Shown: in pieces, positions 1 to 32,678 of the stretch | Position numbering within the stretch: the stretch's first letter is position 1 | Layout of the letters: each line of letters opens with the position of its first letter | Assembly: GCA_026985095.1 (NCBI GenBank) | Contig: JALSQW010000058.1 | Coordinates: 1-32,678, forward strand | Direction of reading: 5' to 3' | Source of the DNA: Acidimicrobiia bacterium | GTDB taxonomy: Bacteria; Actinomycetota; Acidimicrobiia; Spongiisociales; UBA5794 | Length of the DNA: 32,678 bases | The notes under the pieces: model-generated | The model's input: only the letters and a program-made list of their open reading frames with translations | Told to the model about the DNA's origin: nothing | Databases searched by the model: none | Translations under genes and position numbers: made by a program

Positions 1-151
1 CCACGTTGACACACTCCCACCACCGGAAGGTAGAGCCAGTGGACCCTGCCTCGGAGGACTCCCTGTCTGTGTCGGCATCGCCGGCGGCTCCCTTGTAGGG
101 CCTTTGGTCAGGTTCGCGGATCGTGGAGGCGTCGACCGGGCTGACGATCAC
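1..151 (-). CDS. hypothetical protein, partial (3' end outside the window)
   Basis: Reading leftwards from a GTG at 151-149, 50 codons stay open to the window edge. The visible residues are hydrophilic, rich in Asp, Ser, Gly and Thr, and end in FRWWECVNV. I recognise no family. The main support is context: the GTG overlaps the TGA of the preceding minus-strand frame (GTGA), the same coupling seen at many certain gene pairs in this window. It could equally be chance or part of a decayed region. Confidence is low because nothing beyond frame and overlap supports it. Confidence 0.25.
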   Translation of the reverse strand, partial: MIVSPVDASTIREPDQRPYKGAAGDADTDRESSEAGSTGSTFRWWECVNV

Positions 152-306
152 TCCATCGAGGTGGCAAGACGCTCCGGGTCGTTGGCCCAGTCGAGGAAGT
201 GGACGAGCGACTCGACGTCCTCCTCGACGTCCTCCTCGACTGGATCGGGACGCGAATGTATGGCCTCGTACCGCCGCCCCTGGACGCCACGTGGATGAAC
301 TGGGCA
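148..306 (-). pseudogene. small acidic reading frame, probably the 3' remnant of a gene
   Basis: This minus-strand frame is open from just after an in-frame TAG at 309-307 to a TGA at 150-148, about 52 codons. It contains no good start near its 5' end, so it is probably the C-terminal remnant of a longer gene or a decayed one. The translation carries a tandem acidic repeat (VEEDVEEDVE), encoded by two copies of a 12-bp unit around 210-237, followed by a plausible amphipathic tail (SLVHFLDWANDPERLATSME). The TGA overlaps the GTG of the next frame. Function unknown. Confidence 0.22.
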
Positions 307-490
307 CTAACGTTGCTCGCGTGACCGATCGAGGAGGGCTCTCGGAACGGTGGTGTCTGAACCGGGTCCGGTTCACCCGAGATGATCCCCGTAGCCGCCG
401 GACCATTCGCGGCTGTTTCGATTCTCTACGAGCGCGGAGACCGGACGTCTACGCGAGACAAGAGCTCGCTCCGGGAGCTACTGTCGACCC

Positions 491-1393
491 GTGGATCGAC
501 AATGGCAGCAAGTGGCTCGTCTCGCGGCGTTCGACTTTGTTCGCGAACTATCGGAGGACGGGAACATCCCGGTTCGATTCCGTCCGCTCAGTCAGTTCGA
601 TGTCGATGGCCACCGCTTGCCCCTGATTGGGCAGCCGGGCATCTTCAAGCCGAGGCTCCTCGACCGCCCGATCTCTATCCGAACTGCGACTCCTCGCCCG
701 GGTCGGAAGCCGCCATACGATGACGAACGCACCGGCGATGGCTACCTGAGATACCGTTATCGGGGTACCGACCGCGAGGCGTGGGACAATGTGGCTCTCC
801 GTCGAGCGATGGAGGAAGGGCTGTCCCTCCTCTACTTCGCTGGAGTCGCCCAAGGGCTCTACATCGCCTCTGCGGCGATGATTGTCGAGGACGATCCGGA
901 GGCGTTGACGTTCACTGTCGCGCTGGCGCCGATCAGCTCGGTGGTCGAGGGGTCACTCCATGTGGAGCTCAACGAGGCGCAGCGTCGCTACTACCTGCGG
1001 GTGGTCAAGCAGCGAGCCAACCAGGCTCACTTCCGTGTCGAAGTGCTCCAGGCGTACCGTCAGCGCTGCACCATTTGTGAGTTGAGGCATCCGGAGCTTC
1101 TCGACGCCGCCCACATCGTCCCGGACAGCCAGGGAGGGAGGCCTGTCGTTTCGAATGGTCTCGCGCTTTGCAAGATCCACCATGCGGCGTTCGACCATTC
1201 GATGGTCGGCATACGTCCCGACTATGTCGTCGAGGTGCGTGACGACTTGCTGGCAGAGTCGGACGGTCCGATGCTGCGCCACGGGATTCAGGGTATTCAC
1301 GGCCGGCCGCTCGTCCTTCCCAAGCGCGTGGAATGGATGCCGGATCCCGAAGCCCTCGAGCTGCGCTACGAAACATTTCGGTTGGCGTCGTAG
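491..1393 (+). CDS. HNH endonuclease with ScoMcrA-like DNA sulfur-binding domain (candidate phosphorothioate-dependent restriction enzyme)
   Basis: A 300-residue protein with two parts. Residues about 1-150 resemble the sulfur-binding domain (SBD) of ScoMcrA/SprMcrA-type enzymes: a GQPGIFKPR segment near 47-55, PISIRT near 60-65, and a YRYRGTDREAWDNVALRRA block near 88-106. Residues 185-245 form an HNH nuclease: Cys193-x2-Cys196, His208 in AHIVPD, Asn222, then CKIHH (Cys227, His230, His231). Known SBD-HNH proteins bind phosphorothioated DNA and cut nearby, acting as type IV restriction enzymes; that activity here is inferred. The GTG start is chosen because the SBD begins within the first 15 residues; a GGGAG lies about 13 nt upstream. 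No dnd or ssp modification genes are in the window, which suits an enzyme that attacks foreign modified DNA. An ordinary HNH nuclease is the fallback. Confidence 0.85.
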   Translation: MDRQWQQVARLAAFDFVRELSEDGNIPVRFRPLSQFDVDGHRLPLIGQPGIFKPRLLDRPISIRTATPRPGRKPPYDDERTGDGYLRYRYRGTDREAWDNVALRRAMEEGLSLLYFAGVAQGLYIASAAMIVEDDPEALTFTVALAPISSVVEGSLHVELNEAQRRYYLRVVKQRANQAHFRVEVLQAYRQRCTICELRHPELLDAAHIVPDSQGGRPVVSNGLALCKIHHAAFDHSMVGIRPDYVVEVRDDLLAESDGPMLRHGIQGIHGRPLVLPKRVEWMPDPEALELRYETFRLAS

Positions 1394-1478
1394 CTCGCTC
1401 GTCGCGCCGGGGGCCTTTCGTCCCTTTCGCGCCCGGCGGCACCTGCGCGACGATGGGAGGGAAGGAAAGGAGGTGGAG

Positions 1479-2021
1479 ATGAGAGCGCTCGCCTATGCCT
1501 CGTTCCTGATCGCCGGCGTGTTCGCGGCGCTCCTCGTTGCCTCGATCGTCGTCGGTGATGCCGGGGTCGACCTCGGTGCGGCGATGTTGGCGCTGGTCCC
1601 GCTGGTCGCCGGGTTGGTGTTCCTGGCGCTGGACCGGCGGGTCACCTCGACGGTCGCCACGCCGTTGCGGGTGACGGCGTTCGTCGTCGGTGTGCTGCTG
1701 GTCGTGGGCGGTCTGTTCTGGGTCTCCTACGTCGGGGAGTACGGCGGCGGCCACAACTGGATGACCGAAGCCACCGACGGGCAGGTCCAGGTGTACGAGG
1801 TGTTCGAGGAGACCGGAACCCGGACGTTGGTGTTCACCGGCACCCAGGCCGAAGCCGATCGCTGGATGGATCGCCAGCGCGAGGCCGCTAGCGACACGAC
1901 CTGGCCGTGGGCCACCGTCGGAGTCGGCGGGCTCGTCCTCGCCGGATCGGTCGCCCTCGGATGGCGGCGAACCGACGGCGAGACCGCGCACGAGCCGACC
2001 GGACGCCACGTAACGGCCTGA
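1479..2021 (+). CDS. membrane protein of unknown function (four predicted TM segments)
   Basis: A 180-residue protein with hydrophobic stretches at about 5-26, 32-51, 64-85 and 145-162. A loop of about 55 residues between segments three and four is rich in Glu, Thr and Gly and carries no motif I recognise; a short polar tail follows the last segment. The ATG at 1479 is preceded by an almost perfect Shine-Dalgarno (AAAGGAGGT, ending 7 nt upstream), which decides the start although the frame is open further upstream. It lies 85 nt after the HNH gene and is convergent with the ADP-ribosylglycohydrolase gene, whose stop codon is 6 nt away. Function unknown. Confidence 0.8.
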   Translation: MRALAYASFLIAGVFAALLVASIVVGDAGVDLGAAMLALVPLVAGLVFLALDRRVTSTVATPLRVTAFVVGVLLVVGGLFWVSYVGEYGGGHNWMTEATDGQVQVYEVFEETGTRTLVFTGTQAEADRWMDRQREAASDTTWPWATVGVGGLVLAGSVALGWRRTDGETAHEPTGRHVTA

Positions 2022-2027
2022 CAGCGT

Positions 2028-2927
2028 TCAGCCGATACCCGCAGCGCGGCGCGCCAGCGCCCGGAGCTCGTCGGCCGAGAGGCCCGGCCATCCGTGCAGG
2101 GCTTCGAGCCACTGCGGGTCGATGACGTCGGTCCCGTAGGCGGCCCCGAGGAGCGAGCCGGCGATGGCGGCGACGGTGTCGGTGTCGTCGCCGACCCGGA
2201 CCGCCTCGGACACCGCCACGCCGAAGGGGTCGTCGAACCGTCGGGTATGGACGATCGACGCCCAGGCCGCTTGGAGGGCGGTCACCACGTACCCGTTCGG
2301 CGTGAAATGCGTCGGCGGCTCGGCCTCGGCGTGGCCGATGGTCTCCACCCAGCGATCCCGCCGTTGCGGCGGGATCGACTCGAGACCGTCCCGGAGGTCC
2401 GGCAGCTCGCCGCTGTCGATCGCCGCCGCGACCGCGGTCGTCCACAGCACGCAGGCGTCGACCGCCCGAGGATCGGCGTGGGTGAGCAAGGACACGTCGG
2501 CGGCGAGACCGGCGACGTCGTCGGAGGGCACCAGCGCCACCGCCGCGGTGCGCATCAGCGAACCGTTTCCGGCGGAGCGGTCCGGATCGCGCCGGTGGTA
2601 GGCGGCGGCCACCTCGGGCAGGTCCGCGCCGCTGCGAGCGGCCGACAGGACCGCTCGGGTCTGGTGCCCGACGTCGCGGGCCTCCTTCGCCCAGGCGATG
2701 AACCGGTCCCCGAGGGACGCCGCGTCGAAGTCCCCCTCGGCCGCTTCCTGGGCGATGCAGATCGCCATCTGGGTGTCGTCGGTCCACTCGCCGGGCTCCC
2801 AGCCGAACGCGCCACCGCCGCGCATGGTCACGACTCCCGTCACCGGAGGCCCGAACTCGTAGCCCGCTCCCAGGGCGTCGCCCGTCGCCAAGCCCAGCAA
2901 CGTTCCCTCGATCCGATCCCGCCGCAT
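2028..2927 (-). CDS. ADP-ribosylglycohydrolase family protein
   Basis: A 299-residue protein of the DraG/ADP-ribosylglycohydrolase (ARH) family, which removes ADP-ribose from proteins or small molecules using two metal ions. Visible motifs: GDALG at 16-20, the metal-binding EWTDDTQM (Thr49-Asp50-Asp51-Thr52), GNGSLMR at 120-126, THADPRA near 149, and the C-terminal metal motif VGDDTDTVAAIAG (Asp247, Asp248, Asp250). Length is normal for the family and every catalytic segment is present. The ATG at 2927 follows AGGAGG with good spacing, so an upstream extension of the frame is not used. No nitrogenase genes are nearby, so the classical DraG role is not implied; the substrate is unknown. Confidence 0.93.
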   Translation of the reverse strand: MRRDRIEGTLLGLATGDALGAGYEFGPPVTGVVTMRGGGAFGWEPGEWTDDTQMAICIAQEAAEGDFDAASLGDRFIAWAKEARDVGHQTRAVLSAARSGADLPEVAAAYHRRDPDRSAGNGSLMRTAAVALVPSDDVAGLAADVSLLTHADPRAVDACVLWTTAVAAAIDSGELPDLRDGLESIPPQRRDRWVETIGHAEAEPPTHFTPNGYVVTALQAAWASIVHTRRFDDPFGVAVSEAVRVGDDTDTVAAIAGSLLGAAYGTDVIDPQWLEALHGWPGLSADELRALARRAAGIG

Positions 2928-3162
2928 GGTCCTCCTCGGTTCCTCGGCCCTCGCGTCTCGCCGTTCACCGTACCGGTTCGGTGCCATGATGAGGCGATGA
3001 TCGTGGTCGGCGTCGCCGCCTGGAGCGCTGGGTGGATCGTCACCGGCGAGGCGAGGTCGCGGCCGAAGACCGTGGTCCCCGGGACCCGCGGGGTGATCTG
3101 GTCCTGAGCCCGGCCGATCTTGTCGCAGGCGAGCTGTACGGTGAGGGTGAGGAGGTGGTGCC

Positions 3163-3399
3163 ATGCCGTGGGATCCGACCAAGCACCGGAAGGTCTTGTT
3201 CGTCGGCGGGGAGATGACCGACGAGGACGTTGCCGTCATGGCGGCGTTCTTGCGGGCGGAAGCCGACGGTAGCGACCTGCCCTCGGCGTCGGAGCCGTCG
3301 ACGAAACGGGCCGACGTGGCGGGCAGGTTCCTCGTGATCGACGCTCGGGAGCGGCCTGCCGACGGCGACGATCTCGACGGCCTCGAGCCGACCGACTGA
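3163..3399 (+). CDS. small hypothetical protein, 78 aa
   Basis: A 78-residue soluble, acidic protein with no signal peptide or membrane segment. It begins MPWDPTKHRKVLFVGGEM and has a middle part likely to be helical (TDEDVAVMAAFLRAEA), followed by a low-complexity linker and an Asp-rich C-terminus. A GAGGAGG Shine-Dalgarno lies a few bases before the ATG, and codon use is typical of the window. It stands alone between the divergent ADP-ribosylglycohydrolase gene and the convergent selenoprotein gene. I recognise no family. Confidence 0.6.
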   Translation: MPWDPTKHRKVLFVGGEMTDEDVAVMAAFLRAEADGSDLPSASEPSTKRADVAGRFLVIDARERPADGDDLDGLEPTD

Positions 3400-3408
3400 C
3401 CCGAGGCC
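3379..3408 (+). terminator. possible weak terminator hairpin
   Basis: A 7-bp inverted repeat (GGCCTCG / CGAGGCC, at 3379-3385 and 3402-3408) with a 16-nt loop spans the stop codon of the small gene at 3163-3399. It sits between that gene and the convergent selenoprotein gene. There is no U-run, so a Rho-independent role is doubtful. Confidence 0.2.
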
Positions 3409-3435
3409 GCCCGGGCCGAGGCGCTCCGCCCCGAG

Positions 3436-4296
3436 CTACGCGCCCCGGTCGCGGCGGGCAGCGATCATCGCTGCGACGATGGGGCTCGGTTCGGGCGGCT
3501 GCCAAGCCCGATAGGCCGTCTTGCGGTCGACGGGCCACACCAGGTCGTCGAGATCCCTGCTGGCGCCGGGCTCGTCCGCCGTCTCGAGCAGGTCCAGCGC
3601 GGCGTCGACGACCCGCCTGTGGGTCGCCGCGTCGCCCACCGGCCCGAAGGCCTGACCGAACGGGAACGGCACTCCGACGACCCGTGGGGCCCCACGACGC
3701 CGGGAGATGCCCGGCATCATCGACACCGTCACCGTCGGGATCCCGCTCGCCTCCACCACACGTGCCAGCACGGGCACGTTCACACAGCAGTCCGGTCAGG
3801 CGGGGGCGAGGAGCAGCACCTCGACGCCGATCTCGCCCAGGAACCTGGCGATCGCCGGACCGGTCTCGGTCCGCCACACCGCACAGCTCCGCTCCTGGTA
3901 GCCCATGACCGACACGTGGGTGGGGGCGACCGTCCCGATGCGACCATCCTGCTCGAGGCTCCGGAGCGTGCGCAGCGGAAGCGCCACGTCGAGGTCCTCC
4001 AGGAGCGGGCTCGTGTCGATGTGCAGATGGACGGCGTCGATGTCGTCGTGGTCGACGGTGGCAGGAATCGATCGCCACGACGGATCGCCCCATGTCGGTT
4101 CCCGACGTTCCCGCTCGGCGTCGAACGGGTCCTGGGAGGCGGGCAGGTAGACGCCCGCCGAGGTCAACGCGGCGACGGTCGCCTCCGCGACGGGCCGCCG
4201 CGGCGCGGTCCACACCGGCGGTTCGTCGAGGGGCGGGATGGCGTCGTACGTCGGGGCGAAGCTCCGGGGGAGATACTGGAAGTCGTCGACGGCCAT
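3436..4296 (-). CDS. GrdB/PrdB-like reductase, probable selenoprotein (in-frame TGA = Sec167)
   Basis: Two consecutive minus-strand frames, 4296-3799 and 3795-3436, are in the same phase and separated only by a TGA at 3798-3796. Read through, they give 286 residues resembling the glycine/sarcosine/betaine/D-proline reductase selenoprotein B family. Matching features are the N-terminal region with FDxERERREPTWGDPSWR (about 58-75), the HLHIDTSPLLEDLDVALPLRTLRSL block (about 90-114), a VSVMGYQ segment, and the redox motif U167-P-D-C170 followed by ARVVEASGIPTVTVS. In this family the position holds Sec or Cys in a U/C-P-x-C motif. A hairpin sits 16 nt after the TGA (separate entry). The gene starts with ATG 4296; there is no Shine-Dalgarno, but TATGCT lies 6 nt upstream, suggesting a leaderless mRNA. 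The substrate is unknown; no partner GrdA/GrdC/PrdA gene is present. The alternative is a nonsense mutation. Confidence 0.8.
3760..3779 (-). promoter_or_regulatory. bacterial SECIS-like hairpin after the in-frame TGA
   Basis: On the mRNA strand, starting 16 nt after the TGA at 3798-3796, a perfect 7-bp stem (ACGUGCC / GGCACGU) closes a 6-nt loop (CGUGCU) with G at loop position 2. The apical loop begins 23 nt after the UGA. Known bacterial SECIS elements lie inside the coding region with the apical loop roughly 16-37 nt downstream and a G among the first loop bases, so geometry and loop fit. It is the predicted binding site for SelB. Confidence 0.6.
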
Positions 4297-4302
4297 GGGT
4301 CG

Positions 4303-4308
4303 AGCATA
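4303..4308 (-). promoter_or_regulatory. putative -10 element (TATGCT) for leaderless selenoprotein mRNA
   Basis: TATGCT on the minus strand matches the TANNNT -10 consensus and ends 6 nt before the ATG at 4296. The gene lacks a Shine-Dalgarno, so transcription probably starts at or next to the ATG. I see no convincing -35. Confidence 0.4.
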
Positions 4309-4351
4309 GGCGCCGCCGATCCCCCCCCACACCGGCGGCCAGCGATCGCCC

Positions 4352-4530
4352 CATGCCGTCGACCTGGCGCTCCGACACCTCGCGGCCCGTCCGCCGACGA
4401 CCCGGGGATCCTGGCGATGCACGGCGCCGGCCTCGCCGATGAGGTCCCGACCGACGAGAGGCCGCGGCGATCGTGGTCGACACCTCGGCCTGGGTCGAGT
4501 TCGACCGGGCATCCCGTCGCCGACGGCGGT
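4352..4530 (+). pseudogene. decayed vapBC toxin-antitoxin remnant
   Basis: Three short stretches in order but in three different reading frames resemble a VapB-VapC pair. The first (from 4352) reads HAVDLALRHLAARP, like the middle of a VapB antitoxin. The second (from 4408) reads ILAMHGAGLADEV, like the VapB C-terminal LxMxGxGW region. The third (from 4470) reads IVVDTSAWVEFDR, the classic start of a PIN-domain VapC toxin with its first metal-binding Asp. The VapB N-terminus and most of VapC are missing, and after VEFDR the frame is lost again. The block fills the otherwise empty gap between the minus-strand selenoprotein and CorC-like genes. It is non-functional as it stands. Confidence 0.5.
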
Positions 4531-4536
4531 CCAGGA

Positions 4537-5766
4537 TCAACGTCCGGTGTCCCGCACCTCGACACTCACGACGCGCGTCGGATCGGCCTTGGTCACGACC
4601 AACGTCATGCCCGGGGTGTCGAGCATCTCTCCCTCCTCCGGGATGCGGCCGGTGAGGCCCATCACCAAGCCGCCGACCGTCCGCCACGGACCTTCCGGGA
4701 ACCTCAGGCCGGTCGCTTCAGCGACCTCCTCGACGTCGGCGCCGGCGGCGACCCTCCACCGTCCCGGACCCAGGGCCACGACGTCGGCCGGGAGCTGCTC
4801 GCCCTCGTCGGACACCCGACCCAGCACCTCGGCTACGACGTCCTCGATGGTCACGATCCCGGCGATGCCACCGTACTCGTCGACGACCGCGGCGATGTGC
4901 CGGCCGGCCCGCTGCATGTCCCGCAGCACGTCGATGACGCGGCGGGACTCGGGCGTCGCCAGGATGGGTTCGGTCAGATCTGCGACCACCGCCTCGGGCC
5001 GGGCGGCGGCCAGGCGCTCCAGGCGGACGACCCCGACGACGTCGTCCAGGTCCCTTCGGCAGACCGGCAGGCGCCGGTGGCCCGATGCCAGCGCCTCGTT
5101 CAGCGCCTCACGGGCCGTCGCCGACGTCGGAACCCACACGACCTCGGTCCGCGGGGTCATCACCTCGTCGACGGTGCGGTCGCCGAGCTCGAGGACCTTC
5201 TCGATCAGCACCCGGTCGGTCTCTTCGAGTTCCCCCGCCGACGCCGCCTCCGACACCAGATGCAGCAATTCGTCCTCGGTGATCGTCGCCGGCGACGCGA
5301 TCCCGACGCCGGGCGCCTGCCGGTCGGCGACCCACACGAGGCCGCCCACCACCGGTCGCAGCAGCCACACCGCTGCTCGCAGGAACGGCGCCGTCGCTCG
5401 GGCCACCATGTCGGGATGACGCACGGCGAAGGTCTTCGGGATGGCCTCCCCGTACACGAACAGCACCAGCGTCAACACCACCGCCGCCAACGTCGCACCC
5501 ACGTCGCCGAAGCGTCGCTCGGCGAGGAGACCGGCGATCGTGGCCGCAGAGATCTGCACGAGCAGCACCAGCAACAGCACCGTGTTCAGGGTTCCCGGAA
5601 GATCCTCGAGGAGTTCCCGGAGCACCTTCGCCCGCCGATCGCCGCCGGTCGCCTGCACCTCGACGCGAACCGACGACACGCGAAGCAGGCCGGCCTCGGT
5701 GGCGCCGAGCAGCGCCGCCAAAGCGACCAGCACCAGGAGCGCTCCCGCCAGGAGCAGGTCGGTCAC
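4537..5766 (-). CDS. hemolysin/CorC family protein (DUF21-CBS-CorC_HlyC)
   Basis: A 409-residue CNNM/CorC-type membrane protein. The N-terminal DUF21 domain (about 1-180) has hydrophobic segments near 4-24, 59-82, 90-110 and 125-146 and contains the family segments ATEAGLLRVS and YGEAIPKTFAVRHPD. A tandem CBS region follows (about 195-315; VDEVMTPRTEVVWVP and GIAGIVTIEDVVAEVLG), then a C-terminal CorC_HlyC domain (about 325-400; PGRWRVAAGADVEEVAEATGL). Such proteins are linked to Mg2+/Co2+ efflux and adenine-nucleotide sensing; the hemolysin name is historical. The start is GTG at 5766. It stands next to, and opposite, the PPOX-family gene at 5871. Length and domain order are normal. Confidence 0.93.
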   Translation of the reverse strand: MTDLLLAGALLVLVALAALLGATEAGLLRVSSVRVEVQATGGDRRAKVLRELLEDLPGTLNTVLLLVLLVQISAATIAGLLAERRFGDVGATLAAVVLTLVLFVYGEAIPKTFAVRHPDMVARATAPFLRAAVWLLRPVVGGLVWVADRQAPGVGIASPATITEDELLHLVSEAASAGELEETDRVLIEKVLELGDRTVDEVMTPRTEVVWVPTSATAREALNEALASGHRRLPVCRRDLDDVVGVVRLERLAAARPEAVVADLTEPILATPESRRVIDVLRDMQRAGRHIAAVVDEYGGIAGIVTIEDVVAEVLGRVSDEGEQLPADVVALGPGRWRVAAGADVEEVAEATGLRFPEGPWRTVGGLVMGLTGRIPEEGEMLDTPGMTLVVTKADPTRVVSVEVRDTGR

Positions 5767-5870
5767 GCCGCCATTGTCGCAGGTCGCCGACCACGGATAT
5801 GGTTGCAGTCGTCAACGATCGGTGGGAACGGCGGTAGCATCGGCGATCCACACACAGGGAGGAAGCACCC

Positions 5871-6308
5871 ATGCCCGCACCCAGACTCGCCCCCGCCGCC
5901 CGCGACGAGTTCCTCGGCCAGACCCACGTCGCCAAGGTCGCGACCCACGACGAGGACGGATCCATCCGGATCACCCCGTTGTGGTTCACCCGGCACGACG
6001 ACGGCACCATCGAGTTCTCCACCTGGATGTGGACCCGGACCGCCCAGAACATCGCCCGCGATCCCAACGTCACCGTCATGATCGACACCGTCGAGAAGCC
6101 CTACCGGGGCGTCCACATGAAGGGCACCGCCGAGATCGGGCCCGAGTCGACCGACCCGACGGTGTTCGGACGGTGGTTCGGTCGCTACACCGGCAGCGAG
6201 GAGTCCGGGATCGCCTACGCCCAGCAGCTCATCGACCAGGGCGGTCCCCGAGTCCCGATCCTGTTCACTCCGGAGCGGACCTACACGTGGGACTTCAGCG
6301 AGGGGTAG
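5871..6308 (+). CDS. pyridoxamine 5'-phosphate oxidase (PPOX) superfamily protein
   Basis: A 145-residue split-barrel flavoprotein-type protein. It shows the usual small PPOX pattern: an N-terminal helix ending in FLGQTHVAKVATHDEDG, a strand pair ITPLWFTRHDDGTIEFSTW, then TAQNIARDPNVTVMIDT and GVHMKGTAEI. Relatives bind FMN or F420 and act as oxidases, reductases or cofactor-binding proteins; the cofactor and substrate here are not determinable. The ATG at 5871 is preceded by GGGAGG at good distance, and a TAGCAT resembling a -10 element lies at 5835-5840. The gene ends 3 nt from the stop of the convergent reductase gene. Confidence 0.88.
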   Translation: MPAPRLAPAARDEFLGQTHVAKVATHDEDGSIRITPLWFTRHDDGTIEFSTWMWTRTAQNIARDPNVTVMIDTVEKPYRGVHMKGTAEIGPESTDPTVFGRWFGRYTGSEESGIAYAQQLIDQGGPRVPILFTPERTYTWDFSEG

Positions 6309-6311
6309 CGG

Positions 6312-7166
6312 TCACCCGGACGTGGCGAGGACCTCGCCGACACCGGGGAACCGACGTCCCAGCAGCGTTTCGGCCACACGGCAATCGAGGCGCAGGTCCC
6401 GCGGGATCGACGACGACACGTCGGCGGCCCGAACGGCCCGGACCAGCCCCTGGTCGTCGACGCCCCAGAAGGCGAGCATCGCCCGGCCGAAGGCCTCACG
6501 CGTCATCGCCTCGGCACCGGCGACGTTCAACGTCCCCGGGTGTTCGACCTCGATCGACGCCACCAGCGCCCCGGCCAGGGCCGTGGCCCGGATCGGCTGG
6601 CGCACGACGTCGGAGAACAGGCCCACCTCCTCGCCTCGGGTGATCCGGGCGACGAACCCCGCCGTGCCGCGGTCCATCTCGTCGAGGTCGTAGATGAGCG
6701 ACGTCCGCACCAACGTCGCCGACGGCAGGACCGCCACGATCGCCGTCTCGGCGTCCGCCTTCGATCGGCCGTAGACGCCCAGCGGCGACGGCACGGCATC
6801 GTCGCGGTACGGCGCCGCCGTCCCGTCGTGGACGACATCGCTCGACACCGCCACGAGGCGGGCACCGACGGCCCGAGCCGCCTCGGCGACGTTGCGCGAG
6901 CCGTCGACGTTGACTCGCCGCATCGTCTCGTCGTCACCCTGGCCGGGATTGACCGCCGCGGTGTGGATGATCGCCGTCGGGCGGATCGTCCTCACCGCCT
7001 CGCGGACCGCAGCGGCGTCGGTGAGGTCGACGACCGTCGTCTCGACGTCTTCGAGGCGACCCCGGTGCACCGTCCCGATCACCTCGCCGACGCCGGCAGC
7101 CGCCTCGACGACGCGGCGACCCAGGTAGCCCGAGGCGCCCGTGACCAGGATCCTCGGGCGCCTCAT
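6312..7166 (-). CDS. NAD(P)-dependent sugar nucleotide reductase/epimerase (RmlD-like, extended SDR)
   Basis: A 284-residue extended short-chain dehydrogenase/reductase. The Rossmann nucleotide motif GASGYLG is at 10-16, an Asp-containing strand (TTVVDLTD) follows, then the active-site Ser in SSDVVHDG (108-114) and the catalytic YGRSK (Tyr132-x3-Lys136). Overall it resembles dTDP-4-dehydrorhamnose reductase (RmlD) in length and in the VSSDVVHDG / PLGVYGRSKADAE segments. No other dTDP-rhamnose genes are in the window, so the substrate is uncertain. Its ATG overlaps the stop of the upstream methyltransferase gene by 4 nt, so the two are co-transcribed and probably translationally coupled. Confidence 0.9.
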   Translation of the reverse strand: MRRPRILVTGASGYLGRRVVEAAAGVGEVIGTVHRGRLEDVETTVVDLTDAAAVREAVRTIRPTAIIHTAAVNPGQGDDETMRRVNVDGSRNVAEAARAVGARLVAVSSDVVHDGTAAPYRDDAVPSPLGVYGRSKADAETAIVAVLPSATLVRTSLIYDLDEMDRGTAGFVARITRGEEVGLFSDVVRQPIRATALAGALVASIEVEHPGTLNVAGAEAMTREAFGRAMLAFWGVDDQGLVRAVRAADVSSSIPRDLRLDCRVAETLLGRRFPGVGEVLATSG

Positions 7167-7774
7167 GCCGGGACCAGCAGCATCACCGACATGGTCCCGG
7201 CGGCGGCCACCTGCTCGCGTTCGACCGCGAACGGTGCCTCCGCTACGAGCGCCGGAAGGCCCCCGGCGGCGACGAACGCGCGGTAGGCGCGGAAGTGGCG
7301 CGGGCCGGCGAGGAACTCGAACGTGGTCCCGACTGCCCGCGGGAGGCTCGCCGGTCCCGGGCGATGATCGACCACCAGCACCCGCCCGTCGTCCCGGACG
7401 ACGCGGCGCATCTCGGCCATGACCGTCCCCTGGGTGGGTCGGTCCAGCTCATGGAGGAAGGTCTGGCTCACCACCAGATCGAACGACCCGTCGGGCCATG
7501 GCAACGCGGCAGCGTCCCCGAGACACAGGTCCGCGTCCTCGCCCAGGCGGGCCGAAGCCTTGGAGAGCATCGCCGGCGACAGGTCGATGCCGTGGACCGC
7601 ACACCCCGCCTTGCGGTACATGGCCAGATGGGTGCCCGTTCCGCAGCCGACGTCGAGGACCGCCATCCCCGGCCGGGGCCGATGCATGGCCATGGCGACC
7701 TCGCGCAATCTCCGCTGGAACGGTTCGACGGCGACGTCGTAGATCCTGGCGATGAACCGGTACGGGCCTTCCAC
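7163..7774 (-). CDS. class I SAM-dependent methyltransferase
   Basis: A 203-residue methyltransferase resembling the UbiE/Methyltransf_11 type. Motif I VLDVGCGTGTH is at 39-49, motif II GIDLSPAML near 68-76, a DAAALPWPDGSFDLVVSQ acidic/post-motif block near 88-105, and a MRRVVRDDGRVLVVDHRPG segment follows. The start is GTG at 7774. The acceptor is unknown; similar proteins methylate quinones, lipids or small metabolites. It is the first gene of a two-gene minus operon with the RmlD-like reductase (4-nt overlap) and is divergent from amrS. Confidence 0.9.
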   Translation of the reverse strand: MEGPYRFIARIYDVAVEPFQRRLREVAMAMHRPRPGMAVLDVGCGTGTHLAMYRKAGCAVHGIDLSPAMLSKASARLGEDADLCLGDAAALPWPDGSFDLVVSQTFLHELDRPTQGTVMAEMRRVVRDDGRVLVVDHRPGPASLPRAVGTTFEFLAGPRHFRAYRAFVAAGGLPALVAEAPFAVEREQVAAAGTMSVMLLVPA

Positions 7775-7911
7775 GGGGTCACCGTACTCGTCCGGTGCTC
7801 GGTCGGCGCGAGACCCGGGCGGCGACCGGCTGCGTTGTCGGCGAGGGCGGGCGCGGTCGACCTGGCACCTCGAACAACCCGCCGAGCGGTGTACGCTTCG
7901 GTGAGGAGCCC

Positions 7912-9012
7912 ATGACCGCCGTATCCAACATCGGCGGGTCGGTCGTCCCGACCCGGTACTGGCACCGTCTCAACGACGGACGGATCCAATGCGACCTGTG
8001 CCCCAGGTTCTGCAAGCTGCGCGACGGCCAGCGGGGCCTGTGCTACGTGCGGGCGAGGGAGGGCGATCGGGTCGTCCTCACCACCTACGGCCGGTCGTCG
8101 GGGTTCGCCATCGACCCGATCGAGAAGAAGCCCCTCGATCACTTCCTCCCCGGCACCCCGGTCCTGTCCTTCGGCACCGCCGGCTGCAACCTCGCCTGCC
8201 GCTACTGCCAGAACTGGGACATCTCCAAGGCCAAGGAGTTCGACGTCCTCGCCGACGAGGCGTCACCGGGGCGGATCGCCGAGGTGGTCGTCGAGCTCGG
8301 ATGCCGGTCGGTCGCCTTCACCTACAACGACCCGGTCATCTTCATGGAGTACGCCGACGACGTCGCCGACGCCTGCCGGGCCGTCGGGGTCAAGGCCGTC
8401 GCCGTCACCGCCGGCTACATCACCCCCGAACCGCGTCGCGAGTTCTTCTCGCACCTCGACGCCGCCAACATCGACCTGAAGGGCTTCTCCGAGGCGTTCT
8501 ACCGGCGCCTGTGCGCCGGGCACCTCGAGCCGGTCCTCGACACCATCGAGTACGCCTGCAACGACACCGACGTGTGGGTCGAGCTGACCACGCTGGTCAT
8601 CCCCGAAGCCAACGACTCCGACGACGAGATCGACGCCATGACGACGTGGATCGCCGAGCACGTCGGCCTCGACGTGCCGCTCCACTTCACCGCTTTCCAT
8701 CCCGATTTCCGGATGCTCGACACGCCACCGACCCCGCCCGACGCGTTGTCCCGGGCCCGGGAGATCGCGACCGGTAACGGGCTCCGGTACGTGTACACCG
8801 GCAACGTTTACCGCCCCGACGGTCAGACGACGACCTGTCATCGCTGCGGAGCGATCCTCATCGGCCGGATGGGCTACGAGATCACCCGCTGGGGTCTCGA
8901 CGCCGAGGGGAACTGCGCCGCCTGCGGCGAGCCGCTGCCTGGCGTCTTCGAGGCGCACCCCGGCGACTGGGGATCCCGGCGGATCCCCCTGCGGTTGGGA
9001 GCGGTCGCGTGA
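7912..9012 (+). CDS. amrS: AmmeMemoRadiSam system radical SAM enzyme
   Basis: A 366-residue radical SAM protein with the AmrS architecture. An N-terminal Cys cluster (Cys27, Cys30, Cys34, Cys44) precedes the radical SAM [4Fe-4S] motif GCNLACRYCQNWD (Cys92, Cys96, Cys99). The barrel segments are typical (GTAGCN, FTYNDPVIFMEYADD, NIDLKGF, ELTTLVIPEANDS, HFTAFHPDFRM). A C-terminal rubredoxin-like knuckle has CHRCG near 307 and CAACG near 331. AmrS is related to pyruvate formate-lyase activating enzymes; its partners are AMMECR1 and MEMO1 domain proteins, neither of which lies in this window. The ATG at 7912 is chosen because GAGGAG lies just before it and the family starts there. It is followed after 13 nt by a small membrane-protein gene. 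Confidence 0.94.
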   Translation: MTAVSNIGGSVVPTRYWHRLNDGRIQCDLCPRFCKLRDGQRGLCYVRAREGDRVVLTTYGRSSGFAIDPIEKKPLDHFLPGTPVLSFGTAGCNLACRYCQNWDISKAKEFDVLADEASPGRIAEVVVELGCRSVAFTYNDPVIFMEYADDVADACRAVGVKAVAVTAGYITPEPRREFFSHLDAANIDLKGFSEAFYRRLCAGHLEPVLDTIEYACNDTDVWVELTTLVIPEANDSDDEIDAMTTWIAEHVGLDVPLHFTAFHPDFRMLDTPPTPPDALSRAREIATGNGLRYVYTGNVYRPDGQTTTCHRCGAILIGRMGYEITRWGLDAEGNCAACGEPLPGVFEAHPGDWGSRRIPLRLGAVA

Positions 9013-9025
9013 ACGAGGAGGTCTG

Positions 9026-9340
9026 ATGCTGCCCACGATCCTGCTGTTCGGACTCGCCGTCGGGGTCGGCGCCGCCGTCACCGGCCGTCGAGTCGTCGCC
9101 CTATGGGGGCTCGTGATCGCCGTCGTCTACTGGGTCGGCCTGCTCTTGGCGGTCGGGGACACCGAGAGCACGGACGTCTGGTCGCTCGTCGGACTCGGCG
9201 GGCTCTTCGCCGCGGCGAACTACCTCGTCGGTCTCGGGGTGGGTTCCGGGTCGGTGGCGCTGGTGCGGTGGGCGGCGGCGACGATGCGAGATCGGTCGCG
9301 GCCGGCGGAGCGACCGGGCGGCGAGGGGGTGGGTCCATGA
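9026..9340 (+). CDS. small membrane protein of unknown function
   Basis: A 104-residue protein with three hydrophobic stretches (about 4-20, 25-43 and 54-82) and a basic, Pro/Gly-rich tail. A GAGGAGG Shine-Dalgarno lies just before the ATG, 13 nt after the amrS stop, and its own TGA overlaps the ATG of the next gene by 4 nt. This makes an amrS-9026-9337 plus-strand operon likely. No family recognised. Confidence 0.75.
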   Translation: MLPTILLFGLAVGVGAAVTGRRVVALWGLVIAVVYWVGLLLAVGDTESTDVWSLVGLGGLFAAANYLVGLGVGSGSVALVRWAAATMRDRSRPAERPGGEGVGP

Positions 9341-9741
9341 GGCGGATGCTCTTGCTCGTGGCCGTCGCTGCCGCCGTCGTCGTGGGTGCGTGTGCGACGG
9401 CCGGCGGCCCGGTCGGCGTCACGGCCGCCGGCTCTGGGGACCTGTCGGTGACCCAGGACTGGGTCGACCGGGAGGCGGCGGATGCGGCCGTCACGTGGGC
9501 GAACCAGCTCGGTCTCGTTCGCGTCGACGAGGCGACCTGGACGGCCCGGGTCGTGGAGCTGTGCGATCTGGCTGGGCGTCCCGCCGATCGGAGTCTCCCG
9601 CCGTCGGCCTTCGATGACCTCGCCCGACGCTTCGTCGCCGGGGACGAGCCGTATTCCGTACGCGGCGGCGGCACCATGCCGTCGGTCGACGAAGCCGCCG
9701 ACACGCTCCGCACCATCGCCCTGTCCACCTGCCGCCCCTGA
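9337..9741 (+). CDS. small secreted or lipid-anchored protein of unknown function
   Basis: A 134-residue protein. A positively charged start (MRRM) and hydrophobic core lead to VVGAC near residue 19, a plausible lipobox, so it is probably a lipoprotein. The mature part contains two further Cys (ELCDLAG and the C-terminal STCRP), possibly a disulfide. The ATG overlaps the previous gene's stop (ATGA), which decides the start against an open upstream extension. It is the last gene before the first repeat array, whose first unit starts 9 nt after this stop codon. No family recognised. Confidence 0.75.
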   Translation: MRRMLLLVAVAAAVVVGACATAGGPVGVTAAGSGDLSVTQDWVDREAADAAVTWANQLGLVRVDEATWTARVVELCDLAGRPADRSLPPSAFDDLARRFVAGDEPYSVRGGGTMPSVDEAADTLRTIALSTCRP

Positions 9742-9749
9742 CGTCCGCC

Positions 9750-9876
9750 AACCCTGGGTTGGTGGACCCCCTTTAGGGGTGTGGTGAACCCTGGGTTGGT
9801 GGACCCCCTTTAGGGGTGTGGTGAACCCTGGGTTGGTGGACCCCCTTTAGGGGTGTGGTGAACCCTGGGTTCGGTG
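9750..9876 (+). repeat. 37-bp tandem repeat array 1 (three units plus a terminal half unit)
   Basis: AACCCTGGGTT recurs exactly every 37 bp (9750, 9787, 9824, 9861). Each full unit contains this 11-bp palindrome and a second small inverted repeat, ACCCC-CTTTA-GGGGT. The array ends in a divergent half unit AACCCTGGGTTCGGTG. All units in this array carry TTTA in the loop. It begins 9 nt after the stop of the gene at 9337-9741 and ends just before a good promoter (9887-9914). There are no spacers, so it is not a CRISPR array. A role as terminator or insulator is possible but not shown. Confidence 0.95.
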
Positions 9877-9886
9877 AATTCAGGGC

Positions 9887-9914
9887 TTGACGCCGTTGGG
9901 GGGGGGACTACCGT
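9887..9914 (+). promoter_or_regulatory. putative sigma-70-type promoter for the GerMN/amidase pair
   Basis: TTGACG (9887-9892), a 16-bp spacer containing a run of G, and TACCGT (9909-9914) make a good match to the housekeeping consensus. It lies 11 bp after repeat array 1 and about 31 bp before the ATG at 9946. Confidence 0.5.
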
Positions 9915-9945
9915 TGTTCTCGATCCCGTCGAGGGGTGACGTACG

Positions 9946-10809
9946 ATGCCGGACAGGTCGAAAGCGCCCGGACGCCGCTTCAGGCCATGGCTTGGAGCCG
10001 TCGGCGCCGGGATCCTGACGTTCGTCGTCGTCGGGGCATTGCCTGTCGTGTTCCATGCCGCCCCAGAGCCGTCGGACGGCAGGGCAGGAGACGGCCCGGT
10101 GGTGTTGGTCGATGCACGAGAGATGCCCTCCGACCTGCCACCAGTGCAACGCGACGAGTCGAAGAATCCTTGTGCCGATCTGTGGGAGCGGACGCGAAGC
10201 GAGGCGCGGGCGAACGGTGCGCGTGACGGCGACGCCCGTCGCCAGGCCGATGTCGCGAGGGCAGCGTGTGAGTCGGAACGGTCGGTCACTCCCACCCCGA
10301 CGTCCTTCGCCCCGTCACCCTGCCTCGGCGACCAACTCGGACGGCAGGCGCCGGCTGCCGACTCGGACGCCGTCTACGTCTACTTCCCGTGTGGCGATGC
10401 CGAGCCGTCGGCGGCGGGCCTGCGGGCGTTCGAGCGCTCCCTCGAACCGGGCCTCACGGTGGAACAGAAGGCGACGACGCTGGTGTCCTGGCTCCTCGGC
10501 GGGCCCGGAGAGACCGAGCGGGCACGCGGGTACCTCGCTCCCGACCCGGTCGCCGCCGAGCACATCGCGAGTGTCGAATGGTCCGGTGGAGCGCTCCGGA
10601 TCGATCTCGCCCCAGGTATCGAGCAGACGGCGCCCTGGTCGTCGGCGACCTTTTCGACGGGTTTCCTCGCCGCCATGGAGCAGACGCTCTTCCAGCTCGA
10701 CGAGGTGACCACCGTCGAGCTGTCGATCGGGGGTGAGTGTCGACGGTTCTCGGAGCTCGTCGAATTCGGGCCGGAGTGCGTCGTGTCGACTCGGGAGTCG
10801 ACCGGGTGA
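9946..10809 (+). CDS. GerMN domain-containing protein, membrane-anchored
   Basis: A 287-residue protein with a basic N-terminus, one hydrophobic segment (about 15-38) acting as signal anchor or signal peptide, a Pro/Asp-rich linker (about 40-115) and a C-terminal GerMN domain (about 140-275). The domain is recognisable from VYVYFPCGDAE, LTVEQKATTLVSWLLGGPGETE, WSGGALRIDL and the late MEQTLFQLDEVTTVELSIGG. GerMN domains occur in spore germination protein GerM and in many envelope lipoproteins of non-sporulating actinobacteria. GAGGGG lies before the ATG. The TGA overlaps the ATG of the amidase gene by 1 nt (TGATG), implying coupling and a shared role at the cell wall. Confidence 0.82.
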   Translation: MPDRSKAPGRRFRPWLGAVGAGILTFVVVGALPVVFHAAPEPSDGRAGDGPVVLVDAREMPSDLPPVQRDESKNPCADLWERTRSEARANGARDGDARRQADVARAACESERSVTPTPTSFAPSPCLGDQLGRQAPAADSDAVYVYFPCGDAEPSAAGLRAFERSLEPGLTVEQKATTLVSWLLGGPGETERARGYLAPDPVAAEHIASVEWSGGALRIDLAPGIEQTAPWSSATFSTGFLAAMEQTLFQLDEVTTVELSIGGECRRFSELVEFGPECVVSTRESTG

Positions 10810-11552
10810 TGAAGCGGCGGGCACTTGCCCAGGCCCCCGGCAAGATCGTCCTGGGGATCCTCGGCGGGCTCCTGCTCGCTCTGGCCGTGCAGCCAGCGAT
10901 AGCTCACCAGTACGGGAGTAGCAGCTCGTACGACGATCACCTCGGCATCTACGATTCCCTCTATTGGCCGGGGAACTACGGCCAGGCCTACAACGGCTAT
11001 CGGATTTTCCTGTCTCCCGCGCACCATTGGAGCGGGTGGAAGCATGGGTGTAGCGGCTATACCGAGGACCTCAACATGGTGGCGGTAGCGCAGGAAGCAG
11101 CAGCGGGAGCAGGCTATGATCTCGCTCATCGCGGCTATTACGTTCGGGTAGGGGCCGCCGACCCGGATGACAACGTGCGTCGCTCCAACTCGTTCGGCAC
11201 CGATCGGCACATTGCGCTCCATTCCAACGGGAGCACAAACAACGGTCCGGCGTGCCAAGGGAAGGCTGGAGGAACGAGATCCTTCTACTATCGGTCATCA
11301 AGCGGCTGGGAGAGCCCGAACGGCAAAGCGCTCGCCGAGCAGCTTCGTCTTCGCGTTGGTGCTGGCAGCCCGGGTGCCCCTGATCTCAAGTCGAGCAGCC
11401 GTCTCTACGAGCTTCGGACGACGTCGGCACCCGCGGCCTATCTCGAGGCGGAGTTCCACGATTGGGCACCAGGCGAAACGTGGCTGATCGACTACGAGAC
11501 TTGGTCCTGGCGCATCGGCTGGGCGGTGGACATGCATCTCGGCTACCCGTAG
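10809..11552 (+). CDS. N-acetylmuramoyl-L-alanine amidase-like secreted protein (Amidase_3)
   Basis: A 247-residue protein with a Sec signal peptide (hydrophobic core about 13-28, AIA before HQYG). The mature part fits a zinc amidase of the Amidase_3 type, which cuts the bond between MurNAc and the peptide stem. Probable zinc ligands are His in SPAHHW, Glu in TEDLNMV and His in ALHSNGS; the probable catalytic Glu is in YLEAEFHD near the C-terminus. It has no separate wall-binding domain. The ATG at 10809 overlaps the GerMN gene's stop by 1 nt, and no independent ribosome site is obvious, so translation is probably coupled. Repeat array 2 begins 27 nt after its stop. Confidence 0.85.
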   Translation: MKRRALAQAPGKIVLGILGGLLLALAVQPAIAHQYGSSSSYDDHLGIYDSLYWPGNYGQAYNGYRIFLSPAHHWSGWKHGCSGYTEDLNMVAVAQEAAAGAGYDLAHRGYYVRVGAADPDDNVRRSNSFGTDRHIALHSNGSTNNGPACQGKAGGTRSFYYRSSSGWESPNGKALAEQLRLRVGAGSPGAPDLKSSSRLYELRTTSAPAAYLEAEFHDWAPGETWLIDYETWSWRIGWAVDMHLGYP

Positions 11553-11578
11553 CCTCCGACGAGCGGTATCGATATGCC

Positions 11579-11753
11579 GGGGTGTGGTGAACCCTGGGTT
11601 GGTGAGCCCCCTTCAGGGGTGTGGTGAACCCTGGGTTGGTGGACCCCCTTCAGGGGTGTGGTGAACCCTGGGTTGGTGGACCCCCTTCAGGGGTGTGGTG
11701 AACCCTGGGTTGGTGAGCCCCCTTCAGGGGTGTGGTGAACCCTGGGTTCGGTG
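11579..11753 (+). repeat. 37-bp tandem repeat array 2 (four units plus a terminal half unit)
   Basis: The same 37-bp unit as array 1, in the same orientation, with AACCCTGGGTT at 11590, 11627, 11664, 11701 and 11738. It ends in the same half unit AACCCTGGGTTCGGTG. All units here carry TTCA in the hairpin loop, and units 1 and 4 have GGTGAGCCCCC where units 2 and 3 have GGTGGACCCCC. The A-B-B-A order and the array-specific loop base suggest local homogenisation. The array fills the gap between two convergent genes and stops 3 nt from the M15 peptidase stop codon. Confidence 0.95.
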
Positions 11754-11756
11754 TGG

Positions 11757-13691
11757 TCAGTGGCGGGGGAGCGGCTCGTCTGTCGGGTAGGCGGCGGTTC
11801 CGTCGATCCAACGGTGCGGTTCCGGGGCGCGGCCGGAGCGTTCCGCCAGGAAACGACCGAAGGCTGATGCGATCTCGGCCCGTGACATGGGGCGATCCCA
11901 GCAGGCCCCATCCGCAGGGTGACACGGGCTCGCGATCCCGGCGGCGAGGAGCGCCCGTGCCGCCGAGGTGACCCCGTCGCCGGGACCGGGGTCCAGGTCG
12001 GCGGCCCAGGCCAAGAACGCGGCGAACTCGCCGCGGGTCAGCAGACGGGGCGGACAGGCGGCGTGCTCGTCGGTCGGATCGCAATCGGCGGGGAAGCGGT
12101 TGCGCTCCAGCCACGCCACCGCGCCCTTCGACATCCACGACGCCGAACCGAAGCGCACAGGCTGGTCGTCCCAGCGCCATTCGAGCTCGTGGCATTCGGG
12201 CTCGTCGACGACGAACCACAGGTCGAGGGGCTTGCCGTCGGGAAGTCGGCTGTTGCCGAGCCACACGGCGAGGGCGGTCCCGTCGTAGACGAGGAGGTCC
12301 GGACGGCCGTCCCCGTCGTAGTCGGCTGCGCCGGCATCGACGACGCGCGCCGGCACCCCGTCGACGGCGTGGGTCTCGGCGACGGTCCGGTAGCCGTCGG
12401 CGGCGGTGGCGATCCGCAGCGTGTCTCCGTCCAAGGCCCACAGGTCGGGCAGCTCGTCGAGGTCCCGGTCGCCGAGCATCCACACCCCGCGGAGGTCGGC
12501 GGGGAGATCCGTCCCGAAGCGCACCTCGCTCGCCCCGGTGTCGGCGTCGACCGCCCACACGCCGAGACGGCCATCCTCGACGACGAACAGGTCGAGCCGC
12601 CCGTCCCGGTCGGCGTCGGCCGTCGAGATCCACGCTCCCGGCCCCGGCGTGGGAACGCCCGTGATCACGTCGGTCTCGGCGGACAGGTCCCCGTACGCCC
12701 ACCGCACCGTGAGCCGCAGGCGCCCGTCGGCGTCCGAGACCAGCCACAGGTCCTGTCCGCCGCGGCCGTCCCAGTCCCCGAAGCCGGCGGCGCGTATCTC
12801 GGCGGGACCGATCGGGACGTCGGCGGCCACCGTCCGGCGTAGCGAGCAGGCGTTGAAGCGGCGGGCCGCGGTGGCGGTATCGACGACGACGTCGGAGCCG
12901 CGGAACGCAAGCGACGTCACGTCGATGGCGCCGTTGCCGGTGGTGTCGGCCAGGATCGTGGCGAAGGTGCCGCTGGGCGGCCGCGGCGTCACCGGCACCG
13001 TGACGTCCCGGCGCGGGAACGGCACCGCGTCGGTGAGCGGCGGGTAGGCCATCGGCAGGTCGGCGCCGTCGGTGAACGCCGGGCCCTGCCAGGACAGATG
13101 CATCGCGTCCTTGGCGCCGAACCAGGCGCCGCCCCAGCAGAACCCGGCCTCCTCGAAGGCGTCGACCCACCAGGCCGGCATGTCGGTGACGAGCCGGTTG
13201 TCGGCGCGGTACGGGTTCCGGTGGGCGTTGACGTCGATGGCGAGCCCGAACGTGTGGCGCGACAGCCGGGTCTTGCCGAGGATCGTCCGCGCCGCCACCG
13301 CGTAGGTCTTCGACGGCACGATCCGGTACACGTCCCCGGCGGCGAGCCGCTCGGCGATCGTCGCCGACACCTGCTCCAACGCCGGCAACATCCGCTCGTG
13401 GACACTGAGCCGTTCCGTCGAGCCGGGGACGCCCCACGGGGCGAGATCGGCGAACACCTGGGCCACCGTCCGCCCGAACATCGCCGCGTACGGGCCGCGG
13501 AGGATCGACCGCTTGCTCAGCCACCCGGTGAAACCCACATACGGTGTCGTCGTAGAGCGGGCGCCACACGCGCTCGACTCGGTGAAGGTCGGCCACGCCT
13601 CGCCCTCGCCGCCCGTTGCCGTTGCCGGCCCAGCCGGGACGAGCGCGGCGAGGACGGCGACGACCACGAGCGTGGCGAGGCGTTGCAGCAT
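11757..13691 (-). CDS. secreted M15 family (D-Ala-D-Ala carboxypeptidase-like) peptidase with VCBS-like repeats and SLH-like tail
   Basis: About 644 residues: signal peptide (1-25, ending ATA), peptidase domain (about 35-200), acidic repeat region (about 235-500) and C-terminal segment (about 520-640). The M15 zinc site is complete: SRHTFGLAIDV gives His146 and Asp153, and DAMHLSW gives His198. The middle has repeated Asp-rich loops (DRDGRLDLFVV, DYDGDGRPDLLVY) of the VCBS/FG-GAP type that bind calcium in relatives. The C-terminus resembles S-layer homology repeats (AVAWLERNRFPADCDP..., RLLTRGEFAAFLAWA). It likely trims peptidoglycan peptides outside the membrane. ATG 13691 is preferred to the GTGs at 13694 and 13700 because a TAGCGT -10-like element ends exactly 7 nt before it. 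Confidence 0.9.
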   Translation of the reverse strand: MLQRLATLVVVAVLAALVPAGPATATGGEGEAWPTFTESSACGARSTTTPYVGFTGWLSKRSILRGPYAAMFGRTVAQVFADLAPWGVPGSTERLSVHERMLPALEQVSATIAERLAAGDVYRIVPSKTYAVAARTILGKTRLSRHTFGLAIDVNAHRNPYRADNRLVTDMPAWWVDAFEEAGFCWGGAWFGAKDAMHLSWQGPAFTDGADLPMAYPPLTDAVPFPRRDVTVPVTPRPPSGTFATILADTTGNGAIDVTSLAFRGSDVVVDTATAARRFNACSLRRTVAADVPIGPAEIRAAGFGDWDGRGGQDLWLVSDADGRLRLTVRWAYGDLSAETDVITGVPTPGPGAWISTADADRDGRLDLFVVEDGRLGVWAVDADTGASEVRFGTDLPADLRGVWMLGDRDLDELPDLWALDGDTLRIATAADGYRTVAETHAVDGVPARVVDAGAADYDGDGRPDLLVYDGTALAVWLGNSRLPDGKPLDLWFVVDEPECHELEWRWDDQPVRFGSASWMSKGAVAWLERNRFPADCDPTDEHAACPPRLLTRGEFAAFLAWAADLDPGPGDGVTSAARALLAAGIASPCHPADGACWDRPMSRAEIASAFGRFLAERSGRAPEPHRWIDGTAAYPTDEPLPRH

Positions 13692-13698
13692 CACCCCC

Positions 13699-13704
13699 AC
13701 GCTA
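13699..13704 (-). promoter_or_regulatory. putative -10 element (TAGCGT), leaderless start for the M15 peptidase
   Basis: TAGCGT on the minus strand fits TANNNT and lies 7 nt before the ATG at 13691. The spacing is the same as at the cysteine leader peptide (14886-14891). A transcript starting at the ATG is predicted. Confidence 0.35.
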
Positions 13705-13746
13705 TCGGCCCGTCGCCGCTGCGTCGTGAACGGTTCCCGAAGGGAC

Positions 13747-14724
13747 TCAGAGAGGCGGGATCCCCTCGTCGCCCAAGACGTCGGCGAAGTAGCTCGTGTA
13801 CTTCGTCCCGGAATCCGGCGAGATGCCGACGGCGAGGTCCCCGCCGTCGGCGGCCATGGCGTGCACGACCGCCCCCGTCGAGGGTCCGACGATCAACGCC
13901 TCCTCCCGGAACAGGCGCTTGGTCATCGCGTAGGCATCGCCGTCGGGCACCATCACGACCTCGTCGACGACGTCCCGGTCGAGGATGCCGGGCTCCTTCG
14001 TCTCGGCGAAGCTCTTCAAGCCCGGAAGTCGATGTCCCGGCTCTGGTTCGATCGCGACGACCCGGATCGACGGGTCACGCTCCTTGAGGAACCGGCCGAC
14101 CCCGACCACTGTGCCGGTCGTCCCCAGCCCGGCGTAGAAGGTCCGGATCGTTCCGTCGGTCTGGCGCCAGATCTCCGGGCCGGTCGTCTCGTAGTGGGCC
14201 CGGACGTTGTCGGCGTTCTCGTACTGGTCGACGTGCACGTAGCGGGAACCCCCCTCCGAGGCTGCCAACGCCCGGGCGACCGCGATCGCCCCGTCCTTGG
14301 GATGATCGATCGGGCACAGATCGTCGGGGGTCTCCCACACCTCGGCACCGAGCATGCGCAGGAGCACCTTCTTCTCCTCCGGCACACCGTCGGGAACCGC
14401 CACCGCGATCTGCATGCCGAGACGAGCGGCGAGCGCGGCGAGGGCGATCGCCGTGTTGCCCGAGGATGCTTCGACCAGCGCGCGGCCGTCGAGCTCGCCG
14501 CGGGCTTCCAGACCGCCGAGCATCGCCGCCGCGGCCCGGTCCTTCACGGAACCGAACGGGTTCATCCACTCGAGCTTCAGGTAGGCGCGGCGGTGGGGGA
14601 GGATCCGGCCGAGCCGGACCATCGGCGTCGGGTTGGCGACGTCGGGCAGCAGCTCCCGGACGTCCTCGTAGCGGCGGACCGTCGGGTCCGAGGTGTCGGA
14701 GAGGCGCTCGATCTGTGTGGTCAT
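13747..14724 (-). CDS. cysteine synthase family PLP-dependent enzyme
   Basis: A 325-residue fold-type II PLP enzyme of the cysteine synthase/cystathionine beta-synthase family. PLP would bind Lys61 (NPFGSVKDR). The Asn loop SSGNT is at 87-91, the phosphate loop is GLGTTGTVVG near 190, and VGPSTGAV lies near the C-terminus. Relatives make L-cysteine from O-acetylserine, O-phosphoserine or similar donors plus sulfide or a sulfur carrier; the donor cannot be read from sequence. The ATG at 14724 follows GGAGG. Upstream lie a Cys-rich leader peptide and a hairpin (separate entries), which strongly support a role in cysteine supply and control by cysteine availability. Confidence 0.9.
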   Translation of the reverse strand: MTTQIERLSDTSDPTVRRYEDVRELLPDVANPTPMVRLGRILPHRRAYLKLEWMNPFGSVKDRAAAAMLGGLEARGELDGRALVEASSGNTAIALAALAARLGMQIAVAVPDGVPEEKKVLLRMLGAEVWETPDDLCPIDHPKDGAIAVARALAASEGGSRYVHVDQYENADNVRAHYETTGPEIWRQTDGTIRTFYAGLGTTGTVVGVGRFLKERDPSIRVVAIEPEPGHRLPGLKSFAETKEPGILDRDVVDEVVMVPDGDAYAMTKRLFREEALIVGPSTGAVVHAMAADGGDLAVGISPDSGTKYTSYFADVLGDEGIPPL

Positions 14725-14746
14725 GGTGTCCTCCAGGAACGTGAAA

Positions 14747-14774
14747 GACCCGCATCGGGGATCCGGTGCGGGTC
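14747..14774 (-). promoter_or_regulatory. attenuator-like hairpin between the Cys leader peptide and the cysteine synthase gene
   Basis: On the transcribed strand GACCCGCA pairs perfectly with TGCGGGTC (8 bp) around a 12-nt interior that can add three more pairs (CCG/CGG). UUUC follows, then the Shine-Dalgarno of the gene at 14724. Position and strength fit a transcription attenuator or a ribosome-controlled structure. The U-run is short, so termination strength is uncertain. Confidence 0.5.
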
Positions 14775-14800
14775 GCTGAGGGGATGCGTGTGGACGGGAG

Positions 14801-14878
14801 CTATCGGTGGTCCACCCGGCGCGACGCCGCAGGCCGGTGACACCGACAACAGGTCGCGGAGATGGACGTTCCGTGCAT
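14801..14878 (-). CDS. cysteine-rich leader peptide (25 aa), probable attenuation uORF
   Basis: From ATG 14878 to TAG 14801 a 25-codon frame encodes a short basic peptide with Cys-Cys-Arg-Cys at positions 10-13. It lies upstream of the cysteine-synthase-like gene on the same strand and is followed by a strong hairpin. Cys-rich short leader frames of this kind are known upstream of sulfur and cysteine genes in actinobacteria, including leaderless ones in mycobacteria, where ribosome stalling at Cys codons relieves attenuation. No Shine-Dalgarno precedes it, but a TACACT -10 element ends exactly 7 nt before the ATG, so the mRNA probably starts at the ATG. The peptide itself need have no function. 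Confidence 0.75.
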   Translation of the reverse strand: MHGTSISATCCRCHRPAASRRVDHR

Positions 14879-14885
14879 GGCATCG

Positions 14886-14891
14886 AGTGTA
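14886..14891 (-). promoter_or_regulatory. -10 element (TACACT) for the leaderless Cys leader mRNA
   Basis: TACACT on the minus strand matches TANNNT and is followed by 7 nt and then the leader ATG at 14878. This spacing would put the transcription start on the A of the ATG. No clear -35 is visible. Confidence 0.5.
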
Positions 14892-14967
14892 GACCCGTCC
14901 GGAACCTCGAGAGACGACGGGAGGAGGTCGCCCACAGGTGACCCCCTCCCATCGACGCTCGGGTCGC

Positions 14968-15819
14968 CTACTTGGCCTTCACGTCCTCGAACATGATGTG
15001 GAGGAACGGCTGTTCCATCCCGTTCGGCAGGATGAAGCCCGTCGGGACCGGGCTCGCCTGTGGGCCGTCGGGCGTAACGATCGTCGGAGGCAGGATCAGG
15101 TGGGCGTGCATCGACTCGTGGTCGACCTGATCGTCGAACGCCAGCGAGTAGTCGCCCTCGGGATCGCGGACCCGCTCGGTCAACATGAAGTGCACGAACC
15201 GGTCGTTTGCCACCTTCACGCCGTCGACGTAGAAGTCGGCCTTGCCCCAGAAGGTGATGAACGCCATCACCTGCGGCATCAGCGCCGTCCCGATGCCCGT
15301 CCGACCATGCTGGACGACGTTGAGGCCGACGCCGCCGAAGTTCTCGTGATCGGGGAGCTCCGGAAGCGCCTTGTCCACCTCGACGCGGTAGGTCGTGGCT
15401 CCGTCGGGGCTGGTGAACACGAACTCGGCGTCCACCTCGTCCTGGGTCGTCGGCCCGGCCACCGACGTCACGTCGCGCACCTTCACCTTCGCCCAGCCGG
15501 TGATCGGCGCCGCCGTGTCCGAGAACGGCCCGGGCTGTGCGGTCACGTAGACGCCGTCGGCATCGACCGTGCGGGCGCCGAGAGGCAGCAGCTCCTCCCG
15601 GAGCGGCGCATCGGGCGTCCCGAAGATCGACGGATCCAACCGACGCGGCCCGGGCAGGATCCAGCGGACGTCACCGTCCTTCGCGGTCTTCATCTTCGCC
15701 TTGTTCGGTGCGCCGAGGACCGTCCTCGACGACGAATGCGCCACCGCCACCGTCGTGGCGGCGACCATCAAGATCGCGACCAGCGTCGCGATGAACGCGC
15801 TCCTTCTCGTGGTACCCAT
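14968..15819 (-). CDS. secreted protein of unknown function
   Basis: A 283-residue protein with a Sec signal peptide (MGTTRRS, hydrophobic core about 9-27, VAVAH). The mature part is a beta-rich soluble domain with no family I recognise; noticeable features are two His-containing segments (FVHFMLTERVRDPEGDYSLAFDDQ and a later HESMHAHLILP) and a conserved-looking C-terminal GFILPNGMEQPFLHIMFED. The His and Asp clusters could bind metal, but this is speculation. The ATG at 15819 starts a standard signal peptide and has AAGGGG upstream; the frame is open further 5'. It lies between two PLP-enzyme genes on the same strand but with 123-nt and 243-nt gaps, so it may be a separate unit. Confidence 0.75.
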   Translation of the reverse strand: MGTTRRSAFIATLVAILMVAATTVAVAHSSSRTVLGAPNKAKMKTAKDGDVRWILPGPRRLDPSIFGTPDAPLREELLPLGARTVDADGVYVTAQPGPFSDTAAPITGWAKVKVRDVTSVAGPTTQDEVDAEFVFTSPDGATTYRVEVDKALPELPDHENFGGVGLNVVQHGRTGIGTALMPQVMAFITFWGKADFYVDGVKVANDRFVHFMLTERVRDPEGDYSLAFDDQVDHESMHAHLILPPTIVTPDGPQASPVPTGFILPNGMEQPFLHIMFEDVKAK

Positions 15820-15942
15820 CGTGATGTTTCCCCTTCTCGGTCGAACGATGCCGTGGGAGACAACGACGGGTACGGGTGTTCCGATCGTCGAATGTCGCAA
15901 GGCCGACCATGGACGGCGGCGCCGTCGGCACCCCGTCGGGGG

Positions 15943-17403
15943 TCATGCCTCCAGTGACAGGGCGTTGAACTCGCGGATGAGCTCGTCGATGGGCTCGGCC
16001 ATCGCCTGGATCCGGTGCCAGTACTCCGGGTCGTACCACTGGGCGTCCAGCTCGGCAGCCGATCTTCCCTGCTGCTCCACCCAGGTGAAGTACTTGAGGT
16101 TGTGGATGCGCTTGCGCTCGGGGTAGGTGAGCTCGACGGTGTGGTCCGTCGAGGTGCCCAGCAGGTACCGTTCGAACGCGGCCACCGCGTCGTCCCTCGT
16201 GAACGGTCCTCGCTCCGCGTCGAGCTCGGCGAGCCGGGAGCGGTACATGTCCGCAGAATCGGTCGCCACCGTCAACAGGACGTCGTGGGGACCCATCTCG
16301 AACCATCTCGCGGTCTTGATCGTCGCCACCAGGTTCGCCGCCCCCGAGATGCCGAACACTCCGAGGCGTTCCACGAAGGTGTCCGGCACGCCACGGTCGG
16401 CGAGCAGTTCGCGGCCCTCAGGTTCGTTGAACAGCCGAAAGACCGACACCGCCGCCTCGTCGTCGACCCCGATCGCCATGTCCGTGTTGCGGACGTTGTG
16501 GACCCACGGGATGTGCTTGTCGCCGATACCCTCGATGCGATGCTCCCCGTAGCCGGCCTGGAGGATCGTCGGGACCTGGAGCGCCTCGGCGGCGGCGACG
16601 ATCGACGTCGGGAACCGTTGCTTGAGATAGTCGCCCGAGGCGATCGTGCCCGCCGAACCGGTCGTCAGCGCCACCCCCCGGTACGTGTCGCCCTCGGCCA
16701 GCTCCTCCCCCAGGACCTCCTCCATCGCCGGGCCGGTCACCGCGTAGTGCCACAGGTAGTTCCCGAACTCGTCGAACTGGTTGAAGATGACGACGTCCTC
16801 GCCCGAGGCGCGGAGGCGGGCGCACTCGTCGAAGATCTCCTTCACGTTCGCTTCGGTGCCCGGCGTCTTGATGATCTCGCCGGCGACCGACTCGAGCCAC
16901 TCGAAGCGTTCCCGGCTCATGCCCTCGGGGAGGATCGCCACCGACTCGCAGCCCAGCAGGGCCGAGTCGTACGCACCGCCGCGGCAGTAGTTGCCCGTCG
17001 ACGGCCACACGGCCTTCTGCGACGTCGGGTCGAACTGGCCGGTCACCAGACGCGGCGCCAGGCACCCGAAGGCGGCGCCCACCTTGTGGGCGCCCGTGGG
17101 GAACCACTTCCCGACGAGCACGAAGATCCGCGTCGGGATGCCGCTGAGGGCCGACGGTACCTCGATCCGGTTCACCCTGCCGAACCCGCCGCCGCGTTCG
17201 ACCGGCTCGTTCTTCCAGGTGATCCGGTGCAGGTTGATCGGCTCGAGATCCCACAGGCCCACCCCGCCGAGACGCTCCTTGACGTCGGCCGGGATCAGCG
17301 AAGGGTCGCGCATCTCGGCGAAGGTCGGGATGCGGATGCCGCGCTCGGCGGCTCGGCGGGCAGCCCGTGCCCGGACGTCGGGGTGGATGGTCAGGTCGAT
17401 CAT
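15943..17403 (-). CDS. PLP-dependent fold-type II enzyme of unknown specificity
   Basis: A 486-residue fold-type II (tryptophan synthase beta-like) PLP enzyme, longer than typical cysteine synthases. The probable PLP lysine is Lys107 in PTGAHKVGAAFG. The Asn/phosphate loop is PSTGNYCRGGAYDSALLG (134-151), and TTGSAGTIASGDYLKQRFP and GISGAANLVATIKTARWFEMG follow. A C-terminal extension of about 100 residues (from about 390) contains the ERYLLGTSTDHTVELTYPERKRIHNLKYFTWVEQQG block. The substrate is not known to me. The ATG overlaps the stop of the threonine synthase gene by 4 nt (ATGA), so they form an operon and may use related substrates such as O-phosphohomoserine, homoserine or threonine derivatives. 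This last point is inference from linkage only. Confidence 0.88.
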   Translation of the reverse strand: MIDLTIHPDVRARAARRAAERGIRIPTFAEMRDPSLIPADVKERLGGVGLWDLEPINLHRITWKNEPVERGGGFGRVNRIEVPSALSGIPTRIFVLVGKWFPTGAHKVGAAFGCLAPRLVTGQFDPTSQKAVWPSTGNYCRGGAYDSALLGCESVAILPEGMSRERFEWLESVAGEIIKTPGTEANVKEIFDECARLRASGEDVVIFNQFDEFGNYLWHYAVTGPAMEEVLGEELAEGDTYRGVALTTGSAGTIASGDYLKQRFPTSIVAAAEALQVPTILQAGYGEHRIEGIGDKHIPWVHNVRNTDMAIGVDDEAAVSVFRLFNEPEGRELLADRGVPDTFVERLGVFGISGAANLVATIKTARWFEMGPHDVLLTVATDSADMYRSRLAELDAERGPFTRDDAVAAFERYLLGTSTDHTVELTYPERKRIHNLKYFTWVEQQGRSAAELDAQWYDPEYWHRIQAMAEPIDELIREFNALSLEA

Positions 17404-18662
17404 CGGGTCGTCTCGCTTCCCTCGCCGTAGGCGGCTTCGAACTCGTCCGGATCGGGCCGAACGCGGAGGGGCACGATACCCGCTCGTCGCGTGGCCTCCA
17501 TGGCGGCCCGGACGTCCTTCAGACCCGATCCGGTGGAGATGACCACGACCCGCTCGTCACGTCCTACGATGCCTCGCTCGACGGCGGCGTCGAGGCCGGC
17601 GAACGCGGCGGCCGCCGCCGGTTCGGGGAAGACGCCGGTGGCGGCTGCGACCCGCCCGATGGCGTCGAGGATCGCGGTGTCGTCCACGGCCAGGAAAGCA
17701 CCCCGGGTGGTTCGCACGGCTCGCATGGCCTTCACCCGGTCCCGCGGCAGGCTCGCCGCGATCGAATCGGCGATCGTCTCCGCCACGATCGGTGCCTTGG
17801 TGACGACGTCCTCGTTCCGTTCGAAGGCCTCGGCGAGGTAGTTCGAGCCGGTCGACTGGACGCCGAGGAGCCTCGGGATCCGGTCGATCCACCCCAACGA
17901 ACGAGCCTCGGCGAAGCCCTTGTGGACGCCACCGATGATGGAGCCGTCGCCGACCGACACGACCACCACATCGGGCGCCTGCCATCCCATCTGCTCGGCG
18001 ATCTCCAGCGCGACCGTCTTCTTCCCTTCGGTCGTGTACGGGTTGAAACCGGTGTTGCGGTCGTACCAGCCCCGTCGGGACGCCACCTCGGTGCACAGGT
18101 CGTACGCCTCGTCGTAGGTGCCGTCGACGAGGACGACGGTGGCGCCGTAGACGAGGAGCTGGGCGACCTTCGCCTCGGGCGCCGACGCAGGGACGAAGAT
18201 GACGGCCTCGATGCCGGGCGTCGCCGCCGCCACCCCGGCCAGCGCGGCGGCGGCGTTGCCGGTCGACGCGGTCGTCACGACCGGACGGTCGAATTCGACC
18301 GCCTTGGCCGCCACCACCGCCGAGGCGCGGTCCTTCAGCGACGCGGTCGGTTCCAGCGCCTCGTCCTTGATCCACAGATCCCCGACGTCGGGAGCGAGTC
18401 CGGGTACGTGGTACAGCGGGGTGCCGCCCACGGCCAACCCCACCGACGCCCCCGACGCCGGAAGCAGCGCGCCATAGCGCCAGATCGTCCGGTCCGGGTC
18501 CGCCGCCAGCGTGGCGGGGGACACCTCCGCGGCGACCGCCTCGAGGTCGTACCCGACGTCGAGGGTTCCGACGGGGCCGCATGCGTCGCACACGTAGCGG
18601 TCGGGATCGGGACGGTACGAACGCCCGCACACCGTGCAGGCCAGCTCGGTCACGTGGCTCAT
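17400..18662 (-). CDS. thrC: threonine synthase
   Basis: A 420-residue PLP enzyme that converts O-phospho-L-homoserine to threonine. An N-terminal zinc ribbon has Cys9-x2-Cys12 and Cys25-x2-Cys28 (CTVCG, CDACG), a feature of this threonine synthase branch. The PLP lysine is Lys110 in EPTASLKDRAS, the Asn loop is TASTGNAAAALAG, and VSVGDGSIIGGVHKGF supplies the phosphate loop. Length is normal. ATG 18662 has GGAG upstream. It is first in a two-gene operon with the PLP enzyme at 15943-17403 and is divergent from the AI-2E transporter gene. A close paralogue with another substrate cannot be excluded because hom and thrB are not in the window. Confidence 0.85.
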   Translation of the reverse strand: MSHVTELACTVCGRSYRPDPDRYVCDACGPVGTLDVGYDLEAVAAEVSPATLAADPDRTIWRYGALLPASGASVGLAVGGTPLYHVPGLAPDVGDLWIKDEALEPTASLKDRASAVVAAKAVEFDRPVVTTASTGNAAAALAGVAAATPGIEAVIFVPASAPEAKVAQLLVYGATVVLVDGTYDEAYDLCTEVASRRGWYDRNTGFNPYTTEGKKTVALEIAEQMGWQAPDVVVVSVGDGSIIGGVHKGFAEARSLGWIDRIPRLLGVQSTGSNYLAEAFERNEDVVTKAPIVAETIADSIAASLPRDRVKAMRAVRTTRGAFLAVDDTAILDAIGRVAAATGVFPEPAAAAAFAGLDAAVERGIVGRDERVVVISTGSGLKDVRAAMEATRRAGIVPLRVRPDPDEFEAAYGEGSETTR

Positions 18663-18721
18663 GGCGCTCCAAGGGTCGGGAAGGTCGTCGCTAGCGTAGG
18701 AGGCCGAGCAAGGGAGAGGCC

Positions 18722-19864
18722 ATGTCGCAGGAGCCGGGCGAGGCGGGACACCACGAGCCGCCGGTCGTCAGGGTCGAGATCGGAACCCAGACGATCGTCA
18801 AGGTGATCGGGTTCGTCCTCGGGACCATGGCCGCGCTGTGGCTCGTCTCGGCGGCGAGCGGTCTCGTCGGGATGCTCGTCATCTCGTTCTTCTTCAGCCT
18901 CGCCCTCCAGCCGGGCGTCCAGCTGCTGACGAGCCGCTACGGCTGGAAACGCGGCGCCGCCACCGGCGTCATCTACCTCGGCGGTCTCGTCTTCCTCGTC
19001 CTCATGGTCGCCATCATGGTGCCCGCCGTCGTCGAACTCGCCAAGGTCGTCGGTCAGAAGGGTGCCGGCTGGTTGACGTCGGTCGGCGACCTCCTCCGCG
19101 ACCGGTTCGGGATCGAGCTCCCCGCCCTCGTCGACGGCGGCGAGCTCTCCGACGAAGCCGCCCAAGCCCTCAAGGACTGGGCGGCGGGGGCGTTCGGGAG
19201 CATCGTCGGCATCGCCACGTCCGGCCTCGGCATGGTGTTCAACCTCATGACCATCGCCATGTTCACCTTCTACCTGACCGCCGACTTCCCGCGGCTGCGC
19301 GCCGTCGTCCTGTCGCACCTGCCCCCGGAACGGCAGTACCAGATCGGCTGGGCCTGGGATCAGGCCATCATCCAGACCGGCGGGTACTTCTACTCACGGC
19401 TCATCCTGATGCTCATCAACGGCACCGGGTTCCTGTTCACGATGGTCGCCGTCGGGGTGCCCACCGCCCTGGCCATCGCCCTGGCCATCTTCGGCGGGTT
19501 CGTGTCCGTGTTCATCCCCGCCATCGGCACCTACATCGGCGGGGCGATCCCGGTGCTGTTGACCCTCGCCCTGCAGGGTCTCGTTCCCGGCCTGGTCGTC
19601 CTCGGCTACGTCCTCGTGTACCAGCAGATCGAGAACTACTGGCTGAGCCCGCGAATCAGCGCCAACACCATGAGCCTGAACGGTGCGGTCGCCTTCGGCT
19701 CGGCCCTGTTCGGCGGCGCCGTCGCCGGTCCGATGGGGGCGTTCATGGCGCTGCCGGTGGCCGCGCTCGTGACCGCCTTGGCGTCGAACTTCCTCAGGAG
19801 CCACGAGATCGTCTACCGCTCCGACTACGACGGAACACCCGGCGAACCCCTCGACGCCGAATGA
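18722..19864 (+). CDS. AI-2E family transporter
   Basis: A 380-residue membrane protein of the AI-2E exporter/YdiK-YhhQ permease superfamily (PF01594). It starts with a short acidic cytoplasmic segment and hydrophobic stretches near 25-65 and 80-105. A long extracytoplasmic helical region follows (about 105-160), then the characteristic C-terminal membrane half with GVPTALAIALAIFGGFVSVFIPAIGTYIGGAIPV and the YVLVYQQIENYWLSPRI signature, and PMGAFMALPVAALV. Members export or permeate small molecules; AI-2 transport is proven for few and not implied here. AGGGAGAGG precedes the ATG, and TAGCGT at 18692-18697 could be a -10. Its stop codon directly abuts the stop of the convergent amidohydrolase gene. 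Confidence 0.93.
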   Translation: MSQEPGEAGHHEPPVVRVEIGTQTIVKVIGFVLGTMAALWLVSAASGLVGMLVISFFFSLALQPGVQLLTSRYGWKRGAATGVIYLGGLVFLVLMVAIMVPAVVELAKVVGQKGAGWLTSVGDLLRDRFGIELPALVDGGELSDEAAQALKDWAAGAFGSIVGIATSGLGMVFNLMTIAMFTFYLTADFPRLRAVVLSHLPPERQYQIGWAWDQAIIQTGGYFYSRLILMLINGTGFLFTMVAVGVPTALAIALAIFGGFVSVFIPAIGTYIGGAIPVLLTLALQGLVPGLVVLGYVLVYQQIENYWLSPRISANTMSLNGAVAFGSALFGGAVAGPMGAFMALPVAALVTALASNFLRSHEIVYRSDYDGTPGEPLDAE

Positions 19865-20803
19865 TCAGTCGACCGGAGGGACCGCGCCGCGGCGCTCGGT
19901 GATCAGCCCGTAGTGCTCCGGCATCCGGTAGCGGTCGAAGTCGAAGAGCGTCTCCTTGTAGAAGCGGGTGAAATCGAGGTCGACGGCGGCCACCGCCACC
20001 TCGTCGCCGGTGGTCACGCATCGGGCGACGACCTGGCCGGACGGCGCGTAGATGGCCGACTGGGCGAGTGACTCGACGCCTTCTTCGATCCCGCCCTTGG
20101 CGACCCCGACGACGAACGTGCCGTTCTGGTAGGCGCCCGAGGCCATCACCAGGTCGTTGTGGAAACCGGCGAGAGCATCCTGCTGCGGATCGGGGGCGTA
20201 GAAGAGCGGGGTGTTGTAGCCGATGAGGATCAGCTCGACGCCCTGGAGGCCCATCACTCGGTACGTCTCGGGCCACCGCCGGTCGTTGCAGATCGCCATA
20301 CCGACGAGCCCGCCGAACGCCCGCCACACCCCGAACCCGTCCGGACCCGGCTCGAAGTAGTGCCGTTCGGCGTGCTGGAACGGACGCCACCGTTCGTCGT
20401 GCTCGTGCCCGGGGATGTGGACCTTGCGGAACCGCGCCACCTCGGTGCCGTCCCGCTCGACGAGGACCTGGGTGTTGTAGCGATGCGTGACGCCGTCGGT
20501 GTCGGTGTGCAGCTCGGCGAAGCCGAGCGAGAACCCGACGCCGAGCCGCTTCGCCTCGTCGAAGAGCCGTTTGGTCTCGGGACCGGGCATCTCCGTCTCG
20601 AAGTAGCGGAGCATCTCGTCGTCGTCGAGGAACCAGCGGGGGAAGAACGTGGTCAGCGCCAACTCGGGGAACACGACGAGCTCGGCACCCCGTCCGGCCG
20701 CCTCCCGAAGCAACGCCACCAGGCGGTCCACGACGGCCGCCTTCGGTTCATCCTGCGCGACGGGACCCATCTGGGCGGCGGCGACGGTCAGGTTGCGGGC
20801 CAC
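19865..20803 (-). CDS. N-carbamoyl-D-amino-acid hydrolase (nitrilase superfamily)
   Basis: A 312-residue carbon-nitrogen hydrolase resembling Agrobacterium N-carbamoyl-D-amino-acid amidohydrolase, which releases D-amino acid, CO2 and ammonia. Starting at GTG 20803, the catalytic triad falls at Glu47 (FPELALTTFF), Lys127 (RKVHIPG) and Cys172 (ICNDRRWPE). These are the residue numbers I recall for the Agrobacterium enzyme, and His129, His144, Arg175 and Arg176 also coincide. This numbering and the strong GGAGGGAG before the GTG decide the start against ATG 20827. No hydantoinase gene is visible. A different ureido substrate is possible. Confidence 0.88.
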   Translation of the reverse strand: MARNLTVAAAQMGPVAQDEPKAAVVDRLVALLREAAGRGAELVVFPELALTTFFPRWFLDDDEMLRYFETEMPGPETKRLFDEAKRLGVGFSLGFAELHTDTDGVTHRYNTQVLVERDGTEVARFRKVHIPGHEHDERWRPFQHAERHYFEPGPDGFGVWRAFGGLVGMAICNDRRWPETYRVMGLQGVELILIGYNTPLFYAPDPQQDALAGFHNDLVMASGAYQNGTFVVGVAKGGIEEGVESLAQSAIYAPSGQVVARCVTTGDEVAVAAVDLDFTRFYKETLFDFDRYRMPEHYGLITERRGAVPPVD

Positions 20804-20825
20804 GGGTGCTCCCTCCGACCGGCCC

Positions 20826-20831
20826 ATCCTA
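20826..20831 (-). promoter_or_regulatory. putative -10 element (TAGGAT) for the N-carbamoyl-D-amino-acid hydrolase
   Basis: TAGGAT on the minus strand lies 22 nt before the GTG at 20803, upstream of the GGAGGGAG ribosome site. A second TAGGAT faces the other way at 20863-20868. No clear -35 was found. Confidence 0.3.
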
Positions 20832-20862
20832 CGCGACTGTGCCCGGCCGACCCGTCGTCGCG

Positions 20863-20868
20863 TAGGAT
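20863..20868 (+). promoter_or_regulatory. putative -10 element (TAGGAT) for the lipoprotein gene
   Basis: TAGGAT fits TANNNT and lies 26 nt before the ATG at 20895, upstream of GAAGGGAGG. No convincing -35 is visible. Confidence 0.3.
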
Positions 20869-20894
20869 CCGGTGGGATCTCGAAGGGAGGGTCG

Positions 20895-21383
20895 ATGGCG
20901 AGGGGATGGGTCTCGATGGTGGCGGTGCTGGCAATCGTGCTGGCATCGTGCGGCGGTGGCGGTTCGGACACCGGGTCGCCGGAGACCACGGCGAAGGACG
21001 CGGGCGCGGCGACGACCCAGCCGGTGACCTCCGGCGGCCTCGTGTGCGAGGATCCGCCGCCGATGCCGATGGCCTTCGGCGAGACCGTGCAGGGCGAGAA
21101 CGGCCCGGAGGCGTACACCATCTGCCACGTGGTGGAGGTTCCCGCCGGAGTGGAGACGCTCACCATCTCCCTGAGCGGCCTGAGCGACGACCTGAGCCTG
21201 GTCGCCGGATTCGGAGACATCGAGGCGGTGCGATCCGGGTTCGACTGGATGTCCGCGGCGTCCGGCACTGCCGACGAGACCATCGTGATCGACCAACCAG
21301 AACCCGGGACCTACTTCATCAAGATCGGTCCCGGCACGGTCAAGAACGTGTCCCCGTACACGTTGAGCGTCACCGGTTCGTAG
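20895..21383 (+). CDS. lipoprotein with beta-sandwich (PPC-like) domain
   Basis: A 162-residue lipoprotein. The signal peptide ends in LASC (lipobox Cys19) and is followed by a Gly/Ser/Thr linker. The mature domain (about 50-160) has a beta-sandwich pattern ending in PEPGTYFIKIGPGTVKNVSPYTLSV, as in bacterial pre-peptidase C-terminal (PPC) domains, which are often adhesion or substrate-binding modules. Two Cys (CEDPPP and ICHVVE) may form a disulfide. GAAGGGAGG precedes the ATG at 20895, which decides the start. It lies between two amidohydrolase genes; a link to them is not evident. Confidence 0.8.
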   Translation: MARGWVSMVAVLAIVLASCGGGGSDTGSPETTAKDAGAATTQPVTSGGLVCEDPPPMPMAFGETVQGENGPEAYTICHVVEVPAGVETLTISLSGLSDDLSLVAGFGDIEAVRSGFDWMSAASGTADETIVIDQPEPGTYFIKIGPGTVKNVSPYTLSVTGS

Positions 21384-21460
21384 CCTCGCTCGGCGGGAGC
21401 CGTGACATCGTCGGGACCGACGGCGACGTCTCGGGTCACTGGACCGTCGGCGCCTCGCCG

Positions 21461-21466
21461 TAGGAT
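21461..21466 (+). promoter_or_regulatory. putative -10 element (TAGGAT) for the beta-ureidopropionase-like gene
   Basis: TAGGAT lies 31 nt before the ATG at 21498 and upstream of the GAGGAGGT ribosome site. It may drive the whole catabolic and transport run that follows. No clear -35 was found. Confidence 0.3.
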
Positions 21467-21497
21467 GGGGCTGCCGCTCAGAGGAGGTACCGCAGCG

Positions 21498-22340
21498 ATG
21501 ACCGACGTCGTTCGAGCCGCGCTCGTCCAAGCCGAATGGACGGGAGACCGCACGTCGATGATGGACAAGCAGATCGGCTACGCCCGCCAAGCCGCCGAAG
21601 AGGGCGCGCAGGTGCTGTGTTTCCAGGAGATCTTCAACAGCCCCTACTTCTGCACGATCCAAGATCCATCCTTCTACGACTGGGCCGAGCCGATCCCCGA
21701 CGGGGACACGGTCCGACGCATGCAGGACCTCGCCAAGGACACGTCGATGGTCCTCGTCGTCCCCATGTACGAGCGGGTCGACGAAGGGACCTTCTACAAC
21801 ACCGCCGTCGTCATCGACGCCGACGGCTCCTTCCTCGGCATCTACCGCAAGACCCACATCCCCCAGGTCGAAGGATTCTGGGAGAAGTTCTACTTCCGAC
21901 CAGGCAACACCGGCTTCCCCGTCTTCGACACCGCCGTCGGGAAGATCGCCGTGTACATCTGCTACGACCGACACTTCCCCGAAGGCTGGCGCGAGCTCGG
22001 GCTCAACGGCGCCCGCATCGTGTTCAACCCGTCGGCCACCACCCGCGGCCACTCCAAGTACCTGTGGGAGCTGGAACAACCCGCCGCGGCGGTCGCCAAC
22101 CAGTACTTCGTCGGCGCCATCAACCGCGTCGGCGCCGAAGGCCTCGACGGCACCGACTACTACGGCACGTCGTACTTCGTCGATCCCCGCGGTCAGATCG
22201 TCGGCGGAACCGCATCGGACACCACCGACGAAGTCATCGTCCGGGACCTCGACATGGGTGAGATCGAGCGAGCCCGACGGCACTGGGCCTTCTACCGCGA
22301 CCGACGACCCGAGGTGTACACCGGCATCGCCCGGCCCTGA
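21498..22340 (+). CDS. nitrilase superfamily amidohydrolase, beta-ureidopropionase / N-carbamoylputrescine amidase-like
   Basis: A 280-residue carbon-nitrogen hydrolase. The catalytic triad is Glu44 (FQEIFNSPYFC), Lys118 (YRKTHIP) and Cys155 (ICYDRHFPEGWR). The FQEIFNSPYFC and CYDRHFPEGWR segments are those of N-carbamoyl-beta-alanine amidohydrolases and N-carbamoylputrescine amidases, which hydrolyse an N-carbamoyl amine to amine, CO2 and ammonia. GAGGAGGT precedes the ATG. It lies 76 nt upstream of the BMP transporter operon, so it may act on ureido products of pyrimidine or hydantoin breakdown or on imported ureides. It is a distinct enzyme from the N-carbamoyl-D-amino-acid hydrolase upstream, with only superfamily-level similarity. 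Confidence 0.87.
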   Translation: MTDVVRAALVQAEWTGDRTSMMDKQIGYARQAAEEGAQVLCFQEIFNSPYFCTIQDPSFYDWAEPIPDGDTVRRMQDLAKDTSMVLVVPMYERVDEGTFYNTAVVIDADGSFLGIYRKTHIPQVEGFWEKFYFRPGNTGFPVFDTAVGKIAVYICYDRHFPEGWRELGLNGARIVFNPSATTRGHSKYLWELEQPAAAVANQYFVGAINRVGAEGLDGTDYYGTSYFVDPRGQIVGGTASDTTDEVIVRDLDMGEIERARRHWAFYRDRRPEVYTGIARP

Positions 22341-22416
22341 CCCGACCGCCACTTGACCGAAGCGCCCACGACGACCACCATCGTCGCCACGCTGGAGACC
22401 GATTGGAGATCGACCG

Positions 22417-23577
22417 ATGAGACGACTGAAGCGCTGGATGCTGCTCCTCGCAGCCTTGGCGATCGTGGCCGCCGCCTGCTCCTCGGGCAGCACGACCACC
22501 ACCGCCGCAGGCGGAGACACCGGAGGGGACACGGGCGACGAGATGACCGAACCGCTCCAGGTGGCGTTCGTCTACGTCGCTCCCATCGGTGACCTCGGCT
22601 GGACCTGGGCCCACGACCAAGGCCGCAAAGCGATCGAAGACCAGTTCGGCGACCAGGTGGAGACCACCTTCGTCGAGAACGTTCCCGAAGGGCCCGACGC
22701 CGAACGGGTCATCCGCGACCTCGCCCAGAAGGGCAACGACCTCATCGTCACCACGTCGTTCGGGTTCATGGATCCGACCATCGCCGTGGCCTCCGAGTTC
22801 CCCGACGTCGAGTTCGTCCACATCTCGGGCTTCAAGACCGCCGACAACGTCTCGACCGTGTTCGGTCGGATGTACCAGCCTCGGTACCTGTCGGGCATCG
22901 TTGCCGGCGCCGCCACCGAGACCAACACCATCGGCTACGTCGCCGCCTTCCCGATCCCCGAGGTGATCCGAGGGATCAACGCGTTCGCCCTGGGCGTCCA
23001 GCAGTCGGCGCCCGACGCCGTCGTCAAGGTCGTGTGGACCAACACCTGGTTCGGCCCGCCCGAAGAGAAGGAAGCCGCCGAAGCGCTCCTCGCCTCCGGC
23101 GCCGACGTCATCGCCCAACACCAGGACACCACCGAGCCCCAGAAGGCCGCCGCCGACGCCGGAGCCGTCTCGATCGGCTACGACTCGGACATGCGGGCCT
23201 TCGTCGGCGACACCGTCCTCACCAGCCCGGTGTGGAACTGGGGGGTCGAGTACGTCGACATCGTCCAGCAGATCCTCGACGGCACCTACACGGGCGGCTT
23301 CCAGTACTGGGGCGGGATGGACGACGGCATCGTCGATCTCGCACCCATGTCGCCGATGGTGTCCGAAGAGACCGCGGCCGTGGTGGAGAAGGCCCGTCAA
23401 GCGATCATCGCCAACCAGACCGACGTGTTCTGCGGGCCGATCGAAGGCGCCAACGGCAACATGGTCGTCGACGACGGCAAATGCCTGACCGACGGTGAGA
23501 TGCTCTCGATGGACTGGTTCGTCGCGGGAGTCGAGGGAGAGGCGCCCGCCGAGGCACCGACCGGCTTGGGCGAATGA
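22417..23577 (+). CDS. BMP family ABC transporter substrate-binding lipoprotein
   Basis: A 386-residue lipoprotein. The signal peptide ends in AAAC (Cys21), followed by a Ser/Thr/Gly linker. The rest is a basic membrane protein (BMP/PnrA-like) periplasmic-binding fold: VAFVYVAPIGDLGWTWAHDQGRKAIE, DLAQKGNDLIVTTSFGFMDPT, FPDVEFVHISG, GIVAGAATETNTIGYVAAFPIPEVIRGINAFALGVQ and ASGADVIAQHQDTTEPQKAA. Characterised BMP proteins bind nucleosides (PnrA, NupN, BmpA), so purine or pyrimidine nucleosides, or related compounds such as the substrates of the neighbouring enzymes, are likely. GGAG precedes the ATG. TTGACC at 22353-22358 could be a -35, but no good -10 follows it. It is first in the transporter operon. 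Confidence 0.93.
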   Translation: MRRLKRWMLLLAALAIVAAACSSGSTTTTAAGGDTGGDTGDEMTEPLQVAFVYVAPIGDLGWTWAHDQGRKAIEDQFGDQVETTFVENVPEGPDAERVIRDLAQKGNDLIVTTSFGFMDPTIAVASEFPDVEFVHISGFKTADNVSTVFGRMYQPRYLSGIVAGAATETNTIGYVAAFPIPEVIRGINAFALGVQQSAPDAVVKVVWTNTWFGPPEEKEAAEALLASGADVIAQHQDTTEPQKAAADAGAVSIGYDSDMRAFVGDTVLTSPVWNWGVEYVDIVQQILDGTYTGGFQYWGGMDDGIVDLAPMSPMVSEETAAVVEKARQAIIANQTDVFCGPIEGANGNMVVDDGKCLTDGEMLSMDWFVAGVEGEAPAEAPTGLGE

Positions 23578-23635
23578 CCCGAAGCGTCGGGTGGTCGTGG
23601 AAGGACACGACCGCCCGACGCGCCCGTCCGCTCCC

Positions 23636-25195
23636 GTGACCGACACAGCCCCCATCGCCGTCGCCCTTCGGGGGATCACCAAGACCTTCCCCGGCGTGCT
23701 CGCCAACGACGATGTCGACCTCGAGGTCCGACGTGGCGAGATCCATGCCCTCCTCGGTGAGAACGGCGCCGGCAAGTCGACGCTGATGAGCGTCCTGACC
23801 GGCCTCTATCAGCCCGACCGCGGCCAGATCCTCATCGGCGATGAGACCGGAAGCCTCCGGCCCGTCACGATCGTCTCCCCCCGCGACGCCATCGGTCTCG
23901 GCATCGGGATGGTCCATCAGCACTTCAAGCTCGTCCCCACCCAAACCGTCGCCGAGAACATCATCCTCGGCATGGACGGCGTACCGTTCGTCCTCGACAT
24001 GGGTTCGGTCGAGGCCGACGTCGCCGCACTGTCGGAACGGTTCCGCATGCCGGTCCCCGTCTCCGCCTTCATCTGGCAGATCTCCGTCGGCGAGCAGCAA
24101 CGCGTCGAGATCCTCAAGGCCCTCTACCGGGGCGCCGAGATCCTCATCCTCGATGAGCCCACCGCCGTGCTCACCCCACAGGAAGCCGCCGAGGTGGCCG
24201 CCACCCTCCGGGCGCTCGCCGGCGAAGGCAAAGCCATCATCTTCATCTCCCACAAACTCGACGAGGTGATGACCGTCGCCGACCGGGTCACCGTCCTCCG
24301 GAAGGGACGCAACGTCGCCACCGTGGACGTCGGCGCCACCGACAAGCACCGGCTCGCCGAGCTGATGGTCGGGCGCGAGGTCGCCACCACCATCGACAAG
24401 GACGACGGGGCCATCGGACCCGTCGTGTTGCGGATCGACGGTGTCGTCGCCCGCAACGACCGCGGCATCGTGGCGTTGAAGGACCTCACCCTCGAGGTGC
24501 GCGCCGGGGAGATCCTCGGCATCGCCGGGGTCGCCGGCAACGGTCAGCGGGAGCTCACCGAGGTCGCTACCGGGCTTCGCCGCGTCGAGCAGGGGACCGT
24601 CACCGTCGACGGCGAAGACCTCACCAACCGGCCGCCGGTGCGGTTCATCGACGCCGGCGTCAGCCACGTTCCCTCCGACCGTCTCGGCCGCGGCCTGGCC
24701 GGGAACCTCCCGCTCGCCGACAACATGGCCATGAAGGCCTACCGGAGGCCACCGATCGCTGCGGGGCCCATGCTCCGACGGGACCGGATGCGGGCCTTCG
24801 CCGGCGACCTGATCGAACGATTCAACGTCGACACACCCGGCCCCGACACGCCGGCCCGCAACCTGTCGGGCGGGAACCAACAGAAGGCGATCCTGGCGAG
24901 GGAGATCACCGCAGGGACGTGGGCCAGAGAGCGAGGCAGGCGCCCCGTCCTCATCGCCGCCTACCCGACTCGAGGCCTCGACGTCGGAGCGATCGAAGAC
25001 GTTCGCCGCCACCTGATCGAGCAACGCTCCGGCGGAACCGCGGTGCTCCTCATCTCCGAGGAACTCGACGAGCTGATGATGATGAGCGACCGGATCGCGG
25101 TCCTCCACGGCGGCGAGGTCATGGGCGTCGTCGCCCCCGCCGAGACCACGATCGAAGAGCTCGGTCTGATGATGGCCGGGGAGATGCGGCGATGA
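23636..25195 (+). CDS. ABC transporter ATP-binding protein (two nucleotide-binding domains, BMP-linked)
   Basis: A 519-residue fused ATPase of the sugar/nucleoside type. Domain 1 has Walker A GENGAGKS (41-48), the Q-loop region GMVHQHFKLVPTQTVAEN, a signature-like ISVGEQQRVEI and Walker B ILILDEPTAVLTP. Domain 2 has a degenerate Walker A (GVAGNGQREL, no GKS/T), signature LSGGNQQKAILARE and a weak Walker B (LIAAYPTRGLDVGA, with Tyr-Pro in place of Asp-Glu). A degenerate second site is normal in this subfamily. The start is uncertain: GTG 23636 gives a family-typical N-terminus but no ribosome site; upstream in-frame GTGs exist, the nearest near 23591-23600. Its TGA overlaps the permease ATG by 4 nt. 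Confidence 0.92.
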   Translation: MTDTAPIAVALRGITKTFPGVLANDDVDLEVRRGEIHALLGENGAGKSTLMSVLTGLYQPDRGQILIGDETGSLRPVTIVSPRDAIGLGIGMVHQHFKLVPTQTVAENIILGMDGVPFVLDMGSVEADVAALSERFRMPVPVSAFIWQISVGEQQRVEILKALYRGAEILILDEPTAVLTPQEAAEVAATLRALAGEGKAIIFISHKLDEVMTVADRVTVLRKGRNVATVDVGATDKHRLAELMVGREVATTIDKDDGAIGPVVLRIDGVVARNDRGIVALKDLTLEVRAGEILGIAGVAGNGQRELTEVATGLRRVEQGTVTVDGEDLTNRPPVRFIDAGVSHVPSDRLGRGLAGNLPLADNMAMKAYRRPPIAAGPMLRRDRMRAFAGDLIERFNVDTPGPDTPARNLSGGNQQKAILAREITAGTWARERGRRPVLIAAYPTRGLDVGAIEDVRRHLIEQRSGGTAVLLISEELDELMMMSDRIAVLHGGEVMGVVAPAETTIEELGLMMAGEMRR

Positions 25196-26325
25196 ACCTG
25201 CCGTACCGGGTCACGCTCGAGAAGCGCCTCGACGCCCCTCGGATCGTCGTGTGGCTCGTGCCCGTCGTCTCCATCCTCGTCGCGCTCGCGTTCGGTGCGA
25301 TCGTCCTGGCGGTCGCCGGCGCCGACCCGCTGGAGGCCTACGGCCAGATCCTCACCGGCGCCTTCGGGTCCCTCACCGCGTGGCTCGACGGAGAGTTCTA
25401 CGCCGTGTCCGAAACCGTCGTGCGCACCGTCCCGTTGATCCTCACGGGCCTCGCCGTCGCCGTCGCCTTCCGGATGCGCTTCTGGAACATCGGCGCCGAA
25501 GGCCAGCTCGTCTTCGGTGGCGTCTTCGCCGCCTGGGTCGCCCTGTTCCTCCCCGGGGTGATCCCCGGTATCCCGCAGACCCTGTGGGTGTACCTGCCGC
25601 TGATGGCCGTCGTCGCGGTCGCCGGGGGCGCCATCTGGGCACTCATCCCCGCGTTCCTGAAGGCCTACCTCGACGTCGACGAGATCATCACCACGATCAT
25701 GCTCAACTTCGTGGCGATCCTCACCTACCAGTATCTGTTCACCGGACCGTGGAAGGACCCCGAAGGCCAAGGGTTCCCCGGCTCGGCCCTGTTCCCCGAG
25801 TTCACGTGGCTTCCTCGACTCACCGGGCGGGTCACCCTCGGGCTCGTCCTGGCCCTGGCAGCGGCCGTGGTCGTCTGGCTCATCTTCGACCACACCAAGC
25901 TCGGGTACGAGATCGCGCTCATGGGTGAGAACCCCGAAGCTGCCCGATACGCCGGAGTGAACCGGGCCGGCATCATCATCGTTGTCATGGTGCTGTCGGG
26001 CGGGCTCGCCGGACTGGCAGGGTTCACCGAGACCGCCGGCATCTCGCACCGACTCCAACAAGGCCTCGCCATCGGCAACGGCTTCACCGGGATCATCGTC
26101 GCCTGGGTCGCCAAACTCCGGCCTGGATGGATCGTCGTCGTCGCGTTCTTGCTGTCGGCGCTGTTCGTCGGCGGAGACCAGCTCCAGATCTCGATGGGTC
26201 TCCCGGCGTCCATCGGCGCCTTCTTCCAGGGGATGATCCTCCTGTTCATCCTCGGCGGCGACGTGTTCACCCGCTACCGGGTCAAGGTCGCTCGCCGGCC
26301 CGCGGCCGTGGCTGTCGAGGGGTGA
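25192..26325 (+). CDS. ABC transporter permease (BMP/nucleoside type)
   Basis: A 377-residue inner membrane permease of the branched-chain/ribose (BPD_transp_2) type. About ten hydrophobic segments start near residue 20. The AFRMRFWNIGAEGQLVFGGVFAAW and YLDVDEIITTIMLNFVAILTYQYLF segments are typical of the first permease in BMP transporters, and the coupling helix region YEIALMGENPEAARYAGVN is present. The ATG overlaps the ATPase stop (ATGA). The partner permease follows after 4 nt, so the pair forms a heterodimeric channel. Confidence 0.93.
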   Translation: MNLPYRVTLEKRLDAPRIVVWLVPVVSILVALAFGAIVLAVAGADPLEAYGQILTGAFGSLTAWLDGEFYAVSETVVRTVPLILTGLAVAVAFRMRFWNIGAEGQLVFGGVFAAWVALFLPGVIPGIPQTLWVYLPLMAVVAVAGGAIWALIPAFLKAYLDVDEIITTIMLNFVAILTYQYLFTGPWKDPEGQGFPGSALFPEFTWLPRLTGRVTLGLVLALAAAVVVWLIFDHTKLGYEIALMGENPEAARYAGVNRAGIIIVVMVLSGGLAGLAGFTETAGISHRLQQGLAIGNGFTGIIVAWVAKLRPGWIVVVAFLLSALFVGGDQLQISMGLPASIGAFFQGMILLFILGGDVFTRYRVKVARRPAAVAVEG

Positions 26326-26329
26326 GCCG

Positions 26330-27280
26330 ATGGACCTGCTGACCTCGATCCTGGCCATCGCCGTGTTCGCCGGCGCGTCGCTCGTGTACGCCTCGGTCGG
26401 TGAGATCCTCACCGAACGGTCCGGCATCCTCAACCTCGGCGTCGAAGGCATGATGATCATGGGAGCCGTCACCGCCTTCGCCGCCGCCGTCGCCTCCGGC
26501 AACGCGGTGGTCGGCGTCGTCGTCGGCGGCCTCGTCGGCGGCATGCTTGCCCTCGTCCACGCCTTCCTGACCATCACCCTGCGCGCCGACCAGGTCGTCT
26601 CCGGCCTCGCCCTCACGCTCGCCGGCGGCGGCCTCGCCAGTTTCCTCGGTCAGCGGCTCGGCCCGGGCGGCGCCCCGCTCGTCGGCATGGTGGGACCCCG
26701 ATTCCGCGCGATCACGATCCCCGGTCTGTCCGACATCCCCGTGATCGGTCCCGCGTTCTTCGACCAGGACGCGTTGGTCTACCTGCTGTTCCTCGTCGTT
26801 CCGCTCGCCTGGTTCCTGCTCGCCCGCACCCGCCCAGGGCTGTACCTGCGAGCCGTCGGCGAGAACCCGCAGACCGCCGACGCCATGGGGATCGACGTCT
26901 TCCAGGTCCGGTACCTCTACACCTTCGTCGGCGGCGTCATGGCCGGGGTCGCCGGCGCCCATCTGTCGCTCGCCTACACCCCCGGATGGACCGAGAACCT
27001 CACCGGAGGAAGGGGATGGATCGCCGTCGCGCTCGTCATCTTCGCCACCTGGGATCCCCGCAAAGCCGTCGCCGGAGCGTTGCTCTTCGGCGGTGTCAAC
27101 GCCATCCAGTTCCGTCTTCAGGCCGAAGGGACGACGATCCCCGCAAGCCTGCTCAACATGATGCCGTACATCCTGACCATCGTCGTGCTGGTGGTCATCA
27201 CCCGCTTCGAATCGATCCGCAAGAAGGTCGGTGCCCCCGCCGCCCTCGGGCTCCCCTACAACCGAGAGGAGCGCACATGA
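26330..27280 (+). CDS. ABC transporter permease, second subunit (BMP/nucleoside type)
   Basis: A 316-residue membrane permease, shorter than its partner as in other BMP transporters. Characteristic segments are ASVGEILTERSGILNLGVEGMMIMGAV near the start, TLRADQVVSGLALTLAGGGLASFLG in the middle and the coupling-helix region YLRAVGENPQTADAMGIDVFQVRYLYTFVGG. Eight or nine hydrophobic segments are visible. GGGGTGAG lies before the ATG. Its TGA overlaps the ATG of the deaminase gene by 4 nt, tying transport directly to purine or pyrimidine processing. Confidence 0.93.
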   Translation: MDLLTSILAIAVFAGASLVYASVGEILTERSGILNLGVEGMMIMGAVTAFAAAVASGNAVVGVVVGGLVGGMLALVHAFLTITLRADQVVSGLALTLAGGGLASFLGQRLGPGGAPLVGMVGPRFRAITIPGLSDIPVIGPAFFDQDALVYLLFLVVPLAWFLLARTRPGLYLRAVGENPQTADAMGIDVFQVRYLYTFVGGVMAGVAGAHLSLAYTPGWTENLTGGRGWIAVALVIFATWDPRKAVAGALLFGGVNAIQFRLQAEGTTIPASLLNMMPYILTIVVLVVITRFESIRKKVGAPAALGLPYNREERT

Positions 27281-27858
27281 CCCTGCCCGAATACCGGCTG
27301 CGCCTGCCCGACTGGATCGACGACATCGCCGGCGAGGACGTGGTGCTCCCCGACGTGGACGACCGCATGCGCTTCGTGGTGTCCCTCGCCCGGCGCAACG
27401 TCGCCGAAGACACCGGCGGGCCGTTCGGCGCCGCCATCTTCGAACGCGGCACGGGACGCCTCGTGGCCCCTGGCGTCAACCGGGTCGTTCCGGCCCGCAG
27501 CGCCACCGCCCACGCCGAGATCGTCGCCATCAGCCTCGCCGGTCAGGTCAAAGGGACCTTCGATCTCGGCGCCGGAACGCCCACGGAACTGGTCACCAGC
27601 GTCGAACCGTGCGCGATGTGCCTCGGCGCCGTCCCGTGGTCCGGCGTCGCTGCCGTCGTCTGCGGCGCCCGCGACGAGGACGCCCGCGCCGTCGGGTTCG
27701 ACGAAGGCGACAAACCCGCCGACTGGATCGACTCCCTGGCCGCTCGGGGCATCGACGTCGTCCGCGACGTCATGCGTCGCGATGCCGCCGCCGTCCTGCA
27801 GGACTACGCAGCGGCAGGCGGCATCATCTACAACGGAAAGAGCCTGCCCGATGCATGA
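27277..27858 (+). CDS. nucleoside/nucleobase deaminase (cytidine deaminase-like, guanine deaminase type)
   Basis: A 193-residue zinc deaminase of the cytidine deaminase-like superfamily. The zinc and catalytic residues are present: His79-Ala-Glu81 (TAHAEIVAIS) and Pro111-Cys112-x2-Cys115 (EPCAMCLGA). The FGAAIF segment, the CLGAVPWSGVAAVVCGARDEDA stretch and the total length resemble TadA/GuaD-type guanine and nucleoside deaminases, somewhat longer than TadA itself. It sits in the same operon as a nucleoside-type ABC transporter and a xanthine dehydrogenase-type enzyme, so guanine to xanthine or an equivalent step is likely; cytosine or other substrates remain possible. The ATG overlaps the permease stop (ATGA); its own stop overlaps the next gene by 8 nt. 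Confidence 0.88.
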   Translation: MTLPEYRLRLPDWIDDIAGEDVVLPDVDDRMRFVVSLARRNVAEDTGGPFGAAIFERGTGRLVAPGVNRVVPARSATAHAEIVAISLAGQVKGTFDLGAGTPTELVTSVEPCAMCLGAVPWSGVAAVVCGARDEDARAVGFDEGDKPADWIDSLAARGIDVVRDVMRRDAAAVLQDYAAAGGIIYNGKSLPDA

Positions 27859-29299
27859 GGTCCAGCGACTCCACGACCCGGTCGTGCGCTACCTGGCGTC
27901 CACCACCGTCGACGAAGCGCTCGACGCCCTCGCCGAACACGGCGACCGCGCCCGGGTCGTCGCCGGTGCGACCGACCTGCTCCTCGAGATCCGACGTGGC
28001 GTCCGCACCGGCATCGACACCCTCGTCGACCTCACCCGCATCGACGGGCTTGGCGACATCGATCTGGAGGGTGGCACCGTCCATCTCGGCCCGCTCGTGA
28101 CCCACGCCGACGTCGTCGCGTCCGAGATCCTGCGCCGCCACGGTCTCCCCCTCGCCCAGGCATCGCTCGAGGTCGGCGGGCCGCAGCTTCGGAACCGTGC
28201 CACCGTCGCCGGCAACGTCGTCACCGCCAGCCCGGCCAACGACACCGTGTCGGCCCTCGTCGCCCTCGACGCGTCGCTCACGCTCACGTCGAACGCCGGG
28301 AGCCGGACGATGCCCATCACCGACTTCCTCCTCGGCGTCCGTCGGACCGCCCTCCGGCAGGGCGAGATCGTCACCGACATCTCCTTCCCCGCCCTCGACG
28401 CGTCCCGACGCGGCATCTTCCTCAAGCTGGGCCTCCGCAGCTCCCAGGCGATCTCGGTGGTCCACCTCGCCGTCGTCGCAACCTTCGACGCGACGACGGT
28501 CACCGAACCGCGGGTCGCCCTCGGCAGTGTCGCACCGACCGTCGTGCGTTCGCCGGCGGCCGAGGCCGCTCTCGATGGCGCCACCCTCGACGGCACGACC
28601 ATCGCCGTCGCCGCGGACGCGGCCGCCGCCGAGATCCAACCCATCGACGACCTGCGAGCGACCGCCGACTACCGACGGGCCGCGGTCGCGGTCATGATGC
28701 GACGCGCCCTCGCCGCCCTCGGCGCCGGCATCGAGGCGACGATGTGGCCATCCCGGCCGCCGTTGCTCCGCACGCCGGCCGTCGAAGGCCCGCCGACGGC
28801 CCCTGTCGTCACCGACGGGGACACCATCGCCGCCACTATCAACGGCGAGGAGGTCGCGGTCCCGGCCGCGGTCGACGACACCCTTCTGGTCTGGCTGCGG
28901 GACGTCGCCGGCCCCGCCCTCGGGACGTCGCTCACCGGCACGAAGGAGGGCTGTGCCGAAGGCGAATGCGGCGCCTGCACCGTCTTCCTCGACGGCAAGG
29001 CGGTTCTCTCGTGCCTCGTGCCGGCGCCCCGCGCCGACGGCGCCGACATCGTCACCGTTGAAGGGATCGCCACAGATGCGCCGCATCGGGTGCAAGCAGG
29101 CTTCGTCCGCGCCGACGCCACCCAATGCGGGTTCTGTACCCCCGGTTTCGTCATGGCCGCCGCCAAACTGCTCGAGGAGATCCCGATCCCCGACCTCGAC
29201 ACGATCCGCCACGCCATGTCGGGCAACGTCTGCCGATGCACCGGCTACACCTCCATCTTCGACGGTGTGCTCCACGCCATCGACGAGGGACGACCGTGA
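27851..29299 (+). CDS. fused FAD-binding and [2Fe-2S] subunit of a xanthine dehydrogenase-type enzyme
   Basis: A 482-residue fusion. Residues 1-290 are the FAD-binding (CoxM/XdhB) part with VVAGATDLLLE (37-47) and the FAD loop GGPQLRNRATVAGNVVTASPAND (109-131), followed by the CO-dehydrogenase flavoprotein C-terminal domain. Residues about 320-482 are the ferredoxin part (CoxS/XdhC-like) with Cys368, Cys373, Cys376 and Cys388 for the plant-type [2Fe-2S] cluster (GCAEGECGACTVF), and Cys426, Cys429, Cys461 and Cys463 for the second cluster (CGFCTPG and CRC). The order FAD then Fe-S reverses the usual Fe-S-FAD order of fused xanthine dehydrogenases. The ATG overlaps the deaminase stop by 8 nt; the next gene overlaps its stop by 4 nt. 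Its role is electron transfer from the Mo site. Confidence 0.93.
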   Translation: MHEVQRLHDPVVRYLASTTVDEALDALAEHGDRARVVAGATDLLLEIRRGVRTGIDTLVDLTRIDGLGDIDLEGGTVHLGPLVTHADVVASEILRRHGLPLAQASLEVGGPQLRNRATVAGNVVTASPANDTVSALVALDASLTLTSNAGSRTMPITDFLLGVRRTALRQGEIVTDISFPALDASRRGIFLKLGLRSSQAISVVHLAVVATFDATTVTEPRVALGSVAPTVVRSPAAEAALDGATLDGTTIAVAADAAAAEIQPIDDLRATADYRRAAVAVMMRRALAALGAGIEATMWPSRPPLLRTPAVEGPPTAPVVTDGDTIAATINGEEVAVPAAVDDTLLVWLRDVAGPALGTSLTGTKEGCAEGECGACTVFLDGKAVLSCLVPAPRADGADIVTVEGIATDAPHRVQAGFVRADATQCGFCTPGFVMAAAKLLEEIPIPDLDTIRHAMSGNVCRCTGYTSIFDGVLHAIDEGRP

Positions 29300-31512
29300 A
29301 CGGCGTCGGCCGGTCCGTGCCTCGCGTCGACGCCGTGGCCAAGGTCACCGGCGCTGCCCGCTATCCCGCCGACGTCGCCGGCCCGGAGCTGCTCCACGCC
29401 AAGGTCGTCTTCAGTGGCCGCCCCCACGCTCGCATGGTGGCCATGGACGTCGCTCCCGCCCTGGCCGTACCCGGCGTCGTCGACGTCGTCACCGCCGCCG
29501 ACGTGCCGGTCAACGAGTACGGCTTGACGATGTTCGACCAGCCGGTCCTGGTCGGTGTGGGAGCGACGGGCAGGAGCGCGGTGCCGTCGGACGTCAGCCG
29601 CTGGGAAGGCGATCAGATCGCCGTGGTGATCGCCGAGACGCCGCGAGCTGCGGCCGAAGGTGCCGCGGCCTTGCGCGTCGACTGGGAGGACCTCCCGATC
29701 GTGGCCGACCTCGAGGCGGCCCTCCGCGACGAGGTGCTGGTCCACGACGAGACCGCCACCAACGTCTACGTCCACGACCGGATCCGCAAGGGCGACATCG
29801 CCGCCGGCTGGGCCCAGGCCGACGTCGTCGTCGAAGGCACCTACCGCCTGCCGCACCAGGAACACGCGTTCCTCCAACCCGAAGCGGCCGTCTCCTACCT
29901 CGACACCGACGGGCGCGTCACGGTCGAGATCGCCGGACAGTGGGCCCACGAGGACCAGGCGCAGATCGCTCACGCCCTCGACCTGCCACCCGAGCAGGTG
30001 CGGGTCATCTACACCGCCATCGGTGGGGCGTTCGGCGGTCGGGAGGACATGTCGTTGCAGATCGTCATGGCGCTCGCCACCCGCAAGCTCGCCGCCCGCG
30101 GCATCGACCGCCCCATCCGATGCGTGTGGTCACGAGAGGAGTCCATCGTCGGCCACCACAAGCGCCACCGGGGCCTCGTGCATGCGAAGCTGGGTGCCAC
30201 CAGCGACGGCACGATCGTCGCCGTCGAAGCCGACGCGTACCTCGACGCCGGCGCCTACAACTACACCACCAACAAGGTCCTCGGGAACCTCCATCTGACC
30301 GTGTCGGGGCCCTACGAGATCCCCAACGCCAGGATCGACTCGTACGGGGTGTACACGAACGCCGTCCCCGGTGGCGCGTTCCGCGGGTTCGGTTCGCCGC
30401 AGGGGGCGTTCGTCGCAGAGAACCAGATGAACAAGCTCGCCGAGGTGCTCGGCATGGATCCCGTCGAGCTGCGGATGCGTAACGTCATCCGGGAAGGCAG
30501 CATCGGCCCGACCCAGGTGCCCTTCCCTCCCGGAGTGTCCATGCCGGAGGTCATCGAGGCCTGCGCACAGGCCGCCGCAGACGGGACCGACGAGGCTGCG
30601 GCCTTCTCGCCCATCGCATCCCTCCCCAGCGTCGGCGCTCGCATCCGCCGCGGTCGGGGCTTCGCCTGCGCCTTCAAGAACGTGGGCTTCTCCTTCGGGT
30701 TCCCCGAACGGTGCGAAGCCACCATCGAGCTCCACGGCGACGAGGAGATCGAGCGGGTCGTCCTCCACCACGCAGGCGCCGACGTCGGCCAGGGCGCCCA
30801 CACCGTGTTCAGGCAGATGGCCGCCGACGCGGTCGGTGTCGACCTCGACAAGGTCGACACCGTCTACTCCGACACCGCCACCACCGGCGATTCCGGTTCC
30901 GCCTCGGCGTCCCGGCTCACCTTCATGGCCGGCAACGCCATCCTGGGGGCCGCAGAGGAAGCCGACAAGCGATGGCGCGACGGCGACCGTCCGGCGGTGG
31001 GAGAGTTCCGGTACGTTCCTCCACCCACCGACCCGTACGATCCCGACACCGGACGGGGTGCGATCAACTTCGCCTACGGCTACGTCGCCGAAGCGGTCGA
31101 TGCCGCCGTCGATCTCGACACCGGCCACATCCGGGTCCACCGCGTCGTCTGCGCCGTCGACGTGGGGAAGGCCGTCAACCCCAAGCTCGTCGAAGGGCAG
31201 GTCCACGGCGCCGTCGTTCAGGCCCACGGCTACGCCCTCACCGAACGCCTCGTCGTGGTCGACGGCCGGATCGTCAACCCGCGGCTGTCGGGGTACCTCG
31301 TCCCCGGCGCCCTCGACATCCCCGACCGCATCGAGACGGTCATCGTCGAGCATCCCGACCCGCGCGGCCCGTGGGGTGCCCGCGGCATGGCCGAGATGCC
31401 GTTCATCCCTTACGCGCCGGCCGTCGTCGCCGCCATCCACGACGCCACCGGCATCTGGTTCGACGAGATCCCCCTCACCCCCGACCGCGTACTCGCCGCC
31501 CTGCGCGCCTGA
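29296..31512 (+). CDS. xanthine dehydrogenase family protein, molybdopterin-binding subunit
   Basis: A 738-residue large subunit of the xanthine oxidase family. Order: the ald_xan_dh_C hammerhead domain (about 15-130; KVTGAARYPADV, LLHAKVVFSGRPHA), then Moco domains with QEHAFLQPEAAVSY, GGAFGGREDMSLQ, VPGGAFRGFGSPQ, DVGQGAHTVFRQMAADAVGV and the C-terminal GPWGARGMAEMPF, whose Glu aligns with the catalytic base of xanthine dehydrogenase. Together with the FAD/Fe-S subunit it should hydroxylate a purine or similar N-heterocycle using water. GTG 29296 overlaps the previous stop (GTGA), which decides the start. The maturation protein (XdhC-type) is not in the window. The substrate may differ from xanthine. 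Confidence 0.93.
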   Translation: MNGVGRSVPRVDAVAKVTGAARYPADVAGPELLHAKVVFSGRPHARMVAMDVAPALAVPGVVDVVTAADVPVNEYGLTMFDQPVLVGVGATGRSAVPSDVSRWEGDQIAVVIAETPRAAAEGAAALRVDWEDLPIVADLEAALRDEVLVHDETATNVYVHDRIRKGDIAAGWAQADVVVEGTYRLPHQEHAFLQPEAAVSYLDTDGRVTVEIAGQWAHEDQAQIAHALDLPPEQVRVIYTAIGGAFGGREDMSLQIVMALATRKLAARGIDRPIRCVWSREESIVGHHKRHRGLVHAKLGATSDGTIVAVEADAYLDAGAYNYTTNKVLGNLHLTVSGPYEIPNARIDSYGVYTNAVPGGAFRGFGSPQGAFVAENQMNKLAEVLGMDPVELRMRNVIREGSIGPTQVPFPPGVSMPEVIEACAQAAADGTDEAAAFSPIASLPSVGARIRRGRGFACAFKNVGFSFGFPERCEATIELHGDEEIERVVLHHAGADVGQGAHTVFRQMAADAVGVDLDKVDTVYSDTATTGDSGSASASRLTFMAGNAILGAAEEADKRWRDGDRPAVGEFRYVPPPTDPYDPDTGRGAINFAYGYVAEAVDAAVDLDTGHIRVHRVVCAVDVGKAVNPKLVEGQVHGAVVQAHGYALTERLVVVDGRIVNPRLSGYLVPGALDIPDRIETVIVEHPDPRGPWGARGMAEMPFIPYAPAVVAAIHDATGIWFDEIPLTPDRVLAALRA

Positions 31513-31544
31513 CCAGCGGCGGTGGGAGGTGTCGCGATGGGGGT

Positions 31545-32399
31545 TCAGGGGTCGATGAGGACGCCTTGGACTTCGTCGATGCGGTAGTCGACGGCGACGG
31601 TGCGCACGATGGTGTCCAACGGCTGGAACGGCCCGGCCGGGTCGGTCCGCCAGCGGCCTTCCCACACGAACGACACCGCCACCCGATACGCCGCCAACGT
31701 CGGATGGCACGGCCCCGCCACGGTGGTGTCCCGTTCGGTGGCCGGGCAGGTCCGCCACCGGTAGGTGTGGGTGACCGTCCCGGCCGGATACCCTCGGGCG
31801 TCGCCGGGTCGATACGACCCGACCGTCCCGTCCCCCCAGTCGACCTCGATCGCTGCCACCTGCGCCTGAACCTGCAGGAGGCGCCCGTCGGGGAGCGCCT
31901 CGGCGGCGACGATCGGCGCTGGGACCGTCTCCACCGACACGTAGGTGGCCAACGCGACGATCCCCGCCTCGGGGGGTTCCAACGCCGGTGCGGGTGCCGT
32001 CAGCGGGAAGCTGCGGAACACCTCCCATGCTCGGGTTTCGGGGTCGGGCCACACACATCGGGGGGATCCGGTGGTGACCGCGATCGTCACCGGATCGTTG
32101 AGCGGATCCCACGTGTCGATCCCTCCGGGCCGCCGCGACCAGTAGTGGCAGTCCACCCCACCGACCGTCGCCGTGTACAGGTACCGGATCGGATGCCGCG
32201 GCGGTGGATCCCCCCGACCACCCGACCCACCACCCGACACATGACACTCGTACGCTCCCGAGACCGGGTCCGTTCTACATCCCTGGTCGGCGCGCGCGGA
32301 AGAACCGATCAGGATCAAGAGCATGGACACTCCTGCTACGAACCAAACGGATGCGGTCCGTCGCATATCCAACCTGTTCCGGCGAACGAGTATCCCCAT
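31545..32399 (-). CDS. secreted protein with possible PKD-like segment, unknown function
   Basis: A 284-residue protein. The ATG at 32399 is preceded by GGGAGG; an in-frame ATG 33 nt later would start a cleaner signal peptide (MRRTASVWF..., ending SARA), so either start is possible. The mature part is Pro- and Trp-rich with several Cys (CRTDP, YECHV, VDCHYW, PRCVWPDP, RTCPATE, GPCHPT), suggesting disulfides. The segment VAAIEVDWGDGTVGSYRPG followed by GTVTHTYRW matches the core of PKD-like Ig folds. A cell-surface protein is likely. It overlaps the 3' end of the upstream gene by 64 nt, an unusually large overlap that the later start would reduce to 31 nt. Confidence 0.78.
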   Translation of the reverse strand: MGILVRRNRLDMRRTASVWFVAGVSMLLILIGSSARADQGCRTDPVSGAYECHVSGGGSGGRGDPPPRHPIRYLYTATVGGVDCHYWSRRPGGIDTWDPLNDPVTIAVTTGSPRCVWPDPETRAWEVFRSFPLTAPAPALEPPEAGIVALATYVSVETVPAPIVAAEALPDGRLLQVQAQVAAIEVDWGDGTVGSYRPGDARGYPAGTVTHTYRWRTCPATERDTTVAGPCHPTLAAYRVAVSFVWEGRWRTDPAGPFQPLDTIVRTVAVDYRIDEVQGVLIDP

Positions 32400-32678
32400 T
32401 CCCCCCTCCCAAGAGGTTCGAGCACGACCACGCCCAGATCGCTGGTGCGGCCATTGACGGTGGTGGTCGATTCGAAGGCAACACAGCTTTCCGTGTCATT
32501 CAAGATCCGGACCACCTCGGTGGACACGATCGGCAGGTCCTCAACAGCGAACTCCTCGAAGGCCTGCAGCGAGACCTCCAGGTACGCGTCGTTGGCGAAC
32601 AGTTCGGCGAACGCGTCCCGGTCGCCGTCGTACAGCGCCTGGAGGCGACGACGCTCCAGGTCCTCGAAGATGGCCTGG
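32336..32678 (-). CDS. hypothetical protein, partial (5' end outside the window), SnoaL/NTF2-like
   Basis: The frame is open from the window edge to a stop at 32336. The visible 113 residues read as the C-terminal part of a small soluble protein. They begin with a helix (AIFEDLERRRLQALYDGD), then AFAELFANDAYLEVSLQAFEEF and strands VVRILNDTESCVAFESTTTVNG and TSDLGVVVLEP. This helix-then-sheet pattern resembles SnoaL/NTF2-like domains. In-frame GTGs inside it (such as 32527) are not likely starts because coding character continues upstream. It overlaps the downstream secreted-protein gene and is probably co-transcribed with it. Function unknown. Confidence 0.6.
   Translation of the reverse strand, partial: QAIFEDLERRRLQALYDGDRDAFAELFANDAYLEVSLQAFEEFAVEDLPIVSTEVVRILNDTESCVAFESTTTVNGRTSDLGVVVLEPLGRGEWGYSFAGTGWICDGPHPFGS

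Follow-up and report, generated by a model that had tools for sequence, protein, structure and literature searches.

A predicted stand-alone PrdB/GrdB-like selenoprotein, read through an in-frame TGA, in an Acidimicrobiia genome

A stretch of 32,678 nucleotides from an Acidimicrobiia bacterium (contig JALSQW010000058.1 of assembly GCA_026985095.1; hereafter the window) carries on its minus strand a reading frame of 166 codons, one TGA, 119 further codons and a stop. Does this frame encode a single selenoprotein, and is that protein the amino-acid reductase subunit which it resembles? The original prediction had described the frame in these terms, placing the TGA inside a U-P-D-C motif, and translation reproduces both points exactly: the context is LLLAPA-U-PDCCVNVPVLAR, and the motif reads A-U-P-D-C-C-V-N (Table 1). 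The GC content of the window is 69%, an ORF scan finds chance long frames to be common in it, and the hairpin downstream of the TGA, taken alone, is no more stable than its shuffled versions (z -0.74); the case therefore depends on comparison. What makes chance unlikely is the combination of a shared TGA column, synonymous change past the TGA, frozen third positions in the hairpin and covarying stems.

Table 1. Features of the selenoprotein locus; positions are those of the window.
Feature	Position	Strand	Remarks and basis
PrdB/GrdB-like selenoprotein gene	3436..4296	-	286 residues + stop, one TGA read through; translation, Pfam/NCBIfam, homologues, tree
Sec codon TGA, residue 167, in UPDCC redox motif	3796..3798	-	TGA in 11/11 clade members; TGC in four other homologues
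Cys170, Sec partner in UxxC	3787..3789	-	invariant in 41-sequence alignment; codon table
SECIS-type hairpin, 7 bp stem, loop CGUGCU	3760..3779	-	16 nt after TGA; inner six pairs clade-invariant

The host genome (G000; 2.93 Mb in 70 contigs, completeness rated 100%) has the Sec-decoding system that had been expected of it: a tRNA-Sec scoring 73.6 bits against a cut-off of 47, and SelA (401.6 bits), SelB (294.3 bits, adjoining SelA) and SelD (396 bits), all above their curated cut-offs. The host SelD gene is also a selenoprotein gene, with an in-frame TGA in SHGAG-U-ACK (G000:C32:14580-15503, L018). SelA was found in all 46 genomes tested, both those with and those without a homologue of the window protein, so that the Sec trait is general in the group and the presence of SelA does not discriminate carriers of the homologue.

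Of 60 near relatives, 36 have a match to the window protein, as do 80 of the 396 genomes sampled from the phylum; the named records among close relatives are Actinomycetota or Acidimicrobiia metagenome assemblies. A search of viral contigs yielded no relative, and that of plasmids only firmicute PrdB. In a tree of 62 sequences the window protein lies within an 11-member clade (support 100/100), which we call UPDCC after its motif, apart from true PrdB; the clade is rare in the order (9/138 genomes). Across the relatives the motif is UPxC, where x is D, M, V, L, F or I. TGA occupies one and the same column in every Sec homologue read, that is in the 11 clade members and in 45 others tabulated. 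Cys homologues aligned at the TGA, for which a search had been proposed, do exist: four of them (L060, L061, L062 and L065) carry TGC there. That the single in-frame stop marks a pseudogene or the sequencing error envisaged at the outset is refuted by recurrence of the identical TGA in many separately assembled genomes, by the mostly synonymous changes beyond it, and by complete Sec machinery and a conserved hairpin.

The codon differences past the TGA bear equally on what is made from this gene. Among the nearest relatives, L020, L021 and L022, synonymous ones prevail: L021 has 33 against 13 nonsynonymous and L022 has 48 against 16, while the counts for the more distant L052 are 31 and 39. 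Purifying selection is thus acting on the C-terminal 119 residues at this close range. Termination competes with UGA decoding, and it might be that the upstream 166-residue part alone is made in practice and the remainder rarely translated; with selection acting on the C-terminal part, which holds Cys170 and other invariant residues, we find this scarcely credible.

The predicted 7-bp hairpin with a G in its loop, 16 nt past the TGA, is there to the letter (ACGUGCC-CGUGCU-GGCACGU, the G being the second loop position) and is conserved in the clade. It has the features that PMC1088965 gives for a bacterial SECIS, namely a hairpin closely following the TGA whose apical loop is small and contains a G. 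Within the UPDCC clade the inner six pairs never change: there is no covariation, the stem being simply invariant, and the single-sequence minimum-energy fold differs in some members (L021, L053). Codon usage is more telling. The third bases of the six full codons in the hairpin (173-178) are identical in ten clade genes, and the frozen codons include GCA for Ala, a minority choice in these genes (45/310 Ala codons). Where the amino acid is invariant, the third base is fixed in 8 of 10 codons at 168-178, compared with 4 of the 68 such codons outside this stretch (Fisher p 8.6e-7, a value inflated by shared ancestry, which affects both codon sets alike).

Covariation appears in the wider family. 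The 44 Sec homologues outside the clade have a hairpin 10 nt after the TGA, the clade hairpin sitting six bases further downstream; 96.8% of cells are paired, against 23-46% in slid controls, six of the seven pairs show changes on both sides (compensatory), none of 500 shuffles is as good, and the loop GU is kept in all 44. All seven pairs are kept in 36/45 Sec homologues; in the Cys homologues L060, L061, L062 and L065 the number left is 6, 4, 5 and 2. With these Sec-to-Cys exchanges the hairpin has decayed to differing extents, in hosts where SelA is still present. With the TGA column conserved, Cys homologues aligned to it, the Sec machinery in place and the hairpin conserved or covarying, selenocysteine is very probably inserted at TGA 167, a conclusion about as sure as sequence allows.

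To which family does the protein belong? Its designation as GrdB/PrdB-like holds at the level of the superfamily. The Pfam GRDB model (PF07355) matches with 23.9 bits against a gathering cut-off of 22, and matches 38 of 41 relatives at E up to 0.01; the PrdB model TIGR04483 gives 116.6 bits, far under its equivalog cut-off of 300. GrdB-type models align through their C-terminal half only, with a TIGR01918-type score of 43.9 against a cut-off of 65.45. Models of the UGSC family (PF24696, NF041046) show weak similarity to 2 to 4 of the 41 relatives (E about 0.0002-0.0015) and do not match the window protein itself.

The window protein resembles PrdB in length class, in near full-length alignment, in its Sec column and in the UxxC arrangement. 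It differs in sequence (29-33% identity), in its motif, which is UPDCCVN where the PrdB proteins of Terrisporobacter and Peptoclostridium have UGTCHRS, in the presence of Cys171 in place of His after UxxC, and in a C-terminal extension of ~30 residues; moreover, its genome is without PrdA. Compared with GrdB, GrdF and GrdH it corresponds to positions 217-422 of the 431 in the model, that is to the Sec-bearing C-terminal half; unlike GrdB it has no N-terminal half (286 residues versus about 430), and its genome holds neither GrdA nor a pyruvoyl partner. Structure adds little: sequence searches of the PDB gave chance matches only, an AlphaFold model (window protein with L050-L052) reached pLDDT 59, and Foldseek returned nothing for it at E below 0.001. 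We therefore make no claim as to fold, and infer the active-site picture given below.

The absence of partner subunits, claimed originally, holds for the whole genome: the pyruvoyl family of PrdA (PF09338), GrdA (PF04723) and GrdE were all searched for in G000 and none was found. The PF09338 search is capable of detection, scoring Terrisporobacter PrdA at 80.2 bits and finding the family in 15 of the 396 genomes of the phylum; GrdA exceeds its cut-off in 14, the two sets overlapping. In those 15 genomes our query gives a weak match that is either no more than a few kb away from a PF09338 gene or gene fragment or shares its contig, which indicates that they hold true grd-type genes. Such glycine-reductase-type sets are seen in G050:C96 and G056:C1, from the same order, and in 13 other genomes of the phylum; they comprise PF09338, a GrdB-like frame and, in most, also GrdA with a TGA. 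Strong homologues of the window protein (E below 1e-15) are distributed otherwise: only one of the 64 genomes that have one, G346, also has PF09338.

Might the protein nevertheless be a true PrdB, or the B subunit of a glycine, sarcosine or betaine reductase, with its partners elsewhere in the genome or missed in the draft? The superfamily is the same, and in Peptoclostridium acidaminophilum (NZ_CP007453.1, L113) prdB is annotated without prdA alongside. We nonetheless give this reading a slim chance, in view of a genome rated complete in which PF09338 and GrdA find nothing, a motif that is UPDCC rather than UGTC, a score so far short of the equivalog cut-off, and the single co-occurrence of strong homologue and pyruvoyl family. 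By score, UPxC motif and missing partners, the protein is predicted to be neither a D-proline nor a glycine reductase.

The surroundings of the gene vary. Comparison of neighbouring genes across relatives revealed no gene family common to the lineages, the local neighbours being CNNM, HIT, MenB-like, sulfate permease or RibD-like according to lineage, so that context gives no substrate. Elsewhere in the window, on the plus strand at 22400-31500, the translated frames, judged by eye, include an ABC transporter for nucleosides or nucleobases (BmpA-like) and, after it, a deaminase and subunits resembling xanthine dehydrogenase; this is probably a purine use cluster, and nothing was seen to connect it with the selenoprotein.

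The explanation that we consider likely from these comparisons is that the gene specifies one 286-residue selenoprotein, a stand-alone Sec/Cys reductase corresponding to PrdB and hence, as PrdB does, to the C-terminal half of GrdB. SelB carrying Sec-tRNA would bind the hairpin past UGA 167 and insert selenocysteine, a step for which the comparative evidence is good. The active site would probably be Sec167-Pro-Asp-Cys170(-Cys171), as the UxxC chemistry of the family suggests. By the same chemistry, attack of the selenolate on a small substrate would be followed by a selenenyl-sulfide bond to Cys170, to be reduced again either by thioredoxin or by a small thiol. The protein would act alone. Glycine and D-proline reductase hold their amino substrates by a pyruvoyl subunit; with that subunit absent here, an amine bound as a Schiff base is an improbable substrate.

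A narrower form of this explanation, compatible with it, is that the protein is a thiol/selenol oxidoreductase acting on disulfides of proteins or small molecules, or on peroxides, in stress defence, and not on a carbon-heteroatom bond. The UxxC motif with the extra Cys171 of the clade would suit such a role, a weak Thioredoxin_9 match (16.8 bits) falls at the motif, and no catabolic operon is seen directly around the gene. The thioredoxin match is nevertheless below its cut-off, none being found above it, and the domain is that of GrdB/PrdB, whose known members cleave C-N bonds. We regard the oxidoreductase role as quite conceivable while leaning against it.

For the stand-alone PrdB-like reductase more broadly, a new reaction may reasonably be proposed. 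One rather tentative idea, which we hold to be less likely than not, is that the UPDCC clade belongs with its UPxC relatives to a large family of actinobacterial selenoenzymes, each of a single subunit, whose reaction is a reductive cleavage, of Stickland type or other, that needs no pyruvoyl cofactor and has a substrate new to selenoenzymes. Fluoroacetate reduction in Synergistota has reportedly been linked to a GrdB-like protein; we take this as a lead, not as evidence.

How much of this is new? Proteins of this kind are already on record from marine metagenomes. The survey passages available to us (PMC1088965, PMC2398784) place UxxC selenoproteins termed 'PrdB', after D-proline reductase, among the commonest found, with 42 Sec forms in the Sargasso Sea, and 235 Sec and 110 Cys forms in the GOS survey. 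These proteins are like ours in Pfam family, in the UxxC motif and in having both Sec and Cys forms; going by these descriptions, the marine 'PrdB' and the window protein probably fall into one broad stand-alone family. Those passages make no mention of the UPDCC subclade, and our search of open-licence literature found no paper on it. The window protein is thus best read as a newly recognised branch of an established family; what is added here is the UPDCC clade, whose hairpin is shifted, and the absence of partners throughout the genome.

The locus is a clear example of a gene that is truncated when TGA is always taken as a stop, and that standard gene-finding would split. In the phylum, strong homologues occur without D-proline reductase partners in 63 of 64 genomes, and true glycine reductase sets are found in a separate group of genomes. 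If this is true also in the marine data, an abundant selenoenzyme would be left without a known reaction, and the name 'PrdB', together with the amino-acid metabolism inferred from it, would be wrong for much of the family.

Follow-up and report, generated by a model that had tools for sequence, protein, structure and literature searches.

Dispersed palindromes of bacteria are usually tied to RAYT transposases. To our knowledge, it is poorly understood how the copies of a short repeat are kept uniform within a genome in which their sites do not move. Mycobacterial MIRU, which are also actinobacterial and are present as about 40 intergenic tandem-repeat loci, resemble the element analysed here; their units are longer and are not known to have the A/B dyad plan given below, the comparison being one of description. 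For the REPtron, it was described that the transposase gene can be flanked by REP copies (PMC3733652, PMC2817692). The present element is a short palindrome with many extragenic copies, as are REP and BIME, and it is further like REP, BIME and REPIN in its high copy number, its frequent position just behind genes, its occurrence as single copies or arrays and its genome-specific stem. It is unlike REP in its conserved part, an 11-bp palindrome (A) at both ends instead of a 4-nt tag, and in the tandem head-to-tail arrays common in the genus of the window (the whole stretch of DNA analysed, 32,678 nucleotides). It is unlike the REP/RAYT system in that RAYT was absent from the element-bearing genomes searched, the flanked gene encoding an AbiEi-Vsr-like fusion. 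Small inverted-repeat elements without genes, next to a version that shares their ends, carries a gene and is rare, are also a feature of MITEs, from which the present case differs in that the partner is a putative nuclease and not a known transposase. The family is a dispersed, order-specific, REP-like element, of which the arrays in the window are local head-to-tail expansions. As the best explanation overall, we favour with moderate confidence that this REP-like A-B-A family is homogenised and spread by a candidate AbiEi-Vsr-like nuclease.

The window is the entire contig JALSQW010000058.1 (C58) of an Acidimicrobiia genome (G000; 2.93 Mb, 70 contigs, 100% complete). Two arrays were detected by TRF, array 1 at 9750-9876 (37-bp period, 3.4 copies, 98% matches, score 245) and array 2 at 11579-11753 (37-bp period, 4.7 copies, 96% matches, score 313), respectively. 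Both are composed of the same unit on the + strand, AACCCTGGGTT-GGTGGA-CCCCCTTYAGGGG-TGTGGTG, and both end in the identical half unit AACCCTGGGTTCGGTG; the 5' end of array 2 lies within a unit (GGGGTGTGGTG), and the register spacing from array 1 to array 2 is 1766 bp. The loop is TTTA in all units of array 1 and TTCA in all units of array 2. The shared 37-bp unit, the same strand and the same terminal half unit reported in the initial annotation were confirmed by TRF and by reading in register, as were the private loops in every unit of each array. The features are given below.

9337..9741, + strand: small lipoprotein-like gene, stop codon 8 bp before array 1
9750..9871, + strand: array 1, four A palindromes AACCCTGGGTT at 9750, 9787, 9824 and 9861
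9767-9779 (first of three), + strand: B hairpins of array 1, CCCCC-TTTA-GGGG, with the tail CGGTG to 9876
9946..10809, + strand: GerMN-domain gene between the arrays (Germane/GerMN PF10646, E 8.2e-6)
10737..11552 (start may be 10812), + strand: amidase_3-like gene between the arrays (Amidase_3 PF01520, sub-threshold, E 3.6e-4)
11579..11753, + strand: array 2, with the truncated half unit GGGGTGTGGTG at 11579-11589
11590, 11627, 11664, 11701 and 11738, + strand: five A palindromes of array 2
within array 2, + strand: four B hairpins, CCCCC-TTCA-GGGG, with the tail CGGTG
11757..13700, - strand: Peptidase_M15_4/FG-GAP protein gene, convergent with the amidase gene, stop codon 8 bp from the end of array 2

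The GerMN and amidase genes are passengers between the arrays and lie outside the element itself. No Pfam match was obtained for the lipoprotein-like gene, and the search of 9600-11900 against Rfam 15 gave 0 matches at E up to 1. At 21402-31512 of the window, a nucleoside/purine cluster was judged by eye from the translations, with a nitrilase-type hydrolase, a BMP-like lipoprotein, an ABC ATPase, two permeases, a deaminase and xanthine-dehydrogenase-like subunits.

The 37-bp unit is the tandem form of a 47-bp palindrome A-B-A, where A is the conserved 11-bp palindrome AACCCWGGGTT and B is a hairpin with a sequence differing between genera; A and B are the two palindromes per unit that had been noticed at first, and their presence was supported. 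When the arrays of G000 were read in register, A palindromes AACCCTGGGTT were found every 37 bp, separated by 25-26-bp spacers with the hairpin B (CCCC-n4-GGGG in G000). Typical arrays start with CG-AACCC and finish with GGGTT-CG. A degenerate cap, AACCGTGGGCT (or AGCCCACGGTT), ends many arrays in G000, G001, G026 and G006/G023/G068 and is often inverted.

The 25-bp middle differs in every genus and is still an inverted repeat, as exemplified by GTAGACCGCG-CTATA-CGCGGTCTAC, GGCGG-TTT-CCGCC and CTTCG-CTATA-CGAAG. For 59 aligned modules, the covariation score was 0.242 versus 0.116 +/- 0.010 for the shuffled ones and 0.10 or less (0.07-0.10) for the slid ones, and every base pair of B showed changes on both sides. 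By compensatory changes, B is kept self-complementary between genera. Covariation was found only between genomes; within one genome B is without it, because the B stem is nearly fixed in each genome. Changed copies of A keep pairing as well (AACCC..GGGCT/AGCCC..GGGTT in G046 and G039; TACCC..GGGTA in G008), the near-invariance of A being partly a product of the exact-pattern search, while the compensated variants were found by the model search.

Element counts are given as lower bounds throughout. Elsewhere in the 2.93-Mb genome G000, at least 69 matches to the unit were found in about 40 arrays. Two exact A palindromes 34-39 bp apart were present in 27 of 395 genomes of the class, all of them in the order to which the window belongs, and the same pattern read backwards, used as a control, gave 0 throughout the 395 genomes. 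By using a covariance model, with matches in array 1 at 9750-9797, 9787-9834 and 9824-9871, elements were detected in 45 of the 138 genomes and 25 of the 61 genera of the order, and the search of about 250 genomes from other orders gave none. Most families have the element as a lone 47-bp copy, which often follows a stop codon by 6-25 bp; tandem arrays stand out in the genus of the window and in G026. The genomes are drafts, mostly MAGs, in which arrays break assemblies; gene calls came from a home-made codon model, contexts were taken from a retrained gene caller, and the stretches around the elements were read.

All arrays of G000 are intergenic, with none inside a gene. Elements typically lie 5-20 bp from the closest stop codon, and the two-sided arrays of G000 lie between convergent genes in 12 of 37 cases versus 15 of 156 for the other intergenic gaps (p 0.001). 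The excess of convergent pairs is seen at the G026 elements too (p 0.02), and one array is located about 20 nt behind a tRNA-Gly gene. These positions, the stable folding of single modules (-48 to -51 kcal/mol, z -13) and the conservation of element sites between species, which is described below, would fit host-maintained 3'-end structures, which selection would preserve as bidirectional terminators or as protectors of mRNA 3' ends; B would change because only its pairing matters, and gene conversion would homogenise it. We regard this explanation as rather unlikely. In 102 elements, the hairpin is not followed by the T-tract of an intrinsic terminator (T 0-0.30 over the next 12 positions, and 0.10 or less at the first five), certain elements (L217, L218) have ordinary terminator-like hairpins next to them, and divergent genes flank some of the copies (L013, which is conserved in G001, and several in G046 and G039); moreover, the conserved sequence of A, the genome-wide uniform B and the bracketed nuclease would be left unexplained. 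Under the favoured explanation, homogenisation by the candidate nuclease, the host probably tolerates the hairpins that follow stop codons, and these may serve as structures of the 3' end or as terminators. Against the favoured explanation, site conservation could also reflect host function.

Sites and hairpins were compared between G000 and G001 (JALVQZ01), a second species of the window's genus. The named genomes closest by the radical-SAM protein are Acidimicrobiia/Actinomycetota MAGs, and JALVQZ01 among them was equated with G001 because its contig is identical in every letter. The 37-bp unit was searched for in the genome and its relatives and was found scattered, and 22 of the 29 distinct array sites of G001 are array sites of G000 as well (5.8% coverage expected by chance, binomial p 7e-22). 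Between the two genomes, the identity of B was 0.640 for orthologous arrays versus 0.623 for non-orthologous ones, with flanks mostly 81-94% identical; within a genome, it was 0.77-0.81 between arrays and 0.92-0.93 within an array. For G046 and G039, which belong to another family, the identity was 0.555 for orthologous B and 0.533 for all pairs, with within-genome values of 0.71 and 0.92; G026 is looser, with B 0.60 alike between arrays. Since orthologous B is no more alike than unrelated B, B evolves in concert in each genome. The sites are inherited between species, and B is rewritten genome-wide at those places. Ordinary gene conversion alone seems a weak engine for it, given the unrelated flanks and the 47-bp copies. 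The within-array homogenisation suggested at first also holds, the spacers being 93% identical within arrays versus 77% between arrays.

In the initial annotation, the two arrays were further considered as long direct repeats bounding a cassette that could be deleted, duplicated or inserted by homologous recombination. The part of this that stood is that element-bounded DNA can differ between relatives. Element-bounded gene differences are found at the L030 and L031 sites, and 15.7 kb lie between two direct element copies at G039:C10:6400-22100 (L300), where a single copy is present at the matching site of G046. Three and one extra genes, respectively, are found in G001 at two sites that hold only an array in G000 (L272, L273; G001:C107, C287); one of the two sites retains a truncated A/A' pair. 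Also in favour of a cassette, no amidase was detected in G001 or in the majority of the 60 relatives searched; the G001 contig orthologous to the window ends just before the 9877-11578 block. The part that did not stand is the two arrays as a special bracket, and a dedicated cassette bounded by them is considered improbable: the unit is present at about 40 unrelated intergenic sites of G000, and most of these arrays have unchanged neighbours in G001. A GerMN homologue also adjoins the amidase in L102 and L103; the pair is present in the same gene order in genus g7, which is element-free, so the pair does not owe its origin to the arrays. The GerMN-amidase block lies between arrays because the element is so common, and not as a dedicated cassette. 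By eye, the 15.7-kb block of G039 contains dehydrogenase-complex-like, ABC transporter and acyl-CoA-synthetase-like genes.

Mobilisation by a RAYT (Y1) transposase, as in a classical REP/BIME or REPIN family, would likewise go with short extragenic palindromes in high copy, single or tandem, with a 3'-end bias and a genome-specific sequence. However, PF01797 was absent from G000, G001 and G026, its sole match among 50 family genomes being in the element-free G009, with named controls behaving as expected in the search, and B is without a constant GTAG or CGTC tag of the REP superfamily in the 59 aligned modules. Mobilisation by RAYT is refuted for the genomes searched, and we give this origin very little credence. 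A plain slippage-driven VNTR with chance palindromes, which would account for within-array homogeneity and variable copy number, is just as implausible and was rejected, because other families mostly have single 47-bp copies and B is maintained by compensatory changes, with pairing conserved across genera. A CRISPR was rejected as well, as judged from the spacers, which are near-identical within an array and not unique.

Genes next to elements were compared between genomes, and one gene was found to recur, in four genomes that span three genera and two families. In all four, this candidate nuclease gene lies between elements, as follows.

G000, L034:9746-10669: candidate nuclease gene bracketed by two arrays (stretch L034:9618-10822 is G000:C9:17617-18821)
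G026, L158:1560-2474: candidate nuclease gene with elements on both sides
G039, L262:1222-2121: candidate nuclease gene with elements on both sides
G046, L277:934-1833: candidate nuclease gene with elements on both sides

As G039 and G046 are one orthologous case, the surroundings amount to three independent ones. The chance of one gene being bracketed was roughly estimated at 3e-6 to 3e-5 per genome, before allowing for the ~200 element-adjacent genes compared. In G026, a unit of element, nuclease gene and array lies between holA and greA, the stop codons of which are 4 bp apart in G000; in this comparison, the only one of an occupied with an empty site, the two are too diverged to define a target-site duplication. 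The genes adjoining the candidate in the four genomes look unrelated, as judged from the translations. Reading of 13 elements in G037, and of elements in G346, G328 and G001, revealed no copy of the candidate next to them; in G001, it may be missed because this genome is fragmented at arrays.

The candidate protein carries an AbiEi_4 domain (PF13338, E 4e-9 to 6e-7; AbiEi is the antitoxin that pairs with the toxin AbiEii in AbiE type IV toxin-antitoxin systems), a sub-threshold match to REase_MTES_1575 (PF18741, E 1e-6 to 3e-5) and a conserved motif of the IEWDS-x-RWHT type. Its AlphaFold model (mean pLDDT 74.7, pTM 0.47), which rests on four sequences, was aligned with the catalytic domain of I-Bth0305I (Foldseek E 1e-3; VIA-align Z 12.3, rmsd 2.8, 96 residues), with an AbiEi antitoxin (VIA-align Z 11.4, rmsd 10.0, 172 residues) and with Vsr (VIA-align Z 9.4), respectively. 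The protein is accordingly predicted from the model to be an AbiEi-like DNA-binding region fused to a nuclease domain of Vsr/I-Bth0305I fold. The likeness to the EDxHD/Vsr-type I-Bth0305I concerns the modelled fold of the C-terminal about 100 residues; unlike I-Bth0305I, the candidate has an N-terminal AbiEi-like region, and its gene is bracketed by palindromic repeats and does not lie in an intron, cleavage being putative. No match was obtained in NCBIfam, no relevant match in the PDB by sequence search and no relative in IMG/VR. Among the papers listed, nothing relevant was found on tandem or palindromic repeats in Acidimicrobiia, or on DUF559/AbiEi with palindromes.

Recognition, cutting and homing, as we infer them, would proceed as follows. 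The candidate nuclease, which would serve the elements now or have served them formerly, would recognise the elements and cut them, and the cut would be repaired from other copies, by which old copies would be converted to the current type of B in a homing-like homogenisation. The repair would occasionally copy or move an element, or the DNA between two elements, and may spread or delete element-bounded DNA; tandem units would then grow or shrink by ordinary unequal recombination. It is also possible, and is proposed here tentatively, that the partnership of repeat and nuclease is of a new kind, in which dozens of intergenic palindromes are the homing sites of an AbiEi-Vsr/homing-like nuclease and a shift in its preference for B leads to conversion of all copies in place. 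If true, concerted evolution across the genome would here be driven without a transposase, by an engine confined to a single order of Acidimicrobiia. Dozens of inherited sites with the hairpin rewritten per genome bear on the uniformity of short repeats, and the position of the candidate enzyme between copies makes the mechanism directly testable.

Many arrays of G001 are located at contig ends (C14, C63, C80, C87, C185 and others), and the repeats probably fragment the MAG assemblies of this order. In IMG/VR, one match to the paired A was obtained, IMGVR_UViG_3300046514_000687 (L198), a 111-kb contig with one A pair, the source of which may be host DNA or else a virus that belongs to this order.

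Follow-up and report, generated by a model that had tools for sequence, protein, structure and literature searches.

The window, by which we mean the whole 32,678-nucleotide stretch of DNA that was analysed, carries on its minus strand a gene for a PLP enzyme of the cysteine-synthase family (13747-14724, 325 amino acids), with a short, cysteine-rich open reading frame and a hairpin in front of it. The gene product matches the profiles TIGR01136 (E 3.8e-72), TIGR01138 (E 5.1e-71) and PF00291 (E 1.8e-64), and its nearest solved structures, by sequence, are those of O-acetylserine sulfhydrylase B. All the NCBIfam models listed for it, the best being cysKM/cysM, score below their own cut-offs, and the wording "cysteine-synthase family" is therefore used; an earlier note on this DNA had placed the gene in that same family. 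Its Shine-Dalgarno sequence reads GGAGG (14730-14734). A short way upstream on the minus strand (15943-18662) come two further genes of the PALP fold, one threonine-synthase-like (17400-18662) and sharing 4 nt of overlap with the other, which is weakly cysteine-synthase-like (15943-17403), and the radical SAM enzyme of an AmmeMemoRadiSam system is encoded on the plus strand at 7795-9012 (TIGR04337, 611 bits). The genome has a second cysteine-synthase-like gene (at C23), with no leader in the stretch read ahead of it.

The reading frame in front of the cysteine synthase gene, MHGTSISATCCRCHRPAASRRVDHR, extends from an ATG at 14878 to a TAG ending at 14801 (14801-14878, minus strand, 25 codons). 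It is predicted to be leaderless: the -10 element read from the sequence, TACACT (14886-14891), stands 7 nt ahead of the ATG, a spacing within the 6-10 nt pattern of the relatives described below, and inspection of the sequence ahead of the ATG revealed no Shine-Dalgarno. The best -35 match in the window agrees with TTGACA at 2 of 6 positions, which is poor. The presumed regulatory codons, TGT TGT CGG TGT (14840-14851), place cysteine at codons 10, 11 and 13, so that the Cys run lies in the middle of the leader and not near the stop codon. A longer in-frame version with a GTG start (44 codons, with a possible Shine-Dalgarno) was set aside because the leaders of relatives begin just after the -10 box; no matching extension was seen in them.

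Between the leader and the gene lies an intrinsic-terminator-like hairpin with a short U-tract (14743-14774, minus strand). The hairpin itself, GACCCGCA-CCGGATCCCCGA-TGCGGGTC (14774-14747), has an 8-bp outer stem and three inner pairs, with a folding energy of -19.5 kcal/mol (z -4.7 vs shuffles), and it is followed by TTTC (14746-14743), a short and poor U-tract; GGAGG is outside it. The earlier note had described a 25-codon frame with Cys-Cys-Arg-Cys, starting 7 nt after TACACT without a Shine-Dalgarno, and an 8-bp hairpin just before the ribosome site, and the window bears out each of these, on the minus strand. That note made no mention of the U-tract, nor of the two pairings (antiterminator and protector) taken up below. 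Rfam covariance models gave no match in the window at gathering score.

Of particular weight is the conservation of the leader. The window has a single site, this one, at which a frame of 10-45 codons starts 6-10 nt after TANNNT and holds 3 or more Cys within 6 codons; none of 200 shuffled windows has one, under a criterion written after the site had been seen. Chance is excluded more strongly by the conservation of the leader in orthologs. Among 138 genomes of the order, 44 have a match to the cysteine synthase at E <= 1e-90, and 35 of these match at E <= 1e-150, our definition of an ortholog; for genomes of the GTDB family the figure is 19 of 50 at E <= 1e-80. Wherever the DNA ahead of an ortholog is intact, in 33 cases across the order, a Cys-run leader stands there (18 in the family, then 10 and 5 more in the order), and the Cys codons, whose conservation in orthologous leaders the earlier note had named as a check on its idea, are retained in every one. 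The other two of the 35 (G003 and G068) were excluded as cut by contig ends; in G003 a leader was found at the end of another contig, and the G068 contig starts inside an apparent leader end, with the terminator following. G016 has a further copy of the leader at a contig end (L164). The order of parts is also kept: -10 box, start codon 6-10 nt on, Cys run, stop codon, GC hairpin with U-tract, Shine-Dalgarno and gene. The one other genome in the window's genus, G037 (listed as 97% complete), has no close ortholog at E <= 1e-80.

A working set was drawn from a contig scan of named genomes, which yielded 80 loci; a simple script found a Cys-rich upstream frame in 32 of these and none in 48. Thirty of the 32 (L054 and L073 were dropped), together with the window, L014, L019 and L020, form the set of 34 loci used here. 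At 70% identity these make up 20 clusters, and tests counted per locus are therefore not independent. A second inspection suggested that L073 may be genuine. A simple hairpin-plus-T search gave a match in 27 of the 32 loci with a Cys-rich frame vs 3 of the 48 without one, and two of those three are short-contig members of the window's clade. A tree was made of 83 proteins, omitting the partial L091; 43 of its rows were labelled as without an attenuator and 6 as too short. The window's clade in it has 33 rows, of which 31 have the attenuator and the other 2 are short of upstream DNA. Outside that clade the attenuator is seen at L069, L081 and the distant L104, labelled Xanthomonadales. The record titles of L025 and L067 name Acidobacteria and Armatimonadetes; the whole-genome set places these loci in the window's order or family. 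The cysteine synthase at L104 is 48% identical, and the region upstream of 4001 that precedes it holds the leader MNFFSDRMCMCCCCACMRNSLPCGACSKI together with TTGACA, TAGGCT and a hairpin resembling a terminator, possibly through independent origin or transfer.

The leaders of the 34 loci have 20-29 codons and 3-8 Cys codons, the run beginning at codon 6-13. TANNNT stands 6-10 nt ahead of the chosen start in all 34; since the loci were selected for their leaders and the start codon was picked among in-frame options, the fair control for this figure is the number of shuffled upstream regions that bear any such frame, which is 3 of 3400. In 16 of the 34, a -35 element agrees with TTGACA at 4 or more of its 6 positions. 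Cysteine is written as TGT in 99 of 175 leader codons vs 13 of 56 in the downstream genes, a preference that may reflect slower decoding or a region kept unstructured. That the frame and hairpin in the window are a chance pairing of no regulatory meaning is barely worth entertaining. Such a reading could draw on the window leader's three Cys codons, the fewest of the 34, and on its weak -35 and U-tract, but the same arrangement recurs in all 33 intact orthologs and hardly ever in the shuffled regions, and for the family it is refuted by the conservation. On the evidence of the DNA alone, then, the Cys-run leader before the cysteine synthase gene is real, conserved and not due to chance.

Most of the 34 loci have an equivalent hairpin and U-tract. 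By script, a hairpin with at least 3 T after it follows the leader in 32 of the 34 loci, and in L028 and L035 there is a hairpin whose T-tract is broken by C; for L047, L069 and L104 the script's choice of terminator was replaced by hand. In the 32 loci with a script hairpin, the distance from its end to the first matched codon is 18 to 124 nt, and most have a U-tract. Rho-dependent attenuation, in which the ribosome's position on the leader sets the access of Rho to the RNA between leader and gene, was suggested by Seliverstov 2005 for cys leaders lacking terminators (PMC1262725), and the report that few intrinsic terminators are predicted in Actinobacteria (PMC2965389) would suit it. We regard it as very improbable here, the intrinsic-terminator-like hairpins being present at the site itself and tracking the leader.

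The leader and terminator RNAs are predicted to have two exclusive ways of pairing. The free window leader folds as a whole into a protector hairpin plus the intact terminator (-59.3 kcal/mol, z -2.8). In this fold, segment 1 (14842-14858), the 5' side of the protector, which contains Cys codons 10 and 11, pairs with segment 2 (ACCGGCCTGCGGCGTCGC..., 14820-14838), and segment 3 (GCGACCCGCACCGG, 14763-14776), the 5' arm of the terminator, is left for segment 4, with which it makes up the hairpin at 14774-14747. When the window RNA is folded from the edge of a stalled ribosome to the terminator loop, with segment 1 omitted, segment 2 pairs with segment 3 instead. The duplex of the window's leader tail with the terminator 5' arm has an energy of -31.7 kcal/mol (z -4.4, p 0.003 vs dinucleotide shuffles). 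For the same duplex z is negative in all 34 loci (mean -2.4), with p <= 0.05 in 22 and short of that level in 12, and in 26 of 34 the tail pairs better with the arm of its own locus than with the median of the foreign terminator arms. L040 keeps the pairing with changed sequence, the GGAGGTACAT of its leader meeting ATGTACCTCC ahead of the terminator, and many other loci have a short GC-rich leader tail such as CCGTGCGG or CCGCGCGG.

With a modelled ribosome at the first Cys codon and the transcript made no further than the 3' arm of the terminator, the leader holds most of the 5' arm in every one of the 34 loci; the mean holding in this stalled state is 0.76 vs 0.44 for shuffled tails, with p <= 0.05 in 11 of 34. 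In the full-length RNA at equilibrium, again with a stalled ribosome, the terminator is favoured in 28 of 34 (0.97 in the window) and falls below 0.5 in just 6. The switch must therefore be kinetic, the antiterminator forming first and persisting. With the ribosome at the stop codon, segment 2 of the window lies upstream of it; when only the footprint is masked, about half of segment 3 is still held by the leader in the window (0.48), and more than half in 14 of 34 loci, so that a contribution is needed from ribosome release and from renewed folding of the protector. Blocking the entire leader gives a corresponding value that can only be zero, from the way the calculation is set up, and this is not counted as evidence. 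Taken at the level of folding models, an antiterminator that excludes the terminator is predicted, with pairing above that of shuffles.

A pattern search of 50 genomes of the family gave about as many matches as its reversed control, and 15 stretches were picked from it for Cys codons that appeared to be in frame. Further copies of the present leader aside, three of the 15 precede sulfur genes. L172, from another genus of the family (G027:C127:1200-3900, minus strand), has a leader MYTTDSTRRCCCACACAELAADRCCRS, predicted to be leaderless and followed by a hairpin and U-tract, before a canonical cysK (TIGR01139, 449 bits vs a cut-off of 351). L165 (G034:C77:24200-27500) has a Cys-run leader before genes for a rhodanese and an O-succinylhomoserine sulfhydrylase (metZ), and L169 (G008:C15:32000-34800) has one before an operon or gene for a DUF4395 protein. 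By eye, the last two have in common the pairing of TCTCGGGTGG with CCACCCGA and a hairpin formed by GACGCC and GGCGTC; that of L165 has no U-tract, and for this reason L165 may be a translational version. A strict pattern search of the window's own genome found no second Cys leader; the only other in-frame site there (at C7) is a gene that, from a look at its sequence, resembles an ArsR-type regulator, and was rejected.

L165 suggests that a terminator is not required in every related leader, and the mycobacterial leaderless Cys-run frames have been described as translational attenuators (PMC9031893, PMC13236596), both of which would suit a reading in which translation of the leader gates ribosome access to the start of the gene, with the hairpin either a bystander or a stabiliser of the mRNA. 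For the window this seems unlikely to us: its hairpin ends ahead of GGAGG and excludes it, the hairpins across the 32 loci end before the first matched codon and mostly carry a U-tract, and the terminator arm has a complement in segment 2. The conserved hairpin with its competing antiterminator points instead to classical transcription attenuation.

We consider it highly probable that the element is a leader-peptide transcription attenuator that senses cysteine ahead of the cysteine synthase gene. The proposal builds on the part order, the conserved Cys run, the terminator-like hairpin and the above-chance complementarity of segments 2 and 3, all of which come from sequence comparison, and from these we infer the start of transcription, the translation of the leader, the pausing, the termination and the response to cysteine. 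The transcript would begin at or beside the leader ATG, and a ribosome would load on the 5' end of the RNA and translate the 25-codon peptide. Were Cys-tRNA scarce, the ribosome would pause at TGT TGT CGG TGT and mask segment 1; segment 2 would then pair with segment 3, and the polymerase would read on into the cysteine synthase gene. Were Cys-tRNA plentiful, the ribosome would clear the leader, segment 2 would be covered or folded back on segment 1, and segments 3 and 4 would form the terminator, stopping transcription ahead of the gene. The presence in the same family of Cys-run leaders before cysK and two other sulfur operons provides a supporting context.

In many relatives, TusA-like and DsrE-like genes were found by a script scan 3' of the cysteine synthase gene, and for one relative, L058, these were confirmed by Pfam (PF01206, E 7e-20; PF13686, E 5.5e-41). 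The window's next gene differs, encoding in their place a protein that matches peptidase M15 and FG-GAP, and the sole TusA match of its genome (at C32) is beside other genes, away from the cysteine synthase. As the transcript appears to continue into the TusA- and DsrE-like genes in many relatives, the enzyme may take its sulfur from a protein-bound persulfide, not from free sulfide, by analogy with mycobacterial CysM, which works with CysO. The tie between cysteine synthase, TusA and DsrE in these relatives suggests how the sulfur might be delivered. Only tentatively would we join all of this into one picture, of an old actinobacterial attenuator of transcription, of an Acidimicrobiia type, that senses cysteine-tRNA and serves a distinct cysteine route fed by persulfide sulfur, with PRG or PCG at the end of the leader conserved as antiterminator. 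If true, that leader end would be kept for its antiterminator codons and not for the peptide.

Amino-acid attenuators are textbook biology. To our knowledge, those for cysteine are few, and the actinobacterial ones that we know of are without obvious terminators and have been described as translational. A predicted leaderless cysteine leader conserved together with a terminator suggests one sensor wired to different outputs, and the element offers a defined, testable unit in a group with little regulatory knowledge. A search of the open-licence PubMed Central literature turned up mycobacterial and Rhodobacterales cysteine leaders and no prior description of one in Acidimicrobiia, nor of the present element.

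The closest likeness in sensing is to the mycobacterial polycysteine frames, with which the present element shares a leaderless start (predicted here), a run of Cys codons as sensor and a sulfur or cysteine gene downstream. Cys leaders without obvious terminators were predicted by Seliverstov 2005 in mycobacteria, Propionibacterium acnes and Bifidobacterium longum (PMC1262725), and the leaderless mycobacterial ones are given as translational attenuators (Canestrari 2020, as cited in PMC9031893 and PMC13236596). As these sources describe them, the mycobacterial leaders have the Cys run near the stop codon and no obvious terminator (PMC1262725), and their output is on translation (PMC9031893, PMC13236596), whereas here the run is in mid-leader and a terminator-like hairpin and antiterminator follow. 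The earlier note had supposed that the mycobacterial logic acts here directly on a biosynthetic PLP enzyme. The sensing half of that idea is strongly supported by the conserved, predicted leaderless Cys-run leader; "the same logic", as worded, is not supported for the output, which, with a terminator-like hairpin and antiterminator, is probably unlike that of the mycobacterial leaders.

In output the element resembles the classical trp/ilv-type attenuators, such as that of M. tuberculosis ilvB1 (PMC13236596), with their leader peptide rich in the end product and exclusive antiterminator and terminator. The hallmarks of that class are found here in a Cys-codon run before a cysteine-synthase-family gene, an intrinsic terminator by sequence and fold and a predicted antiterminator, and the window also has a predicted protector hairpin holding the regulatory codons. 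It differs from the trp/ilv type in that the amino acid is cysteine, the leader is predicted to be leaderless and the gene served is a cysteine synthase. The uORFC-8-2 element before cysS in Rhodobacterales (PMC8632094) likewise has Cys codons followed by an intrinsic terminator, with sensing of Cys-tRNA proposed, but it is alphaproteobacterial, precedes cysS and, as described there, has a tandem pair of Cys codons, as a rule at positions 14-15, compared with 10, 11 and 13 in the window. Streptomyces lividans, an actinobacterium, has leaderless leader peptides followed by Rho-independent terminators (LeuL2, TrpL1 and IlvL; PMC8079986); these sense other amino acids, and none of the eight leaders listed in that paper is for cysteine. 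As read from its sequence, the present element joins a sensor for cysteine, predicted to be leaderless, to a probable terminator as its output, ahead of a cysteine synthase gene.
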